Below, piece after piece: positions 1-64,000 of a DNA stretch of 64,000 nt. The first letter of the stretch is position 1, and the number at the start of each line of letters is the position of its first letter. The position numbers and the translations under genes are program-made. The stretch lies in assembly GCF_014196925.1 (NCBI RefSeq), contig NZ_JACIEN010000001.1, positions 62,001 through 126,000 of the forward strand, in the 5' to 3' direction. Source of the DNA: Chelatococcus caeni (GTDB lineage: Bacteria > Pseudomonadota > Alphaproteobacteria > Rhizobiales > Beijerinckiaceae). The notes under the pieces were generated by a model, which saw only the letters and a list, made by a program, of their open reading frames with translations, was not told where the DNA came from and ran no database searches.

Positions 1-3000
1 GCTGCTCCCGCCAAAGATCCCGAGGGCGTCGAACTCGCCTATGAGACCGTGGACTGGACGCCACCCGAAGGCGCTCGCCTGTCCGACGCGATCTATGAGG
101 AATATGCGCTGCAATCGCTGCGCATTGCTGGCGCGCAGCCGCATCCGACCAAACTGGTGCAATCCGCCGCCATGGCCTCGGTCGCACCGCCGAAGCCCTC
201 CTACCGGCCCATGCTGCCCGCTGACATCTGCGCGCGTCTGTCGAACGCCCAGCTTGAAACGGTGATCTATGCCGGTGAAGCCCATGCCGATCATCTCGCC
301 GGCGCATGGACCGTGGACGAGCATTTCGACAATGTGAGCGCTGCGCCCGAGGATGCTGCGGGATCAATCCGCTTTCGCCGGGGCTTCATGCTCGGTGATG
401 GAACCGGCGCTGGCAAGGGACGCCAGTCCGCCGCCATCATTCTCGACAACTGGCTGCGCGGTCGGCGCAAGGCGATCTGGATCTCCAAATCCGATAAGCT
501 GATCGAGGACGCGCAGCGCGACTGGTCGGCGCTCGGCATGGAACGGCTGCTTGTCACGCCTCTGTCACGCTTCCCGCAAGGCAAGCCAATCACGTTGTCG
601 GAAGGCATCCTTTTTACCACCTATGCCACGCTACGCTCCGACGACCGGGGCGAGAAGGTTTCGCGCGTCAAGCAGATCGTCGAATGGTTGGGGTCCGATT
701 TCGATGGAGCCATCATATTCGACGAGAGCCATTCCATGCAGAATGCCGGTGGCGGAAAAGGAGAACGCGGTGATGTCGCCGCCTCGCAGCAAGGACGTGC
801 GGGCCTGCGGCTTCAGCACGCGCTGCCCGACGCCCGCGTGGTTTATGTCTCGGCGACCGGCGCCACCACAGTTCACAATCTCGCCTATGCGCAGCGCCTT
901 GGCCTCTGGGGCGGTGAGGATTTTCCGTTCCAGACCCGCGCCGAGTTCGTTGAGGCGATCGAAGCCGGTGGCGTTGCGGCCATGGAAGTGCTGGCCCGCG
1001 ATCTGCGATCCCTCGGCCTCTATACCGCCCGCTCGCTCTCCTATGATGGCGTTGAATATGAACTGATCGAGCATCAGCTCACGGATGAACAGCGCCGCAT
1101 CTATGATGCCTACGCCGGGGCTTTCGCCGTCATTCACAACAATCTGGACGCGGCAATGGAAGCCGCCAACATCACCGGCAGCGAGGGAACGCTGAACCGG
1201 CAGGCCAAATCCGCCGCCCGTTCGGCCTTTGAGAGCACCAAACAGCGCTTCTTCGGCCATCTGCTGACTTCCATGAAAACCCCGACCCTGATCCGGTCCA
1301 TCGAGGCCGATCTGGAAGCGGGCCATGCCGCCGTCATCCAGATCGTCTCGACCGGCGAAGCCCTGATGGAACGGCGGCTTTCCGAGATCCCGACCGAGGA
1401 ATGGAACGATATTTCCGTCGATGTCACCCCGAGGGAATATGTTGGCTCGTATTTGCAGCATTCCTTCCCGGTACAGCTCTATGAGCCGTTTACCGATGGC
1501 GAGGGGAACCTCTCGTCACGCCCCGTCTTCCGCGATGGTCAGCCGGTCGAAAGCCGCGAAGCCGTAGCGCGGCGCGACGAGATGCTGGAGCAGCTGGGTT
1601 CGCTTCCCCCCGTGCCGGGGGCGCTCGATCAGATCGTCCAGCGCTTCGGCACGGATATGGTGGCGGAGGTCACGGGCCGCTCGCGCCGGATCGTGCGCAA
1701 GGGCGACGGGGCATCGGCGCGTTTGGCGGTCGAGAACCGTGCACCTTCTGCCAATCTTGCCGAGACCTCGGCCTTCATGGATGACCAGAAGCGCATCCTC
1801 GTGTTCTCGGATGCGGGTGGCACGGGGCGCAGCTATCACGCCGAACTCTCAGCGAAAAACCAGCGGCTGCGCGTGCATTACCTCCTGGAGCCGGGCTGGA
1901 AGGCAGATGCCGCCATTCAGGGGCTGGGCCGCACCAACCGCACCAATCAGGCTCAGCCGCCGCTGTTCAGACCCATCGCCACGGACGTCAAGGCCGAGAA
2001 GCGCTTTCTCTCTACCATCGCCCGCCGCCTCGACACGCTGGGCGCGATCACCCGCGGCCAGCGCCAGACCGGCGGTCAGGGGCTGTTCCGGCCCGAGGAC
2101 AATCTGGAATCCGCCTATGCCCGCGATGCGTTGCGCCAGCTCTATCTGCTGATTGTGCGCGGTAAGGTCGAGGGATGCTCGCTGGAACGGTTTGAATCCG
2201 CCACCGGCCTGAAGCTGATGGACAGCAATGGTGTGAAGGACGAACTACCGCCGATCACCACCTTCCTCAATCGCCTGCTGGCGCTGACCATCGAATTGCA
2301 GGGCATCCTGTTCTCGGCCTTCGAACAGCTCCTGCAGGCGCGGATCGACGGGGCGATTGCATCCGGCACCTATGACATGGGACTGGAAACGCTGAAGGCG
2401 GAAAGCTTCATCGTCACCGACCGGCAGGTGATCCACACCCATCCGGGCACCGGCGCGGAAACGCGGCTCCTGACGCTCACCGAGCGCAAGCGCAATCAGC
2501 CGGTCACGCTCGATGCAGCCCTGGCGGAACTGGATGATCCCCGCGCAAGATTGCTCATCAACGAGCGATCCGGTCGCGCCGCCGTGCAGATCCCCACCAC
2601 CAGCGTCATGCTGGATGATGGCGAGATCGAGCGCCGCGTGCGGTTGATCCGGCCGATGGAAGCGGTGAGCATCCCCATGCGGACAATGGATGAGACCCAT
2701 TGGAGCGAGGCGGACCAGGCTTCCTTCGCCACGGCCTGGAACGCGGAACTGGCAGAGGTGCCGGAGTTCACCGACAGCATCCTGCATATGGTGACTGGGC
2801 TTCTGCTGCCGATCTGGAAGCGCCTGCCGCAGGACTCCTCCCGGGTCTATCGGCTCCAGACCGACGAGGGCGAACGCATCATCGGTCGCCGGGTCTCGCC
2901 GGCATGGGCTACCAATGCTTCGACCAGTGGCGTCACCAGCAGCCTGACGCCGGATGCCGCTTATGCCGCGTTGATCGAAGGCTGCACGATCCTTGATCTC

Positions 3001-3231
3001 ACCGAGGGGCTGCAACTGCGACGCGTCCGGGTCATGGGCGCCAACCGGATCGAGCTCACCGGCTTCACCGATACCATGCGCGATCGGCTGCGAACCTATG
3101 GTCTCTTCAGCGAGATCATCTCCTGGAAGCTACGATTCTTCGTGCCGGTGGGCGCATTGGGGCCGGAGATCATCGGCAAACTGCTCGACCGCTTCCCCGT
3201 CGAGCGCATCTCCGAGCGGGTGGCTGCGTGA
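1..3231 (+). CDS. Strawberry notch-like helicase/NTPase (5' end outside window)
   Basis: The frame is open from the first base, so the N-terminus lies outside the window; a GTG at 49 is only an internal codon. About 1076 residues are visible. A superfamily-2 helicase core is clear: Walker A GTGAGKGRQ near nt 400-426, DESH box at 721-732, SAT motif near 848-859 and motif VI QGLGRTNRT near 1918-1944. The layout matches the AAA_34/strawberry-notch C-terminal family found in rhizobial ICEs and plasmids, where the missing N-terminus is often a DNA methyltransferase domain (family knowledge, not seen here). It probably remodels or protects element DNA during transfer; that role is inference. The stop overlaps the next start as TGATG, so the two genes are probably translationally coupled. 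Confidence 0.85.
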   Translation, partial: AAPAKDPEGVELAYETVDWTPPEGARLSDAIYEEYALQSLRIAGAQPHPTKLVQSAAMASVAPPKPSYRPMLPADICARLSNAQLETVIYAGEAHADHLAGAWTVDEHFDNVSAAPEDAAGSIRFRRGFMLGDGTGAGKGRQSAAIILDNWLRGRRKAIWISKSDKLIEDAQRDWSALGMERLLVTPLSRFPQGKPITLSEGILFTTYATLRSDDRGEKVSRVKQIVEWLGSDFDGAIIFDESHSMQNAGGGKGERGDVAASQQGRAGLRLQHALPDARVVYVSATGATTVHNLAYAQRLGLWGGEDFPFQTRAEFVEAIEAGGVAAMEVLARDLRSLGLYTARSLSYDGVEYELIEHQLTDEQRRIYDAYAGAFAVIHNNLDAAMEAANITGSEGTLNRQAKSAARSAFESTKQRFFGHLLTSMKTPTLIRSIEADLEAGHAAVIQIVSTGEALMERRLSEIPTEEWNDISVDVTPREYVGSYLQHSFPVQLYEPFTDGEGNLSSRPVFRDGQPVESREAVARRDEMLEQLGSLPPVPGALDQIVQRFGTDMVAEVTGRSRRIVRKGDGASARLAVENRAPSANLAETSAFMDDQKRILVFSDAGGTGRSYHAELSAKNQRLRVHYLLEPGWKADAAIQGLGRTNRTNQAQPPLFRPIATDVKAEKRFLSTIARRLDTLGAITRGQRQTGGQGLFRPEDNLESAYARDALRQLYLLIVRGKVEGCSLERFESATGLKLMDSNGVKDELPPITTFLNRLLALTIELQGILFSAFEQLLQARIDGAIASGTYDMGLETLKAESFIVTDRQVIHTHPGTGAETRLLTLTERKRNQPVTLDAALAELDDPRARLLINERSGRAAVQIPTTSVMLDDGEIERRVRLIRPMEAVSIPMRTMDETHWSEADQASFATAWNAELAEVPEFTDSILHMVTGLLLPIWKRLPQDSSRVYRLQTDEGERIIGRRVSPAWATNASTSGVTSSLTPDAAYAALIEGCTILDLTEGLQLRRVRVMGANRIELTGFTDTMRDRLRTYGLFSEIISWKLRFFVPVGALGPEIIGKLLDRFPVERISERVAA

Positions 3232-4277
3232 TGGCGCGTCTCAACGCTTCCGAACTGGCGCAGCGTCTCGGTCGCCAGGCCGAGGCGGTGTGCCGCCACT
3301 ATCTCTCGAATGGGCGCAAACAGGGCAATTACTGGCAGGTTGGGGATGTACGGAACACTCCCGGCCGTTCAATGTTCGTCCGTCTGACCGGGCCAGAGGC
3401 TGGTAAAGGTGCGGCTGGAAAATGGACCGATGCCCAGAGCGGCGAGCATGGCGATCTGCTCGACGTTATCGGCGAAACCCTTGGCCTCACCGACTTCGCC
3501 GGCATTGCCCAAGAAGCCCGCCGCTTTCTCAGCCTGCCGCATCCCGAACCGGAGCCAAAGTCCCACCGATCCCGAACACCGCAAGCACCACCCGGATCGT
3601 CCGAGGCGGCCCGACGGCTCTGGCGCATGACGCAGCCGCTCACCGGCAGTCTCGCAGAGACGTACTTACGGCAACGCGGCATTACGGATTTACGCGGAAC
3701 CGCAGATCTGCGTTTTCACCCGACCTGCTATTGGCGCCCCGAGGGCGATGGTCCCACCGAAACCTGGCCCGCCATGATCGCCGCCGTCACCGACCTCGAC
3801 GGCAAGATCACCGGCGCGCATCGCACCTGGCTCATGCGTGACGGCTCCGGGAAAGCGCCGGTCGATCCGCCGAGGAAGGCAATGGGCGACCTGCTCGGAC
3901 ATGCAGTGCGTTTCGGTTGCGTGAGGGACGTCATGGCGGCGGGGGAAGGTATAGAAACCATCCTGTCGCTGCGTCAGGCTCTGCCCACCATGCCGATGGT
4001 CTCCGCACTCTCGGCCGGGCATCTCGCCGCCATCCAGCTCTCCCCGCATCTGCGCAGGCTCTATATCGTCCGCGACAACGATCCGGCAGGCGACGCCGCA
4101 CGGGACAGTCTGGTGGACCGGGCCATCGAGGCCGGGATCGAGGCCATCACGCTTTCGCCCATGCTGGGAGATTTCAACGACGATCTCGTCAGCTTCGGCC
4201 TTGAGGCGCTTCGGGCGCAGATCCGGGTGCAGATTGCCCCTGAGGACGTCAGCCGTTTCATGTCGTGCGCGCCATAG
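3231..4277 (+). CDS. Toprim-domain primase-like protein
   Basis: A 348-residue protein starting at ATG 3231, which overlaps the upstream stop; a GTG three bases earlier is also possible. The N-terminal half (NGRKQGNYWQVGD, then NTPGRSMFVRL) matches the primase-like domain that precedes Toprim in ICE and plasmid proteins. The Toprim fold is marked by AAGEGIETILS near residue 237 and the acidic RDNDPAGDAA motif near residue 281; the conserved Glu and the DxD-type acidic residues are present. Such proteins probably synthesise primers on the transferred strand. No helicase domain is attached, so the upstream helicase may supply that activity (inference). Confidence 0.8.
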   Translation: MARLNASELAQRLGRQAEAVCRHYLSNGRKQGNYWQVGDVRNTPGRSMFVRLTGPEAGKGAAGKWTDAQSGEHGDLLDVIGETLGLTDFAGIAQEARRFLSLPHPEPEPKSHRSRTPQAPPGSSEAARRLWRMTQPLTGSLAETYLRQRGITDLRGTADLRFHPTCYWRPEGDGPTETWPAMIAAVTDLDGKITGAHRTWLMRDGSGKAPVDPPRKAMGDLLGHAVRFGCVRDVMAAGEGIETILSLRQALPTMPMVSALSAGHLAAIQLSPHLRRLYIVRDNDPAGDAARDSLVDRAIEAGIEAITLSPMLGDFNDDLVSFGLEALRAQIRVQIAPEDVSRFMSCAP

Positions 4278-4584
4278 CCAGAGAGGGCCTTGATCGGGGA
4301 TAACCGATCCCGCCATGGGCAAGGGGTTGGGGCACCTCGGCAAGGGGACCGCGCCTTGGCCTTCTTGAGAGGGCGAGCGGCCCACAAACGCTCCGGCCCG
4401 GCAATGGCGGCGCCCGACTGATTTCCGTCGGCGGGCAAGCCCGCCTTTACAGCGCGAAGCAAATCAGCCGGGCTTTGCCATCAAGACCCTCGCAAAGGGC
4501 TCGGGCTGCCAGGCCGGAGCGCCCGTGGGCTTGTCGTCGCCATGAAGGCCGCGACGGTCGCGGTCCCGCCGAAGGACACATCCC
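4278..4584 (+). other. Gene-free structured leader before the DUF2493 gene
   Basis: This 307-nt stretch has no supported reading frame. It holds several hairpins on the coding strand: GATCGG/CCGATC at 4292-4309 just after the Toprim stop, GGCGGG/CCCGCC with a CAAG loop at 4430-4445, and CCGCG/CGCGG with a five-base loop at 4549-4563, ending 21 nt before the DUF2493 start. No T-tract follows any of them, so they do not look like intrinsic terminators. It may be a 5' leader or a spacer between transcription units. Confidence 0.4.
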
Positions 4585-5511
4585 ATGTATGCCCATGACG
4601 AATTCGAACCCGATCACAGCACGTCTCCCACCGGCCATGTCATCGAAGAGCTCGAACTCTATGGCTACCGTCCCGCCGAGGGCGAGGCCGACCCCCGGAT
4701 CACGCCCGAGGACAACGCCATCCAGGGCGCGGTTGCCGACATCTTCGATGCCCTGATCTCCACCATGGCCGACACCAGCCTCGATTTCGACCTAGACGAG
4801 ATCATGTGGTCCACCGTCAACACCTTCCACCGCGCCGTCGAGCGGATCGAACGCAAACTCGACGATAACGAGCAGGCTCAGAAGCGCCTTCAGCGCGAAC
4901 AGGACGGAAGCGAGGTGAAATCCGTCCAGTTGGAGACCCTGATCGGCATCGGACAAAACCTGATCGAGCGCCGCGACAGCATGGAGACCTTCCGCGACAC
5001 CGCCGCCGACCTCTTCCTGCGCACCACCGGCACGCCTTGGTCGCCGCGCTCCGGCTCACGGGTCAACCATCGCCAGATGACCTCGGCCATGATCGACAGC
5101 CGTGACTTCATCGCCGCAAAACGCCGGGCCGACAACGAGGTGCTCTTGCCCGCCGGGCCGAAGATTGCCTTCTCGGGCGGGGAGACGACCGACCACCGGC
5201 TGATCTGGGACAGGCTCGATCAGGTCCATGCCAAGCACCCCGATATGGTGCTCCTGCATGGCGGATCGCCGAAAGGTGCCGAACGTATCGCCGCCACCTG
5301 GGCCGACAATCGCAAGGTGCCGCAGGTCGCCTTCAAGCCAGACTGGGTGAAACATGCCAAGGCCGCGCCCTTCAAGCGCAACGACCGGATGCTCGACACG
5401 ATGCCGATCGGGGTCATCATCTTCCCCGGCACAGGCATTCAGGACAACCTGGCCGACAAGGCCCGCAAGCTGGGCATCCCGGTCTATCGCTTCGGGACCG
5501 GCAGCGCGTGA
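4585..5511 (+). CDS. DUF2493 (SLOG-superfamily) protein
   Basis: A 308-residue protein. Residues 1-190 are acidic and helical with no recognised fold; residues from about 191 form a DUF2493/YspA-like SLOG domain, beginning PKIAFSGGETTDH, with the glycine-rich loop LLHGGSPKGAERIAA near residue 221 and PIGVIIFPGTGIQDN near the C-terminus. SLOG domains bind nucleotides or nucleotide-derived ligands (family knowledge), but the ligand here is unknown. Proteins of this exact layout recur beside strawberry-notch and Toprim genes in alphaproteobacterial ICEs. The ATG follows a weak AAGGAC ribosome site. Confidence 0.8.
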   Translation: MYAHDEFEPDHSTSPTGHVIEELELYGYRPAEGEADPRITPEDNAIQGAVADIFDALISTMADTSLDFDLDEIMWSTVNTFHRAVERIERKLDDNEQAQKRLQREQDGSEVKSVQLETLIGIGQNLIERRDSMETFRDTAADLFLRTTGTPWSPRSGSRVNHRQMTSAMIDSRDFIAAKRRADNEVLLPAGPKIAFSGGETTDHRLIWDRLDQVHAKHPDMVLLHGGSPKGAERIAATWADNRKVPQVAFKPDWVKHAKAAPFKRNDRMLDTMPIGVIIFPGTGIQDNLADKARKLGIPVYRFGTGSA

Positions 5512-5662
5512 GCGCTGCCTTCCCATCTCATCATGAGCATGACGACACCGCCCGCCGATCATTACATGTCGCACAGACAGGCATATTCGTGCTATATGTC
5601 GCGGTGCGCCATGGTGGTGGTGGAAGGCGCAACCGTCCAACCTTTTGCACGGAGACACCACC

Positions 5663-6103
5663 ATGATCGTTCTTGGAATCCTCGTTTCCATCGCAGCCAT
5701 CGGCACCATGTGCTGGTTGCTGTTCAATCTCGCCGTATTCGCCCTGCCGTTCTTCATCGGCCTGAACGCAGGCACATGGGCCTATGGCACAGGGGCTGGC
5801 TGGCCCGGCGGCATCGTTGTTGCTCTTCTAGCCGCCGGTCTGACACTCGCTATTGGTCAGGGCCTGCTCATGCTGGTCCGCCCGATCTGGGCGCGTCTGC
5901 TGATTGCTCTGGCCTTCGTTGCTCCGGCGGGGATGGCCGGGTTTTACGCGACGCTCGGTATCGTAAAGCACATGATGCCGTCCGAGACATGGCAGCTCAT
6001 CTTCTCGGTGATCGGGGCGGTGGCGGTGGGCGTGACGGCGTTCCTGCGCGTTGCAGGCATGGCGGCAACCGACCAGGCGAACGACGGCTTTGCACGCACC
6101 TGA
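5663..6103 (+). CDS. Small multi-pass membrane protein, unknown function
   Basis: A 146-residue protein; ATG 5663 is chosen because GGAGA lies 8 to 12 bases upstream (an in-frame ATG at 5645 lacks such a site). Nearly the whole sequence is hydrophobic, giving about four transmembrane segments: residues 1-24, roughly 25-60 with glycine-rich turns, 65-95 and 105-130. No catalytic motif is visible. It is alone on its transcript side, with 151 nt before it and a long gene-free region after it. I do not recognise a family. Confidence 0.6.
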   Translation: MIVLGILVSIAAIGTMCWLLFNLAVFALPFFIGLNAGTWAYGTGAGWPGGIVVALLAAGLTLAIGQGLLMLVRPIWARLLIALAFVAPAGMAGFYATLGIVKHMMPSETWQLIFSVIGAVAVGVTAFLRVAGMAATDQANDGFART

Positions 6104-6669
6104 ACCACAATGATCCGTTGATGGCGACCAGAAGCGGATGCGGATTATCTTCCATCTTCGTCAGGAAAATGGTGGCAGACAGCGACCAGGCATCGGATCA
6201 ACTTGAGGCACAGACGCGGTCCATAGGAGCGCAGAACCTTCAGCGCCAGCGTTGTGGACTGACCAGAACTCGGTTGGGGGCAATGCCGGTAGAACAGGCC
6301 CGAAAGAGAGATGCGTATGGCCTGGGACGCAGGGCGACAGGCAAGGCCGGTGTTACCCGTCTGGTCATCATGATAGGCCTCAAGATTGCCACGTCTCCGT
6401 TCAGCCCCCGTGTCTCGACCGCTCCAAACGGCCTCTTCAATGGCCTGATCTGGCCGAAGAACAGCGCGATGCGCTTCGACCGCTTTAGCGCAACAGCGTC
6501 GTCACAACTTTCTTCCCCTGACGGCAAAGCCGCCATTCCGCGCGGAACAAGAAAGTTCCTCCTGTGCTGTCCAGCCCCAAGGGGGGTGCGCCAGCGTTCG
6601 TCTCCGGCCGGTCGATCGCCATCGAGGCCGCAATGGTGCGGGCTCGGAAACGGAAAACGGAGACTTAAA
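6104..6669 (+). other. Gene-free region before DUF736 with a three-way-junction fold
   Basis: I see no supported gene in these 566 nt; the reading frame of the downstream DUF736 gene happens to stay open through it but has no coding character. A 9-bp perfect stem, AACTTTCTT (6506-6514) with AAGAAAGTT (6549-6557), encloses two hairpins, GGC-AAA-GCC and TTCCG-CG-CGGAA. The fold could lie in the DUF736 leader, about 110 nt before its start, or in a transcript of the other strand. Confidence 0.4.
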
Positions 6670-6996
6670 ATGGCAACCATCGGCACCTTCAAGAAGACCG
6701 GCTCGAACGAATTCACCGGCGACATCGTCACCCTCAGCGTCCAGGCCAAGGGTGTGCGCATCATCCCCGACCTGCGCACCAACGGCGAGAACGCCCCCAG
6801 CCACCGGGTCCTGGTCGGTCGCGCCGAGATCGGCGCCGCCTGGTCCAAGCGCTCCAACGAGGGCCGCGACTATCTGGGCCTCAAGCTGGACGATCCGAGC
6901 TTCAACGCCCCAATCTACGCCAACCTCTTCGATGACGAAGAAGGTGAAACCTTCTCCCTCATCTGGTCCCGCCCCAACGGTCGCCGCGGCGACTGA
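6670..6996 (+). CDS. DUF736 family protein
   Basis: A 108-residue protein starting MATIGTFKK. It carries the DUF736 pattern: an N-terminal IGTF block, FTGDIVTLSV, a variable middle, then GAAWSKRSNEGRDYLGLKLDD and a C-terminal FSLIWSRP. DUF736 genes are near-universal companions of rhizobial conjugative elements; their molecular role is unknown. A second, diverged copy lies at 12402-12737. The ATG follows GGAGACTTAAA. A strong intrinsic terminator follows immediately, so it probably ends its transcript. Confidence 0.85.
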   Translation: MATIGTFKKTGSNEFTGDIVTLSVQAKGVRIIPDLRTNGENAPSHRVLVGRAEIGAAWSKRSNEGRDYLGLKLDDPSFNAPIYANLFDDEEGETFSLIWSRPNGRRGD

Positions 6997-7006
6997 GGCG
7001 CGGCAC

Positions 7007-7037
7007 AAAGGCTCCGACCGCAAGGTCGGGGCCTTTC
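7007..7037 (+). terminator. Intrinsic terminator after DUF736
   Basis: A near-perfect stem, AAAGGCTCCGACC with GGTCGGGGCCTTT, closed by a GCAA tetraloop and followed by a short pyrimidine tail. It lies 11 nt after the DUF736 stop codon. Confidence 0.75.
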
Positions 7038-7075
7038 TCATGCCCACGAGAAAATCGTCACGCCCACTGCAACCG

Positions 7076-7276
7076 CTACACCCGGTTCTCGACCCGCACG
7101 CCAGGCATGTGAACAAACTCCTTCACATTGTTTGTTACCAAGATTGACCCTTCGCTGCGGGCGTGTGTGCCGATCTGTATGTCGTGTGGTCTGCAAAGTG
7201 TGCCTGCACGCTCCAACTCGGCGGGGACACGCCCATAATAGATGGCCGCCTCGTCGATGATCGGCAGAACGCCCAC
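7076..7276 (-). pseudogene. VapC/PIN-domain toxin, C-terminal remnant
   Basis: The translated 66 residues match only the C-terminal half of a VapC-type PIN ribonuclease: LPIIDEAAIYYG, then a degraded helix, then HDIQIGTHARSEGSILVTNN and EFVHMPGVRVEN before the TAG stop. Full VapC proteins are about 130 residues; the N-terminal half with the first catalytic Asp is absent, and a TGA closes the frame about ten codons before the homology starts. No VapB-like antitoxin is found next to it. It is a dead toxin gene, probably left by recombination between the terminator and the transfer-switch genes. Confidence 0.65.
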
Positions 7277-7297
7277 TCGGCTTCGAATACTGACACG

Positions 7298-7327
7298 GGA
7301 ATGCCGTCAGGGCATCTCCCGTATAAT
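7298..7327 (+). promoter_or_regulatory. Possible promoter/operator of the fseA-like gene
   Basis: A perfect TATAAT hexamer at 7322-7327 follows an interrupted inverted repeat, ATGCC-gtcag-GGCAT with near-matching GGGA/TCCC flanks (7298-7321). No convincing -35 box is seen at 16-18 bp, which would suit an activator-dependent or repressed promoter. It lies 152 nt before the fseA-like start. A second stem, GCCGGACG (7437-7444) with CGTCCGGC (7456-7463), ends right before the ribosome site GGGAGGA and could limit translation. Confidence 0.35.
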
Positions 7328-7479
7328 GCCCAACAGTGCTAGTGAGAGATTGTCGAATGAATTTATCGGGTTAAGAGATACACTTATCTCGTTAGACTCG
7401 CTACTGCAAAACCATTCGATACCGCAGCCTTTTCAGGCCGGACGTGGCCTTGTGCCGTCCGGCTTTGGGAGGACGCGCC

Positions 7480-7695
7480 ATGCAGAGCATAAATTGGCGT
7501 ACTCCGTCGGCATATAGACACGTCAAAGACCTTCCTGCCGCCGGTTTCGCCTGGGAATATCTTCGTCGTAACGAAGACTATCGCAAAGATGTCGAGCGCT
7601 TCAATCGGACGGGAGCGTTTACGGCAGAAGAGTTGGATACCTTTGCCAGCCGATGGGGGTTGCGATTTCGCACACGACCCCGACGCGCAGCCTGA
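7480..7695 (+). CDS. fseA: FseA-like activator, N-terminal frame (DUF6499)
   Basis: A 71-residue frame starting at ATG 7480 behind GGGAGGA. It carries the DUF6499 'transcriptional regulator-like' domain: W6 and FAWEYLRRNEDYRKD at residues 23-37. In homologous fused proteins the domain runs into DUF2285 through RWGLRF; here RWGLRF occurs at residues 58-63, but the frame then ends eight codons later in unrelated Arg-rich sequence. The DUF2285 domain continues in the +1 frame. This is the arrangement described for FseA of ICEMlSymR7A, made by +1 programmed ribosomal frameshifting and activating the excisionase gene rdfS. I assign the gene by that layout plus the nearby rdfS-like and qseM-like genes. 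Confidence 0.75.
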   Translation: MQSINWRTPSAYRHVKDLPAAGFAWEYLRRNEDYRKDVERFNRTGAFTAEELDTFASRWGLRFRTRPRRAA

Positions 7696-8275
7696 CGGCG
7701 CACCGCCTTTCTGGTCGCCGCATTTCAATCCGCGGGCCATTATTCTGTCACCTGCCGAGCAGAGTGATACCGGTAGCGGGCGGCTGTTCGCTCTCGCTCA
7801 TCTCGATGGCCTGATCCTGCGCCGCGCGCCGGATGGCTGGCACGCAATCTGGCATATCGGTGGGATGGAGCATCAATTCTGGTTGCAACAGGGCGCGATC
7901 GATGCGGCAGCTTTCTATGCTGCAATCCTGCCCATGGACGAGTTCATGGAATTACGCGCCCATGCGGCCCGCCGTCTCTGGCGGTGCCTGACAGGCCGCT
8001 CTCCGGGGTCGGATATTCGCACCATGCCAGCACAACTTCGGCAATGGCACCTTCTGTCGCTGCGGGCGCTGGACGCACGGCTGCATGGCGAAAGCTATCG
8101 CGCCGTTGCCGAAGTCCTGCTCGGTTTCCGTGGCAACAAGGAAGATTTCGAGACTGATCCGCGCAAGAACAAGGCACGTCGTCTTGTTGCCCACGGCATC
8201 AGGATGATGCGCGGGGGCTATCGGCTGCTTTTGCATTATCCGGTCAAGCCGATTCCACGATCAAAAGGCGACTGA
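7670..8275 (+). CDS. fseA: FseA-like activator, C-terminal frame (DUF2285), read by +1 frameshift
   Basis: This frame is open from before 7589 but reads as DUF2285-type protein only from about AHDPDAQPDG (7670). No good independent start is near: an ATG at 7589 would translate DUF6499 DNA in the wrong frame. Joining codon TTT (7666-7668) to GCA (7670) gives RWGLRF-AHDPD and a 264-residue fusion. The C-terminal half, with ALDARLHGESYRAVAEVL and later ARRLVAHGIRMMRGGYRLLL, is the DUF2285 helix-turn-helix-like domain. Known FseA activates rdfS and so ICE excision. A sequencing or mutational frameshift cannot be excluded from one sequence. Confidence 0.75.
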   Translation, partial: AHDPDAQPDGAPPFWSPHFNPRAIILSPAEQSDTGSGRLFALAHLDGLILRRAPDGWHAIWHIGGMEHQFWLQQGAIDAAAFYAAILPMDEFMELRAHAARRLWRCLTGRSPGSDIRTMPAQLRQWHLLSLRALDARLHGESYRAVAEVLLGFRGNKEDFETDPRKNKARRLVAHGIRMMRGGYRLLLHYPVKPIPRSKGD

Positions 8276-8282
8276 GGCGATC

Positions 8283-8579
8283 TCACCGATTCCTGTTTGC
8301 CGCAGCCTGTTCCAGTATTTGCCTGTAACCTTCCCGCGACAGCCATTGGGCGCGTTCCAAATGGCTCTGCCAGCATCGCCGGGTGCGCATCTCATCTGAT
8401 GCCGGATCGCGGTGCAGAACTATTCGCGCCACTTCCTTCCAGTCGGCTTCCTCGGACTTGGCGTCCAGAATACGCAGATAGGTCACAAAGTGCTGCTCGT
8501 CATAGGCGGTGATAACATGGCCGGACGGGGCCAGATCATCCACATCGGGGTCAAGTTCGACGGGTGCTTTCACGGTCAT
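8283..8579 (-). CDS. qseM: QseM-like antiactivator (stand-alone DUF2285 protein)
   Basis: A 98-residue protein converging on the fseA-like gene, seven bases from its stop. The sequence (VELDPDVDDLAPSG, VITAYDEQHFVTYLRILDA, ADWKEVARIVL, then HLERAQWLSREGYRQIL) is the compact DUF2285 form. In ICEMlSymR7A the stand-alone DUF2285 protein QseM binds TraR and FseA and blocks transfer; this gene has the same size class and context, so I propose that role. AAGGAG lies only one base before the ATG; GTG two codons on (8573) gives better spacing and may be the real start. The leader is unusually structured (8584-8811). Confidence 0.7.
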   Translation of the reverse strand: MTVKAPVELDPDVDDLAPSGHVITAYDEQHFVTYLRILDAKSEEADWKEVARIVLHRDPASDEMRTRRCWQSHLERAQWLSREGYRQILEQAAANRNR

Positions 8580-8583
8580 TCTC

Positions 8584-8811
8584 CTTCTTTCAGAAGAGTT
8601 TCTGCGGTTCGCCCCCGCAATAAAACTCTCTGACTCCTGGTGATCGGGGAGTTAGTAACCGTGACTAGACGGCCCCATGGCCTTTAGCTGGAAAGCCTGT
8701 TGCATACGCCACAGGCTCCCCGACCATAGGGTCAAGGAGTATGGTGCCGTCACGGCCGACACCAACCGCTAGTCAGGGGTTACTACGCCCCCGGAGCAGT
8801 GCGTCTGCTCC
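8584..8811 (-). ncRNA. Candidate structured, pseudoknot-capable leader RNA of the qseM-like gene
   Basis: Read on the minus strand this leader holds: a hairpin GGAGCAG/CTGCTCC (8811-8793); a long closing stem made of TAGTAACC (8785-8778) with GGTTACTA (8660-8653) and TGACTAG (8775-8769) with CTAGTCA (8668-8662); an internal hairpin AGCCTGT/ACAGGCT (8717-8694); and TCGGGGAG (8723-8716) inside the closed loop that can pair with CTCCCCGA (8651-8644) directly after the closing stem, which makes a pseudoknot. The pseudoknot and the internal hairpin compete for two bases. A last hairpin, AGAGTTT/AAACTCT with TGCGG/CCGCA inside (8629-8595), stands just before the ribosome site. All stems are perfect as written. 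I match it to no known riboswitch class. Confidence 0.55.
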
Positions 8812-9043
8812 ATCTGTATTCATAGCCGAACTGCGCGCGGATGTCTTGAGCGAATCCGCATCGGCCTCCCTGAGTTGCTGAAATTTCACGTCTTTTCGCG
8901 CTGGCATAGCCCCTTTCGGGGGTGCCGTCTGCGCATAGACGCAAATGCGGCACGCTACACGCCGCCGATCACTTCCCATGGTTCGCCATAGCGCGCCGCC
9001 GTCTCCGGCAGCCGCATCAACCTGACGAACCGGAGGTGATCTC
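8812..9043 (+). other. Gene-free region upstream of the rdfS-like gene
   Basis: No gene is supported here. It must contain the rdfS promoter, the expected target of the FseA-like activator, and probably the start of the opposing qseM-like transcript. On the plus strand there are hairpins CCCCTTTCGGGG near 8910-8921 and GTGCCG/CGGCAC enclosing TGCG/CGCA near 8923-8954. The ribosome site GGAGGTGA sits directly before the rdfS-like ATG. Confidence 0.4.
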
Positions 9044-9316
9044 ATGACCGAGCGCCGCAACACGGAAATACCACCGCGCATGCTGCGCACTCAGGAAGCT
9101 GCGCGTTTCCTTGGCATATCTCTTCGCACACTGGAAAAGCACCGGACCTACGGGACCGGCCCGACCTATCGCAAAATCGGTGGCCGGGTTCTCTACACGG
9201 TCGAGGATCTTCAGGCCTGGGCCGACATCGGCGCACGCAAATCCACCAGTGACAAGGACGCCGGCACGGTCTTTCCGGCGCGCCCCCTGACGCCTGAAGA
9301 GCGGAGCAAGCTCTGA
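9044..9316 (+). CDS. rdfS: RdfS-like excisionase / recombination directionality factor (AlpA/MerR-type HTH)
   Basis: A 90-residue protein with a winged helix-turn-helix of the excisionase family: MLRTQEAARFLGISLRTLEKHR (about 14-35) as the recognition part and YRKIGGRVLYTVEDLQAWAD as the wing and following helix. A strong GGAGGTGA site precedes the ATG. In rhizobial ICEs RdfS directs the integrase to excise the element and heads the operon that leads to traF and the relaxase; the same order is seen here, with repA starting directly after the TGA. The integrase it would assist is not in the window. Control by the FseA-like product is inferred from context. Confidence 0.75.
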   Translation: MTERRNTEIPPRMLRTQEAARFLGISLRTLEKHRTYGTGPTYRKIGGRVLYTVEDLQAWADIGARKSTSDKDAGTVFPARPLTPEERSKL

Positions 9317-10408
9317 ATGCGGCGCGTTGATCACCCTGACGCCCTGCGGCGAGAAGGCGGCAGCGAGCGCAACCACCTCGATCCCTTCGTGGTCGCAACC
9401 GGCGATGCCAGTCCACGCGATCAGCGCGATCTAATGGAACGGCCTTTCTTCTCGCTGGCGAAGACACCGCGCACGAAGCCCATCCTCTACAAGACCGCCG
9501 ATGTCGAGGTGCAGGTGTTCGGGATGCCCGAACATGGAATGGCGACGATCTGGGATGCCGATGTGTTGATCTGGGCCGCGAGCCAGATCGTCGCCGCCGA
9601 AAACAACGGCATCAAGACATCCCGATTCTTCCGCTTCACGCCCTATCACCTGCTGCGCGCCATCGGGCGCGACACCGGCAACCGGCAATATCTGCTGCTG
9701 AAGGCAGCGCTTGCCAGGCTGCAATCTACTGTCGTCGCCACAACGATCCGTAACGGCAAGCATTGGCGCCGCCGCCAGTTCTCCTGGATCAACGAATGGG
9801 AAGAGATGACCACGCGCGACGGTCGCGTCGAAGGCATGGAGTTTGTCCTGCCTGAGTGGTTCTACAACAGCGTCCTTGACCGTTCTCTGGTCCTGACCAT
9901 CGACCCGGATTATTTCCGTCTGACAGGCGGTATCGAGCGCTGGCTCTACCGTGTCGCCCGCAAACATGCCGGACATCAGCCGCATGGCTGGCTGTTCGAG
10001 GTTGCCCACCTCCACCAGAAATCCGGCAGTATGGCCCGGCGATCGGACTTTGCGCTGGACCTGCGCCGAATTGCGGCCCGCCAGCCGCTGCCCGGCTACC
10101 AGCTCAAGATCCTGCGCGAAAATCGCCGCGAACTGCTGCGAATCCGCCCTGAAAATCCATCCACAGTGCCTGTGGATAACATTGTGCATGCCGTCGGTAC
10201 ATCAGGCGCAAAGGGTATCGGTACATCAGGCGCAGCACTATCGGCACATCAGGCGCACGAACCCCAGTTAAGCCTATGGAACGAAAAGGAGAATCCGACT
10301 TCTAACTTAGAATCTAACATAGAATCTAACTTTTCTTCTTTGACGCGCGCGCATGAAAGGCACGGTGCCAGTGCCACTTCCCGCCGACCTGGGCGGGGTA
10401 CGCCATGA
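9317..10408 (+). CDS. repA: RepA-type replication initiator
   Basis: A 363-residue protein of the plasmid replication initiator RPA family. The conserved core starts near residue 24 (FVVATGDASPRDQRDLMERP, then FFSLAKTP and TIWDADVLIWAASQI) and includes a DNA-binding region with RFTPYHLLRAIGRDTG and FYNSVLDRSLVLTIDPDYF. The last 80 residues are low in complexity and are encoded by short direct repeats that look like iterons, so the gene's 3' end may double as a replication origin. It starts directly after the excisionase stop and overlaps parA by ATGA. A RepA/ParA pair in an ICE suggests plasmid-like replication after excision. Confidence 0.85.
   Translation: MRRVDHPDALRREGGSERNHLDPFVVATGDASPRDQRDLMERPFFSLAKTPRTKPILYKTADVEVQVFGMPEHGMATIWDADVLIWAASQIVAAENNGIKTSRFFRFTPYHLLRAIGRDTGNRQYLLLKAALARLQSTVVATTIRNGKHWRRRQFSWINEWEEMTTRDGRVEGMEFVLPEWFYNSVLDRSLVLTIDPDYFRLTGGIERWLYRVARKHAGHQPHGWLFEVAHLHQKSGSMARRSDFALDLRRIAARQPLPGYQLKILRENRRELLRIRPENPSTVPVDNIVHAVGTSGAKGIGTSGAALSAHQAHEPQLSLWNEKENPTSNLESNIESNFSSLTRAHERHGASATSRRPGRGTP
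10195..10257 (+). repeat. Three 16-bp direct repeats (possible iterons) inside repA
   Basis: CGGTACATCAGGCGCA occurs at 10195-10210 and 10219-10234, and CGGCACATCAGGCGCA (one mismatch) at 10242-10257. The spacing is 24 and 23 bp, close to two helical turns plus a little, as in iteron arrays. Because 24 is a multiple of three but 23 is not, the third copy is read in another frame, so protein repeat structure alone does not explain it. Confidence 0.6.
10301..10336 (+). repeat. 12-bp tandem repeat, AT-rich, at the end of repA
   Basis: TCTAACTTAGAA, TCTAACATAGAA and TCTAACTTTTCT follow each other with a 12-bp period. The block is clearly more AT-rich than its surroundings, as at DNA-unwinding elements next to iterons. 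In frame it encodes SNLESNIESNFS, so a purely protein-level repeat is the alternative. Confidence 0.5.
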
Positions 10409-11058
10409 TCGTCGCGCTCCTCAATCAGAAGGGCGGCGTTGGCAAGACCACGCTGGCGCTGCATCTTGCCGGAGCCTGGGCTGCGCAAGGCAAGCGGGTC
10501 ATCCTGATCGATGCCGATCCGCAAGGCTCCGCACTTGATTGGTCGCAGCGGCGCGGCCATGAAGGGCTGCCGAGGCTGTTCAGCGTCATCGGCCTTGCCC
10601 GTGATACCCTGCACAGGGAAACGCCGGAGCTGGCGCGTGACGTCGATCATGTCGTCATTGATGGTCCGCCCCGTGTCGCTGGGCTGATGCGCTCTGCGCT
10701 GCTTGCAGCCGATTTGGTGCTGATCCCGGTGCAGCCATCCCCCTTTGACGGCTGGGCCTCGGCCGAGATGCTCGCCCTTCTGAACGAAGCACGCATCTAT
10801 CGCCCTGAGCTGTCCGCCCGCTTTCTGCTGAACCGATGCGCTGCGCGCACCGTCATCGCCCGCGAAACGGCCAAGACACTGGCTGACCATGATCCACCCC
10901 TGCTGGGTACAACGGTCGGCCAGCGTGTCGCCTTCGCCGACGCCGCACAGACCGGACGGCTGGTCTCCGAGACCGATGGCGGCGAACGGGCCGCACAGGA
11001 GGTCACAGCGCTGGTGGCCGAGATCGATGGCTTCGGTATCGGGAGGATCGTGCCATGA
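10405..11058 (+). CDS. parA: ParA-family partition ATPase
   Basis: A 217-residue ParA/MinD-like ATPase. The deviant Walker A QKGGVGKTT lies at residues 8-16, the switch I region LIDADPQGSALDWS follows at about 34-47, and the Walker B-like HVVIDGPP at about 83-90. It overlaps the repA stop by ATGA and the next gene likewise. It should drive segregation of the excised circular element together with a partner; the small ribbon-helix-helix protein encoded next is the obvious candidate. No classical ParB follows. Confidence 0.85.
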   Translation: MIVALLNQKGGVGKTTLALHLAGAWAAQGKRVILIDADPQGSALDWSQRRGHEGLPRLFSVIGLARDTLHRETPELARDVDHVVIDGPPRVAGLMRSALLAADLVLIPVQPSPFDGWASAEMLALLNEARIYRPELSARFLLNRCAARTVIARETAKTLADHDPPLLGTTVGQRVAFADAAQTGRLVSETDGGERAAQEVTALVAEIDGFGIGRIVP

Positions 11059-11309
11059 CACGTCCGCCCGTCAAATCCGGCTTTGCATCGCGTCCGGGCA
11101 ATCCCGATACCTGGGTCAGAGCCGCCGATGCGCCGACAACCGGCAAGACGGCGACGGAGGCGTTCACCGCCCGTCTGACCATCGACATCACGCCCGAACT
11201 GCGCGGGCGCATCAAGGTTGCCGCTTTCCGGCGCGGCGTCACCGTCGCCGTGATGCTGCGCGAGCTGCTGGTCCGCGAGTTTCCACCCACCGAAGGAGAT
11301 CAGCCATGA
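11055..11309 (+). CDS. Small ribbon-helix-helix-like partition partner
   Basis: An 84-residue protein beginning at the ATGA overlap with parA. The C-terminal half, ARLTIDITPELRGRIKVAAF followed by RRGVTVAVMLRELLVREF, has the strand-helix-helix pattern of RHH/CopG DNA-binding proteins. The N-terminal 35 residues are probably flexible. Small RHH proteins often replace ParB beside short ParA ATPases and bind the centromere-like site; that role is inferred from position. It overlaps the next gene by ATGA. Confidence 0.7.
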   Translation: MTRPPVKSGFASRPGNPDTWVRAADAPTTGKTATEAFTARLTIDITPELRGRIKVAAFRRGVTVAVMLRELLVREFPPTEGDQP

Positions 11310-11824
11310 CCGGCAAAACCGCGCGTGCAGCGCATGAACATCTGTGGCCGACCGGGCCAGCTGCGTTCACCACATTGGTCGAACTGACCTTCCAGAAGAA
11401 GAAGGTCGAGCGCTGGATACGCTTCGGCCGCAAGAGCTTTGAGCAGATCATCGACCGCCGCCGCAGTCTGATCGGTTTTGCGCCCGAAAGCATCTTCGCC
11501 TTCGTCCGCTGGGCCTCCAACGATTACGGCACCATCGTCTCGCGGCTCGACATCCTGCGCGCTACCGGGCGTGGCGAACCGTACCAGACCGTGCCTTTCG
11601 TTCGTCCTGGCGGTGAGATCCTGCTGCGTATCGACGGCTGGCCAAAGGTCCAGCGGGTGCTGGCCCTGATCGATGCCGTGGACGCGCTTGGCGTCGATCC
11701 GGCGGATGTTGCGCCGGATCATTGGCGACACGTTCACAACCGTTTGAGCGCCGGTCAGGAACCCAATCCCTACACCCCGGAGCGCCATGCCGCGTGGGTC
11801 AGCCGCCGGAGGATCGCACCATGA
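11306..11824 (+). CDS. DUF2840 family protein
   Basis: A 172-residue protein of the DUF2840 family, which occurs between parA-type and traF genes of rhizobial elements. Recognisable blocks are TLVELTFQKKKVERWIRFGR, FAFVRWASNDYGTIVSRLDI and LLRIDGWPKVQRVLALIDAVD. No signal peptide, membrane segment or catalytic motif is visible. It overlaps both neighbours by ATGA, starting behind AAGGAGATC, and is therefore co-translated with parA and traF. Its function is unknown; a role in DNA processing or pilin maturation would be a guess. Confidence 0.8.
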   Translation: MTGKTARAAHEHLWPTGPAAFTTLVELTFQKKKVERWIRFGRKSFEQIIDRRRSLIGFAPESIFAFVRWASNDYGTIVSRLDILRATGRGEPYQTVPFVRPGGEILLRIDGWPKVQRVLALIDAVDALGVDPADVAPDHWRHVHNRLSAGQEPNPYTPERHAAWVSRRRIAP

Positions 11825-12366
11825 GCCGCCGTCATATCCTTGCCGTGTCGATGCTGGCTGTCGGCACACTTGTCGCCACGGCTGTTGCCGATCTGCCAAC
11901 CCGGCTGATCTGGAATGCAACCGCCAGCGCGCCCATCGGCTTCTACACAGTTGCTCCCGCCGATGCGCTCGAAGTTCCCGAACTGGTCGCCATCATGCCG
12001 TCCGAACCGCTGGAGCGATTCATGGTTGAGCGTGGCTATATCGAACGCGGCGTACCGCTGCTGAAGCGCGTCCTCGGCCTGCCAGGACAGCGCGTCTGCC
12101 GCAACGGTGCGACCATTACCGTCGATCATGTCGAAATGGGGGACGCGCTGGAGCGCGACCGCATGGGCCGCGATCTGCCGGTCTGGCAGGGCTGCCGCAT
12201 CATCGGCGACGGTGAACTCTTCCTCATGAATTGGGACATCCGGGACAGCCTCGACGGCCGTTACTTTGGACCTGTTCCAGCCAGTTCCGTCATCGGCCGG
12301 GCGCTTCCGCTGTGGACCGATGGGGAAGGCGATGGCCGCTACGAATGGCGGGCGGCCACGCATTGA
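11821..12366 (+). CDS. traF: TraF-type S26 signal peptidase
   Basis: A 181-residue inner-membrane serine protease of the S26C/TraF family. An N-terminal membrane anchor covers about residues 5-23, the nucleophile is Ser36 in the SAPIGFY box and the general base is Lys82 in LLKRVLGLPGQ. TraF proteins mature the pilin-like subunit of trb systems (TrbC here, 29504-29836), in IncP plasmids by cyclising it. It overlaps the DUF2840 gene by ATGA. In ICEMlSymR7A traF belongs to the rdfS operon, as it seems to here. Confidence 0.85.
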   Translation: MSRRHILAVSMLAVGTLVATAVADLPTRLIWNATASAPIGFYTVAPADALEVPELVAIMPSEPLERFMVERGYIERGVPLLKRVLGLPGQRVCRNGATITVDHVEMGDALERDRMGRDLPVWQGCRIIGDGELFLMNWDIRDSLDGRYFGPVPASSVIGRALPLWTDGEGDGRYEWRAATH

Positions 12367-12401
12367 ACCCACGCCAAACCCACCAACACAGGAGACATAC
12401 C

Positions 12402-12737
12402 ATGCCACAGATCGGTCAATTTGCGCGTGACGCATCCGGCTTCGCCGGTCAGCTCGTCACGCTCACCATGAAGCGCGATCTCGTCATCGTGCCCGCTGAA
12501 CATTCCGATGCGGAGAATGCGCCGGACTATCGCGTCCATTACATTGAACATGACGGGCCGGAAGTCGGTGCTGCATGGAAACGCACCGGCGAAAAGGCTG
12601 GCGAATATCTCTCAGTGTTGCTCGACGATCCCGCCTTGCCGCAGCCGATCCGCGCCAACCTGTTCCGCGACGATGATACAGGCTCGTCATGGTCGCTGCA
12701 CTGGAGCCGCCCGCGGCCCCGCGAAGATCGGGACTGA
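12402..12737 (+). CDS. DUF736 family protein (second copy)
   Basis: A 111-residue paralogue of the protein at 6670-6996, with the same blocks in the same order: MPQIGQFARDASGFAGQLVT, EVGAAWKRTGEKAGEYLSVL and SSWSLHWSRPRP. It is clearly diverged from the first copy, so this is an old duplication or two separate acquisitions. AGGAGACATACC precedes the ATG. It lies between traF and the lytic transglycosylase in what looks like one operon. Function unknown. Confidence 0.85.
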   Translation: MPQIGQFARDASGFAGQLVTLTMKRDLVIVPAEHSDAENAPDYRVHYIEHDGPEVGAAWKRTGEKAGEYLSVLLDDPALPQPIRANLFRDDDTGSSWSLHWSRPRPREDRD

Positions 12738-12741
12738 GATC

Positions 12742-13452
12742 ATGCGATCCCGCGCCCTTCTTCTCTTCACGGCCGTTCTGTCGGCTGGCAGTGGATTGAC
12801 GCCAGCGATTGCGCAGGTCACGCCGCAACCCGCGCCTGCTACCGCGCATCCCCATGCTGCTTTCATTGCAGAGGCGTCACAGCGTTTTGGCATTCCAGAG
12901 CACTGGATTCGGGCCGTGCTGCGTGTGGAGAGCGCGGGCGATGTGCGCGCCATCTCGTCGGCGGGTGCAATGGGACTGATGCAGGTCATGCCCGATACCT
13001 GGGCGGGCCTGCGCAGCCGCCATGGCCTCGGGCGCGATCCTTACGATCCGCGCGACAACATCCTCGCAGGTACAGCGTATCTGCGCGAGATGTGGGATCG
13101 CTATGGCAATGTCGCGGCCATGCTTGCCGCCTACAATGCCGGTCCCGGCCGCTATGACGAGCATCTGGCGACAGGTCGCACTTTGCCCGCAGAAACACGC
13201 GCCTATGTCGCCACGCTCGCACCTGTTCTCGGGCATGCGGCTGCGCCTGATGTGCCGACGATTGTACCGCCGCCACCGCCGGATTGGCGCGAAGCTCCGC
13301 TCTTCGTTGCGCAATCCAGCGGCAATTCGGCGGCGGCCAATCAGCCGTCGGGCGACGTCCGCGCAACCGTTCCTCTGCGCGATTCCGGCGATCAGGAGCC
13401 GCAGGACGGCGGCATATTCGTGGCCCGTGCGAGCAATGGAGATGCGCCATGA
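12742..13452 (+). CDS. Periplasmic lytic transglycosylase (VirB1/TrbN-like)
   Basis: A 236-residue exported muramidase. A signal peptide ends at about residue 24 (AIA-Q). The SLT domain shows catalytic Glu63 in RVESAGD, then AISSAGAMGLMQVMP, GTAYLREMWDRYGN and LAAYNAGPGRY. The C-terminus (from about 165) is proline-rich and disordered. It would open peptidoglycan locally so the Trb channel can assemble. It starts four bases after the DUF736 stop and ends in an ATGA overlap with a short downstream frame. Confidence 0.85.
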   Translation: MRSRALLLFTAVLSAGSGLTPAIAQVTPQPAPATAHPHAAFIAEASQRFGIPEHWIRAVLRVESAGDVRAISSAGAMGLMQVMPDTWAGLRSRHGLGRDPYDPRDNILAGTAYLREMWDRYGNVAAMLAAYNAGPGRYDEHLATGRTLPAETRAYVATLAPVLGHAAAPDVPTIVPPPPPDWREAPLFVAQSSGNSAAANQPSGDVRATVPLRDSGDQEPQDGGIFVARASNGDAP

Positions 13453-13769
13453 GCATTGCGTCTCCACGCGCTTTTGGTCCGCTTCCGGTGTGCAGTCAGG
13501 CAAGGGGTCGCCTGGCTGCATTCCCGGCAGGAAGGGCAAAAAGGGCAGGGAAGGCGGAGGGCAAGATAAAGGAAACCGGCACTACGCTGGCCGGATTTCT
13601 GAAATTGTTGTTGTCTGCACACTGGTTAGGGGAGCCGCAAGCGGCACCCCGTTTTTGGATGTCGCGAGCCGCGATTTCGTGCAAGGCCTTGGATTTTCTG
13701 GGTTTCGGCCGGCACCATGGCCGCCGAACACCCGATTTCATGCGATTTTTGCCGGAGGCGCGTCCATGA
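13449..13769 (+). CDS. Hypothetical small basic protein between transglycosylase and relaxase
   Basis: A 106-residue frame supported mainly by its junctions: its ATG overlaps the transglycosylase stop (ATGA) and its TGA overlaps the relaxase ATG, in line with the surrounding operon. The product is basic, with KRAGKAEGKIKETG followed by a short hydrophobic stretch TLAGFLKLLLSAHW. I recognise no family. It might be a translational-coupling leader for the relaxase rather than a functional protein. Confidence 0.45.
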   Translation: MSIASPRAFGPLPVCSQARGRLAAFPAGRAKRAGKAEGKIKETGTTLAGFLKLLLSAHWLGEPQAAPRFWMSRAAISCKALDFLGFGRHHGRRTPDFMRFLPEARP

Positions 13770-15829
13770 GCGCCGACGACAAAAACCGCTTTCGTCCCAA
13801 GCCAGGTCGGATCAAATCCGACGTCCCGAAGGCGGGCAAGGCGAAGAGCTTTTTGACGCAGGCGAAGAAACTCGCCCGCCAGCACAGCAACAGCCCGTCG
13901 CGGTCATTCGCATCATCCTCGCCACGCTCCAGATCGTCAGCCACCACCAAGGGCGGCAAGGCATCGCGAACGAGCGGCGGGCCGGGCCTCAAGCGCGGGC
14001 GTGGGGCGGCCTTCACGCGCGCCCGCACCTTGTCGGGCGGCTGGAAGCACAGCGCGCCGGGCATGCGCCGCGTCGTGGTCAAGACTCGCTACGTCCAGCA
14101 GGCCGGAAAGAACGGCAAGGCCGCCGCCCATCTGCGTTACATCCAGCGCGACGGCACATCGCGCGACGGCGAGCGCGGCCAGCTCTATTCCGCGACCGAC
14201 GACCGGGCCGAGCCGCAAGCCTTCGTTGATCGCGGCAAGGACGATCGCCACCAGTTCCGGTTCATCGTCTCACCGGAAGACGGCGCGGACCTCACCGATA
14301 TGACTGCGCACACCCGCGACCTCATGCGCCAGATCGAGGCCGACCTTGGCACGAAACTCGATTGGGTCGCGGTCAATCATTACAACACCGGCCATCCCCA
14401 TGTGCATGTCATCGTCCGCGGCAAGGATGACCTGGGTGAGAATCTGGTCATCAACGGCGACTATCTCGCCAACGGCATCCGCGAGCGGGCGAGCGAGTTG
14501 ACCACGCTGGAGCTTGGTCCCGTCACTGAGATCGAACAGACCCGCAAGCTGTCCGCCGAAGTGGATCGGGACCGTTTCACCCGCATCGACCGGGCCATGG
14601 CCGAGGAAGCCGATGAACGCTTCATCGACCTGCGCCATGAACCCGACGATCCGCGTCGCCAGTTCGACCGGACGCTGCGCCTGCGCCGCTTAGGCAAGCT
14701 GGAGCAAATGGGCCTCGCCAGGGAACACGCACCGGGCGTTTGGGAGTTGAGCGAGCACATGGAGCCGACCTTGCGCGAGTTGGGCGAGCGCGGCGACATC
14801 ATCCGCACTATGCACAAGGCGCTGAAAGCGGATGGGCTGGAGCGCGATCCGATGACGTTCCAGCTTCATGATGCCGCGCCCGAGACGTCCATCATCGGCC
14901 GCGTCGTGGACAAATATCTCACTGATGAGATGGGCGAGAACCTGACCGTCGTGGTGGACGGCATCGACGGCCGGACGCATCATGTTCCGGGCATCGACCC
15001 GGCCCGCGTCGAGGATGCGCGGATCGGCAGCGTCATCGAGATCGGCCCGGCCGACACCGCAAGCCGTCCGTCCGACCGCGCGATAGCGGCCATCGCCGAA
15101 GACGGCATCTATCGGCCGAGCCGCCATCTGGAACAGGCGAAGTTCGAGGGCCGCGTTCCGGGCGGCGACTATGAGGGCTATGTCGATGCTCACGTCCGGC
15201 GGCTGGAGGCGTTGCGCCGTGCCGGGATCGCCGAGCGGATCGACACCGACCAATGGCGCATCCCAGAGGATTTTGAGAGCCGCACCGCCGCCTATGATGC
15301 CGGCCGCAATCGGCAGGCCAGCGTTCGCGTCCTTTCGACCCTCAATCTGGAAAGCCAGATCGGGTCCGATGGCGCGACCTGGCTCGACCGGCGGCTGGTG
15401 ACGCCTGACGCATCGGATCTCGCTCCGGCCGGTTTCGGCCAGCAGGTGCGCGACGCCATGGACCAGCGCCGCGAACATCATATCGAACAGGGCGATGCCA
15501 CTCGAGCGCGGGATAGTCGCATCTTCTACCGGCGTAGCCTTCTCGCCACGCTGCGCAAGCGCGAAGTCGCCCGCGTCGGCGCGGAGATGGCCGAGAGCAA
15601 GGCGCTGCCATTCCGGGCGGCGGCGGACGGCGAGAACGTCAGCGGCAAGTTTACCGGGACCGTGAAGCTATCGAGCGGGAAGTTCGCCATCGTCGAGAAA
15701 AGCCACGAGTTCACGCTTGTCCCTTGGCGGCCCGTCATCGACCGCCAACTCGGTCGTGAGGTCATGGGCGTCGTGCAGGGCGGATCGGTGTCGTGGCAGT
15801 TGGGGCGGCAGAAAGGGTTGGGGCTCTAA
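13766..15829 (+). CDS. Relaxase/mobilisation nuclease with DUF3363 (VirD2-like, RlxS type)
   Basis: A 687-residue relaxase. After a basic, serine-rich N-terminus the nuclease domain starts near residue 95 (MRRVVVKTRYVQ, AAHLRYIQRDG); the metal-binding three-His motif is H210/H212/H214 in TGHPHVHVIVRG. The C-terminal part (about 300-680) is the DUF3363 region common in rhizobial relaxases. It should nick the element at oriT and stay bound to the 5' end for export through TraG. No oriT is assigned. The gene ends the replication/mobilisation operon, and an IS remnant starts 14 nt after its stop. Confidence 0.88.
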   Translation: MSADDKNRFRPKPGRIKSDVPKAGKAKSFLTQAKKLARQHSNSPSRSFASSSPRSRSSATTKGGKASRTSGGPGLKRGRGAAFTRARTLSGGWKHSAPGMRRVVVKTRYVQQAGKNGKAAAHLRYIQRDGTSRDGERGQLYSATDDRAEPQAFVDRGKDDRHQFRFIVSPEDGADLTDMTAHTRDLMRQIEADLGTKLDWVAVNHYNTGHPHVHVIVRGKDDLGENLVINGDYLANGIRERASELTTLELGPVTEIEQTRKLSAEVDRDRFTRIDRAMAEEADERFIDLRHEPDDPRRQFDRTLRLRRLGKLEQMGLAREHAPGVWELSEHMEPTLRELGERGDIIRTMHKALKADGLERDPMTFQLHDAAPETSIIGRVVDKYLTDEMGENLTVVVDGIDGRTHHVPGIDPARVEDARIGSVIEIGPADTASRPSDRAIAAIAEDGIYRPSRHLEQAKFEGRVPGGDYEGYVDAHVRRLEALRRAGIAERIDTDQWRIPEDFESRTAAYDAGRNRQASVRVLSTLNLESQIGSDGATWLDRRLVTPDASDLAPAGFGQQVRDAMDQRREHHIEQGDATRARDSRIFYRRSLLATLRKREVARVGAEMAESKALPFRAAADGENVSGKFTGTVKLSSGKFAIVEKSHEFTLVPWRPVIDRQLGREVMGVVQGGSVSWQLGRQKGLGL

Positions 15830-15842
15830 AGTTCAAGCCAAT

Positions 15843-16019
15843 TTGCCCACCCCAGACAGCACACGCCGCAGCCGTTACCCGACGGATTTGACGGATGAGG
15901 AATGGCGCTTCATCGCGCCGTTTCTCCCTCCTTTTCCGAAGCGCGGTCGCAAGCCGACGACCGACCTTCGCGATGTGCTCGACGGGGCACGCTCTCCGAG
16001 GCGGTTTCGTCGCTGTTGG
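15843..16019 (+). pseudogene. IS5-type transposase, N-terminal remnant
   Basis: In the frame starting TTG 15843 the translation reads DSTRRSRYPTDLTDEEW, then IAPFLPPF and RGRKPTTDLRDVL, the usual N-terminus of IS5-family (IS427-like) transposases. Similarity stops after about 50 residues, near position 15990, and nothing of the DDE catalytic region is found. It marks the left junction of the cargo block inserted between relaxase and traG. Confidence 0.7.
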
Positions 16020-16047
16020 CGGGTCGAGTTCCGCAGATCCTTTCCGA

Positions 16048-16497
16048 TCAGGACCTGCGGGATGCCAGCAGCTTGCGCAAGGCGGAGAGAACTCCGACGC
16101 CGAGCGTCAGGCTGCTGCCGAGGTTTTCAATGCGATGGCCGGCGGCATTGAAGAGCTGCGACACGCCTTGCGTGTCCGCCACGATAGTGTCGAGTGCAGC
16201 CGCCTCCATCTCCTCCAGCGCCTGCAATTCCGGTGAATGCGGCTCGCGCAATGTGTAGGCGAGGAGGACAAGCGCGCAGACAGCATACAGACCGGCAATC
16301 ACCAGTGTCGCGCCAAGTGCGCTGAGGGAAGGCACGAACGCGAGAAACATCGCATACGTTGCCAGCCCGGCAGTGACGATGAACGCGGCCACGGCGAGCG
16401 CGCCGGCGATTGCGCGTCGGATCAGTTGCCGGACAAGAACTTGGCGGCGCAACAGCGCTACACGGCCATAGAATTTCGCGGAATTGAACGTGGACAT
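16048..16497 (-). CDS. Phage holin-like/YqjE-like membrane protein
   Basis: A 149-residue protein with two transmembrane helices at about 31-53 and 58-82 (GALAVAAFIVTAGLATYAMF and LGATLVIAGLYAVCALVLLA), a cytoplasmic basic N-terminus and a soluble helical C-terminus. The pattern is that of the YqjE/'phage holin' family of small inner-membrane proteins that accompany YqjD-type proteins. It is the last of a four-gene minus-strand series (18277 to 16048). A role in envelope or membrane stress is inferred from neighbours; no direct motif proves it. Confidence 0.6.
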   Translation of the reverse strand: MSTFNSAKFYGRVALLRRQVLVRQLIRRAIAGALAVAAFIVTAGLATYAMFLAFVPSLSALGATLVIAGLYAVCALVLLAYTLREPHSPELQALEEMEAAALDTIVADTQGVSQLFNAAGHRIENLGSSLTLGVGVLSALRKLLASRRS

Positions 16498-16527
16498 GGC
16501 TGACCTTTCGGGCGGGGCGGCAGGTTG

Positions 16528-16815
16528 TTAGCGAAGCTGGCGTCCGATCACGATTCCGGCGGCCAGTCCGACACCTAGGGCGGCCAGTGCCGTCAGCCGT
16601 GGGAACCTGTCCAACTCATCGGCAAACTCGTCGAGCGTTCCGTTTATTTCCTTCAGGAGGGTTTCGACATCGTGCGGCTCCGATACGCGGTCCGCTGGCG
16701 GCTCCTGGGCTGCGGAGGACACCGCCGGACCTTCGTCTTCATTCACGGACGACGCTTTGCGGGCGAGGGCCTGGGACTCTTCGCGCAGCGCTTGGATCTC
16801 ACTCATCAGACTCAT
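16528..16815 (-). CDS. YqjD/ElaB-like tail-anchored protein
   Basis: A 95-residue protein with a helical, acidic N-terminal part and a single C-terminal membrane segment, ALAALGVGLAAGIVIG, ending RQLR. This tail-anchored layout is that of YqjD/ElaB (DUF883-like) proteins, some of which bind ribosomes at the inner membrane in stationary phase (known for E. coli YqjD). AAGGAGAAGG precedes the ATG; a second Met two codons later is an alternative start. It is encoded between the YqjE-like and the secreted coiled-coil genes on the same strand. Confidence 0.6.
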   Translation of the reverse strand: MSLMSEIQALREESQALARKASSVNEDEGPAVSSAAQEPPADRVSEPHDVETLLKEINGTLDEFADELDRFPRLTALAALGVGLAAGIVIGRQLR

Positions 16816-16882
16816 CTACCTTCTCCTTGAAACCATGCCGGAGGCGGGATTGGGGCGGACCGCCGCCTCCGGCCCATAGGGA

Positions 16883-17620
16883 CTATTTCGTTGCGTCCTC
16901 TATGGATTTGCGGATCGAGGCGTAGTTGTCGAGGAAGAGCTGCTGAGCATCGGCATAGCCCTTCTTCGTCGTCTCCCATGCCTCTGCCGAGGCATCCTGA
17001 AGCCGCCCAATCCGGGCGCGCGCCTCGGCCCTGTCTTTGTCGATCCTGGCGTTCAGGTCGGTGATCCTGGCATCGATCGCCGCGCGCTGATCGGCTGCGA
17101 GCTTCGCGGCGTCGGCTTTGAGCCGGTCGATCGACGCCTGCCATGCTTTCTGACGGGCTTCGAGCTCGGCCTCCAAGATCGCTCGGCGGGTGGCGATATC
17201 CGTCTTGGCTGCTTCGAGATAGTCGTCGCGCGCGGTCTGGAACGCGGTCCAGTCCTCGTCGAGCGACTTGCGCGCCTCGGCAACCTGCGCGTCCGTCCAG
17301 GATCTGGCGTTGGCCACGGCCTCATCCGCCTTGGCGCGGTAGGCGTCGCGCCGCTCGCGAAGCGTCTTCAGCGCCTCCTCCGCCTGCGCCCTGGCCTCAC
17401 CCTGAAGCCTTGCCGCATCCCTTTCCAGGATCGAGATGCTGACGTCGAGTTCGGCCAGCCGGTCCTGCGACCATTCGATGGCCTGCCGTGCAAGCGAGGG
17501 ATCGTCCCAGGTTGCCGGCTGGGTTTGCGATGCCGCATCCTGCGCAAATGCTGCCGGCGCTGCGAACACTGCAGTCTGGGCCAGCAGCGCCAGCGCGACC
17601 GCGGATAGTCGGAGTTTCAT
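16883..17620 (-). CDS. Exported coiled-coil protein
   Basis: A 245-residue protein with a signal peptide ending at about residue 26 (AAFAQ-DAA) and then an almost unbroken Ala/Glu/Arg/Lys-rich heptad pattern to the C-terminus, with Trp residues at intervals (EWSQDRL, RSWTDAQ, DEDWTAF, AEAWETTKK). The periodic AW..TKKG-type segments recall the sll1863-type stress-response coiled coils. It shares this design with the cytoplasmic protein encoded next (17669-18277), suggesting a periplasmic/cytoplasmic pair. AAGGAG precedes the ATG. Confidence 0.6.
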   Translation of the reverse strand: MKLRLSAVALALLAQTAVFAAPAAFAQDAASQTQPATWDDPSLARQAIEWSQDRLAELDVSISILERDAARLQGEARAQAEEALKTLRERRDAYRAKADEAVANARSWTDAQVAEARKSLDEDWTAFQTARDDYLEAAKTDIATRRAILEAELEARQKAWQASIDRLKADAAKLAADQRAAIDARITDLNARIDKDRAEARARIGRLQDASAEAWETTKKGYADAQQLFLDNYASIRKSIEDATK

Positions 17621-17668
17621 TTCCTGCTCTCCTTGAGCTTAGGGAAGTAAAGGTTGGAAGCGCTCCGG

Positions 17669-18277
17669 TCACAGCAGCTTCGAGAAGGCGTCCTTGATCT
17701 TCTGGATCGTGCGGTCGTGAACCGCCCTCGCATCGGCAAGGCCGGCTTTTACTGCCGTCCAGGATTCGTCACCGGCGTCCTTGGCGTCGCCGATACGCGT
17801 CTGGAACTTTTCGGCCTCGTCCGAAACGCGCTTGATCGCAGCGTCGAACTCGCCACGAGCCTTGTCGACGGTATGCGTCACCTGCTCGCGCATTGCCTTC
17901 CGGGCATCCTCCCAGGACTGGCGCTGCGCTTTTGCCCGCGCGACGACCACGTCGTGAATAGAGTCCGCCTGATCCTGTGCTGCCTTCAGAAAGGCCTGAA
18001 AGGCGGTTTCCGCCTCGACCCATTCCTTCTCGACCGATTCCTGAACGTCTTCGATATCGTCCCTGATGGCGTCCGCCCGGGCGCGCAGATCACGTTCGAG
18101 TTTGAGCAGAGCTTCGCGCGAAGCCTTGAGACGGGCGAGCGCCGCATCCCCTTCTTCACGGGCCGAGGCCTGCAGCTTCTCGGCGGTCTTCTCCGCCTCC
18201 GATATCATCGTGTCCGCATCGTCGAGGCGCTGTTTGAGCCAGGCGAGCGTTTCATGGGCATAAGAGTGATTGCTCAT
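17669..18277 (-). CDS. Cytoplasmic coiled-coil protein (sll1863-like)
   Basis: A 202-residue protein without a signal peptide, helical over its whole length (EAEKTAEKLQASAREEGDAA, LERDLRARADAIRDDIEDVQ). Trp residues occur in repeat-like units such as LAWLKQRLDDAD, EKEWVEAETAF and DESWTAVKAGLADA. It resembles the exported protein downstream in composition and spacing and is probably related to it. It is the first gene after the TetR gene on the minus strand, 73 nt away, so it may be under that regulator. Function unknown; a stress role is inferred. Confidence 0.6.
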   Translation of the reverse strand: MSNHSYAHETLAWLKQRLDDADTMISEAEKTAEKLQASAREEGDAALARLKASREALLKLERDLRARADAIRDDIEDVQESVEKEWVEAETAFQAFLKAAQDQADSIHDVVVARAKAQRQSWEDARKAMREQVTHTVDKARGEFDAAIKRVSDEAEKFQTRIGDAKDAGDESWTAVKAGLADARAVHDRTIQKIKDAFSKLL

Positions 18278-18350
18278 CGAAGTATTCCATTTCTGTTGGT
18301 GAGTGGGTGTGAGATGAATCGCGGCCCAGACCTTTCGTCTGTTCCGCGGG

Positions 18351-19022
18351 TTACTGGGAAAGCCGGACAGTGACGAAATCGCCGCGGCAAAGCTCGCGGA
18401 CCATCGCCTCGATCTGTCCGATGCAGCCGGTCTGAAACTGTTCCCAATCCATGCTGCGCAAGGTGATGCCGCGCAGAAATCGGAAGCTGATGATGGCGGT
18501 CACGATCGAACTGATCCGCAACCGCACCGCTTCGTCATCAAGAGACGGGCTGGAGAAGCCGCCGGCGGCGCAGACCAAGGCTTCGATCAGGGGGGCGATC
18601 GCCTGATCGTAGATCAGTGCGAAGGCCTCATCGTTGTCATAGCAGCATCGCGCAACGAACGGCGTCCACGACGCCGACTCGGCATCTTCAAGCATAATGT
18701 GCAGAAGCTTGACCAGCGCCTCCTCGAAACGGAGGGATGCCTCGGCCGAGCCGCCAACCTCCAGAACGGAAACCGCCTCCGCGAACCGGTTGTCAGCGTA
18801 ATCGGCGATCACCTGTGCCGCAGCGAGGTACAGCTCCCTCTTCCCCCCGAAATGATAGGGGATGGCCGAAAGGGCGGTGTTCGCGGTCTTGGCCAGAATG
18901 CGCGTGCTGGCACCCTCGTAGCCGACAGCCCCGATCACCTCGATGGCCGCCTCGACCAGTTGCGTGCGGGTCTTCTCGCTCCGGGACTCGTGCCCGCTTT
19001 GGGGGATCAAATGGGTGCTCAT
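18351..19022 (-). CDS. TetR-family repressor (CecR/CerR-type C-terminal domain)
   Basis: A 223-residue protein; ATG 19022 is chosen because AAGGAGACG stands directly upstream, while the frame itself is open to 19076. The TetR DNA-binding helices are at residues 15-60, with GYEGASTRILAKTANTALSA and IPYHFGGKRELYLAAAQVIA. The C-terminal half matches the DUF1956/CerR-like ligand domain. It is divergent from a second TetR gene, and the 122-nt gap carries palindromes. It probably regulates the coiled-coil genes that follow on its own strand, the RND operon, or both. Confidence 0.8.
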   Translation of the reverse strand: MSTHLIPQSGHESRSEKTRTQLVEAAIEVIGAVGYEGASTRILAKTANTALSAIPYHFGGKRELYLAAAQVIADYADNRFAEAVSVLEVGGSAEASLRFEEALVKLLHIMLEDAESASWTPFVARCCYDNDEAFALIYDQAIAPLIEALVCAAGGFSSPSLDDEAVRLRISSIVTAIISFRFLRGITLRSMDWEQFQTGCIGQIEAMVRELCRGDFVTVRLSQ

Positions 19023-19053
19023 TGACGCGTCTCCTTCCTTCAGCAAATATTTA

Positions 19054-19122
19054 GGTCGTTCGACCGAACTTTGCAATTGATCTGTGTCAACGCATGCATT
19101 ATTTCGAACTTAACGAACGTTC
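19054..19122. promoter_or_regulatory. Palindromes between two divergent TetR genes
   Basis: GGTCG-TT-CGACC at 19054-19065 overlaps GTTCG-AC-CGAAC at 19058-19069; GAACGTTC is centred in 19115-19122. They share the half-site CGAAC/GTTCG. The first sits about 32 nt before the minus-strand TetR start, the second about 22 nt before the plus-strand TetR start, where repressor operators are expected. Confidence 0.5.
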
Positions 19123-19144
19123 AGAAAGCCACTGGAGGCGCTCG

Positions 19145-19744
19145 ATGCACCCCGCCGACACGCGAACCGCAATCCTTGAGACATCCGCGCGCCTCTATGC
19201 CGATCTGGGCTATAGCGCGGTGTCGATGCGCGACGTCGCCAGCGCCATGGGCATGACGCCCGCAAACCTCTACCACCATTTCAAAAACAAGGACGACCTC
19301 GTTCGCGAAACGGTGGCCCATGTCTTCGCCGAGAAGACCGAACCGATCGCGGAAATGCTCGAAGCGGAGAGCCGCGATGCCGATCGGCTCGACCTGTTCA
19401 TCGATCATTTCGTCCGGCTGCTGACCGGGGATCGCGTCTTCTTCCGCTTTCTCGTGCGTGAACTCGTCGATGGTGATGAGGGGCGTCTCGACGATCTCGC
19501 CCATACGGTTCTCGAGCGCCCGTTCCGCCTCGTCAGCGGCCTCGCCGACATTCGGCAGCCTGAGGAAGAACGGTTTCTAGCAACGGTATCGATGATCGGC
19601 GTGATCCTCGGTCACGCCCTTCTGGCACCGCTTCTTCCCCATCTGCCAGGCGGCCATGCCGGCTTTGCCGACCCCACTTCGATCACCAACCACATTTCCG
19701 CGGCGCTCCGACACGCCGCCGCTTCCGACCTGGAGACCAAGTGA
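19145..19744 (+). CDS. TetR-family repressor of the RND efflux operon
   Basis: A 199-residue protein starting at ATG 19145; the N-terminal helix-turn-helix is SMRDVASAMGMTPANLYHHF followed by KNKDDLVRETV, a standard TetR recognition helix. The ligand domain is of the TetR_C type with no identifiable ligand. Its stop is directly followed by the adaptor gene ATG, so it is the first gene of the efflux operon and probably autoregulates it from the palindromes upstream. It is not closely similar to the divergent TetR at 18351-19022. Confidence 0.85.
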   Translation: MHPADTRTAILETSARLYADLGYSAVSMRDVASAMGMTPANLYHHFKNKDDLVRETVAHVFAEKTEPIAEMLEAESRDADRLDLFIDHFVRLLTGDRVFFRFLVRELVDGDEGRLDDLAHTVLERPFRLVSGLADIRQPEEERFLATVSMIGVILGHALLAPLLPHLPGGHAGFADPTSITNHISAALRHAAASDLETK

Positions 19745-20818
19745 ATGCGCCGCACCCTCCGTACCGCCTGGTTTCTGGGGCTTGTCCTGACAGCCATGAC
19801 CTCATCAGGCGCATCCGCCGAAGATCCTGCCAACGCGTTGCCCGCGGGTCACGCGGCAACGGTCAAACGCGTCACAGTCCCGATTACCTATACTGTTCCG
19901 GGCAGTGTGATTTCGGATGGCCGGATCGAGATCTCCTCGCGGGTGGTGGGCTTCATCGAGCAGCTCGATATGCGCGAAGGCCAGAAGGTCTTGCGTGGTG
20001 ACCTGCTGGTACGCATCGATCCAACCGATATCGAAGAGGCCATCCGCCAGGCCGAGGCGGGCGTGCAGGCCGCAGAAGAAGACCTGCAGGACGCCGAACA
20101 GGATGTCCGCAAGTACGACGGCCTTGCCAGGAAAGGCGTGGTCGCGACTGAGACGTTACGAAAGGCCAAGGTCCGGGTCGATGTCGCAAAGGCCAAGCTC
20201 GATCAGGCGCGTTCGGCTCTGGCCGCCGCCGAAGCGCAGAAGACCTATGCCACGATCACCAGTCCGGTCGACGGCGTCATCGTGTCTGTCGCGAAGCGCA
20301 GCGGCGAGATGGCGACGGCGGGCACCACCATTCTGACGGTGGAATCCCACGAGGTGCTCCTGTTCAAGGCCTTCGTCTCGGAAAGCAGGCTCGCGACAAT
20401 CGATCCGAGCCTGCCCGTGACGATGCGGATCGACTCTCTTGGCGGAGCTGGCTTCGAGGGTCGTGTGCGGGGCATCGTCCCGTCCGGCGACGACATCACC
20501 CGTCGCTATGAGCTCAACGTTATCCTGCCGAAAGACCCGCGCCTGGTTCCGGGCATGTTCGGGCGTGCGGATATCACCCTCGGCTCCCGGGAAGTCACCG
20601 TCATTCCCCGCACGGCCCTTGTGAATCGCGGCGGCCTCGACGGTGTCTTCGTCCTCGACGGTGCAATCGCACGTTTTCGCTGGCTGCGCATCGGACGGGA
20701 GTTCGGCGACAGTATCGAAGTGGTCTCCGGATTGTCGGAGGGAGAACGGATACTCGCCGCCGCGACCGATGCGGTGCGCGATGGCTCCGCCGTGCGCAGG
20801 ATGGAGGAGGCGCAATGA
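19745..20818 (+). CDS. RND efflux periplasmic adaptor (membrane fusion protein)
   Basis: A 357-residue adaptor with a signal peptide ending near residue 25 (ASA-EDP). Domains in order: barrel-sandwich half ISSRVVGFIEQLDMREGQKV, alpha-hairpin at about 100-160 (EEDLQDAEQDVRKYDGLARK), second lipoyl half TITSPVDGVIVSVAKRSGEM, beta-barrel, and a membrane-proximal domain. It bridges the pump encoded next with an outer-membrane channel; no TolC-type gene is present in the block, so a chromosomal one would be needed. It starts one base after the TetR stop and overlaps the pump gene by ATGA. Confidence 0.85.
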   Translation: MRRTLRTAWFLGLVLTAMTSSGASAEDPANALPAGHAATVKRVTVPITYTVPGSVISDGRIEISSRVVGFIEQLDMREGQKVLRGDLLVRIDPTDIEEAIRQAEAGVQAAEEDLQDAEQDVRKYDGLARKGVVATETLRKAKVRVDVAKAKLDQARSALAAAEAQKTYATITSPVDGVIVSVAKRSGEMATAGTTILTVESHEVLLFKAFVSESRLATIDPSLPVTMRIDSLGGAGFEGRVRGIVPSGDDITRRYELNVILPKDPRLVPGMFGRADITLGSREVTVIPRTALVNRGGLDGVFVLDGAIARFRWLRIGREFGDSIEVVSGLSEGERILAAATDAVRDGSAVRRMEEAQ

Positions 20819-23800
20819 GCGACGTCCCCCTGAATTTCGCCGGCCGTCTCGCGCAAACTTTCATCACCTCGAAGCTGACGATCGTCTTCATCATCGCCGT
20901 CGCGCTGATGGGCGTCGTGGCCGTTCTGCAGACGCCGCGGGAGGAGAACCCACAGATCATCGTGCCCGCCGCGGCAGTTTCCGTCACGCTGCCCGGCGCC
21001 TCGGCGGCGGAGGTCGAAGCGCTTCTGCTCACGCCGCTTGAGGGCATCCTGAAGGAGATCCCCGGCGTCGATCATATCGACAGCACAGCACAGGATTCGC
21101 TTGCGATCGTGCAGGTGCAGTTCAAGGTGGGCGAGCCGAAAGAAGACTCGTTGGTCAAACTCTATGATCGCGTTCTGGCTAGCCGCAGTTGGCTGCCCGC
21201 GGATGCCGGCACACCGTTCGTCCGGAGCGTCGACGCAGACGATGTGCCCATTGTGACCTTCACCCTTGCCTCACCGCATTACAACGACTACGGCCTTCGG
21301 CGCGTCGCGGAGCGGATGGCCGAACGGTTGCGCAGCACCGAGGACGTTTCCGTAGTCAGCATCAAGGGTGGCCACGAACGCGAGATCGCCATCGAACTCG
21401 ATCCGGACCGCCTGCAGGCCTTTGGCGTGACCTTGAGCCAGGCCTATTCTGCCTTCACGGCAAGTAACCTGTCGGCACCTCTGGAACCGACGGTGCGCGA
21501 CACTAAGGTCGAGACCATCAGGCTGGCGGCATCCTTCACCTCAGCCGAAGACGTCCGTAATCAGATTGTAGCCGTTCACGACGGCCGCCCCGTATATGTC
21601 CGCGATGTCGCCACGGTGACCGATGGCCCGCCCTCCGAGATCGCCACCTTCAGTCGGTTTTCCTTCGGACCGGGCGCCGCGCATGACCAGGACACGGCCT
21701 ACGCGGACATGCCGGCCGTCACCATCGCCGTCGCCAAGAAGAAGGGCGCAAACTCCGTCGTGGTGTCGCAAGCGGCAATCGATCGCGTCGAGCGCATGCA
21801 GGCGGCCTTCGTCCCTCAGGACATCCAGATCATCGTGACACGCGACGACGGCGAGAAAGCCAACGCCGCGGTTAATCTCCTGCTCGAACACCTCCTGATC
21901 GCATTGGGGACGGTCGGCCTCGTGCTGATCTTCTTTCTGGGGTGGCGTGAGGCCATGATCGTCATGGTAACCGTGCCGCTCATTCTTTCCCTGACCCTGC
22001 TTGCCGACTTTCTGGGTGGCGTCACCATCAACCGGGTGACGCTCTTCGCCCTGATTCTCGCGCTCGGGCTCCTTGTCGATGCGGCAATCGTGGTCATCGA
22101 GAACATCCATCGACACTATGCGACGACCCGTTTCCGGAAGACGAAGGCGGAGGTGACGGTTCTCGCCACCAACGAGATCGGCAACGCCACCAATCTCGCG
22201 ACCTTTGCCGTCATGCTGGTGTTTGCGGCCCTGTTTCTCGTCACCGGCATGGCCGGTGACTATTTCTACCCAATCGCATTCAATGTGCCGATCGCCATGG
22301 CCGCGTCCGTCGTCGTTGCATACATCGTCACGCCCTGGGCGGCGAACCGCTGGCTGCACCGCCACGACGTCCAGGAGGAAGAGGCGCATGACCATGAGGT
22401 CTCGCACGGCGAGCCGGGACGGCTTGAGCGCCTCTATCTCCGCCTCGTCACCCCGCTCCAGCGGTATCACGTCGCCAGGATCGCATTCGGTGCCGGAATT
22501 GTCCTGCTGATGGCAGCGTCCGTCATGCAGGGCGCCTGGCAGTTCGTCCGCCCGGCGGGTGTCGGCGGCGCCGTGTCGACTCTCGGCGTGCCGGTCGGCT
22601 TCCTGCCGAAGGACAACAAAAACACTTTCAACATCGTGATCGCCATGCCTGAGGCCTCTCCGGTCGAGGAGACCGACAGGTTCGTGCGCGAGATCGCGGC
22701 GCTGCTCGCGCACGAACCCGAGGTCGTCAACTACCAGACCTGGATTGGCCAGGCGGGGGTGGAAGATTTCAACGGTCTCTTCAAAGGGACCGCGGGCCGC
22801 ACCGGCAACAATGTGGCTGAAATCCGCGTCAACCTGACCGACAAGCATCACCGGTCGCAAAGCTCGATCGACCTCGTGCGCGAATTCCGGCCGAAGGTCG
22901 AGACGATCCGTGCCGCCTATCCCGGCGCCGAGGTCTCGCTCGTTGAAGACCCGCCCGGACCGCCGCTGCGATCCACGGTACTGGCTGAACTCTATGGCCC
23001 GGATTCGGAGGGGTTACGCGCACTCTCGACCGAGGTGCGCAACGCGTTCGAGGAGACCTATGACACCGTCGACGTGATCGACACCGAACCCGTCGATGTA
23101 CTCGAGCATCGCATCATCCCGGACAAGGAGAAGGCGGCGCTCTCGCATGTCTCCACGGCGCAGATTGCCGAGGCGCTCTCCCTCGTCTACGGCGGCACCA
23201 CGCTCAGTCGCGCCCATCTTCCCGACGAGCGCAATCCGGTGGATGTGCGGGCCTTCGTCCCGCGGCGCTTCGCGGTCGATCCAACTCGCCTCGACCGTGT
23301 CTTCGTCGACAATGCCGAGGGCGACGCCGTGCCGATGTCCGAACTGGTCACGATCCTACCGGCGGCGGCCGACCGACCGATCCTGCACCGCGACAACGAA
23401 AAGGTCACCTTCGTCGGCGCGGAGCTTTCCGGGTCCGTGCCCTTCTATGCCGTTCTCGATCTGCAGCGACGCCTCGACGGCATCACGGCGCCGGACGGCC
23501 GACCGCTGCGGACCGGCAATCTCGGTTTCCAGAAGGACGTTCCCGACACGATCGACGGCTATCAGCTCCTCTGGGGCGGTGAGATGCGCATGACCCTCGA
23601 CGTCTATCGAGACATGGGACTCGCGCTCGGCGGTGCTCTGCTGGCGGTCTATTTCCTGCTCGTCGCCTACTACCGCTCGTTCATGATCCCGGTTATCGCC
23701 ATGTCGTCCGTACCGCTCGGCATCATCGGCATTTTCCCGGGCCATTGGCTTCTCGGTGCCGACTTCTCGGCAACTTCTATGGTCGGCATCATCGCCCTCT

Positions 23801-24120
23801 CCGGTGTCGTTATCCGCAACTCCCTGCTGATCATCGATTTCATCCAGGATAACCTCCGGCACGGGATGCCGCTCGACGTAGCGGCCCGGCAGGCGGGCGC
23901 TGTGCGATTGCGCCCGATCCTGCTCACCACCCTCGCCATCATCCTCGGCTCGGCAATCATGGTGACCGACCCGGTCTTTGGCGGCCTTGCCATCTCGCTC
24001 ATCTTCGGGACAGTGATCTCGACCGCGCTCACCGTCTTCGTCGTCCCGATACTCTACGAGCTCGACGCGAGGAGGAGGCTCCGGCACGCGGTGGGTCAGC
24101 CTGGGGAGTCCACCGCATGA
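20815..24120 (+). CDS. RND efflux permease
   Basis: A 1101-residue resistance-nodulation-division pump, in the normal length range. TM1 follows the cytoplasmic N-terminus (SKLTIVFIIAVALMGVVAVL); two large periplasmic loops lie at about 45-340 and 570-890; the TM4 region has the acidic proton-relay motif in LALGLLVDAAIVVIENI, and the second repeat has GGALLAVYFLLVAYYRSFMI and a final AIMVTDPVFGGLAIS. The sequence looks like the drug/solvent (HAE1-like) class more than the metal class. Substrates are unknown. It is probably the selectable cargo of the insertion. Confidence 0.88.
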   Translation: MSDVPLNFAGRLAQTFITSKLTIVFIIAVALMGVVAVLQTPREENPQIIVPAAAVSVTLPGASAAEVEALLLTPLEGILKEIPGVDHIDSTAQDSLAIVQVQFKVGEPKEDSLVKLYDRVLASRSWLPADAGTPFVRSVDADDVPIVTFTLASPHYNDYGLRRVAERMAERLRSTEDVSVVSIKGGHEREIAIELDPDRLQAFGVTLSQAYSAFTASNLSAPLEPTVRDTKVETIRLAASFTSAEDVRNQIVAVHDGRPVYVRDVATVTDGPPSEIATFSRFSFGPGAAHDQDTAYADMPAVTIAVAKKKGANSVVVSQAAIDRVERMQAAFVPQDIQIIVTRDDGEKANAAVNLLLEHLLIALGTVGLVLIFFLGWREAMIVMVTVPLILSLTLLADFLGGVTINRVTLFALILALGLLVDAAIVVIENIHRHYATTRFRKTKAEVTVLATNEIGNATNLATFAVMLVFAALFLVTGMAGDYFYPIAFNVPIAMAASVVVAYIVTPWAANRWLHRHDVQEEEAHDHEVSHGEPGRLERLYLRLVTPLQRYHVARIAFGAGIVLLMAASVMQGAWQFVRPAGVGGAVSTLGVPVGFLPKDNKNTFNIVIAMPEASPVEETDRFVREIAALLAHEPEVVNYQTWIGQAGVEDFNGLFKGTAGRTGNNVAEIRVNLTDKHHRSQSSIDLVREFRPKVETIRAAYPGAEVSLVEDPPGPPLRSTVLAELYGPDSEGLRALSTEVRNAFEETYDTVDVIDTEPVDVLEHRIIPDKEKAALSHVSTAQIAEALSLVYGGTTLSRAHLPDERNPVDVRAFVPRRFAVDPTRLDRVFVDNAEGDAVPMSELVTILPAAADRPILHRDNEKVTFVGAELSGSVPFYAVLDLQRRLDGITAPDGRPLRTGNLGFQKDVPDTIDGYQLLWGGEMRMTLDVYRDMGLALGGALLAVYFLLVAYYRSFMIPVIAMSSVPLGIIGIFPGHWLLGADFSATSMVGIIALSGVVIRNSLLIIDFIQDNLRHGMPLDVAARQAGAVRLRPILLTTLAIILGSAIMVTDPVFGGLAISLIFGTVISTALTVFVVPILYELDARRRLRHAVGQPGESTA

Positions 24121-24428
24121 CGGTCGCAGAGGGCATCATGAATATCAAAGCGACCGATGAAAACGCGAAGGCAAGCCATGAAAAGGTCAATCGATCCTAC
24201 GGCGGATTTGAGCCTCTGTTATCTGCCAACATAGTTCGTACTGCGCTGGCCTTCATGAGCGGCACGCAGGCGGCGGCGCACTATGGCAAAATCCTGGCTG
24301 GGGCTCGCTGCGATGCCATGGTTCGGTTTCAACATGGTCGGCGGCGGCCACCTTGCAGAGGTTGGGTCGTCAAGTGCGGGGTGCGCGAGAGCGCCGGCCG
24401 AACAAGACAAAGGGCGAGAAGGGAGTGA
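24117..24428 (+). CDS. Hypothetical protein after the RND pump
   Basis: A 103-residue frame whose ATG overlaps the pump stop (ATGA), the only real support. The first 60 residues look protein-like (SYGGFEPLLSANIVRTALAF), but the last 35 are Arg-rich and may be read in a wrong frame; the +1 frame gives a hydrophobic FGFNMVGGGHLAEVGSS instead. A frameshift or a chance frame are both possible. No family recognised. Confidence 0.35.
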   Translation: MTVAEGIMNIKATDENAKASHEKVNRSYGGFEPLLSANIVRTALAFMSGTQAAAHYGKILAGARCDAMVRFQHGRRRPPCRGWVVKCGVRESAGRTRQRARRE

Positions 24429-24552
24429 AATCATGCACCATCCGATTCTTGCTCAAATATGCGCGGGACAGCCTCGGAACGACATAGCTGACCGATCCGT
24501 ACGACTTGACATCGCAACTGAGCTCTTTCGCAAACGAGCAGACCTAGTAGAT

Positions 24553-24786
24553 TCAAGACATCATGGTGTCAGCCAGCCAGTCAATAAAAACGCGCGTCTT
24601 ACACGGAACAAGCGGACCGGAGATGCAGACTGCGACCGTCTTGCTGTCATCACCGAGATGCCAGATCGGATGCGACGCGAGCCGCGAAGACCCGATGCAG
24701 TCGTGGTTGGTAAGGTCGGAAGGATGCGCATCTGCTTGCTCACCGTTCGCGAAAAGCCATCGGCTGTGTCGGCGATCGATGTGTAG
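24553..24786 (-). pseudogene. LysR-family regulator, C-terminal remnant with internal deletion
   Basis: On the minus strand the frame reads SDLTNHDCIG, then HPIWHLGDDSKTVAVCISGP, then directly PCKTRVFIDWLAD before a TGA at 24553. The first parts match the middle of a LysR effector domain and the last part its extreme C-terminus, so roughly 60 residues are missing in between and the whole N-terminus is gone. It stands against the start of the ICE's own LysR gene and marks the right junction of the cargo block. Confidence 0.6.
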
Positions 24787-24797
24787 GCGGCACCTGC

Positions 24798-25745
24798 ATG
24801 CGGCGGCGAAAGCGGAGCGAATATGTCGGTGAGGCGATCACCTTGTCCTCTTTGCGTGGTGGTCGTTTCCCAATGATCGTCCTCGTTCAGACGCTCGCTG
24901 TCGCTGAATATCTCAGCTTTCACCGTGCCGCTCTGGCGCTCGGCGTCAGCCAGTCCAGCGTCAGCACTAGAATAAAGGCGCTGGAGGAAGACCTTGGCAT
25001 CACTATATTCGACCGCAACACGCGCGGCGTCCGCCTGACTGAAGCCGGACGCCGCTTCGTCGATCAGGTCGATGAGGCCATGGGCATCCTCGACCGCGCC
25101 ATCAAGATCGCCGGGATGCAGGCGCGCGGCGAGGTCGGAGAGCTTCGCATCGGCGTGCATGCGCTCACCCCTGGCTGCTTTCTCGACCGGCTATTGGAGC
25201 GGTTTCACACCGACCATCCCGGTATCCGGCTGCAAGTTGCCGAGGGAACGGCGCGAGACGCCCAATTCATGATCCGCGAAGGCAGGCTCGACGTCGCCTT
25301 CATGGCCTGCACCCATCAGACCCCCGACCTTAATTCCCGCGTGATCTGGCGCGACCGTCTTGTGATTGCGCTGCCAGTCAAGCATCCTCTGGCGGCACAA
25401 TCGGATGTGGAATGGCGTCACCTTGCGGACGAAACTTTCCTCGTCCGCCATAGCGGCACTGGCCCGCAGGTTCACGACCTGATCGTGGCGCGGGCAGTCG
25501 GCAAATGGCTAACGCCAACAATCCTGCGTTTTGATGTTGAGCGCAGCACCTTGCTGTCCATGGTAGCGATCGGACACGGCATCTCGCTTTTCGTCGAGGA
25601 AGGAGCAGCGGACAGCACGGCGAATGTCGCTTTCCGGCCGATCCGGGACGAGCCTGAAACCATCCCATTTTCGGCTGTCTGGTCGCCGTCCAATCGCGCG
25701 CCGGCGCTTCTCAAGTTGCTCGCGCTCGCGACGAACATGCGCTGA
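24798..25745 (+). CDS. LysR-family regulator upstream of traG
   Basis: A LysR-type regulator of up to 315 residues. The winged HTH is FHRAALALGVSQSSVSTRIK followed by ALEEDLGITIFDRNTRGVRL; the effector domain runs from about residue 115 to the end. The start is uncertain: ATG 24798 opens the frame, but homology begins near LSSLRGGRFPMIVLVQTLAV, so TTG 24843 or ATG 24873 may be used. Regulators of this kind stand before traG in related elements. Its 5' end touches the cargo junction, so its original promoter may have been lost. Confidence 0.8.
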   Translation: MRRRKRSEYVGEAITLSSLRGGRFPMIVLVQTLAVAEYLSFHRAALALGVSQSSVSTRIKALEEDLGITIFDRNTRGVRLTEAGRRFVDQVDEAMGILDRAIKIAGMQARGEVGELRIGVHALTPGCFLDRLLERFHTDHPGIRLQVAEGTARDAQFMIREGRLDVAFMACTHQTPDLNSRVIWRDRLVIALPVKHPLAAQSDVEWRHLADETFLVRHSGTGPQVHDLIVARAVGKWLTPTILRFDVERSTLLSMVAIGHGISLFVEEGAADSTANVAFRPIRDEPETIPFSAVWSPSNRAPALLKLLALATNMR

Positions 25746-25804
25746 TCTTTCCGCTGACCGAATCGCAACCAATCCACCAGCACAGTGCCGGAAGAGTGCC
25801 GCGA

Positions 25805-25825
25805 CAACCCGTCCTATTTGCCGCC
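25805..25825 (+). promoter_or_regulatory. Repeated element upstream of traG
   Basis: The 21-bp block starting CAACCCGTCCTATT and ending GCCGCC occurs here, about 100 bp before the traG start, and again at 28386-28406, about 120 bp before trbB, with 19 of 21 positions identical. Both copies are in the same orientation before the first gene of a transfer operon. A shared regulator or promoter element is the simplest reading. Confidence 0.5.
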
Positions 25826-25925
25826 GATAGTATCCTATAGCCCTCTCGCAATGCCTTTGCTGTTGCAGACCCGATGATTGCCTATTCTCTGATCGGCTCC
25901 GTCTCTCTTGCCGATTGGAGCCTGT

Positions 25926-27908
25926 ATGCGTGGAGGCCGAATACTCTGGGGGCAAATCGCCGTCGTTTTCATTATCGTTCTGGTGATGACCTGGGCGGCC
26001 ACGCAATGGACGGCGTGGCGGCTTGGATTCCAGCCCCAACTTGGAACCCCGTTGTTCGAGCTGGCCGGTTGGCCGTTTTATTATCCCCCAGCCTTCTTCT
26101 GGTGGTGGTTCTCCTTCGACGCCTACGCGCCCGCGATCTTCGTCGAGGGCGCGATAATCGCCACGTCCGGCGGCATCCTCGCCATCGCCGCCGCCATTCT
26201 CATGTCGATCATCCGGGCGCGGGAAGCCCGCAACGTCGCCACTTATGGCTCGGCACGATGGGCCGAAGACAAGGAAATCCATGCGGCCGGACTGCTCGGT
26301 CCCGATGGCGTGCTGCTTGGCCGCTATGATCGCGACTATTTGCGCCATGACGGCCCCGAACACGTCCTATGTTTCGCCCCGACCCGCAGCGGCAAGGGCG
26401 TAGGCCTCGTCGTGCCGACGCTGCTGACCTGGCCAGGAAGCTGCATCGTTCATGACATCAAAGGAGAGAACTGGACCCTGACGGCCGGGTTCCGGGGGAA
26501 GCATGGCCGCGTTCTCCTATTCGATCCGACCAATACGAAGTCGTCCGCCTACAACCCGCTGCTGGAGGTGCGGCAGGGCGAATGGGAAGTCAGGGACGTT
26601 CAGAACATCGCGGATATTCTGGTCGATCCCGAAGGCAGCCTCGACAAGCGAAACCATTGGGAAAAGACCAGCCACAGCCTGCTGGTCGGCGCGATCCTCC
26701 ACGTCCTCTATGCCGAGAAGGACAAAACCCTGTCGGGCGTCGCCAACTTCCTGTCCGATCCCCGCCGCCCGGTCGAAGCGACCCTTCGCGCGATGATGGA
26801 CACGCCGCACCTGGGCGAAGCCGGTGTTCATCCTGTCATCGCGTCGTCGGCGCGCGAGCTGCTGAACAAGAGCGAGAACGAACGGTCGGGCGTGCTTTCG
26901 ACTGCCATGTCGTTCCTCGGCCTCTATCGCGATCCCGTCGTGGCCCGCGTTACAGACCGTTGCGACTGGCGCATTGCCGATCTGGTCGGCAGCCGCCGTC
27001 CGGTCACGCTCTACCTTGTCGTCCCGCCGTCCGACATCAACCGCACGAAACCGTTGATCCGGCTTATCCTCAACCAGATCGGCCGCCGGCTGACCGAGGA
27101 ACTGACCCTATCCGGCAAGCGGCATCGCCTGCTCATGATGCTGGACGAGTTTCCCGCATTGGGCAGGTTGGATTTTTTTGAGTCCGCGCTCGCCTTCATG
27201 GCCGGCTACGGCCTTAAATCCTTCCTCATCGCCCAATCGCTCAACCAGATCGAGCGCGCCTACGGGCCGAACAACAGCATCCTCGACAACTGCCATGTGC
27301 GAGTCGCCTTTGCGACAAACGACGAGCGTACTGCCAAGCGCGTGTCGGACTCGCTCGGCACCGCGACCGAAATGCGCGATTCCACCAACTACGCCGGTCA
27401 TCGTCTCGCTCCTTGGCTCGGTCATCTGATGGTTTCGCGGCAGGAGACTGCGCGGCCGTTGTTGACCCCCGGGGAGATCATGCAGCTTCCGCCCGCCGAC
27501 GAGATCGTCATGGTAGCGGGAACCCCGCCGATCCGGGCGAAGAAGGCTCGCTATTTCGAGGATGCGCGATTGCAGGAGCGCATCCTGCCGCCACCCGAAC
27601 TGCTATCCCTTCCGGTGACCACGCAGGCAACCGACGACTGGACGAGCCGCATCATCGTAGCGGCGGACAGGCAAGTGACGACCTCTGCCAGTGGCCCGGA
27701 GGGCGATCCCGACAATGCCGGCATCCGCCGCGAGCCGGAGTTACCGAGCCAAGAGGAGATCATCCCGCCGCCGCCGCCGGCCCAGGAATTCGACATTCTG
27801 GACGACGAGCCGGACGTGGACGCGGCCAAGTCCCGCGCACTGCGCTCGCGAATGCGAATGATCGCCCGTCAGGCGTCGATGAACCCCGATGACGGTATAG
27901 AGCTTTGA
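25926..27908 (+). CDS. traG: TraG/VirD4 coupling protein
   Basis: A 660-residue type IV coupling protein; ATG 25926 follows TTGGAG, and the frame is open slightly further upstream. Two N-terminal membrane helices (about 5-27 and 45-100 region), then the ATPase domain: Walker A FAPTRSGKGVG near residue 150, Walker B LLMMLDEFPALGRL near 400. The C-terminal tail is proline-rich and acidic. It receives the relaxosome and feeds the DNA into the Trb channel. The downstream CopG-like gene starts ten bases after its stop. Confidence 0.9.
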   Translation: MRGGRILWGQIAVVFIIVLVMTWAATQWTAWRLGFQPQLGTPLFELAGWPFYYPPAFFWWWFSFDAYAPAIFVEGAIIATSGGILAIAAAILMSIIRAREARNVATYGSARWAEDKEIHAAGLLGPDGVLLGRYDRDYLRHDGPEHVLCFAPTRSGKGVGLVVPTLLTWPGSCIVHDIKGENWTLTAGFRGKHGRVLLFDPTNTKSSAYNPLLEVRQGEWEVRDVQNIADILVDPEGSLDKRNHWEKTSHSLLVGAILHVLYAEKDKTLSGVANFLSDPRRPVEATLRAMMDTPHLGEAGVHPVIASSARELLNKSENERSGVLSTAMSFLGLYRDPVVARVTDRCDWRIADLVGSRRPVTLYLVVPPSDINRTKPLIRLILNQIGRRLTEELTLSGKRHRLLMMLDEFPALGRLDFFESALAFMAGYGLKSFLIAQSLNQIERAYGPNNSILDNCHVRVAFATNDERTAKRVSDSLGTATEMRDSTNYAGHRLAPWLGHLMVSRQETARPLLTPGEIMQLPPADEIVMVAGTPPIRAKKARYFEDARLQERILPPPELLSLPVTTQATDDWTSRIIVAADRQVTTSASGPEGDPDNAGIRREPELPSQEEIIPPPPPAQEFDILDDEPDVDAAKSRALRSRMRMIARQASMNPDDGIEL

Positions 27909-27918
27909 AAGGCTGCCC

Positions 27919-28380
27919 ATGACGACGCGCACCCGCATGAATGTCTACTTCGATCCCGCTCTGCTGAAACAGGTGGAAGCGCTGGCCTTGCGTCGCAATG
28001 TCTCGAAATCCGCAGTGATCGAGGCTGCCGTGGCATCCTTCATGTCCGGCGATACGACTGAACGGCTGGAAGCCGCCATGTCGCGCCGCCTGGACAAGCT
28101 TGGCCGTCAGTTCGACATACTGGACGAGGATATCGCCGTGCTGGGCGAAGCCCTTTCGCTATTTATACAATTCTGGCTGACCCTCACGCCGCCGCTGCCC
28201 GACAGTGCAAAACAATCTGCGCGCATCAAGGGAAACGAGCGCTTTGAGGGGTTCATGCAGTCCCTTGGCAAGCGTCTCGCTAACGGTGACAGGTTCCTCA
28301 AAGAAATATCGCACGACATGGCTGCGCTACACGACACCCCACCGGGCGGTAAAACCGAAGGTGATGGCGATGGGATCTAG
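27919..28380 (+). CDS. CopG-family ribbon-helix-helix protein between traG and trbB
   Basis: A 153-residue protein. The N-terminus, TRMNVYFDPALLKQVEALAL followed by RRNVSKSAVIEAAVASFM, is a ribbon-helix-helix DNA-binding fold; a coiled segment ERLEAAMSRRLDKLGRQFDI and a hydrophobic helix LSLFIQFWLTLTPPLP follow. CopG proteins with this length are regularly found between traG and trbB in alphaproteobacterial elements. It probably autoregulates or represses the trb operon; the inverted repeats just downstream are candidate sites. Confidence 0.8.
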   Translation: MTTRTRMNVYFDPALLKQVEALALRRNVSKSAVIEAAVASFMSGDTTERLEAAMSRRLDKLGRQFDILDEDIAVLGEALSLFIQFWLTLTPPLPDSAKQSARIKGNERFEGFMQSLGKRLANGDRFLKEISHDMAALHDTPPGGKTEGDGDGI

Positions 28381-28385
28381 GATTG

Positions 28386-28406
28386 CAACCCGTCCTATTC
28401 ACCGCC
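28386..28406 (+). promoter_or_regulatory. Repeated element upstream of trbB, with a nearby palindrome
   Basis: Second copy of the 21-bp block described at 25805-25825, directly after the CopG gene. Further down, CTGTT-GA-AACAG at 28439-28450 is a perfect 12-bp palindrome and a candidate operator for the CopG-like protein. Then comes a terminator-like hairpin before trbB. Confidence 0.5.
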
Positions 28407-28474
28407 ATGCCCCGCCGATGGCCGCACGCGCGTAAACACCTGTTGAAACAGCCCAAAATCAGGTTCTTTTAATC

Positions 28475-28499
28475 GACCCCGATCCGGGGTCCGTCTTTT
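28475..28499 (+). terminator. Terminator-like hairpin between the CopG gene and trbB
   Basis: GACCCCG-atc-CGGGGTC (28475-28491) followed by CGTCTTTT. It either ends the traG-copG transcript or attenuates read-through into the trb operon. Confidence 0.55.
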
Positions 28500-28526
28500 G
28501 CGCGCCCCGTCATGAACGGGGCCGCT

Positions 28527-29507
28527 ATGACTGCATCATATCAGAAACCGGAAACGATTGCCCGTGGCGCGCGGATGCTGCGCACCGCGCTTGGGGCTTC
28601 CATCGCCGGGTTTTTGGAAGATCCCGGTGTGATCGAGGTGATGCTGAACCCGGATGGCCGTATCTGGGTGGACCGTCTGTCCGAAGGGTTGGCCGATACG
28701 GGGGAGAGGCTGTCCGCCGCCGATGGCGAACGGATCGTGCGTCTCGTCGCCCATCATGTCGGCGCGGAGGTTCATGCCCGGTCGCCGCGCGTCTCGGCAG
28801 AGCTACCCGAGACCGGCGAACGGTTCGAGGGCCTTTTGCCGCCCGTTGTCGCCGCGCCCGCCTTTGCCATCCGCAAGCCCGCCGTCGCGGTGTTCACGCT
28901 TGATGACTATGTGACCGCTGGGATCATGACCAGCCTTCAGGCGGAGGTGCTGCGTCTGAACGTCGCCACACGCGCCAACATTCTTGTGGCTGGCGGCACC
29001 TCCACCGGCAAAACCACACTGACCAATGCGCTCTTGGCCGAGGTAGCGAAGACCTCGGACCGAGTGGTCATCATTGAAGACACGCGCGAGCTGCAATGCG
29101 CCGCGCCCAATCTCGTGGCCATGCGCACGAAGGACGGCGTTGCCACGCTTTCCGATCTGGTGCGCTCCTCGCTGCGCCTGCGCCCTGATCGTATTCCGGT
29201 CGGTGAGGTCCGCGGTTCCGAAGCCCTTGATCTGCTCAAAGCCTGGGGAACAGGCCATCCCGGCGGCATCGGCACCATCCATGCCGGTTCCGGCATCGGT
29301 GCGCTGCGCCGCCTCGAACAGCTCATCCAGGAAGCCGTCATCACCGTCCCGCGCGCGCTGATCGCCGAGACCATCGACCTTGTTGCTATCCTCGCCGGAC
29401 GCGGATCGTCGCGCCGGTTGGTCGAACTTGCTCGCGTCGATGGGCTGGGACCGGACGGCGACTACGCCCTTACCCCCGCTACCACCTCGAAAGGAGATCC
29501 TTCATGA
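28527..29507 (+). CDS. trbB: TrbB, VirB11-like secretion ATPase
   Basis: A 326-residue hexameric traffic ATPase. ATG 28527 gives the usual N-terminus for the family ([20 protein letters not shown]); an in-frame ATG lies 15 nt upstream. Walker A is GGTSTGKTT near residues 156-164, the Asp box [10 protein letters not shown] follows, then the His-box region [13 protein letters not shown]. It powers pilus assembly and substrate transfer at the inner membrane. It overlaps trbC by ATGA and is the first gene of the mating-pair operon. Confidence 0.92.
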
Positions 29508-29836
29508 TCCGCACGATTTCGCGCGGCTGCCGCATCATGGCAACCGCCGCTGCCACTGTTTCCATCAGTCTGATGCTGGCGCCCGCCGCTCATGCCTCCG
29601 GCTCGTCCATGCCGTGGGAGGCGCCGCTTCAATCGATCCTTCAGTCGATCGAGGGGCCGGTTGCCAAGATCATTGCGGTGATCGTCATCATCGCTACCGG
29701 GCTGGCGCTCGCGTTCGGCGATACCTCGGGCGGTTTCCGCCGTCTGATCCAGATCGTCTTCGGCCTTAGCATCGCCTTCGCTGCAAGTTCGTTCTTCCTG
29801 TCGTTCTTCTCGTTCGGCGGCGGGGCGCTCATCTGA
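29504..29836 (+). CDS. trbC: TrbC, conjugative pilin (VirB2-like)
   Basis: A 110-residue prepilin. A long signal sequence ends near residue 32 (AHA-SGSS); two hydrophobic helices follow, AKIIAVIVIIATGLALAFG and IVFGLSIAFAASSFFLSFFS, separated by the short basic loop FRRL typical of VirB2/TrbC pilins. It would be processed by leader peptidase and the TraF protease (11821-12366). It overlaps trbB by ATGA and trbD by TGATG. Confidence 0.88.
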   Translation: MIRTISRGCRIMATAAATVSISLMLAPAAHASGSSMPWEAPLQSILQSIEGPVAKIIAVIVIIATGLALAFGDTSGGFRRLIQIVFGLSIAFAASSFFLSFFSFGGGALI

Positions 29837-30117
29837 TGGCGGGCGGCCTCGAACAGCTCGACGCGGTGCCGGGATTTTCGATCCCGGTTCACCGGGCGCT
29901 GACCGAGCATATCCTGCTCGGCGGCGCTCCGCGTTCAATCGCCATTGTGAACGGCACGCTGGCCGGGGCCGTCGGCCTTGGCCTTCGTCTCTGGCTGGTT
30001 GGCATCGCCATCTGGGCCATCGGACACTTCCTCGCGGTATGGGCAGCCAAACGCGATCCGCTCTTCGTCGAGGTTGGACGCCGGCATCTGCGCATCCCCG
30101 GTCATCTGTCGGTGTGA
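29836..30117 (+). CDS. trbD: TrbD (VirB3-like)
   Basis: A 93-residue inner-membrane protein of the VirB3/TrbD family. The N-terminal FSIPVHRALTEHILLGGAPR leads into one hydrophobic region, GTLAGAVGLGLRLWLVGIAI, and the conserved C-terminal pattern KRDPLFVEVGRRHLRIP. VirB3-type proteins work with the VirB4 ATPase (TrbE), encoded next. Start overlaps the trbC stop. Confidence 0.85.
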   Translation: MAGGLEQLDAVPGFSIPVHRALTEHILLGGAPRSIAIVNGTLAGAVGLGLRLWLVGIAIWAIGHFLAVWAAKRDPLFVEVGRRHLRIPGHLSV

Positions 30118-30127
30118 GGGCGAGAGT

Positions 30128-32635
30128 ATGATGAACCTCACCGAATATCGCCGCACCGCTGCTCGGCTTTCCGACTATCTGCCATGGGCAGCCTTGGTCG
30201 GTCCCGGCATTGTGCTGAACAAGGATGGCAGTTTCCAGAGGACCGCGAAGTTTCGTGGGCCGGATCTGGATTCTGCTGTCGCCGCCGAACTGGTTGCGGT
30301 TGCCGGTCGCATAAACAACGCCGTGCGCCGTCTTGGCTCCGGCTGGTCGCTCTTCGTCGAGGCACAACGCTCGGAGGCCGCGACCTATCCCGACAGCCGT
30401 TTTCCAGATGCGGCTTCTGCACTGGTCGATGCCGAGCGCAAGGCCGGGTTCGAGGAAGCGGGCATGAATTTCGTGTCGGGTTATTTCCTGACCTTCCTCT
30501 GGCTGCCGCCCGCGGAAGACGCCGCCCGTGCCGAGACCTGGCTCTATGAGGGCCGCGAACAATCCGGCGTCAATCCGCATGAACTGATGCGCGGCTTCAT
30601 CGACCGCACCGACCGCGTACTGGCGCTGCTTGACGGCTTCATGCCGGAATGCCGCTGGCTGGATGATGCTGGCACGCTGACCTATCTTCATTCGGCTATT
30701 TCCACGAACGGTCATCGCGTCCGCGTGCCCGAAGTGCCGATGCACCTCGATGCGCTGCTGGCCGACCAACCGCTGACCGGCGGACTGGAACCGCGCCTGG
30801 GCAATCAGCATCTGCGCGTCCTGACCATCATTGGCTTCCCGACAGTAACCACGCCTGGCCTGCTCGACGAGATGAACCGGCTCGCGTTCCCGTATCGCTG
30901 GTCAACCCGCGCCATCCTGATGGACAAGACGGACGCGACGAAGCTGCTGACCAAAATCCGCCGCCAGTGGTTTGCCAAGCGCAAATCCATCGCCGCGATC
31001 CTGAAAGAGGTGATGACCAACGAACAATCGGCGCTGGTGGATCCCGATGCGTCCAACAAGGCGCTTGATGCGGACATGGCCTTGCAGGAACTCGGCGCTG
31101 ACGTTGCGGGAATGGCCTATGTCACGGCGACCGTCACGGTTTGGGATAGTGATCCGCGTATTGCTGACGAAAAGCTGCGTCTGGTCGAGAAGATCATTCA
31201 GGGGCGTGACTTCACGGCCATGCCCGAAACCGTCAATGCCGTCGATGCTTGGCTGGGTTCGATCCCCGGACATGCTTACGCCAATGTCCGGCAGCCGCCG
31301 ATCTCGACGCTCAATCTTGCCCACATGATCCCTCTATCGGCCGTGTGGGCGGGCGCGGCGTGGAACGAACACCTCGGAGCGCCCCCCTTGCTGTATGGCA
31401 AGACCGAAGGTTCGACGCCGTTCCGGCTTTCCCTTCATGTCGGCGATGTCGGCCATACCCTCGTCGTCGGCCCGACCGGCGCAGGCAAGTCCGTGCTGCT
31501 GGCGCTGATGGCGCTGCAATTCCGCCGCTATGAACGCAGCCAGATCTTCGCCTTCGATTTCGGGGGGTCGATCCGGGTATCCGCACTCGCCATGGGCGGC
31601 GACTGGCATGACCTCGGCGGCGGGTTGACCGAGGGATCGGAGGTTTCCGTCTCCCTGCAACCGCTCGCGCGCATCGATGATGCTTATGAGCGGTCATGGG
31701 CCGCTGACTGGATCGCTGCAATCCTGATGCGCGAAAGCATGACCATCACGCCGGAGGTGAAGGAGCATATCTGGACGGCGCTGACCTCGCTGGCATCGGC
31801 ACCCGTCAGCGAGCGCACCATCACCGGCCTTGCGGTCCTGCTGCAATCCAATGACCTGAAGCAGGCGCTGCGGCCCTATTGCATCGGCGGCGCCTATGGC
31901 CGGTTGCTCGACGCCGAGGCCGAACATCTCGGCCACGCCGATGTGCAAGCCTTCGAGATCGAGGGCCTGGTGGGCACGGGCGCAGCGCCGGCTGTGCTGG
32001 CCTATCTGTTTCATCGGATCGGCGACCGGCTCGACGGTCGACCGACGCTACTCATCATCGACGAAGGCTGGTTGGCGCTGGATGACGAGGGGTTCGCCAA
32101 CCAGCTCCGCGAATGGCTGAAGACGCTCAGGAAGAAGAACGCCAGCGTCATCTTCGCCACGCAGTCGCTCTCGGACATTGACGGGAGCAATATCGCACCC
32201 GCCATCATCGAAAGCTGCCCAACGCGGCTGCTCCTGCCGAACGAACGGGCCATCGAGCCGCAGATCACCGCGATCTATCGACGTTTCGGTCTCAATGACC
32301 GGCAGATCGAGATCCTCGCACGGGCGACACCCAAGCGGGACTATTACTGCCAGTCACGTCGCGGCAATCGCCTATTCGAGCTGGGCCTTTCCGAAGTCGG
32401 GCTCGCGCTCTGCGCTGCATCATCCAAAACTGATCAGACCCGTATCGCCGATCTTGTCGCCGAGCATGGGCAGGCGGGCTTCCTCGCCGCCTGGCTGCGC
32501 GATCGCGGCGTCGAATGGGCGGCGGAGCTGATACCCGATCTCACCAATCTTGCCGAACGGCCCGAGCCCGCTCAGCCGAACAGGCCAGCTTCAATTCACC
32601 CCGACGACATCCAGGAAGAGGAGACCTTGTCATGA
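30128..32635 (+). CDS. trbE: TrbE, VirB4-like ATPase
   Basis: An 835-residue VirB4-family ATPase, full length for TrbE. ATG codons at 30128 and 30131 are both possible; homologues begin MMNLTEYRR. The N-terminal CagE/VirB4 domain covers about 20-400; Walker A is VGPTGAGKSVLL near 448, Walker B LLIIDEGWLALDD near 640, and IFATQSLSDIDGS follows. It energises pilin extraction and channel assembly. It ends in an ATGA overlap with trbJ. Confidence 0.92.
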   Translation: MMNLTEYRRTAARLSDYLPWAALVGPGIVLNKDGSFQRTAKFRGPDLDSAVAAELVAVAGRINNAVRRLGSGWSLFVEAQRSEAATYPDSRFPDAASALVDAERKAGFEEAGMNFVSGYFLTFLWLPPAEDAARAETWLYEGREQSGVNPHELMRGFIDRTDRVLALLDGFMPECRWLDDAGTLTYLHSAISTNGHRVRVPEVPMHLDALLADQPLTGGLEPRLGNQHLRVLTIIGFPTVTTPGLLDEMNRLAFPYRWSTRAILMDKTDATKLLTKIRRQWFAKRKSIAAILKEVMTNEQSALVDPDASNKALDADMALQELGADVAGMAYVTATVTVWDSDPRIADEKLRLVEKIIQGRDFTAMPETVNAVDAWLGSIPGHAYANVRQPPISTLNLAHMIPLSAVWAGAAWNEHLGAPPLLYGKTEGSTPFRLSLHVGDVGHTLVVGPTGAGKSVLLALMALQFRRYERSQIFAFDFGGSIRVSALAMGGDWHDLGGGLTEGSEVSVSLQPLARIDDAYERSWAADWIAAILMRESMTITPEVKEHIWTALTSLASAPVSERTITGLAVLLQSNDLKQALRPYCIGGAYGRLLDAEAEHLGHADVQAFEIEGLVGTGAAPAVLAYLFHRIGDRLDGRPTLLIIDEGWLALDDEGFANQLREWLKTLRKKNASVIFATQSLSDIDGSNIAPAIIESCPTRLLLPNERAIEPQITAIYRRFGLNDRQIEILARATPKRDYYCQSRRGNRLFELGLSEVGLALCAASSKTDQTRIADLVAEHGQAGFLAAWLRDRGVEWAAELIPDLTNLAERPEPAQPNRPASIHPDDIQEEETLS

Positions 32636-33414
32636 TCCGTATCCCCATTTCGCGTTTTGCCAATGCATCCATGTTGGCGCTGACCCTCGCCATGCCGGTC
32701 GTACTATCGCCAATCCTGACAAATCCGGCTCACGCCTTTGGCTTCGGCCGCATCGTCTATGATCCGACAAACTATGCCCAGAACCTTCTGACCGCCGCGC
32801 GCACGCTGGAGCAGATCAACAACCAGATCACCTCGCTTCAGAACGAAGCGCAGATGCTCATCAATCAGGCGCGCAATCTGACCAGCCTGCCATATTCCTC
32901 GCTCCAGACCTTGCAGCAGAATGTGCAGCGCACGCAGCAGCTCCTGAGCCAGGCCCAAAACATCGCCTTCGACGTGCAGAACGTCGATCAGATCTTCCAG
33001 ACCCAATACGGCAATGTCTCGCTGTCGGCCACCGACACCCAGCTTGTCGCGGACGCCCGTTCGCGCTGGCAAAATACTGTCGGCGGCTTGCAAGACGCCA
33101 TGCGTGTGCAGGCCGGCGTAGTGGGCAATATCGATGCCAACCGCGCCGAGATGTCCGCCCTTGTCGGCCAGAGCCAGAATGCCACTGGCGCATTGCAGGC
33201 CACGCAGGCGGGCAATCAGCTTCTCGCCCTCCAGTCGCAGCAGCTTTCCGACCTGATCGCGCTGATGTCGGCCAATGGCCGGTCCGAGGCACTGATCGAG
33301 GCCGAGCGTGCCACCGCCGCCGAACAGGGCCGCGTCCAGCGCGAGCGCTTCCTGACGCCGGGATCGGGCTACCAGCCCGGCAATGCCCGAATGTTCGGCA
33401 ACGGCAACAACTGA
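32632..33414 (+). CDS. trbJ: TrbJ (VirB5-like)
   Basis: A 260-residue exported protein with a signal peptide ending at residue 35 (AHA-FGFG). The mature part is helical and rich in Gln, Asn and Leu (LEQINNQITSLQNEAQMLIN, LQQNVQRTQQLLSQAQN), as usual in TrbJ/VirB5, a minor pilus component that contacts the recipient. It overlaps trbE by ATGA, and the trbK-like gene follows 20 nt later. Confidence 0.88.
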   Translation: MIRIPISRFANASMLALTLAMPVVLSPILTNPAHAFGFGRIVYDPTNYAQNLLTAARTLEQINNQITSLQNEAQMLINQARNLTSLPYSSLQTLQQNVQRTQQLLSQAQNIAFDVQNVDQIFQTQYGNVSLSATDTQLVADARSRWQNTVGGLQDAMRVQAGVVGNIDANRAEMSALVGQSQNATGALQATQAGNQLLALQSQQLSDLIALMSANGRSEALIEAERATAAEQGRVQRERFLTPGSGYQPGNARMFGNGNN

Positions 33415-33434
33415 CCGGACAGGAGGGGCGCGAC

Positions 33435-33722
33435 ATGGACGGCAAGATGCTGGCACGGCTGGGCGCGATCATATTCGTGGCTATCGCCATCACCGCCACG
33501 GTGATCGAAATGACCCGCGAGAATGAACCGGCGCAGAACCGCACGGCTCCATCGCTTCAGCCCTCTGCCGATCCGCTGCGCCAGAGACTGCGCCGTTGCC
33601 AGCAGTTAGGCGAGGCCGCCGTGAACGATCCCGGCTGCCTCGCCTCCTGGGCCGAGAACCGCGATCGGTTTCTCGGCCGGACGCCGGTGCCCGCCGCCCC
33701 GCATCAGAACGGGGGAGAGTGA
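33435..33722 (+). CDS. trbK: TrbK-like entry-exclusion protein
   Basis: A 95-residue protein with one N-terminal membrane segment, MLARLGAIIFVAIAITATVI, and a small soluble domain with two Cys in RRCQQLGEAAVNDPGCLASW, the signature of 'TrbK-alt' proteins of alphaproteobacterial trb operons. In IncP plasmids TrbK is the surface-exclusion lipoprotein; this variant lacks a lipobox, so its exclusion role rests on position and family. AGGAGGGGCGAC precedes the ATG. Confidence 0.75.
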   Translation: MDGKMLARLGAIIFVAIAITATVIEMTRENEPAQNRTAPSLQPSADPLRQRLRRCQQLGEAAVNDPGCLASWAENRDRFLGRTPVPAAPHQNGGE

Positions 33723-33725
33723 ACC

Positions 33726-35093
33726 ATGGGCGGCACCGGCGTCATCGACAATTTCCTGGGTGTATTCACCAGCTATATCGACAGTGGCTTCGGTCTGCTT
33801 GGAGGTGAAGTCGCCTTCATCGCCACCACGCTGATCGTCATCGATGTGACGCTGGCGGCGCTGTTCTGGAGTTGGGGCGCGGACGACGACATCATCGCCC
33901 GGCTGGTCAAGAAGACGCTGTTCGTTGGCGTCTTCGCCTATCTGATCGGCAACTGGAACAATCTCGCGCAGATCATCTTCGACAGCTTCGCCGGTCTGGG
34001 CCTGAAAGGGTCGGGCACCAGCTTTTCTGCTGCCGATCTGCTGCGTCCCGGCAAGGTGGCGCAGACCGGCCTCGATGCCGGTCGGCCGCTGCTCGAATCC
34101 ATATCCGACATGATGGGCTATTGGTCCTTCTTCGAGAACTTCATCCAGATCGCCTGCCTGATGTTCGCATGGGCTCTGGTGCTGCTCGCCTTCTTCATTC
34201 TCGCAGTGCAGCTCTTCGTCACCCTGATCGAGTTCAAGCTGACGACACTCGCAGGCTTCGTGCTGATCCCCTTCGGCCTCTTCGGCAAGACCGCCTTCAT
34301 GGCTGAGCGGGTGCTGGGCAATGTCGTTTCCTCTGGAATCAAGGTTCTGGTGCTGGCCGTTATCGTCGGCATCGGCTCAACCCTGTTCTCGCAGTTCACG
34401 GCGGGCTTCGGCGGCGCAACACCGACCATCGACGATGCCATGGCGATCGTGCTGGCGGCCCTTTCCCTTCTCGGCCTCGGAATATTCGGTCCCGGCATCG
34501 CTTCTGGTCTGGTTTCCGGCGGGCCGCAGCTTGGCGCAGGTGCTGCCGTTGGAACCGGCCTTGCCGCAGGCGGCATGATGCTTGCCGGTGGTGCCGCCGT
34601 AGGCATGGCCGCGAAGGGAGGAGCAGCAGCGCTCTCTGGTGGAGCCGCTGCCGTGCGGGGTGGTGCTGCCGCCGCAGGTGCGGCGAGCGCCGCCTACAGT
34701 GTCGGTTCGCTTGGCCAATCCGGCGCTGCCAGTGTTGCCTCCGGTCTGGGTGGTGTTGCCCGTGCCGCAGGTTCCGCCGCCGCATCGCCCCTGAAACGTG
34801 CTGCCTCGAAGGCATCGGAGGACGTCAAATCCAGCTTTTCCGATGGAGCGCGTGCCGCTTTCGGCGTCAGCGGCGGCTCTTCGACGGCTGGGACAGCCGG
34901 AGGCGCCAGCGAGGCTGCAAGCGCTGCCCCGTCACCCGCCGCGCAGGCTGGCGGCTCTCCGGAATGGGCAAAGCAGATGCAGCGCAAACAGACACTCAAC
35001 CACGGCACGTCGATGGCCGCCCATGCCGTGCGCTCCGGCGACAGCCATGGCGGCGGCTCCTCCATCAATCTTTCCGAAAGTGACCGCTCATGA
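33726..35093 (+). CDS. trbL: TrbL (VirB6-like channel protein)
   Basis: A 455-residue polytopic membrane protein. About six transmembrane helices lie within residues 30-290, including FFENFIQIACLMFAWALVLL and FVLIPFGLFGKTAFM, typical of VirB6/TrbL. The C-terminal 170 residues are a low-complexity Gly/Ala/Ser-rich tail (AAVRGGAAAAGAASAAYS), common for TrbL and probably cytoplasmic. It forms the inner-membrane part of the DNA path. It starts three bases after the trbK stop and overlaps trbF by ATGA. Confidence 0.9.
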   Translation: MGGTGVIDNFLGVFTSYIDSGFGLLGGEVAFIATTLIVIDVTLAALFWSWGADDDIIARLVKKTLFVGVFAYLIGNWNNLAQIIFDSFAGLGLKGSGTSFSAADLLRPGKVAQTGLDAGRPLLESISDMMGYWSFFENFIQIACLMFAWALVLLAFFILAVQLFVTLIEFKLTTLAGFVLIPFGLFGKTAFMAERVLGNVVSSGIKVLVLAVIVGIGSTLFSQFTAGFGGATPTIDDAMAIVLAALSLLGLGIFGPGIASGLVSGGPQLGAGAAVGTGLAAGGMMLAGGAAVGMAAKGGAAALSGGAAAVRGGAAAAGAASAAYSVGSLGQSGAASVASGLGGVARAAGSAAASPLKRAASKASEDVKSSFSDGARAAFGVSGGSSTAGTAGGASEAASAAPSPAAQAGGSPEWAKQMQRKQTLNHGTSMAAHAVRSGDSHGGGSSINLSESDRS

Positions 35094-35779
35094 ACATCTT
35101 CAAACGTCCATCCGCCCATTACGGCAAATCGCCCGAGCCTGAGACGCCCTATCAGAAAGCTGCCCAGGCCTGGGACGAGCGCATCGGTTCGGCTCGCGTG
35201 CAGGCAAAGAACTGGCGCATCATGGCCTTCAGCTCGCTGATCCTCTCTGCCGGTTTCGCCTCGGCCCTTGTCTGGCAATCGGCGCGTGGGACGGTCGTGC
35301 CCTGGGTGGTGCAGGTCGATAATCTCGGCCAGTCGCAGGCCGTTGCGCCCGCCGTGGCTGACTATCGCCCGACCGATCCCCAGATCGCATTCCATCTCGG
35401 CCGCTTCATCGAGCAGACGCGCTCGATCCCGTCCGACGCCATCATCGTGCGGCAGAACTGGCTGCGCGCCTATGAGTTCACCACGGATCGGGGTGCGGCA
35501 ACCCTCAATGATTATGCTCGCGCCAATGACCCGTTCACCAAGGTCGGGCGTCAGCAGATCGCGGTCGAGGTGTCGTCGGTGATCCGCGCCTCGAATGACA
35601 GCTTCCGTGTCGCCTGGACGGAGCGCCATTACGAAAACGGCCAGCTCTCCACGACCGAACGCTGGACGGCAATCTTGACCATCGTGATCCAGACGCCGCT
35701 CGATGCTGAACGCCTGCGCGCCAATCCGCTCGGCATCTACGTCAATGCAATTTCATGGTCGCGGGAGATGAGCCAATGA
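35090..35779 (+). CDS. trbF: TrbF (VirB8-like)
   Basis: A 229-residue bitopic inner-membrane protein: cytoplasmic N-terminus with TPYQKAAQAWDERIGSARVQ, one membrane helix at about 42-62 (WRIMAFSSLILSAGFASALV), and a periplasmic NTF2-like VirB8 domain with EVSSVIRASNDSFRVAWTER. It nucleates the periplasmic part of the channel. Overlaps trbL and trbG by ATGA. Confidence 0.9.
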   Translation: MNIFKRPSAHYGKSPEPETPYQKAAQAWDERIGSARVQAKNWRIMAFSSLILSAGFASALVWQSARGTVVPWVVQVDNLGQSQAVAPAVADYRPTDPQIAFHLGRFIEQTRSIPSDAIIVRQNWLRAYEFTTDRGAATLNDYARANDPFTKVGRQQIAVEVSSVIRASNDSFRVAWTERHYENGQLSTTERWTAILTIVIQTPLDAERLRANPLGIYVNAISWSREMSQ

Positions 35780-36789
35780 CCCGCACAATGGTTCTTATTT
35801 CGGGCTTGCCGGTTTTCCGTAAACCCGCTTTGGCGGCTTTGTTGCTGTCCGCCACCATCCTGGCCGGTTGCGCAACCAACCGCACCCCGCAGTTCAGCTA
35901 TGATGACGATGTGCCGTCGCTTCCTGTCGTACCGGCAGCCGTTCCCGATGACCGGCCCCGGCCTTTGCACACACCCCCGGCATGGACTGTGGCGCGCGGC
36001 GGGACCGTTGCCGCGACGCCGACTGGCCGCGTCGAGAATGCTAATGCCGCCGCCCGTGTCGAACCGCGGCGTGAGGGCTACTACAACGCCATCCAGATTT
36101 ATCCGTGGTCGGAAGGGGCGCTGTTTCAGGTCTATGCTGCACCGGGGCAGATCACGACAATCGCGCTTGAACCCGGCGAAAGCCTGACCGGCGCGGGGCC
36201 GATTGCTGCGGGCGACACCGCCCGCTGGATCATTGGCGATACCGAAAGCGGATCGGGTGCAAGCCGCCGCGTCCATATCCTCGTCAAACCGACCCGTGAG
36301 GATATTTCCACCAATCTTGTCATCAGCACGGATCGCCGCGTCTATCTCATTGAGCTTCGCGCCCGTGCGGCGCTCTATATGCCGGCTGTGGCCTGGGCCT
36401 ATCCCGCGCTACCTGCCGGTCAGCGTGTGACCGTTCCCGCCGCGCCCATCATCCCTGTCGAGACGGCCCGCAACTATCGCTATGGACTGACGGGCGATAG
36501 TCCGCCGTGGCGTCCCATCTCTGTCTTCGACGATGGCCGCCATGTCTATGTCGTCTTCCCGCGCGGCATCGTGCAGGGCGAGATGCCGCCGATCTTCGTC
36601 ATAGGCTCCGAGGGCGAAACGCAGATCGTCAACAGCCGCATTCACCAGAACATCCTGATCGTGGATCGTCTGTTCGGTGCTGCCGAGCTGCGCCTTGGCA
36701 GCGGCGATCGCCAGCAGACCGTCAGGATTGTCCGCATTGAACAAAGGCAGGCGGCCCAGCTCGCAAATACCGGGGAGAATCCGTCATGA
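35776..36789 (+). CDS. trbG: TrbG (VirB9-like), lipobox present
   Basis: A 337-residue periplasmic/outer-membrane core component. ATG 35776 forms the ATGA overlap with trbF. The signal sequence ends in a lipobox, LAGC with Cys32, so this copy is probably lipidated; VirB9-type proteins often lack that and rely on VirB7 for anchoring. The C-terminal VirB9/CagX domain shows YRYGLTGDSPPWRPISVFDD, HVYVVFPRGI and NSRIHQNILIVDRLF. It overlaps trbI by ATGA. Confidence 0.9.
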   Translation: MTRTMVLISGLPVFRKPALAALLLSATILAGCATNRTPQFSYDDDVPSLPVVPAAVPDDRPRPLHTPPAWTVARGGTVAATPTGRVENANAAARVEPRREGYYNAIQIYPWSEGALFQVYAAPGQITTIALEPGESLTGAGPIAAGDTARWIIGDTESGSGASRRVHILVKPTREDISTNLVISTDRRVYLIELRARAALYMPAVAWAYPALPAGQRVTVPAAPIIPVETARNYRYGLTGDSPPWRPISVFDDGRHVYVVFPRGIVQGEMPPIFVIGSEGETQIVNSRIHQNILIVDRLFGAAELRLGSGDRQQTVRIVRIEQRQAAQLANTGENPS

Positions 36790-37919
36790 GCGAAGAGACT
36801 ACCACCAACTCAGCCCCGATGCGTCTGCGGGCCGAGCCGCCGCGCGTCACCCGCCTGTCGCGCAAGATGCTGGCCGGTGTGGGCTCCGTCGCGCTCCTCG
36901 GCATTGGTGGCGCATTGATCTATGCGCTCCAGACCCGCGACATGAGTGGAAATGGCGAGGAACTCTATTCAACCGAGAACCGCCCCACAGCCGAAGGGCT
37001 GGCCGGTCTGCCGCGCGATTATACCGGCCCCGTCCTGGGACCAGCTTTACCGGGAGACCTCGGCGGCCCGATCCTCGACGCCCAGAACAGGGGGCAGCCC
37101 GTTACGCCGCCCGCTATGGCAACACCAGCTCGTGATCCTGCCGAGGAGCGACGTCTCGCCGAGGAAGAAGCCGCACGTCTTAGCACCGTGTTCTTCCAGT
37201 CGGGGCAGAGGATAACGACAACACCGGGTTCCAATATGCCGGGCCTAGCGGGGCTTGACCTTGGCGGTCAGCCCGCAACGCAGGACCGACACACAGCATT
37301 CCTGAACGGGCCGGTGGACCGTCAGACCGTCGCCATGGATCGGATCATGGCACCAGCGTCACCCTACATCCTTCAGGCAGGGGCCGTGATCCCGGCTGCT
37401 ATGATTACCGGCATCCGTTCGGACCTTCCCGGCCAGATCACCGCGCAGGTCACGGAGAATGTCTATGACAGCCCGACCGGCGGCCTGCTGTTGATCCCAC
37501 AGGGAACGCGGATCATCGGTCAATATGACGCCGGTGTGCAATTCGGCCAACGCCGCGTGCTGCTGGTCTGGAACCGCCTGATCCTCCCCAATGGCCGCTC
37601 CATCGTGCTGGAGCGCCAGCCTGGCGCGGACGCTTCCGGTTATGCCGGTCTGGAAGATGGCGTCGATTACCACTGGTGGGATCTGATGAAAGCGGCGGGC
37701 CTGTCCACGCTGCTCGGCATCGGCACGGAACTGGCGACCGACGACGAAGACCGCCTGATCCGCGCCATCCGCGATGGGGCACAGGACACCATCAATCAGG
37801 CCGGACAGCAGATCGTCCAGCGCCAATTGCAGGTTGCCCCAACGCTGACCATCCGACCGGGTTATCCGGTCAGGGTCATCGTCACCCGAGATCTCGTACT
37901 CGAACCTTACAGGAATTGA
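36786..37919 (+). CDS. trbI: TrbI (VirB10-like)
   Basis: A 377-residue protein spanning both membranes: cytoplasmic N-terminus, one helix at about 33-52 (MLAGVGSVALLGIGGALIYA), a Pro/Glu-rich linker, and the C-terminal beta-barrel domain with LLLIPQGTRIIGQYDAGVQF and RVLLVWNRLILPNGRSIVL. It senses ATPase activity and gates the outer-membrane core. The DUF2274 gene starts two bases after its stop. Confidence 0.9.
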   Translation: MSEETTTNSAPMRLRAEPPRVTRLSRKMLAGVGSVALLGIGGALIYALQTRDMSGNGEELYSTENRPTAEGLAGLPRDYTGPVLGPALPGDLGGPILDAQNRGQPVTPPAMATPARDPAEERRLAEEEAARLSTVFFQSGQRITTTPGSNMPGLAGLDLGGQPATQDRHTAFLNGPVDRQTVAMDRIMAPASPYILQAGAVIPAAMITGIRSDLPGQITAQVTENVYDSPTGGLLLIPQGTRIIGQYDAGVQFGQRRVLLVWNRLILPNGRSIVLERQPGADASGYAGLEDGVDYHWWDLMKAAGLSTLLGIGTELATDDEDRLIRAIRDGAQDTINQAGQQIVQRQLQVAPTLTIRPGYPVRVIVTRDLVLEPYRN

Positions 37920-37921
37920 CC

Positions 37922-38143
37922 ATGACGAAGCTGAAACTTGGACCGCTTGTTGAGGACAAACCCGTCAAAGTGACGGTGGAGCTGCCGGGCGCGCTCCACC
38001 GCGATCTGATCGCCTATGCTGAGGTGCTGGCCCGCGAAAGTGGCCAGCCCGCGGCCGATCCCGTCAGGCTCATCGTGCCGATGCTGGAGCGTTTCATCGC
38101 CACAGATCGCGGGTTCGCAAAGGCTCGACGTCTGGAGAACTAA
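37922..38143 (+). CDS. DUF2274 family protein, last gene of the trb operon
   Basis: A 73-residue protein with a ribbon-helix-helix-like pattern, VKVTVELPGALHRDLIAYAE, and a C-terminal helix RLIVPMLERFIATDRGFAKA. DUF2274 proteins close many alphaproteobacterial trb operons. A DNA-binding, possibly regulatory, role is suggested by the fold but not shown. After its stop no intrinsic terminator is visible. Confidence 0.8.
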   Translation: MTKLKLGPLVEDKPVKVTVELPGALHRDLIAYAEVLARESGQPAADPVRLIVPMLERFIATDRGFAKARRLEN

Positions 38144-38270
38144 TTCGCTTCGATGTCGTGCAAGGCACCATTTGCGTGTGCTTCTCGGAGCGAGGTCATA
38201 TACACGAAGACTTCGCATACGGCAGATGTGCTGTTCTGTTTACATGAGTAGGGCGGGAGGTTGAGGGTTC

Positions 38271-39014
38271 TTGGGGATAAATGTTTACGCCAACAAGACG
38301 GTGATTATCGACCACTCCCATCAAGAACTCGTGGATACCTCCATCGAAGGAAATCCGACAGAGGGCGCGATAGACGGGCTGCGGATTCAATATGTCTTCC
38401 GCCGCAAGACTACGAAGGGGCATGACCGTGACGGCAATCCGCTGGTTTACGCGCTGAAACAAATGAATGGCTACCGTATGCAGCCAATGTACCACCAGAT
38501 GCTCTACAAGCGTGCTGATGAGATCCTCGCCGTTTTCGTCGGCGATCTGGATGTCGATGCTCTCGTGGATGTCCCGTCGAGTAAACCCCTATGCCGATTG
38601 TTTGCAACGCGCGTGGCGGAGGTGTCGGGATTGCCACTCGTAGAATCGAACTTTCTGCGCAAACGGACGGTCGGTGAGGTTCTGGACGCCATTGACGCCA
38701 GCTTTCCGCAGTTCACGAAAGATCGTGATGAGAGAGCTTTCAAGGCCGAACTCGGCCAACTGAGGAGGGCGAAGCGGGACACGGATTTCCAGATGAAGGA
38801 AGTTGCCAAACCGATGCGGCGCTTTTTTCAACCGTTTACCGTAAGCGGAGAAGTCCCGGCGCTGGCAGGGCAGAGGATTGCCCTGATCGATGATCTTGTG
38901 TCATCGGGAACATCGATTATCTCTGTGGCGGAATGTCTGCGAGAGCAGGGTGCGATCGTAGAGCGTGGGGTCTGCCTGCTGAGCGACTTGAACGCGGTGC
39001 GACCGTCATCATGA
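38271..39014 (+). CDS. Phosphoribosyltransferase-domain protein at the ICE edge
   Basis: A 247-residue protein; the start TTG 38271 follows GGGAGG about 20 bases upstream, so translation may begin elsewhere. The N-terminal part (about 1-90) is specific to this subfamily; the C-terminal type I PRTase fold carries the PRPP loop IALIDDLVSSGTSI near residue 203 and a LVDVPSSKPL loop near 100. It resembles ComF-like PRTases but lacks the Cys-rich zinc region. Related orphan PRTases occur near mobile-element borders, some in defence modules (for example with retrons); no partner gene is seen here. The substrate is unknown. Confidence 0.7.
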   Translation: MGINVYANKTVIIDHSHQELVDTSIEGNPTEGAIDGLRIQYVFRRKTTKGHDRDGNPLVYALKQMNGYRMQPMYHQMLYKRADEILAVFVGDLDVDALVDVPSSKPLCRLFATRVAEVSGLPLVESNFLRKRTVGEVLDAIDASFPQFTKDRDERAFKAELGQLRRAKRDTDFQMKEVAKPMRRFFQPFTVSGEVPALAGQRIALIDDLVSSGTSIISVAECLREQGAIVERGVCLLSDLNAVRPSS

Positions 39015-39186
39015 TTGACATTCGAGGCCTGTTACGCTATTTCTCCACCCATCAAGACAGACCGTGCCTATGCCTCACGGTCTCAAAACATCAAGCACGG
39101 CGACGTGCAGGTCCGAGCGGCGCCCGAGGTGGCCATCCTGTAAGGGGAAAAAGCCTCACGATCAGGCATCGGCTGATCAGGTTCAG

Positions 39187-39228
39187 GAAGCCGTCACGCT
39201 GCGAAGTGTGGCGGCTTTTCCTTTTTGG
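39187..39228 (+). terminator. Intrinsic terminator near the ICE right end
   Basis: GAAGCCG-t-CAC pairs with GTG-tgg-CGGCTTTTC around an eight-base loop, followed by CCTTTTTGG. It lies 172 nt after the phosphoribosyltransferase stop and would end its transcript before attR. Nothing else is supported between 39015 and 39364. Confidence 0.65.
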
Positions 39229-39364
39229 TCCATCTTTGTCGATGAATTCCGGGCCTCCTTGATGCTCTTTTGGCGACCGCAGGCTTGTGCGTTGCGCCCC
39301 TGTCAGAGCCGCGCTGAACTGATTAGACAGCAATTTGGAGCGAATGTCGGTATCGGTAGTTGCG

Positions 39365-39378
39365 TGCCCCCGCAACCA
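39365..39378 (+). other. attR: 3' end of an initiator tRNA-Met gene (ICE/chromosome junction)
   Basis: TGCCCCCGCAACCA is exactly the 3' end (last T-stem base, 3' acceptor strand and CCA) of proteobacterial tRNA-fMet. The sequence to its left is not tRNA-like, so the rest of the tRNA gene must be at the other end of the element. A strong terminator follows ten bases later, as after a chromosomal tRNA gene. Tyrosine recombinases commonly insert ICEs at tRNA 3' ends. The second copy and the integrase are outside the window. Confidence 0.75.
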
Positions 39379-39387
39379 ACGATACCC

Positions 39388-39419
39388 ACAAAACCCGCCG
39401 CTCCAACGGCGGGTTTTGT
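39388..39419. terminator. Strong bidirectional terminator, probably of the tRNA-fMet gene
   Basis: A 13-bp perfect stem, ACAAAACCCGCCG with CGGCGGGTTTTGT, around a six-base loop CTCCAA. The T-tract is part of the stem, so it can work on both strands. Confidence 0.85.
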
Positions 39420-39438
39420 CGTTGCACCCAGCCCCCCA

Positions 39439-39549
39439 TCACCCTTCACCATCAATCCAATCAAGGTGCGTAAACCGAAGGCTATAGAGAATCGCATCGA
39501 TCTCGCCGCGCCTCGAGCCCGGCCGAAACACGATCTTCTCGATTCCTAA
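39439..39549 (-). pseudogene. Possible serine-recombinase C-terminal remnant
   Basis: The minus-strand frame reads GIEKIVFRPGSRRGEIDAIL, then LDWIDGEG and a stop. Large serine recombinases often end in a block such as I..IV..PG..RGEI.A.L.G.LG.IL.W. Only this tail is recognisable; upstream residues in the same frame are not recombinase-like. Short, so uncertain. Confidence 0.35.
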
Positions 39550-39872
39550 GCGAAAGGCTCCCGGCCGACGCCGCGCAGCGAATAGCGGCCCCCAGCATCC
39601 GCAAGAGATCAGCCGATATAACAGCGACCTCGGCCGGCGAGCGCCGTGCAAGACCGCTCTTCTCCTGATGCTCGCGCACCGCTCCGGTGATGTTGGCATA
39701 TTTGTCCGCGATCACGCCCTGGCGCGCGCGGACGGCTTGCCGGAGTTCGTCATGCACGACGTGCAGTTCGGGAACGTCCTTGACGAGCCGGCCGCTTCAA
39801 AGATCCTTGCATCGCCGAGTTCTATCGAAGCAATGATCGATCCGAGAGGCACCGCCAGCAGGTTCAGTCTGC
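39550..39872. other. Gene-poor stretch right of attR
   Basis: I see no gene I can support in these 323 nt. A minus-strand frame (39757 down to 39482) starts plausibly with MHDELRQAVRARQGVIADKY but matches nothing I know and ends in out-of-frame recombinase-tail DNA. The region is probably decayed. Confidence 0.4.
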
Positions 39873-40928
39873 TCAGATCCGTTCGTGATGCTCATCGCCC
39901 CATCCATCGGCAGGTGGAATTGCGGCTTCGCTCGATCGAAATTCGCGCGGTCCAACGCCGGTCGCCTTTCGAAAGGCGCGCGCGAAGCCGGCAGGAGAAG
40001 AATATCCCAGCTCTGCCGAAATATGGGTGATCGAACCGTTCGTGTGTCGCAGCAGTTCGGTTGCTCGCTGGATCCTCACCGTAGTCGTGAGGCTGCGAAA
40101 GTCGGTGCCGGCGCGGTGGATCTCACGCTGCAGCGTCCGAACGCTGGTGTCCATCGATCGCGCGACATCGTCGAGCGATACGCTGCCGGCGAAAACCTGT
40201 GTGCGAACCTGCTCGATAACGACATCGAGGAGGCTTCGTGGCGCCGCGCCCGGTCGGTCGCGCACCACATCCGCCAGGGTGATGAGGGGCTGCGATATGT
40301 GCTTCGACGCGGCCGTCAGGTGATGTCGCTCGAAGACGACTGCCACGGCGGGGGCGTTGAAGATGACAGGGCATTGAAACGTGTCTTCGAATATCGAGGC
40401 GCGGCGCGGCGCCTCGATATCAAGTTCAATGCGCAACGGTCGCCAACTTGTGGGCAGATATGCCCGGATCAGGCTCAGCAACTCGCCTGCAGCAGCGCTT
40501 GCGATGGGGGCATAGCCCTCGGAGCGGGCCAAGGCGAACGTGTAGCTATATCGGACTTCATCGGCGGAGACCGTGATCGCCATTCTATCGCCGGTACTAT
40601 GGCAATGAAGGGCCTCGATGCTGCGGTTGATGGCGAGGCCCAGATTACCGGCGCCGAAGACGTAGCGTCCGAAGCTGCCATATCCGGCCGCATTCATGCC
40701 GGGAGCTATCAGGAGCCCGAGATCGGGCTCTCCCGCCGCCCTTCCTATCGCGTTGATGAAGGCGACCACCGCGCGTTGCGAAATGAAGCAGTTCCGCCCC
40801 TCGATCAGCTCGACATCGAACCCCGCCGCGCGATTGGCCCTCTGCAGAGCGCTCCCCCCGATCTCGTTCCGGACGAAGGCGGGCAGGCCCTGCAGGACAT
40901 AGCTGGAAATGACCGGGACTGCCGCCAT
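39873..40928 (-). CDS. AraC-family regulator (arabinose-binding-like N-terminal domain)
   Basis: A 351-residue regulator. The N-terminal 190 residues match the Arabinose_bd/OruR-type domain (DLGLLIAPGMNAAGYGSFGR); the C-terminal double helix-turn-helix has SLDDVARSMDTSVRTLQREI and ATELLRHTNGSITHISAELG, YSSPAGFARAFRKATG. Members control amino-acid, aromatic or lipid-related catabolic genes; no obvious target operon is adjacent. The divergent neighbour is 613 nt away. Confidence 0.85.
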   Translation of the reverse strand: MAAVPVISSYVLQGLPAFVRNEIGGSALQRANRAAGFDVELIEGRNCFISQRAVVAFINAIGRAAGEPDLGLLIAPGMNAAGYGSFGRYVFGAGNLGLAINRSIEALHCHSTGDRMAITVSADEVRYSYTFALARSEGYAPIASAAAGELLSLIRAYLPTSWRPLRIELDIEAPRRASIFEDTFQCPVIFNAPAVAVVFERHHLTAASKHISQPLITLADVVRDRPGAAPRSLLDVVIEQVRTQVFAGSVSLDDVARSMDTSVRTLQREIHRAGTDFRSLTTTVRIQRATELLRHTNGSITHISAELGYSSPAGFARAFRKATGVGPREFRSSEAAIPPADGWGDEHHERI

Positions 40929-41541
40929 ACGAGGATGCTCCTGAACCTGGCACGTGGCGTAAAATGGGTGGTTTCGATAACGAGTACTACCTAGCGTAGA
41001 AGAATGTGTCCGCTGAACTTATCGCCGGATGGTTTTGCGTCAAACGACAGGAACGGCGGATGCTCAACCAGGCTCTGTCTGGGGTACGGGGAGAGTTCGC
41101 GGTTGCTGGGGGGCTGGCTTCGGCACGCCGCTGCGAAAGGGTATGCCGTTCATGCGCAGCGGAGCCTGCCGCGTGTCCTCGGGCGAGTGGATCGGGAGCC
41201 GGACCGATGGTTCATCTCATCGTCCATTGTTGCCCGCATGAAGTCGCTCGTCATCATCGGTTTCGACGCCGTTGCCGCTGCTGCAACACGTGGCGGCGCC
41301 GTGTATCGATTTCTGCTGCTCCAAGTAGCGACAAGTGCATGGCGTCCATGATATCTTTGCACCGGAGCTTAAAGGCAACCGTCCACGGCTGGGCGACGGC
41401 GCTCATTAAAGTGGTGCTGGGACAGGCAACGGCCGCTCGCCCGTATCGATGTTCAGTATTTGGAACTCCGTCGCGTGCATGCGCATGCGATGGCCAGTCG
41501 TTCATCAGATCGTCTGAATAACCAATACAGGAGTCGAGGCG
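40929..41541. other. Long intergenic region before the DUF3604 operon
   Basis: No supported gene. Short open frames on both strands lack ribosome sites and family resemblance. It should hold the promoters of the AraC gene and of the six-gene operon that follows, but I could not find a convincing -35/-10 pair. Confidence 0.4.
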
Positions 41542-43872
41542 ATGTCGAGGTTACGTTCCGCAAAACGTCATGGAATTGCCCAAGCTGCATGCGCCGCCAT
41601 CCCTCTTGTCGCCATCCCGTTCTTCTCTGCCATGGCGCAGAGCGCGCCGGAGCGTAAGGCGTTTTTCGGCGAGACGCATGTCCACACGAGCTGGTCCTTC
41701 GACGCCTATATCTTCGGTAATCACGTAACCGGCCCGGCGGACGCCTACAAATACGCCAAGGGAGAGACGATCAAGCATCCTCTTGGCTACGACATCAAGA
41801 TCACGACTCCACTCGACTGGATGGGCGTCACCGACCACTCCGAATATGCCGGGGTCGTCCGGCTTTCCAATGATCCCAGCTCTCCGATCAGCAAGTTGCC
41901 GATCGCAGACAAGCTGAAGGTGCGGGATGCCGCCGACATCCAGCGCCTCTATCTCTGGCTCGGCACGAGCATGATCAAGGAGAAGCCGATCGAGGCGCTG
42001 GTGCAGCCCGAGATCTCGGACACCGTGTGGAAGGCCAACAACGCGGCCGCCGACGCTGCCAACGAGCCCGGCAAGTTCACGGCGTTCTGCTCCTATGAAT
42101 GGACGTCGAACCCCGACTACCGGAACATGCACCGCAACATCTTCTTCAAGGATTGCGCGAAGGTCCCGAACCACCCCTTCAGTTCGCTGGAATCCCAGGC
42201 GCCGGAGGACCTGTGGAACTGGATGGACGGTCAGCGCAAGGCGGGTAACGAGCTTCTTGCGATTTCGCACAACGCGAACCTGTCCGGCGGGCTCATGTAT
42301 CCCACGGAGGTCGATTTCAAAGGGCGCCCGATCGACCAGGCCTGGGCTGAATCACGCAACCGCAATGAGCATCTCACCGAGATCAAGCAGATCAAGGGCG
42401 CGTCCGAGACGCATCCGCTGCTCTCGCCGAACGACGAGTTCGCCAACTACGAGATCCTCAACTATCTCCTGGGCGATCCCCAGGGGCAGTTCATCACCAT
42501 CGGCGGCAGCTATATCCGGCAGGCTCTGAAGGATGGCATCGCGATGCAGGAGGCACGCGGCTACAACCCCTTCAAGACCGGTGTCGTCGGCGGATCGGAT
42601 TCGCACAACACGGCCGTCCCTTATCGCCAGGAAAATTTCTTCGGCGGCCATGCCCGGCTCGACGGGACCGTCAAGGAACGCATGGGCGGACACAACTTTG
42701 CCGGCCTCGACGTACGCTTCGAGAATCCGGCCGGCCTGACGGGGCTGTGGGCCGAGGAGAATACGCGCGAATCCCTCTTCGAGGCGATGAAGCGCAAGGA
42801 AACCTTCGCCACGAGCGGCCCGCGCATCACGCTTCGCTTCTTCGGCGGCTGGGACTACGCGGCAGATGCCGCGGAGCGCAGCAACTGGGTCGAGGTCGCC
42901 TATGCCGGCGGCGTGCCAATGGGTGGCGATCTTCAGCCGCGCGCCGGCGAGAAGGCGCCGACGTTCATGGTGTGGGCGGTCAAGGACCCCACCTCGAGCA
43001 ACCTCGACCGCATCCAGGTCGTCAAGGGATGGTCGAAGAACGGGCAGTCCTTCGAGAAGGTCTACGACGCGGTGTGGGCCGGCGACCGGGCGCCCGATGC
43101 CGTAACCGGCAAGGTGCCGCCCATCGGGTCGACCGTGAATATCGCGGACGCCAGCTATACCGACACGATCGGCGCCGTGGAGCTCAAGGGCACGTGGACC
43201 GATCCGGACTTCGATCCGGCCGACGACGCCTTCTACTATGCGCGCGTCATCGCTATCCCGACCCCGCGGTGGACCACGATCCAGGCCAAGGAACTCGGCG
43301 TGCCGCCGCCGGAGGTCGTTCCGGCGACGGTGCAGGAACGCGCCTGGTCGTCGCCGATCTGGTACACGCCGACGAACGAGATGCGTGTTGCCGCCCAGAA
43401 GGGCCCGACGGAGGCGGATCTCAAGGAGCAGGGTGCCGTCATGCTCGACGAGGCGGCGCTCAAGGACTTGCTCGTCGGCAAGTACACCTGGATCCGCAAT
43501 CACGTCACCGGCGGCGTCTTCAAGGTTCAGTGGGGCGAAAACGGCCAGATGCTGGTCATGAATGTCGACCCCCGCATTCCCCAGCCGTCGGAAGTGGGTG
43601 ACGTGGTGCGCGCCTCCTACCTTGGGGACCCGGGCGACTATTCGATCCGGAATGGCAAGGTCGCGACCTGGTTCGGCAACCGGGAGTACGAGTTCACCGT
43701 CTACAAGCTGGAGGGGGGCGCGAAAGACCTCCTGACGAAGGGTGACACATACGTTGCCGCGCGGAGCAATGAGTTCGGATACGCGAACTACGAGTTCGTT
43801 CCGACGCCCATCTTCCTTGGAACGGAGGTCAAGGACGCGACGGTGCCGACAGGGGCATCGGCGCAACAATGA
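41542..43872 (+). CDS. DUF3604 protein, exported PHP-like metalloenzyme candidate
   Basis: A 776-residue protein with a signal peptide ending at about residue 33 (AMAQ-SAP). Metal-ligand-like motifs resemble the PHP phosphoesterase layout: H46 and H48 in [11 protein letters not shown]98/H99 in GVTDHSEY, H244 in SHNANLSGG, and D353/H355 in GGSDSHN. The C-terminal third is beta-rich. DUF3604 has no established reaction. It is the first gene of a tight operon with HupE/UreJ-like membrane proteins, which suggests dependence on a transition metal (inference). Confidence 0.82.
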
Positions 43873-45008
43873 AGTCGATCCGAAGGCATGGCCTGGCGCT
43901 TCTCTGGGCGCTGGCAGTGCTGCTGGGTGGTGGCTCCGGCCATGCCTTCGCCTGTGCGATCTGCCTGTCAGCGGTCTCCGTCACGACCGGGCAGCGGCTG
44001 GATGCGGCCGATCAGATCGTCCTCGCCGTGCCCACCGACGATGGGCAACGCTTTCGGGCCGTGGAGATCGTCAAGGGAGACGTTCTGCCCGGTGCCATTG
44101 TCGAGGCCAGCGCCGATGCCGCCGAACCGGCGGAGCCGCGGGGCGGCAAGCCGCATCTGCTCGCCCGCAATGGTCTTTCGGGACGATGGACGAGCTACGG
44201 CGTGATCGGTTTCGGGCATGCAGGCTGGTTGCGGGAGTTCGTCGAGACCAACGACGGGCCTTCGAAGCGGCCGCCCCGCGCCTGGCCCCTGACGAGCGCC
44301 CTCCAGGCCGTCGACACCACCAACTGGTCCAAACGGATCTTTCTCATCGCACCATATCTCGAAAGTGAGGACCCGCTGGCCGCCGAAATCGCCTTCGGCG
44401 AACTCTCGCGGGCTCCCTACGAAGCGATGCGTCTGCTCCGGCCCACCATCGATGCGGACAAGGTTCGCGGCTGGATCGAGAATCCCGTGCTGTCCCCGCG
44501 TCACGATGCCTACCTCCTGCTCCTGGGCATTGCCGGCAACGCCGATGATGCGACGAAGCTGGAGCGGCGCCTCGCCGAAGCCAGGGCCTCGCAGGATGCG
44601 ACCTATCTCGCCGCCATGCTCGCGGCCGATCTGGAACTGAACGGCCCGTCCCGTGTGGCGTGGGTCGAAGAGAACTATCTGGCCGATCGCAGCCGCTCCG
44701 TGCCGGAGATCGAAGCAGCCTTGCTGGCCCTCAGCGTTCACGGAGGAGCCGTCGGTGCCATTTCCCGCCAACGGATCGTGGACGCCTACCGCAGGTTCAT
44801 CCGCGAGCGCCAGCCGATGGCCGGGTTCGTCGCGCCCTATCTCAGCGAGTGGCGGGCGTGGGATGCCGTGCCCGACTACGTCGAGGTCCTGCGATCGAAT
44901 GCGGTGAAGGACCCGGCCGGGCAATTCGCGATCCTGGTCTATCTGCGGGACAGCCCGGACACCGTGGCACGATCGGCGGCAGAAGCCTTCACGGCACACG
45001 CGAACTGA
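43869..45008 (+). CDS. Secreted protein with CxxC motif, unknown function
   Basis: A 379-residue protein overlapping the DUF3604 gene by ATGA. A signal peptide runs to about residue 28 (GHAFACAICL); CAIC directly after it could bind metal, form a disulfide or, with the first Cys, be lipidated. The N-terminal domain (about 30-120) is beta-rich (ADQIVLAVPTDDGQRFRAVE); the rest is helical with ALL..L repeats resembling HEAT/TPR-type solenoids. No catalytic motif is recognised. Its strict coupling with the DUF3604 gene suggests a shared periplasmic job. Confidence 0.7.
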   Translation: MKSIRRHGLALLWALAVLLGGGSGHAFACAICLSAVSVTTGQRLDAADQIVLAVPTDDGQRFRAVEIVKGDVLPGAIVEASADAAEPAEPRGGKPHLLARNGLSGRWTSYGVIGFGHAGWLREFVETNDGPSKRPPRAWPLTSALQAVDTTNWSKRIFLIAPYLESEDPLAAEIAFGELSRAPYEAMRLLRPTIDADKVRGWIENPVLSPRHDAYLLLLGIAGNADDATKLERRLAEARASQDATYLAAMLAADLELNGPSRVAWVEENYLADRSRSVPEIEAALLALSVHGGAVGAISRQRIVDAYRRFIRERQPMAGFVAPYLSEWRAWDAVPDYVEVLRSNAVKDPAGQFAILVYLRDSPDTVARSAAEAFTAHAN

Positions 45009-45022
45009 GCGGGCGATCCATC

Positions 45023-46018
45023 ATGAGCAGCCTCACGGAAGACGACAGCCCCGCCGAAGTACCTTCAACAGCAAGCGCAGCGGAGCGCACCCTTATCGAG
45101 CGGCCGAGCTGGATCGGTCGCGCCATGCGTGAGCCTCTCGTCCATTTTGTCGTGCTCGGTATCCTGGTCTTCGGGGGCTACAAGCTCGTCAATCACCAGC
45201 CGCAGGCGTCCGGGGACAGCCAGCGCATCGAGATCACCAAGGACGACCTGCGTCAGATGACGGTGGTTTGGCTCGCGCAGGGGCGCGAGAAGCCGACGCC
45301 CGAACAGTTGCGTGCGCTCATCGACCACAAGGCCACCTCGGAAATGCTCATGCGCGAGGCAATCGCACTCGGCCTCGACAAGGACGATGAGGTCATCAAG
45401 CGCCGGCTCGCGCAGAAGATGGATTTTCTCATCGCCGATGTCGCGACCCTGGCTCTGCCGACCGACGAGGAACTGGCAGCCTGGTTCGCCCAGAACAAGT
45501 CCGAGTTCACGAAGCCACCGCGGATCCGCTTTCAGCATCTCTACTTCTCGTTCGACAAGAGAGGCCAGGGCACACGCGCGGCTGCGGAGGCGAGGCTGCC
45601 GCTTGTCGCCGGCAGGTCACCCGCGAACCTTGGAGCAACGGATGCCGCCGATCCGTTCATGTTCCGCGATTACTACGCCGACGTCACTCCGGAGCAGATG
45701 GCGAAGGAATTTGGCGTGATCTTTGCGAATGCGATTTTCGAGCTTCAACCCGGCGATTGGCGAGGCCCTGTCGAGTCCGGCTACGGCTGGCACCTGGTCT
45801 GGGTCGAGTCGCGCGAGGCGCCTCGCGTTCCGACGCTCGAGGAAATCAGGCCGACCGTCCTCCAGGCATGGCAGGCGGAGAAGTACCGCGAGGTCAAGCA
45901 GCGAGCGTTGGACGAGATCCGGTCGCGGTACGAGGTCGTCGTTCCGCCGCTCGATACCCTCGACATCGATGACCTGACCATCGTGTCGTCGGGTCAAAGC
46001 CGCCGGTCCGCCGAATGA
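45023..46018 (+). CDS. Membrane-anchored PpiC/SurA-type peptidyl-prolyl isomerase
   Basis: A 331-residue protein; ATG 45023 lies 14 nt after the previous stop. A cytoplasmic N-terminus is followed by one membrane helix at about 40-56 (LVHFVVLGILVFGGYKLV). The periplasmic part has a SurA_N-like helical segment and a rotamase-like end with FELQPGDWRGPVESGYGWHL and VWVESREAPRVPTLEEI. It probably folds the other exported products of the operon. It overlaps the next gene by ATGA. Confidence 0.8.
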   Translation: MSSLTEDDSPAEVPSTASAAERTLIERPSWIGRAMREPLVHFVVLGILVFGGYKLVNHQPQASGDSQRIEITKDDLRQMTVVWLAQGREKPTPEQLRALIDHKATSEMLMREAIALGLDKDDEVIKRRLAQKMDFLIADVATLALPTDEELAAWFAQNKSEFTKPPRIRFQHLYFSFDKRGQGTRAAAEARLPLVAGRSPANLGATDAADPFMFRDYYADVTPEQMAKEFGVIFANAIFELQPGDWRGPVESGYGWHLVWVESREAPRVPTLEEIRPTVLQAWQAEKYREVKQRALDEIRSRYEVVVPPLDTLDIDDLTIVSSGQSRRSAE

Positions 46019-47034
46019 CAGCCGCGCTTTCCGGCCGGTCGACGGCGGTGCGGCTGCTCGCCGCGCTGGTTGTCGCTATTCTGGGCTGGGTCGTCCCCGC
46101 AGCGGCGCACGAGGTCAGGCCCGCCTATCTGCAGATCGACCAGACGGACGACAGCCATTACACCGTTCTCTGGAAGACGCCGCTTCTCTCGGGAATGCCG
46201 CTGCCGGTCGTCCTCAGGCTTCCGGATGACGTGAAGCATGTGGTGGAGCCGCTGGAACGGCCGCTGCCGGGCTCCATCCTGCAGAAGCGCGTGATCTCCG
46301 CGCCCGCTGGCCTGGCGGGTCGCCAGATCGCGTTCGTCGGCCTCCAGGCGACGATTACGGACGTCCTCGTGCGGGTGACGTGGCTGGACGGAAGGCAGGC
46401 GAGCGCCATCGTGCGTCCGTCGCAGCCATGGTACCTGGTGCCGGCCGAGCAGAGCTTCTGGTCGATCGCCTGGGACTATACCGCCCTCGGCATCAACCAC
46501 ATCCTCTATGGTCTCGACCACCTGTTGTTCGTCGCCTCGCTCATGCTGATCGTGCGCGACTGGCGTGTCCTGGTGAAGACGATCACGGCCTTCACCATCG
46601 CCCATTCGGTGACCCTCGCGCTCGCCACCTTCGGCCTCGTCACGCTGCCTCCGCCCCCGGTCGAGGCCATGATCGCCCTCAGCATCCTGCTCGTCGCCGC
46701 CGAGGCGGTGCGGATGGAGCGCGGAAAGGTGAGCCTGACGATCACCTGGCCGTGGGTGGTCGCCTTCGGCTTCGGCCTGCTCCATGGCTTCGGCTTTGCA
46801 GGCGCTATGGTCGATCTCGGCCTTCCGCAGCGGGATGTTCCGCTTGCGCTCCTGTTCTTCAACGTCGGCGTCGAAATCGGCCAACTGATGTTCATCGCCG
46901 CGATCCTGGCGGTCGCCTGTTCGGCGCGGCTCATCTTCACATCGGGGCGGTCCATGCGGATAGCGGCCGCCTATGGCATCGGCGCCATCGCCGCCTTCTG
47001 GGTGGTGGAGCGCCTCGACGCGATCTTTCTTTAA
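46015..47034 (+). CDS. HupE/UreJ-type membrane protein with periplasmic domain
   Basis: A 339-residue protein of the HupE_UreJ_2 class. Signal/TM at 13-31 ending in AAAHEVRPAYL, then a beta-rich periplasmic domain (about 32-145) and five or six membrane helices. Conserved His residues sit in LGINHILYGLDHLLFVASL, AFTIAHSVTLALA and GLLHGFGFAGAM, the pattern used by HupE proteins to move Ni2+ or Co2+. The substrate here is unknown. It is coupled to the isomerase gene by ATGA. Confidence 0.8.
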   Translation: MTAALSGRSTAVRLLAALVVAILGWVVPAAAHEVRPAYLQIDQTDDSHYTVLWKTPLLSGMPLPVVLRLPDDVKHVVEPLERPLPGSILQKRVISAPAGLAGRQIAFVGLQATITDVLVRVTWLDGRQASAIVRPSQPWYLVPAEQSFWSIAWDYTALGINHILYGLDHLLFVASLMLIVRDWRVLVKTITAFTIAHSVTLALATFGLVTLPPPPVEAMIALSILLVAAEAVRMERGKVSLTITWPWVVAFGFGLLHGFGFAGAMVDLGLPQRDVPLALLFFNVGVEIGQLMFIAAILAVACSARLIFTSGRSMRIAAAYGIGAIAAFWVVERLDAIFL

Positions 47035-47046
47035 GGGGAGGCTGAC

Positions 47047-47649
47047 GTGGCAGGGAGCAAATTTGGCGCCGTGGGCGCAGCGATCTGGTTCTTGGCGGTC
47101 GTTGCCGCCGGATCCGCCCTCGGGCACACGGGCGACGACCATGGGGGAGGGGGCTTCTCGAGCGGGTTCATGCATCCGCTTCTCGGGCCCGACCACGTGA
47201 TCGCGATGGTTGCCGTCGGGCTGTGGGGCGTGTTCCTCGGCGCGCCGGCAATTTGGGTTCTGCCCATCGTCTTTCCGCTGGTCATGGCCCTCGGTGGCGC
47301 ATTCGGCATGATCGAGGTGCCGCTTCCGGCCGTCGAAACGGGTATCGCCCTGTCCGCGGTCGTTCTTGGCCTGTGCGTCGCTTTCGCCCTGCAGCCGCCG
47401 CTCTGGGCGGCGGCTCTCATCGTCGGCGCCTTCGCCATCTTCCATGGATACGCGCACGGGACCGAGATGCCGGTCGCATCCGATGCGCTTTCCTACGCGC
47501 TCGGCTTTGTCGTTGCGACAGGCCTTCTGCACCTCTGCGGCATTGCCTTCGGCAACCTGGCGCGCTGGCCGGTCGGCAAGATGGCCGTCCGCGCCGCCGG
47601 CGTCGTGATTGCGCTCGCGGGTGGCGCCTACCTGTCCGGGGTGGCGTGA
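47047..47649 (+). CDS. HupE/UreJ family metal permease
   Basis: A 200-residue protein of the classical HupE/UreJ family: after a signal-like helix and the His-rich GHTGDDHGGGGF, the signature HPLLGPDHVIAMVAVGLWGV, then six helices including AFAIFHGYAHGTEMP. HupE proteins transport nickel for hydrogenase or urease; no hydrogenase or urease genes are in the window, so another metal-dependent client, perhaps the DUF3604 protein, is likely. It overlaps the next gene. Confidence 0.82.
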   Translation: MAGSKFGAVGAAIWFLAVVAAGSALGHTGDDHGGGGFSSGFMHPLLGPDHVIAMVAVGLWGVFLGAPAIWVLPIVFPLVMALGGAFGMIEVPLPAVETGIALSAVVLGLCVAFALQPPLWAAALIVGAFAIFHGYAHGTEMPVASDALSYALGFVVATGLLHLCGIAFGNLARWPVGKMAVRAAGVVIALAGGAYLSGVA

Positions 47650-48248
47650 CCCTTCGCCGTTTCATCCTTTTGGGGGGAGGCCTGTCGTGGCTGATGCCAC
47701 AGGAGGCCTTGGCGCATGGCGTTCTCAAGGGCGTCGGTGATTTCTATGCCGGGCTTCTCCATCCCATCGTCGTTCCCGCGGAGCTGCTTGCCATCGCGGC
47801 CATGGGACTGCTGGTCGGCCGGTCCGGTCTCGCGACCTGCCGCCGGGGCATCCCGATGCTCGCCGCCGGCGTGGCGGTGGGCCTGGGTCTCGCATCGGTC
47901 GTCACGACATCCGGCACGACGACACCGCTTGTCGTGGCGGCCCTCGTTGCGGGCGCCATCGTCACTGCCGACCAGCGCGTGCCCCCGTGGGTCGCAGCCG
48001 GGCTGGCTGCCCTCGCGGGAACGGCCCTCGGCATCGATGCGGCACCGGAAGCGAAGTCGCATATCGCGGCCGTCACGAGCGGCGTGGCAACAATCGTCGG
48101 GAGCACGGCGCTTGCCACAATCATCGCGGCCCTTGCGCTTCGGGTGGAGAAGCATTGGCAGCATGTCGCAGCGCAGGTCGCGGGCTCGTGGATCACCGCC
48201 TGGGCCATGCTCTATTTCGCCTATCAGCTGGCCTTGCTGAGCCGGTGA
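47646..48248 (+). CDS. HupE-like membrane protein, third copy
   Basis: A 200-residue protein starting at GTG 47646, which overlaps the previous stop (GTGA). It has a signal-like helix to about residue 23 (EALAHG), the diverged signature HPIVVPAELLAIAAMGLLVG and five to six helices. The DH pair of the HupE signature is lost here, so it may be a non-transporting partner or a shifted-specificity permease. It is the last gene of the six-gene series; an XRE gene follows after 68 nt. Confidence 0.7.
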   Translation: MTLRRFILLGGGLSWLMPQEALAHGVLKGVGDFYAGLLHPIVVPAELLAIAAMGLLVGRSGLATCRRGIPMLAAGVAVGLGLASVVTTSGTTTPLVVAALVAGAIVTADQRVPPWVAAGLAALAGTALGIDAAPEAKSHIAAVTSGVATIVGSTALATIIAALALRVEKHWQHVAAQVAGSWITAWAMLYFAYQLALLSR

Positions 48249-48316
48249 CCCAAGCCAATGCCAATCCCCGGCGGCAGGCCGACGATGAAACTGACATCGC
48301 CTTCGGAGTGCGTTCC

Positions 48317-48595
48317 ATGAGCGAGCGGAAGTGGTTGCTCACTAATGCGGAACTGCGAATGAACGATATTGGGGGGAGATTGAAGGCTGCCAGGATGCAG
48401 GGCGGCTACGCGAGCGCCGCTGTCGCAGCGCGCACGTTCGGTTGGAGTGAGGTCACCTACCGCGCCCATGAAAACGGAACGCGCACGGTGAGTGTTTCCA
48501 TGGCGAAGATCTATGCTGATGCCTTCGGGATCGATATTGGCTGGCTTCTTCTGGGGGCCGGCAGCGGCGCTTCCTCGTTGCCCGACGGGGCATAG
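48317..48595 (+). CDS. XRE-family helix-turn-helix regulator
   Basis: A 92-residue protein. The HTH covers about residues 17-75: GGRLKAARMQGGYASAAVAA, then TFGWSEVTYRAHENGTRTVS, ending AKIYADAFGIDIGWLLLG, the standard Cro/C1 pattern. ATG 48317 has GGAG nine bases upstream; an internal Met at 48359 is an alternative. It may regulate the preceding operon; no target is shown by the sequence. Confidence 0.75.
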   Translation: MSERKWLLTNAELRMNDIGGRLKAARMQGGYASAAVAARTFGWSEVTYRAHENGTRTVSVSMAKIYADAFGIDIGWLLLGAGSGASSLPDGA

Positions 48596-48920
48596 ATTTG
48601 ACCGCATGGAGCCCGGGTGCGGAGCGATCAGCTTCGCGCCGACTATATGGCTCCGGGCTGCGAAGGAACCTTCAAGCTCGTCGTGGACCTGATGCTCGAA
48701 GTTATATTCTCGGGCACTCGAAAACGTACGACAGGGCGACCGAGGTCGAGATGGCGCGAAATGGCAAGTTCGACCGGCTGGTCCGGTTTACTGTCGGCAC
48801 GATCGAAGCGGCTGCGGACCTCGGGCAACGCAGGCAGCACGTTGCGATGCACCTTGAGCGTATCACTTACGTTCGACATCATTTTCGCGCCGTCCTGGGA
48901 GAGGTTGCGAGAGGCGAATA
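48596..48920 (+). other. Gene-free or decayed stretch before the HlyD-type gene
   Basis: No recognised gene. A frame ending exactly at the HlyD start (about 48715-48921, reading VEMARNGKFDRLVRFTVGTI and later RRQHVAMHLERITYVRHHFR) could be the tail of a lost upstream gene, because its stop overlaps the next ATG; I cannot name a family. Confidence 0.35.
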
Positions 48921-50028
48921 ATGGTCATCATACTCGTCACCTACCTCGTCCTGGTCTGGCTCTTGTTCTTCAAGCTGAAGCTGTTGCGGCTGACCTGGAT
49001 AACCGGGGCGCTGGCCACATTGGTCGGCCTCTTCATCCTCGCCGTCTTCGCGGCACTGATGAACACGCTCACGCCGACCGGTCGCTTCGTGGTCGGATCG
49101 CGCGTGGTGGAGGTGACGCCCAACGTCAGTGGCGAGATCATCGCCATTCCAGTCAAACCCAATGTGCCGATCACGACCGGTACGGTTCTCTTCCAGATCG
49201 ACCCTGCTCCGTTTCAGTACAAGGTTCGCGCGTTGGAAGCGGCACTGGTCGCCGCTCAGCAACAGGCCAATGTGCTGCAGGACAACTACAAGCAGGCGAG
49301 CGCGAACGTCGCCGGTCTCGAGAAGCAGGTCGAATTTCATCAGCAGCGGCTGGCGGACATCGCCAGGCTGGTGAAAGGCGGCGCGGCCACGCCATTCAGC
49401 GAGGAGGATACGCGGGAGGAACTCGATATCGCCACGGCTCAATTGGACGCTGCGAAGGCGCAACAGCTGAGCGCACGCGCGACGCTCGAATCCTCCATCA
49501 ACGGCATCAACACGGCGGTTCTGCAGCATCGTGCGCAGCTGGACGACGCGAAGTGGGAGCTCGAGCAGACGACGGTCAGGGCACCGTCCGACGGCTATGT
49601 CAGCACCCTTGCGGTCGCCGTTGGAGCGCGCGCTCCATGCAAGGGCAGCGATGTCCTTCATCGTGGAGTCCGACCTCACAATCGTCGGCACTTTCATGCA
49701 GAACGGATTTCGAACAATCCGACCTGGCGCCAGAGTGCGATTGTTCTTTGATGTCGATCCGGGGCGCATCTACGAAGCCACCATCACCGAAATACCGAAG
49801 GGGGTCGGTCAGGGCGAGATCGCCGTATCGGGCACCTTGGCGCCCGTCGGATCCATTGGAGGGACGCTGGCCTATCCAGCGGTGATCTCGATCCCGCAGG
49901 ACGCCGACCGCAACATCCTGCGTCTGGGGACGTCCGGAACCGCAACGGTGTTTTCCGAAAGCGCCGGCGTCATTGGATTGATCGCGCGCATCCTGCTCTG
50001 GGTCGGATCCTTTGCCGCGTACCTGTGA
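48921..50028 (+). pseudogene. HlyD/EmrA-type secretion adaptor, frameshifted
   Basis: The first 230-odd codons encode an inner-membrane HlyD-family adaptor: two hydrophobic N-terminal segments, VVEVTPNVSGEIIAIPVKPN, a coiled-coil hairpin and APSDGYVSTLAVAVGARA. The frame then turns to nonsense, while the +1 frame continues with ARAAMSFIVESDLTIVGTFM and a full C-terminal beta-barrel to 50028. The break lies in a GC run near 49626-49636; losing one GC unit explains it. A phase-variable repeat or a sequencing error are alternatives to a dead gene. Confidence 0.75.
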
Positions 50029-50198
50029 TACTCCGCAGGCAAGGATGGGATCACCGGGTGTTCCCGTCGACTTCCGTCCGGCTGAGGCTGAGAGAAGCGT
50101 AAGCTACGAGGACGGCAATCCCGCGCGACCCGAGTTCGAAGGTGACGCTGTCGCTGCGGTCCTTGATGATGGACGTCCGTCATTCGATCGACCGGCTG

Positions 50199-50741
50199 TC
50201 ACTTGCTTCTGAGCTCTTCCCCGTCCAGGCCAGGGGAAGGCACTTCAGCCTGAAGAGGACGGCTGTTGCCTCGGTCGCCTGCCGTCGGTGGGGGCGGGCC
50301 CATTGAAACGGCAGACTGCAGCGCGTTGCCCAGGCGCTCGAGCTCCAGTGTGAAGCAGTACAGACAAAACAGCGTTGCGAGCAGGATCGCTATCCTCGGA
50401 ACGAGGATAAGCGCACCTTCAGTCAGTCCTGGCGTATGTCGCAGGAAGAAGAGACTGAACAGTGCCGCGCCGAAAACAAAACTCAGGCGGCCGACGAATC
50501 CGACGATATGGCCGAGGACGACATTCCGCCATTTCGGGATCTCAACCCTTGCGAGCCGATACCAGTAGGCCGCCTGGAATGCGCAAATCGCCACGACGAG
50601 GAGCGTCAACTCCATGGGCGAAACCGCATGCAGAACACCCAGATCGTCGATCACAATTCGGAATGCCCGCTGGATCGCAGCCAGAAGGGCGAAGGCAGCG
50701 GTGGTCTGAAGGGCCAGGCAGATCAGATACGGATAGACCAA
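50199..50741 (-). CDS. Four-helix membrane protein, unknown function
   Basis: A 180-residue protein with four hydrophobic helices, at about 5-23, 44-62, 78-100 and 108-128 (LTLLVVAICAFQAAYWYRLA, FVGRLSFVFGAALFSLFFL), and a proline-rich cytoplasmic tail. It converges with the frameshifted HlyD-type gene. Small membrane proteins of this kind accompany HlyD adaptors in some Rhizobiales, but I recognise no named family. No clear ribosome site is seen at its ATG. Confidence 0.55.
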   Translation of the reverse strand: MVYPYLICLALQTTAAFALLAAIQRAFRIVIDDLGVLHAVSPMELTLLVVAICAFQAAYWYRLARVEIPKWRNVVLGHIVGFVGRLSFVFGAALFSLFFLRHTPGLTEGALILVPRIAILLATLFCLYCFTLELERLGNALQSAVSMGPPPPTAGDRGNSRPLQAEVPSPGLDGEELRSK

Positions 50742-51153
50742 TTGTCCCGCCTTCGTGGATGAGTTCCAGTTGTCGGAAACAGAATACCACGCCCGCCGGC
50801 GAGCCTCTTCGGGGGCAGCCGAAGGCTGTCACGTCAATCACGAACAGGCCCATGCTGTGGTGGCGCCTCGATGCGGTGATGAGACCGCATGATATACTCA
50901 TACTAGGTGTGAACTGGATCGGAGCGCGTTGATTCCTGCGATTCCGGCGTTGATGCCTTCGTCGTTCGCAGCAATTCCTCTGGCGGAATTTCTCGGGATT
51001 CCCGAGTTTGCAGGGGCCAAGCCGGTGAACGGCCCGATCCTAGGCCGTGTGCGCCGGACCGGGGCGTAAGATACGGTAGATTACCCCGTGGCGACCGGCG
51101 CCCAGCGCCGCCTCCGGTGCTTCAAACGGTGCCCTCGGTCGTCCGCGCGAGCA
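50742..51153. other. Intergenic region, 412 nt
   Basis: No gene is supported. A hairpin CTCGGG-att-CCCGAG stands at 50992-51006. The region should include the promoter of the minus-strand membrane protein gene and the 3' end of the outer-membrane protein transcript. Confidence 0.4.
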
Positions 51154-51969
51154 TCAGAAATGAAAGGCGAGGCTCAGGAACGGCCCGTGCATCGTCGTGT
51201 CATAGCGGAAGGTGCCCGTGCGATGGCCGCTGGTGCTGTAGTCGGTGTACAGCGCACGGTAGCCGATCGCGGTCGAGACCGTGTCCGTCCACTTGTAGCC
51301 GACGGAAACGAGGCCCTGAGCGGTCAGGTCGGAGCCGACGCCGAAACCGCCGATGTCGGCAAGTGCGTTGACGAACCAGCGGTCGTTGATCCGGTACTGC
51401 AGGGCCACGCCCACGATGGGGTCGAGCCAGTCCTCGGTTTCCTCGTTCGTCAGGCTGAGGCCCGGCAGAAGGCCGGGATACAACGTCATCTTGGCGGTGA
51501 GCTGCTGGTAGCGCACGCCGGCCGTGAGGCTGACGTCGAGGTTGGGGTCGCCGAGGGGCAGCCGGTAACCCGCGATGGCGGAGGCGATGAACAGGCCCTG
51601 CCTGAACTTGACAGTGGGCGCGTTCGCTATCTTCAGCGTCGCACTGTCGGAAAGCCGGGCCCCGACGAAGTCGATCAGGAACATCCAGTCGCCGTTCTTG
51701 GCGAGGAAGGAGCCCATCAGGGCGCCGTCGAGGTTCTCGAGCACGTCGGCGAAGGATGCATCGACTTTCGCCGCGGGCAGGTTGCGAACGCCGACGGTGC
51801 CCGTGAGCGACGTCGCCCAGCCGTAGATCGTCGCCTGGAACTGCCAGGAGCTCGGCGCCGGCTGCGCCGGCACCGGCGGCTGCGGCTGGAGATCCGCTCC
51901 CACGGCGGGGGCGGACAGCAGTGTGCAGCCCATGGCGCCGGCGACGGCGAACCGCTTCAATCTCGACAA
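51154..51969 (-). CDS. Outer-membrane beta-barrel protein
   Basis: A 271-residue protein with a signal peptide ending at about residue 25 (AVGA-DLQ), a short proline-rich stretch, and alternating amphipathic beta strands to a terminal Phe (GPFLSLAFHF), the usual outer-membrane C-terminal signature. Strand-like units such as WMFLIDFVGARLSDSATLKI and LFIASAIAGYRLPLGD repeat. It is close to uncharacterised OmpW/porin-like proteins of Rhizobiales. No neighbour suggests a cargo. Confidence 0.75.
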   Translation of the reverse strand: MSRLKRFAVAGAMGCTLLSAPAVGADLQPQPPVPAQPAPSSWQFQATIYGWATSLTGTVGVRNLPAAKVDASFADVLENLDGALMGSFLAKNGDWMFLIDFVGARLSDSATLKIANAPTVKFRQGLFIASAIAGYRLPLGDPNLDVSLTAGVRYQQLTAKMTLYPGLLPGLSLTNEETEDWLDPIVGVALQYRINDRWFVNALADIGGFGVGSDLTAQGLVSVGYKWTDTVSTAIGYRALYTDYSTSGHRTGTFRYDTTMHGPFLSLAFHF

Positions 51970-52235
51970 GGCGAAATCCCCCCTGCGCAGGTCCGGCCAT
52001 CCGGCGCTTGCCAGTTCCCATGAGGAAAGATGCCACGTCCTTCGCCGTATGCAAATCTATTCGGCTACACTGGACTGTTCCCGCATAGGAATTCATGCAG
52101 CGACATCAGCTGCGATCGCGGCAAATGCTGCCTGAAGCGGTTCAACGCCCAGCAACAACAGGCGACCTTCATGCGCTCGGTGCGCTCAATCCCGGGACGG
52201 CCGCTCAGGCCGCCCCTCATCCGAACGTCGGGACG

Positions 52236-52532
52236 TCAGACGACCTTCTGCAAAAGATATATTGCCTCTCGCCGTTCGACATTGCGGTCGCCGTTATCGT
52301 GAAAATGGCGAATGTGATCGGACTGGTTGTGGTGCCGGTCCTGGTCTGTCGCACCCCGCCAATGCTCGATCAGGACGAAGCGCCTGGGATCGTTTCGATC
52401 CTCGAACAAGTCATATTCGAGATTTCCCTCCTCCTTGCGTGATTTTTCGGTAATGACCGTCAGATCGTTTCGGAGTTCCTTCTCTTTTCCGGTCTTCGCA
52501 TAAAGTACTGCAACCATGTGAACTTCGGACAT
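52236..52532 (-). CDS. Antibiotic biosynthesis monooxygenase-like (ABM) protein
   Basis: A 98-residue protein of the ABM/YgiN dimeric alpha-beta-barrel family: VHMVAVLYAKTGKEKELRND, GNLEYDLFEDRNDPRRFVLI and EHWRGATDQDRH. ATG 52532 is preferred to the ATG 18 nt upstream because GGAGG lies eight bases before it. Members oxidise quinol-like compounds without cofactor or act in aromatic stress. It lies downstream of the YcaC-like gene on the same strand, near other quinone/electrophile-response genes. Confidence 0.75.
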   Translation of the reverse strand: MSEVHMVAVLYAKTGKEKELRNDLTVITEKSRKEEGNLEYDLFEDRNDPRRFVLIEHWRGATDQDRHHNQSDHIRHFHDNGDRNVERREAIYLLQKVV

Positions 52533-52690
52533 GGCATGACCTCCATGCATTAGGCGACTTTACGAACACCATGTCGCCCACGCGGAAAATTGCGTGACGT
52601 CCTCGTATGCTGGTTCAACGCTCCCGCACAGGAATTGATTTCGAAGTGCCAGCCGTTTCAGCGGGTGGGCGCATGAGAAGGAAGCGTTCA

Positions 52691-52773
52691 GATCGCGTGA
52701 GCAATCGCACAGCGGTTCGTTCACTCACGCGATCCCTCTTCTGCGGGCGACCGTCGATCGTTCGATCGCCCGC
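52691..52773. repeat. Two adjacent inverted repeats between the ABM and YcaC-like genes
   Basis: GATCGCGTGAG (52691-52701) pairs with CTCACGCGATC (52724-52734), an 11-bp perfect arm; GCGGGCGA (52743-52750) pairs with TCGCCCGC (52766-52773). They lie 26 nt beyond the YcaC-like stop. No T-tract is present, so a regulator site or an mRNA 3' stabiliser is as likely as termination. Confidence 0.5.
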
Positions 52774-52799
52774 CACGGTCGTGAGACCTCAACCCGAAA

Positions 52800-53432
52800 C
52801 TATTCCTTGAAGTCTTTTTCAGGATTGGACCCATCCCAGTTCTGGAATACGTCCATGAAGCCGGGCACGGTCTTCTCGCGGGCCCAATCACGCTGAAGTT
52901 CGCAATACAGCTGGGTCTTGCTGATCAGTTGGGCGCCCGCCTGCTCCATCCGGCGCAGTGCCGCCTCGTGCGCCGCTTCGGAAGTGCCGCCGACCGCGTC
53001 GGCGACAACGTAGACTTCGTAGCCTTCCTTCAGGGCGTCGAGTGCAGGGAAGGTCAGGCAGGCCTCCGTCCACAAAGCCGTCATGATCAGCTTTTTGCGG
53101 CCGGTCTCGACGACTGCCTTCTTGAACTCGACATCCTCCCAGCTGTTGATCGTCGTCCGATCATAGGTGGGATAAGTGCCCAGTACCTCCATGAGCGGCT
53201 GGATCGGCGGCTTGTTCCTGCCGGTCGCTACGTTGACCGTCGAGTGGACGATGGGAAGGTCATAGTTCACGGCGGCTTTCGCCGTCTGAACGATGTTGAA
53301 GACCAGTTCCTTCTGGCTCATCGAGCGGATGGAGCTGACCTGTATCGGCTGATAGTCGATGATGATGAATGCCGAGTTCCGAGGCGTCAGCAGGTGGTCT
53401 TTCAGTGGATCGCGGATTGGTTCGCTGGTCAT
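52800..53432 (-). CDS. Isochorismatase-like hydrolase (YcaC type)
   Basis: A 210-residue cysteine hydrolase. ATG 53432 follows GGGAGAA. The catalytic Asp is in FIIIDYQPIQ near residue 25, the Lys in GRKKLIMTALWTEACLTFPA with the nucleophilic Cys in the TEAC segment, and VYVVADAVGGTSEAAHEAAL is characteristic of YcaC. YcaC enzymes are octameric with unknown physiological substrate. The upstream pirin gene is broken, but the shared promoter with the CGTTCGC repeat remains. Confidence 0.82.
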   Translation of the reverse strand: MTSEPIRDPLKDHLLTPRNSAFIIIDYQPIQVSSIRSMSQKELVFNIVQTAKAAVNYDLPIVHSTVNVATGRNKPPIQPLMEVLGTYPTYDRTTINSWEDVEFKKAVVETGRKKLIMTALWTEACLTFPALDALKEGYEVYVVADAVGGTSEAAHEAALRRMEQAGAQLISKTQLYCELQRDWAREKTVPGFMDVFQNWDGSNPEKDFKE

Positions 53433-53449
53433 CGCGCTTCTCCCTTCAG

Positions 53450-53795
53450 TTGGGACTCGCCAGTGACTGCCGGAGGTCGAGTACCTCGCAGAAGACGGCG
53501 GGGCGAGTTGTCCGCCGCCGAGAGCCGGTGAGGGAAATCGCCTTGGAACAGGCAAGTCACGGTGCCCGGGTCCGATATTCGGATGGACATCCATCTTCCG
53601 GCCGCGCCAAAGCTCGGCCGGTCCGGCCTGGTCGAAGAAGACGAGGGGCCGATCCTCTGCCACGTCGGCGCCAGCAGCGCCCGGCACGCCTCGGAACCGC
53701 CCGGGCCACGGGGAGCGGCGAATGATGAGCGCTTCAATCGTGTCGATGCCTGTGTCGTCGGGACGACCGAGGGGCAGAGCGGGATTCCAACTCAT
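53450..53795 (-). pseudogene. Pirin-family protein, N-terminal remnant with frameshift
   Basis: The frame from ATG 53795 begins like pirin (MSWNPALPLGRPDDTGI, later PLVFFDQAGPAELWRG and MDVHPNIG). The next conserved block, GTVTCLFQGDFPHR, is found in the neighbouring frame, so at least one frameshift lies near 53590, and everything after it, including most metal ligands and the second cupin, is missing. Pirins are quercetinase-like iron proteins often found beside YcaC-type genes. Confidence 0.65.
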
Positions 53796-53865
53796 CTCGT
53801 CCTCTACTATTCAGCCGGAACGGGGAAAGAATAGGACGCAGAAAATTATATCAGAACCCGTTCTC

Positions 53866-53884
53866 CGTTCGCAAAAAGCGAACG
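53866..53884. promoter_or_regulatory. LysR-type operator copy 1 (CGTTCGC-N5-GCGAACG)
   Basis: CGTTCGC-aaaaa-GCGAACG, a perfect 7-bp inverted repeat, lies 71 bp upstream of the pirin/YcaC transcript start codon and 147 bp before the GNAT gene. Arms and spacing are identical to the repeat at 57375-57393. Confidence 0.65.
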
Positions 53885-54030
53885 CTGGGTTTGGCAGAAG
53901 CCAGCTTGGCCATCGCATGCTCTGAAGGAAGGGTCGCAGCCAACTGCCTGTATTGTACAGTTTTGCTTGTGGCGCATGGCCAAGGAGACGACGATCGCAC
54001 GCGAATGGCTTGAGCAGCGCAGGAGGGAAA

Positions 54031-54354
54031 ATGACTGACTTCGAAACGGGCAAGGAATACCGGGACGACAGGCATGGCCGCTACGTCGCGCGCATTCCAG
54101 GCATCGACGGAGACGCCGAGATCACATTCACGGTCCGCGGCCCCGATCTGATCAGCGCCGACCACACCGGCGCCGCGGAAACCTTGCGGGGGACGGGGAT
54201 TGCGCTGGATCTGGTCCTCCACATGATCGACGACGCCCGTCGGCATGGGTTCAGGATCAGGCCGATTTGCCCCTATGTCAGAGCCCAATACCGCAAGCAT
54301 CCGGAGTGGGCCGACGTGATGACGACCGATCCCGAGGATACGTCCGGGACCTGA
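54031..54354 (+). CDS. Small GNAT-family N-acetyltransferase (YjdJ type)
   Basis: A 107-residue compact GNAT-like protein: AEITFTVRGPDLISADHTGA, then the acetyl-CoA loop LRGTGIALDLVLHMIDDARR and FRIRPICPYVRAQYRKHPEW. This short form matches the YjdJ/YidJ subgroup, for which no substrate is known. AGGAGGGAAA gives a strong ribosome site. It is divergent from the pirin/YcaC transcript and shares its upstream region. Confidence 0.82.
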   Translation: MTDFETGKEYRDDRHGRYVARIPGIDGDAEITFTVRGPDLISADHTGAAETLRGTGIALDLVLHMIDDARRHGFRIRPICPYVRAQYRKHPEWADVMTTDPEDTSGT

Positions 54355-54484
54355 CAGAAAATTGCCGGCTTCCCGAGCCCATGAAATTCCCGAAGCCGGT
54401 CACCAGCCGCGGCCTGCGGAGAACCTTGGGCCAGGAACCCGCTCGGGGCTGCCGGGCAGTGCGAAGACCGTCATCTTCTTCTCT

Positions 54485-56269
54485 TTACGTCGGGCTTTCC
54501 GCAGATCTGCCACGGGGCCCGATGAGCGGTTCGGGCCTCGGGCCGACGTGGAGCCTGTCCCCGCCGGCAAACAGCCCGCCCTGTGCCTGCGCGTCGAGCC
54601 GTTCGCCGTCGCGCCGACGGATGTCGTCGCTCACCTCGCTCACGTCGAGCGCTGTCATACCGAGTGCCTTGAGCCCCGCGCCACCGAATGTGAGCGCAGA
54701 CTCGAAGGTCTCGCGGATCTCGTAATCGACACCAGCCTTGCGCAGCTTGATCGAATGCCCGCGGTCGTACGAGCGCACGAGCAGCCGGCAGGTCGGGAAA
54801 TGCTCTCTCACCAGATCGACGATGCGATCGGTGACGGCGGCATCGTCGATGCATACCATCACCATGTCGGTGTTCTCGGCGCCCGACTGACGCAGGATGT
54901 CCAGCCGTGCACCGTCTCCGAAGTAGACCTTGAAGCCGAACCGCTCGGCCTCCCGGATGCGGTTGGGGTCGTTGTCGATGAGAGAAATCTCGATACCCTG
55001 CGCGAGCAGCATCTGTGACGCAATTTGGCCGAAACGGCCGAAACCGATCATCAGCACCCGGCCCTTGAGGCCCTCCGCTGTCTCGATTCCCTCCATCGAG
55101 ACCGGCTCGTCCTTCAACCAGCGATCGGCCGCGAGAAGGACCAGGGGCGTAACCGCCATGGAAAGAATGATGACGCTGGAAAAGACCGCATTCTCCGCAG
55201 CACTGATCACACCGCCGCCGGCCGCGGCCGAATAGAGGACGAAGGCGAATTCACCCCCTTGCGCGAACAGCGAGACCCTGCGCAGCGCCTGGAGGCTGGT
55301 CGCGCCGAAAGCCCTGGCGACGGCATAGATCCCGATCGCCTTCACGACGACATAGGCAGCCAGAAGCGCCACGATCATCCGCCAGTCGGTCACGACGACG
55401 GACAAGTCGAGTGACATGCCGACCGCCAGGAAGAACAGGCCCATCAAGAGGCCCTTGAAAGGCTCGACGTCGGTCTCGATCTGGTGCCTGTAGCTCGATC
55501 CCGACAGCATGACGCCGGCAAGGAACGCTCCCAGCGCCATCGAGAGGCCGCTCATCTCCATCAGCAGGGCTGAGCCCAGGACCACGAGCAGCGCGCCGGC
55601 GGTCAAGACCTCGGTGTTGCGGGCGCGGGCGAGAAGCGCGAAGAACGGATCGAGCAGCCAGCGCCCAATCGCCACCAGCAGGAGGATTGCTCCGAGAGCG
55701 ACGAGCAGCGCTGTGGGGTCGACACCAGCCCCGCCGCCACCGGCCGCCGAAGCCCCCATGAAGGCGACGGCCGCCAGCAGCGGCACGATCATCAGATCCT
55801 CGAGGAGCAGGATCGATACCGACTGCCGGCCCTGATCGCTGGCAAGCTCACCGCGTTCCCGGAGGATCGACATGATCACGGCGGTCGATGACAGGACGAA
55901 ACCGGAGCCTGCGATGAAGGCCGCGGGACCGGGCAGCCCAAGGAGCATCCCGGCACCGGTGAGAAGCGCGATGCAGACCAGGACCTGGGCAAGGCCGAGC
56001 CCGAAGATCTGCGCCCTCAACGCCCAGAGCTTCTGGGGGCGCATCTCGATGCCGATCAGGAACAGGAACATCACGACGCCGAGTTCGGAGACGTGCAGGA
56101 TGGTCGAGGGGTCGTTGAAGATTCCGAGCACGGACGGTCCGACCAGGAGGCCCCCGGAAAAATAGCCGAGCACGGATCCCAGCCCGATCTTTCGGAAAAG
56201 CGGCACCGCCACGACTGCCGAGCCGAGCAGGACAACGGCTGGTCCGAGCGTCTGTGCAATGCCTGCCAT
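54485..56269 (-). CDS. KefB/KefC-type cation:proton antiporter (CPA2)
   Basis: A 594-residue protein; ATG 56269 follows GGAGAG. About twelve membrane helices cover residues 1-385, with GFVLSSTAVIMSILRERGEL and LFFLAVGMSLDLSVVVTDW. A Rossmann TrkA_N/RCK domain starts near residue 400 (GRVLMIGFGRFGQIASQMLL, then ISLIDNDPNRI). Kef systems release K+ during electrophile stress, under glutathione adducts. Its neighbour encodes a ring-cleaving dioxygenase, which fits a quinone/electrophile response. Confidence 0.88.
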   Translation of the reverse strand: MAGIAQTLGPAVVLLGSAVVAVPLFRKIGLGSVLGYFSGGLLVGPSVLGIFNDPSTILHVSELGVVMFLFLIGIEMRPQKLWALRAQIFGLGLAQVLVCIALLTGAGMLLGLPGPAAFIAGSGFVLSSTAVIMSILRERGELASDQGRQSVSILLLEDLMIVPLLAAVAFMGASAAGGGGAGVDPTALLVALGAILLLVAIGRWLLDPFFALLARARNTEVLTAGALLVVLGSALLMEMSGLSMALGAFLAGVMLSGSSYRHQIETDVEPFKGLLMGLFFLAVGMSLDLSVVVTDWRMIVALLAAYVVVKAIGIYAVARAFGATSLQALRRVSLFAQGGEFAFVLYSAAAGGGVISAAENAVFSSVIILSMAVTPLVLLAADRWLKDEPVSMEGIETAEGLKGRVLMIGFGRFGQIASQMLLAQGIEISLIDNDPNRIREAERFGFKVYFGDGARLDILRQSGAENTDMVMVCIDDAAVTDRIVDLVREHFPTCRLLVRSYDRGHSIKLRKAGVDYEIRETFESALTFGGAGLKALGMTALDVSEVSDDIRRRDGERLDAQAQGGLFAGGDRLHVGPRPEPLIGPRGRSAESPT

Positions 56270-56348
56270 GATGTCTCTCCTGGTAGTTCCCGATCGCGCC
56301 GAACGTAGCATGGCAAGTCCCCCGGAGTGGCTGCTCCGGGGGACCTTC

Positions 56349-57296
56349 TCAATCGAGGGGCTGCAACCCCGCCTCGATGGATGCGCGCCGGCTCTCGAGG
56401 AAGGGCGGCAGGGCCAAGCGTTCGCCCAGGCTTTGCAGCGGCTCGTCGACGGCGAAGCCCGGACCGTCCGTGGCGATCTCGAACAGATTGCCGTTCGGCT
56501 CGCGGAAGTAGAGCGAGCGGAAATAGTATCGCTCGACCTCGCCTGAGCTCGGGATGCGGAATTCCGACAGACGCGCCGCCCAGTCTCGTATTGCCTCGAC
56601 ATTCGGCGTCCGGAAGGCCACGTGATGAACGGCGCCGGCTCCCTGGCGCGCCATGGGCAGGCCGGGCTGGACGGCAACGTGCAGCTCGGCTGCCGGTCCT
56701 CCATCGCCCATGCTGTAGACGTGGACCTCACCGTGGCCGTCCGGCGAGACGTATTGGCGGTCCTCCTTCATGTTGAGCACGCGGGTCAGGAGCGCGTCGG
56801 TCATCTCCAGCTTCGGCACGGAGATCGTGATCGGACCGAGGCCGCGGAACTGATGCTCTTGCGGCACGGGGCTGCGGTCCCACGGGTGCGAACGGCCTGC
56901 GCCGCCGTCATTCACGATCCGGAAGCGCTGGCCTTCCGGATCCTCGAAATCGATCGCCGCGCGGCCGTCGATCATCCTGATCGGTTCGGCGGCGACGCCC
57001 AGGTCCTCAAGGCGTGCGATCCAGTAGTTGAGGCTGTCTTCGCCCGAGACCCTGAGACCTGTGCGGCTGATGGACGGTGTGCCGCGCCGTTCGCGTTCCA
57101 GCGGCCAGTCGAAGAAGGTCAGATCCGTTCCCGGCGTTGCCGCGCCGTCGGCGTAGAAGAGGTGATAGGCGCTGGTATCGTCCTGGTTGACGGTCTTCTT
57201 GACCAGACGCAGGCCCAGCGTCTCGGTATAGAAGCGCTTGTTGGCCGGGGCGTCAGCGGTGATCGCCGTCAGATGATGGATGCCGGTCAATTGCAT
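56349..57296 (-). CDS. Ring-cleaving dioxygenase, VOC superfamily (MhqO-like)
   Basis: A 315-residue double vicinal-oxygen-chelate protein. ATG 57296 is chosen from the CAGGAG site; the frame opens ten codons earlier. Metal ligands are visible in GIHHLTAI near the N-terminus, in the second module's AVHHVAFRT, and in [11 protein letters not shown] near the C-terminus. MhqO-type enzymes degrade hydroquinones or quinones. It is divergent from a LysR gene, with an inverted repeat between them, and followed by the Kef antiporter gene on the same strand 79 nt later. Confidence 0.85.
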
Positions 57297-57374
57297 ATCG
57301 GCCACTCCTGTTTCGGTTGCGGCCAATATGACGATGCCGATCGCGCAGGGTGAGCCCTGAACGCCCTGACCCTC

Positions 57375-57393
57375 CGTTCGCAGTTTGCGAACG
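57375..57393. promoter_or_regulatory. LysR-type operator copy 2 (CGTTCGC-N5-GCGAACG)
   Basis: CGTTCGC-agttt-GCGAACG, extended by one pair on each side, lies between the divergent dioxygenase and LysR genes. It contains a T-N11-A-like core, as in LysR boxes, and repeats the arms found at 53866-53884. Confidence 0.7.
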
Positions 57394-57436
57394 GTTTCGG
57401 TTGTCGCGGCGACGCTGAATACCGTAATCGTCGGGC

Positions 57437-58345
57437 ATGAGATGGACGATCGAGGAAATCAGGACGTTCCTGGACGTGTTGGACGCGGGCAGCGTGTCAG
57501 GCGCAGCCGCCCGATCGAATCTGTCCAAGTCCGTCGTCAGCAAGCGCATCGCCGACTTCGAGGCCGCGCTCGGCACGGCGCTCTTTCGGCGGCACGCCGG
57601 CCGCATTACGCCAACCGAGAGCGCCGAGGAACTGGCTCTAAGACTGCGGCCGGCGCTCACCGAGATCACCCGGGCGGTCGAAAGTGCGGCATGGGGCATG
57701 GCCGGCTTGCGGGGCACGCTTGCGATCTCCGCGCCGATGAGCTTCGGCATACGCCACCTCAGTCCCGTGATCGCCGAATTCGCTCTCCAGCATCCGGATC
57801 TCGAGATTCTTCTCGACTACGATGATCAATTCATCGACCTCGTGCGCGGTCGGTTCGATCTTGCGATCCGCATCGGCCAGTTGCCCGATTCCAGACTGAT
57901 TGCTCGAAAGTTCTGCGAGGATCCGCGGGTCGTCGTCGCAAGTCCGCACTACATCACGCAACGGGGCGAGCCGGAAACGCTGGCCGACCTACAGGCCCAT
58001 CCCTGCATCGGATATCTCAATCTTCAATCGTCGAGTGTCTGGCAGTTCCTGCGAGAAGACGGAAGTGTGGTCGGCCTTTCCCTGGACAGCCGGATCTCGG
58101 CCAATAACGGCGAGGCGATGCGCGACATGGCCATCGCCGGATTGGGCATCGCGCTGTTGCCCATGTTCATCGCCCACGATGCGCTGACATCGGGGCATCT
58201 TATGAGAATCGCAAGGGACCTGAAGCCGACATCCTTGCCCATTTCCGCCGTCTGGCGGCCCGTGAAGCCGATGCCGATGAAACTGCGGGCGATTATCGAC
58301 CACCTGGCAAAGGCGTTCTCCGATGGCGCCCCGTGGGCGCTGTGA
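57437..58345 (+). CDS. LysR-family regulator, divergent from the dioxygenase
   Basis: A 302-residue LysR protein. The winged HTH is [20 protein letters not shown] then [20 protein letters not shown]; the effector domain (about 90-300) contains [20 protein letters not shown] and [20 protein letters not shown]. It is of the type that senses small electrophiles or aromatics. It probably autoregulates and controls the dioxygenase and the pirin/YcaC promoter through the shared inverted repeats. Confidence 0.88.
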
Positions 58346-58826
58346 CCATCAGCTGAAGCTCCCTTGCTGAAGAAGCAGTTCCGCCGGATGCTGCAGCTTT
58401 CGCCCCGTTAGCCGTTCCACCTGTGAACGGCATGGGAGCCCCGTAGCGACTGCTTGCCCCCCGTCGGTCCGATCCTTCCAGGACAGGTCGAAACTCTGCT
58501 CGGATAAGTGTCAGTGCTCATCTTCGTGTCCGAACAGCCCAGCCATACCACCGCATCCTGTCTGTTCCGGTCGGAGGCTGTGGCCGGCGGCCTGGTCGCA
58601 GGTCCGATGTGTCGTCGGGCAAGTCGGTGAGAAGGGCGATCGACGCGGCCGGGCGGGGCCAGGAAATATGCGGGCACCCTGAAGCCTCTCTCTACTGCCT
58701 CCACCGTCCGCTTCGTTAGTTTTGGGTGATTGGCGCAGTTAGGGTGTGACGAACTTTCATTCGATCTGTACCTTTTGACAGCAAACCCTCGCCACAGTCC
58801 CATCACCCCGCCGCGTCGCTCCTCCG
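58346..58826. other. Intergenic region with a possible integrase-start remnant
   Basis: No intact gene in 481 nt. On the minus strand (about 58731 down to 58690) the translation NHPKLTKRTVEAVE resembles the usual beginning of tyrosine recombinases (KLTKR.V.A), but similarity ends after about 12 residues. This may be a decayed element or chance. The MFS gene start at 58827 has no strong ribosome site. Confidence 0.25.
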
Positions 58827-60050
58827 ATGCCTTTCCGCTCGCGCACAGTCCGTGCTGTCGCCGCCCTCTCGTTGACCCAGCTCATTGGCTGGGGCGCCAC
58901 GTTCTGGCTGCCTGCCGTGACCGGACCGGCCATGGCCGATGAACTGGGCATGGCCCTGCCCATGGTCATGGCGGGACCTACGGTCATGCTCATTGTCATG
59001 GCCATGGCGTCCTGGCCGCTGAGCGCCGTGTTCGAGCGCCACGGCGCGCGCTCGGTCATGGTCCTGGGATCGCCCCTGGGCGCAGCTGGCCTGCTGGTCA
59101 TGGGCCTCGCCGATGGGGCGACGGCCTATTTCGCGTCATGGACCATCCTCGGGCTCGCCGGCGCGGGCATGCTGACGACACCGGCGCAGATCGCCGTGGC
59201 CGAGATCGCGGGCGAAAAGGCGCGCCAGGCGCTCGGGGCGCTGATATTGGCCGGTGGGCTGACATCGACGATCGTCTGGCCGCTGACGGGACTCTTGCAG
59301 GCGCAATGGGGCTGGCGCACGACCACGCTGCTCTATGCCGTCGTCATGCTGCTCGTCTGCACGCCACTGCATTGGACGACGCTTGCCCGGCGGCCGAGGG
59401 ACAAATCCGCCAGGGAGGCGGCCGCCGAGCCGGCACCCGTCGACCGGCCCCGTTTCGCTCTTCTGGCCATGAGCTTTGCCGCCAATGGCTTCGTCACCTG
59501 GGGCTTCGCGCTCACCATCATCATCCTGTTCGAGGCTGCGGGCCTCGATCACGCCAGTGCGCTGGCGGCAGCGGCCTTCATTGGTATCGCCCAATGGATG
59601 GGGCGCATGGTCGATGTCCTCGGCGGCCGGCGCTGGTCGGGCTTTGTCATCGCTCTTGCCGCTTCTGCCCTGTTTCCGTTGAGCTTCGTCGTCCTGCTGC
59701 TGACGGGCACCTTCGTCGGCGCCATGGCCTTCGCCACGCTCTATGGCGTGGCCAGCGGCATTACCGCCGTTACCCGCGCGACGCTGCCGCTGCAGATTTT
59801 TCCCGCCGGCGCCTATGCCCGCGCATCGGCGCAACTGGCGGTGCCGCTCAACCTGTCCTTTGCCGCCGCACCGCCGGTGTTTGCCGCCATCATGACGTCC
59901 GCCGGGCCCCATGCCGCCCTGTGGCTGGCCTTCGCGATCTCGATATTCGCCTTCTGCGCCCTTCTCGGGCTCTTGCTGCTGCAGCGCCGGATGATCGGCG
60001 CCTCACATCAGCAGGCGCCCTTGGCTGCCGATCGGGCCGAACGCGCCTGA
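58827..60050 (+). CDS. MFS transporter
   Basis: A 407-residue major-facilitator protein with twelve predicted helices in two blocks of six, split by a charged loop at about 188-210 (RRPRDKSAREAAAEPAPVDR). The motif-A region is weak (VFERHGARSVMV). Helices such as YFASWTILGLAGAGMLTTPA and FVGAMAFATLYGVASGITAV are typical. The substrate cannot be told. The dehydratase gene follows after 73 nt and may be cotranscribed. Confidence 0.85.
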   Translation: MPFRSRTVRAVAALSLTQLIGWGATFWLPAVTGPAMADELGMALPMVMAGPTVMLIVMAMASWPLSAVFERHGARSVMVLGSPLGAAGLLVMGLADGATAYFASWTILGLAGAGMLTTPAQIAVAEIAGEKARQALGALILAGGLTSTIVWPLTGLLQAQWGWRTTTLLYAVVMLLVCTPLHWTTLARRPRDKSAREAAAEPAPVDRPRFALLAMSFAANGFVTWGFALTIIILFEAAGLDHASALAAAAFIGIAQWMGRMVDVLGGRRWSGFVIALAASALFPLSFVVLLLTGTFVGAMAFATLYGVASGITAVTRATLPLQIFPAGAYARASAQLAVPLNLSFAAAPPVFAAIMTSAGPHAALWLAFAISIFAFCALLGLLLLQRRMIGASHQQAPLAADRAERA

Positions 60051-60123
60051 GCATTCGGTTTCTTCAGAAGTGACGCATCGGTGCATAATCCGGCTTCGAT
60101 TCTGAACCATATGGGGTGGGTAG

Positions 60124-61092
60124 ATGCTCTTCGAGAGAGGACAGCTGGAGGCTGCGGCCGAGCTCGTTTATCGGCATATGCAGGCCACGCCGCAGTATGT
60201 CTGGCCCCTGCTGTGCGAGCGTGCCGGCGCGACCGTTTGGGTGAAGCACGAAAATCACACGCCGACCGGCGCGTTCAAGATCCGGGGCGGTATCACCTTC
60301 ATGCACTGGCTGCGACATTCGCATCCCGAGGTTTCCGGCATCGTGACGGCGACGCGCGGCAATCACGGCCAGTCGCAAGCACGCGCGGCGAAAGCCCTGG
60401 GCCTCAAGGCGAAGATCTTCGTGCCGCTCGGGAATTCCAGGGAAAAGAACGCCGCCATGCGCGCCTTTGGCGCCGATCTCGTGGAAACCGGCCGCGACTT
60501 TGACGAGGCGAAGATTGCCGCCCAGCGGGCGGCGCAGGAAGAAAACCTGTACTTTGCCCCATCCTTCCATCCCGAACTCGTGCGCGGTGTCGCCACCTAC
60601 GCGCTCGAGTTGTTCTCCGCCGCGCCCGCCCTCGATACGGTCTACGTGCCGATCGGCCTGGGTTCCGGCATCTGCGGCGTCATCGCGGCGCGTGATGCGT
60701 TGGCGCTCAAGACGAAGATCGTCGGGGTGGTCTCCGACAAGGCCGATGGCGCCAAGCTGTCCTTCGAGGCCGGGCGCGTCGTCGAGACCGCGACAGCGGA
60801 CACCTTTGCCGACGGCATGGCGGTGCGAATTCCCTCGTCCGAGGCATTGGCCATCTACGGCAAGGGCGCGGAACGGATCGTGGCCGTGAGCGACGACGAT
60901 ATCGCCACGGCCATGGGCGCCTATTTCGAGGACACCCACAATCTCGTGGAAGGCGCGGGCGCGGCGGCGCTCGCCGCGCTTCTCAAGGAGCGTGACACCA
61001 TGCGCGGCAAGGAGGTTGCGGTCATATTGTCCGGCGGCAACATCGACCGCGATCTCTATCTCGCGATGATGGCTCGCCCGTCGAAGCGCTGA
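60124..61092 (+). CDS. Threonine/serine dehydratase-like PLP enzyme (fold type II)
   Basis: A 322-residue enzyme without a regulatory ACT domain. The PLP lysine is in HTPTGAFKIRGG near residue 52; TRGNHGQSQARAAKALG is the substrate/cofactor loop, GLGSGICGVIAARDAL the phosphate-binding glycine loop, and ILSGGNIDRDL the C-terminal block. The short catabolic form fits threonine, serine or hydroxyamino-acid dehydratases; exact substrate is open. It may work with the upstream MFS transporter in amino-acid handling. Confidence 0.85.
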   Translation: MLFERGQLEAAAELVYRHMQATPQYVWPLLCERAGATVWVKHENHTPTGAFKIRGGITFMHWLRHSHPEVSGIVTATRGNHGQSQARAAKALGLKAKIFVPLGNSREKNAAMRAFGADLVETGRDFDEAKIAAQRAAQEENLYFAPSFHPELVRGVATYALELFSAAPALDTVYVPIGLGSGICGVIAARDALALKTKIVGVVSDKADGAKLSFEAGRVVETATADTFADGMAVRIPSSEALAIYGKGAERIVAVSDDDIATAMGAYFEDTHNLVEGAGAAALAALLKERDTMRGKEVAVILSGGNIDRDLYLAMMARPSKR

Positions 61093-61600
61093 ACCCGCTC
61101 GCGGCTGCTCCGACAGCGACAGTTGCAGGCGGCCGCGTCTTCGTCATCGTGGAAGGCGCCGGCACCGGGCCGGAGCGGCATCTGCACGACGACGTGCTCG
61201 GGTGTGAGGGCGGCCTTGCGGTGGGGTAGATAGCCCGCGGGATCGTGGCGTCGCTCCGCACGGGGCTCAACGCGCCGCATAAACACGCGTTTATTTCTTC
61301 GGGCGTGTGGCCGTCTCGAATTCCTATGCGCTTCGCGGATAAGCCTGATCCATCCTTGAACGACTGCAGGGATGCTGGAGGGAATGCTCGCGGCGGCCTC
61401 GCCGGGCGGCCTGGAAGCTCGGCTTCCGGATCCTGAAGCAGATCAATTCGTGTCCCGGGGGGAGGGCGAGAAGGCAACCCGGCATGCCATGGCCGCTGCC
61501 TCGTCGCCAGGGGATTCGTGATCGTTGCGAGCCCCGCCCAGCGGGTGCGGGCGCGAACAGTTCTGTCTTCCAGCAATGCCAATCGAGGACGGAGGGTTCG
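61093..61600. other. Intergenic region, 508 nt, no supported gene
   Basis: Open frames on both strands lack family resemblance and start signals. A minus-strand stretch reading KAALTPEHVVVQMPLRPGAG looks protein-like but is short and isolated. Confidence 0.35.
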
Positions 61601-61789
61601 ATGACCTGCGCCGACGATGCCGCTTATAGGAATGCCCCGACCGACGACCCCCACGGCGGATCCGCACGACCGGCGCGGCCGATGTGGAAGCTCGTGGTTC
61701 TGGAAGGCTGTGGGCTCGCCGTTCTGTTCGTCCTGGCGGCGGGCATCGCCATTCTGCCGACCCTGGTCCTCCTGTGGCGCCACCACTAG
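61601..61789 (+). CDS. Small single-pass membrane protein
   Basis: A 62-residue protein starting ATG 61601 behind GGAGGGTTCG. The first 27 residues are polar; one membrane helix follows, VVLEGCGLAVLFVLAAGIAI, ending LLWRHH. It stands alone between the dehydratase and the kdp locus. No family recognised; the ribosome site and clean helix argue that it is real. Confidence 0.5.
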   Translation: MTCADDAAYRNAPTDDPHGGSARPARPMWKLVVLEGCGLAVLFVLAAGIAILPTLVLLWRHH

Positions 61790-62021
61790 ACGCCGCGATG
61801 CCCGCTACCCCAGCCCATTTATAAGATTTTTATATCTTCGCCATTGCGCCTCTCTCGAACCTTTATGCGCTTTGGCGCGATAGTCCCGCCACCTCGGCCG
61901 TCCGTCGGCCATGAAGAAATGGCGCGGCGAAAGGTCGTGACGCCGCATTCGGAAGACGGCCGCCCGTAGATGCGCAAAAAGGTGCTTCTTCCAGCGCCTT
62001 CCGGTGAAGAAGGGGTGTGGG

Positions 62022-62111
62022 ATGATCTTTGATTACATGCTCGGCGGTGCTGTGACGTTGGTTGTCGCGGCTTATCTTGTCTACGCACTGTTGCGGCCAG
62101 AGCGGTTCTGA
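62022..62111 (+). CDS. kdpF: KdpF, small subunit of the K+-transporting ATPase
   Basis: A 29-residue single-helix protein: MIFDYMLGGAVTLVVAAYLV, then YALLRPERF. Length and sequence are those of KdpF, which stabilises the KdpFABC complex. GAAGAAGGGG precedes the ATG. Normally kdpA starts a few bases after the kdpF stop; here it does not (see 62112-62303). Confidence 0.85.
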   Translation: MIFDYMLGGAVTLVVAAYLVYALLRPERF

Positions 62112-62303
62112 ATTGTTGCCGACCCGGAGCGGCGCGGCGGCACCGACAGGTTCTCCACCTCATTCCGCGATTTTCCACGGGCAAGCCCTCGGGCCTCGGG
62201 CGTCGTGTCCGGCACGGGCCGGTCATCGCCCGGCATTTCCGGGCGCCGCCCGTCGGGGCCGGCCGTAGCGGCGCGGCCCTCAAGACCTAAGCTGGAGTCA
62301 CTG
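62112..62303 (+). other. kdpF-kdpB junction lacking kdpA
   Basis: The 192 nt between kdpF and kdpB contain none of kdpA, a gene of about 1.7 kb that normally stands here. Translations in all three frames (for example [20 protein letters not shown]) show no KdpA similarity, not even its C-terminus. The last bases, CTGGAGTCACTG, form the kdpB ribosome site. Confidence 0.7.
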
Positions 62304-64000
62304 ATGAGCCAGTCCAAACCGGCGAGCATTTTCGATGCTCGCATACTTGTCCCCGCACTCGGGGGCGCATTTCGAAAGCTCGATCCCCGCACGCTGGCCA
62401 GAAACCCGGTGATGTTCGTCGTGGCCGTCGTCTCGGCCCTGACGACGGTGCTGTTCCTCAAGGACGTCGTGACCGGGGCGGGCGACCTCGGCTTCTCGTT
62501 CCAGATCATCCTCTGGCTCTGGTTCACGATCCTGTTCGCGAATTTCGCCGAGGCAGTCGCCGAGGGGCGCGGCAAGGCGCAGGCGGATTCGCTCCGCCGC
62601 TCGCGCACCGACACCCAGGCGAAGCTGCTGGTGAACGGCAACGTCAAGCAGGTCGCCGGCACGAGCCTGAAGGTCGGCGACGTGGTGCTCGTCGAGGCGG
62701 GTGACATCATCCCGTCGGACGGCGAGATCATCGAGGGCATCGCCTCGGTGAACGAAGCGGCCATTACCGGCGAATCCGCCCCCGTCATCCGCGAATCGGG
62801 CGGTGACCGCTCGGCGGTGACCGGCGGCACGCAGGTGCTGTCGGACTGGATCAAGGTGAGGATCACGGCCGCGGCAGGATCGACCTTCATCGACCGCATG
62901 ATCGCGCTCGTCGAAGGGGCGGAGCGCCAGAAGACGCCGAACGAGATCGCCCTCAATGTCCTGCTCGCGGGGCTGACGCTGATCTTCGTGCTGGCGACGG
63001 CCACCATTCCCGCCTTCGCCGCCTATGCCGGCGGCTCCATTCCGGTCATCGTGCTCGTGGCGCTGTTCGTGACGCTCATCCCGACCACGATCGGCGCACT
63101 GCTCTCCGCCATCGGCATCGCCGGCATGGACCGGCTGGTGCGCTTCAACGTGCTGGCCATGTCGGGCCGTGCCGTGGAGGCGGCGGGCGACGTCGATACG
63201 CTGCTGCTCGACAAGACCGGCACGATCACGCTGGGCAATCGCCAGGCGACCGAGTTCCGCCCCGTCAAGGGCGTGAGCGAGCAGGAACTGGCGGATGCGG
63301 CCCAGCTCGCCTCGCTGGCCGACGAGACGCCGGAAGGGCGCTCGATCGTCGTGCTCGCCAAGGAGCGATACGGCATCCGCGCGCGCGACATGGGAAGCCT
63401 CCACGCCCATTTCGTGCCGTTCACGGCGCAAAGCCGCATGAGCGGGGTGGACTTCGACGGCTCCACCATCCGCAAGGGCGCGGTCGACGCGGTGCTCCGG
63501 CACATCGAGCTCGCCTCCGCCGCCGGCGGCACCCCGCGCGCCAGCAACGAGAGCAAGCGCGAGCTGGAGATGATCGCGAGCGACATCGCCAAGATCGGCG
63601 GCACGCCTCTCGCCGTGGTCAGGGACGGCCGGCTCCTCGGCGTCATCCACCTCAAGGACATCGTCAAGGGCGGCATCCGCGAACGCTTCGCCGAGCTGCG
63701 CCGCATGGGCATCCGCACGGTCATGATCACCGGCGACAACCCCATGACGGCGGCGGCGATCGCGGCGGAGGCGGGCGTCGACGACTTCCTCGCCGAGGCC
63801 ACGCCCGAGAACAAGCTGAACCTCATCCGCGAGGAACAGGCCAAGGGCAAGCTGGTCGCCATGTGCGGCGACGGCACCAACGACGCGCCGGCGCTTGCCC
63901 AGGCGGACGTCGGCGTGGCGATGAACACGGGCACGGTCGCCGCCCGCGAGGCCGGCAACATGGTCGATCTCGATTCCGACCCGACGAAGCTCATCGAGAT
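62304..64000 (+). CDS. kdpB: KdpB, P-type ATPase subunit of the K+ transporter (3' end outside window)
   Basis: The first 565 codons of KdpB are visible and run open to the window end (full KdpB is about 680 residues). Membrane helices near 33-75, 215-265; TGES motif in [11 protein letters not shown]; phosphorylation site Asp303 in [12 protein letters not shown]; nucleotide-binding [18 protein letters not shown]; and the hinge [20 protein letters not shown]. KdpB hydrolyses ATP for K+ uptake but needs KdpA as the selective pore. No in-frame defects are seen. Confidence 0.92.

Follow-up and report, generated by a model that had tools for sequence, protein, structure and literature searches.

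A predicted C4-like antisense RNA leader in front of the qseM and traM antiactivator genes of conjugative elements

The leader of the QseM-like antiactivator gene in Chelatococcus caeni is best explained as a self-targeting antisense module of the C4 kind, whose allele-specific guides would exert an element-specific feedback on the antiactivator (we put the probability of this reading at about 0.7). The leader lies on the minus strand of the window, a stretch of 64,000 nucleotides (contig NZ_JACIEN010000001.1, positions 62,001 to 126,000). There, a promoter-like element, an upstream site in two parts (a1 and b1), a three-arm domain carrying two segments complementary to this site (a' and b') and the gene itself follow each other (Table 1). 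An earlier note had proposed that a pseudoknot-capable leader RNA, sensing a ligand or a protein, controls this gene. All pieces that it described are present at the stated minus-strand positions. Its view that the antiactivator gene has a structured RNA leader is borne out, with covarying stems and promoter-like hexamers just upstream of 8811. The claim as a whole is partly supported: control by RNA stands in kind, and its mechanism is revised, because the anatomy and the relatives of the leader (sRNA-Xcc1 and the C4 RNA of phage P1) point to antisense RNA and not to ligand or protein sensing.

Table 1. Features of the leader and of the gene behind it, in window coordinates.
Feature	Position	Strand	Remarks
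Promoter-like element	8819..8847	-	AAGACA 8847-8842, 17-bp spacer, TATGAA 8824-8819
H0, 5' hairpin GGAGCA..TGCTCC	8793..8811	-	Double changes in 2 of 6 pairs; 99.6% of cells paired
a1, upstream site TAGTAACC	8778..8785	-	Covaries with a' (long stem, part A)
b1, upstream site TGACTAG	8769..8775	-	Complementary to b' (long stem, part B)
H2 hairpin	8743..8763	-	Double changes in 3 of 7 pairs; 98% of cells paired
H3 strand CTCCTTGACC	8730..8739	-	Alternative partner of the 5' strand of helix P1
Predicted antisense domain, C4-like / sRNA-Xcc1-like, 88 nt	8638..8725	-	Helix P1, arm 2, arm 3, ACCA tail; predicted 5' end GGTCGGGG
Helix P1, 10 bp	8725-8716 with 8651-8642	-	Closes the 88-nt domain; includes TCGGGGAG 8723-8716 / CTCCCCGA 8651-8644
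ACCA tail of the domain	8641-8638	-	
b', guide segment CTAGTCA, arm-3 loop	8662..8668	-	Complementary to b1; allelic
a', guide segment GGTTACTA, linker before the 3' strand of helix P1	8653..8660	-	Complementary to a1; allelic
H4 hairpin core GCGGGGGCGAACCGC	8604..8618	-	Mark of the transfer-regulator branch
QseM-like antiactivator gene	8283..8579	-	Pfam PF10074, 30.7 bits (cut-off 26.4)

Transcription is predicted from sequence to start near 8811 on the minus strand, and in 62 out of 74 leaders, similar hexamers spaced by 17 nt keep a constant distance to the leader. Site a1 either pairs with a' or occupies the loop of a possible GGGG..CCCC hairpin (8791-8776). An open frame, considered as a candidate leader peptide, terminates at TGA 8775-8773. 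Strand H3 is 98.3% paired yet shows no covariation, and is thus conserved but unproven as a helix. The gene downstream encodes a DUF2285 protein (the Pfam family is now named RovC_DNA-bd, PF10074), whose start in relatives is, by alignment, the codon aligned with GTG 8573-8571. The leader is placed between divergent genes of the transfer region, the neighbour at 9044-9316 encoding an HTH_17 protein. On the plus strand, a Trans_reg_dom frame (PF20109, 7444-7695) is overlapped by a DUF2285/PF10074 frame (7589-8275) in frames 0 and 1; from the sequence, they look like an fseA-type gene that would need a +1 frameshift, convergent with qseM.

A passage of PMC8627217 describes QseC of ICEMlSymR7A as a helix-turn-helix protein encoded next to qseM. 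QseC and the leader would share the same controlled antiactivator gene, qseM. Unlike in ICEMlSymR7A, a scan of the frames next to qseM in the window revealed no gene recognisable as QseC-like, in agreement with the earlier note, and we infer that RNA-level control might replace QseC here.

To compare leaders, we searched with the QseM-like protein and worked with the best 80 out of 153 loci, which belong to many genera of Alphaproteobacteria and to one record named Modicisalibacter. The leader was matched by blastn in 79 of the 80 loci, partially in some. The alignment leaves out eight duplicate leaders as well as L038, which has no upstream DNA; the full domain is missing from L038, L071 and L076, and the 5' part from L022, L044, L047 and L063. 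Across the alignments, the frame is nearly invariant, with two variable blocks on each side. These blocks are the strands of the long stem, both parts of which pair as the earlier note had read them. Among 43 distinct leaders, this stem is 96.2% paired, with 9 of its 15 pairs changed on both sides. Such double changes fill 87 cells, vs. 25.4 in shuffles and 2-14 when the strands are slid, and the covariation score (0.384 vs. 0.131 in shuffles) was reached by none of 500 shuffles. For the b1/b' core (8774-8769 with 8668-8663), all six counted pairs changed on both sides among relatives. In the qseM leaders, helix P1, both arms, the tip of arm 2 and the two upstream hairpins are together 97.7% paired, with double changes in 8 of 39 pairs; helix P1 is nearly unvaried there.

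The variation of the long stem takes the form of discrete alleles. Part A occurs as TAGTAA/TTACTA, TCGAAA/TTTCGA or TGGAAA/TTTCCA, and part B as TGACTAG/CTAGTCA, TCACGAA/TTCGTGA, CTGTTAC/GTAACAG, TGTTGG/CCAACA and others; two of the B alleles are each found together with either main A allele. These alleles are exchanged in an otherwise almost identical sequence: the leader of the window and L001 carry different, compensated alleles and differ at only 3 of 137 other positions, as do L021 and L023 with 1 of 136. In two distinct leaders (L079 and L080), the guides mismatch their own a1/b1. Both agree with L021 throughout the 135 other positions of the alignment, the guide being swapped and the target unswapped, and they are probably natural recombinants. 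In Phyllobacterium phragmitis, the 5' half of two leaders (L044 and L047) is interrupted beside a1 by a sequence that looks like the 3' end of a group II intron; in L044, the remaining part of the leader is found ~1.8 kb upstream.

We then compared the leader with known RNA families. At the gathering level, the Rfam search of the window gave no match. At E ≤ 5, the leader had no match to known riboswitch or cis-regulatory families and a single match overall, RF02221 (sRNA-Xcc1), at 8725-8634 on the minus strand (model positions 1-87 of 87, E = 1.4e-4), with a score of 35.1 bits that is below the gathering score of 53 bits. The outer stem of RF02221 is the helix that the earlier note had taken for a pseudoknot. 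This helix is real, extends to the full 10 bp of helix P1 and closes the C4-like domain, but it is likelier to alternate with the long stem than to coexist with it. Among 10 other qseM loci, 6 scored 31-39 bits against RF02221 and 4 had no match at E ≤ 1. Judged on these matches, the leader is a diverged relative of sRNA-Xcc1, below the family cut-off. For the reciprocal search, a sequence-structure model (R1) was built only from 24 domain sequences of qseM leaders. R1 gave 32 matches at E ≤ 1 in 30 of 75 RF02221/C4 loci (four rows being two places seen in two overlapping loci), had no match in the other 45 and left the C4 of phage P1 unmatched. R1 finds one copy in the window and, at E ≤ 1e-5, has matches in 54 of 397 genomes of the order. 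RF02221 itself is found at E ≤ 0.001 in 37 of 289 genomes of the class (5 over the cut-off) and in none of 14 control genomes. Within a wider family of 70 members, a selected set (69 chosen sources) aligned to the same model that served for the pair counts, 7 of the 10 pairs of helix P1 show double changes and the helix is 98.5% paired; for the whole domain, the figures are 23 of 26 pairs and 97.7%.

The leader shares with sRNA-Xcc1 its three-arm topology over the full length of the model. Most of the other alphaproteobacterial RF02221 matches examined also have a complementary upstream site. However, arm 2 is longer in qseM leaders (8+4 pairs in R1 vs. 6+3 in RF02221), and H4, the hairpin ahead of the ribosome site that had already been noticed, replaces a terminator-like hairpin. 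H4 is present in all 77 qseM loci with a full domain, in 14 of 15 traM loci and in 15 of 36 other loci of the order, vs. none of 18 RF02221-type loci. Conversely, a terminator-like hairpin overlaps the 3' strand of helix P1 in 12 of these 18 loci (1 of 204 control positions), and such a hairpin is seen in 5 of 36 other loci of the order, 0 of 14 qseM loci and 1 of 15 traM loci, further downstream. A 2011 paper reportedly presents, by its title, sRNA-Xcc1 as integron-encoded and transferred by transposons and plasmids. In Xanthomonas, this RNA was confirmed by Northern blot and measured at 88 nt by RACE, according to a passage of PMC2996969.

The architecture of the leader is that of the phage immunity RNA C4. 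The record of phage P1 annotates, in order, a1 and b1 (both putative), C4, a2, b2 and icd, and RF01695 (C4) on phage P1 shows the same layout, with the guide in the loop of the second arm and in the linker. Likewise, the leader presents a1, b1, the three-stem antisense domain and the controlled gene in this order; the closed domain has its guide in the second-arm loop (b') and the linker (a'), and helix P1 opens with GG at its 5' end. In contrast to C4, no a2/b2 was found at the ribosome site of the gene that follows the qseM leader; this leader has its a1/b1 in the possible GGGG..CCCC hairpin, and it is carried by conjugative elements, in front of transfer antiactivators and not of an antirepressor operon. 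In Rfam, C4 and c4-a1b1 (RF03163) share one clan, and neither matched the leader at E ≤ 5. Since the leader lacks some of the features tested for membership, we file it neither under RF01695 nor under RF02221; from its sequence, we consider that it works like C4, as a variant of this kind of antisense RNA. In qseM leaders, helix P1 starts with GG and is followed by ACCA, which we take to resemble the tRNA-like end read by RNase P. By analogy, these ends are suggestive of RNase P processing. Such an end is not general, because in traM leaders helix P1 ends with TTGG or similar and not with ACCA. The C4 and c4-a1b1 motifs are both listed in a part of PMC2864571. Passages of PMC5320573 describe C4 as an RNA that acts in trans and whose helix P1 is cleaved by RNase P at its 5' end (GGW motif), with few guide and target bases setting specificity: b' partly covers ribosome sites, a' confers specificity and a 4-nt difference between phages P1 and P7 limits cross-action.

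The guides match their own upstream region in the wider family too. In most of the sRNA-Xcc1-type loci examined, the arm-3 loop and the linker are complementary to a two-part site located ~35 to 120 nt upstream. For 74 RF02221 hits, the own upstream region gave the best duplex of the 74 in 32 cases and one of the top three in 48. In the set from the order, the own site ranks first for 17 of 36 unique guides (mean -27.1 kcal/mol vs. -20.0 when permuted, sd 0.48), and in the traM set for 12 of 13. For the three groups of R1-found loci, none of 5000 permutations did as well as the own guides upstream. Downstream, own guides were no better than permuted ones (P = 0.81 for traM, 0.39 for the order and 0.86 for RF02221-type loci), and downstream a2/b2 sites were therefore rejected for the qseM/traM branch. 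Also, no second site matching the allele was found in the window or in the DNA retrieved around 79 leaders (up to 3 kb per side), with at most 1 mismatch and parts at most 30 nt apart; a few single-part matches to guides recur elsewhere. In some RF02221 members, downstream a2/b2 sites are visible by eye, and the excess is modest (own site first in 4 of 72, top three in 9 of 72, mean -17.1 vs. -15.2).

A diverged form of the leader is also met before traM on conjugative plasmids. From a plasmid collection, 224 records had a blastn match to the leader, of which 27 cover at least 80% of the query and 183 are typed as conjugative. The RNA was found directly before traM in Ancylobacter pD, Bradyrhizobium ISRA443 and Aminobacter pANY103d; the first was the only one of the three submitted to Pfam, which confirmed Prok-TraM. 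With leader and traM together as query, 375 records were matched, 209 of them with at least 80% coverage. All of the eight further plasmids selected from this search have an R1 match before traM (48.7-58.9 bits), and in the classic Ti plasmid pTiC58 the RNA (150024-150112) directly precedes traM (150171-150479). A TraM profile search in 297 genomes detected six genes over the cut-off, three with the RNA directly upstream; the other three, and one gene below the cut-off, have no upstream RNA at E ≤ 1. The same profile search gave 0 of 385 in the class, a blank that is no proof of absence. The guides of traM leaders are highly variable. As QseM and TraM form separate, unrelated Pfam families that are both antiactivators of transfer, the RNA follows function and not protein family, and the leader of the window belongs to a widespread set of leaders on transfer regulators. 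The family is nevertheless not limited to antiactivators, since an HTH regulator gene on R. etli p42d and, by mechanical frame calls, assorted small proteins follow other leaders. On the Bosea plasmid pOC167, an acyl-homoserine-lactone synthase gene lies at most ~2 kb after the leader (L212 and L214), which from sequence again seems to link the leader to quorum-sensing control of transfer. In A. tumefaciens, a passage of PMC4201532 reports less TraM protein and more TraG in an hfq mutant. This drop is compatible with RNA control of traM, and is no demonstration of it.

Folding predictions bear on how the pairings relate to each other. For the 271 nt from 8830 to 8560, the predicted folding energy is -121.1 kcal/mol (z = -5.23), a value that none of 200 shuffles reached. 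The 17-mer containing both 5' strands occurs once in the window at up to 3 mismatches (0 expected), while the 8-mer of helix P1 alone is not rare (2 in the window vs. 3.9 expected). The internal 7-bp hairpin of the earlier note exists; in relatives, it is 90% paired and shows double changes in 3 of its 7 pairs. Its competitor is a longer arm formed by 8715-8708 and 8681-8674, which matches sRNA-Xcc1 and is 96.8% paired, with double changes in 1 of 8 pairs. Unconstrained, pseudoknot-free folds of the 174-nt leader contain the long stem in 40 of 44 cases, and none of the 44 reaches at least 80% of the helix P1 pairs. Blocking a1/b1 in silico does not bring up helix P1 (0 of 44 folds), and forcing the C4-like fold on the leader of the window costs 13 kcal/mol. 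By comparison, all six isolated domains tested fold with helix P1 closed, although the arms of those from the window and pTiC58 depart from the consensus fold. In these models, the long stem and helix P1 look like alternative states.

Mutually exclusive states would also be expected of a purely cis-acting switch, in which transcription speed, ribosomes, a protein or a ligand chooses between the long stem and helix P1, without any antisense RNA acting in trans. We regard this as the most serious competitor, though an unlikely one. It agrees with the fact that, in the qseM/traM branch, the sole partner found for the guide is in the same molecule, and the terminator-like hairpin over the 3' strand of helix P1 in RF02221-type relatives is attenuator-like. 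However, a cis switch leaves unexplained why the pairing alleles vary in a nearly invariant frame, and why identical guide strings (25-26 nt, arm bases included) occur in none of 155 same-genome pairs from 25 multi-copy genomes. It also sits poorly with the trans action of its relative C4, described in a passage of PMC5320573.

Two other explanations are very improbable. The inverted repeats might act as DNA, by binding a protein or as a single-strand recombination or transfer site, as would suit inverted repeats that are carried by a mobile element and located between divergent transfer-region genes; but the kept pairs include G-U, the leader is homologous to an sRNA confirmed by Northern blot in a passage of PMC2996969, and its strand is the same, and its placement similar, ahead of the qseM and traM start codons. 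A ligand-sensing riboswitch, to which the earlier note leaned in view of a complex fold with alternative pairings ahead of a gene, has hardly any chance when the pairing segments are the most variable parts and the helices are invariant, when sRNA-Xcc1 is the only Rfam match at E ≤ 5 and when, by mechanical frame calls, the genes behind the family differ widely. There is no need to invoke ligand sensing.

The self-targeting antisense reading can be set out as follows. A transcript from ~8811 would contain, in order, a1/b1, the spacer hairpin, the 88-nt three-arm domain, H4 and qseM. As long as this transcript is uncut, the long stem would lock the guide on a1/b1 of the same molecule. A copy of the domain would be cut at the start of helix P1, by RNase P as in phage C4; once freed, it would close helix P1 and expose its guide. 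The freed guide could then pair in trans with a1/b1 of new leaders, provided that they carry the same allele. The result would be an element-specific feedback on qseM, most likely lowering it by analogy with C4, which lowers icd/ant. The brake on transfer would thus be set by the dosage and the allele of the element itself.

In the open-licence literature, we found no description of an RNA leader of qseM or traM and no link between sRNA-Xcc1 and C4, although an earlier notice of either is possible; a single paper there, PMC12189769, mentions both RNAs, within one table. The present reading joins the sRNA-Xcc1 family, the phage immunity RNA C4 and the quorum-sensing antiactivators of conjugation, a link that we did not find in the literature searched. 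It suggests that many sRNA-Xcc1-type RNAs are more than free trans-acting sRNAs with scattered targets, in that their target (a1/b1) is encoded in cis, and that traM and qseM are subject to an additional, RNA-based level of control. As the alleles are discrete and compensated, specificity is directly testable with leader reporters.

Finally, we looked at genomes with several copies. In the multi-copy genomes, the guide fits its own site best in 63 of 80 cases, with 25 expected. In six named genomes with several qseM-type elements, no allele pair is repeated (0 of 10 pairs); heteroimmunity of the qseM type is only suggestive, because chance would give this result with P = 0.17. Between phages P1 and P7, c4 accounts for heteroimmunity. 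More tentatively, conjugative elements of Alphaproteobacteria might be marked by an identity code made of RNA, the guide/target allele before qseM or traM being particular to each element, so that a resident element would silence or reset the antiactivator of an incoming one only if the alleles match. If true, this would be an RNA-based heteroimmunity for ICEs and Ti-type plasmids, similar to that of c4 in P1 and P7. One genome (G502) has seven copies with distinct guide strings (L181 and L194-L199), each followed by a small protein (in most, MADGYNFAADLLTTWRSTADWVK.. or a similar sequence) that could be a multi-copy toxin-like or exclusion family. Another genome, of 1.4 Mb (G094), has thirteen RF02221 matches, all with different guide strings (L085, L104, L106-L109, L111, L113-L115, L118, L131 and L137).
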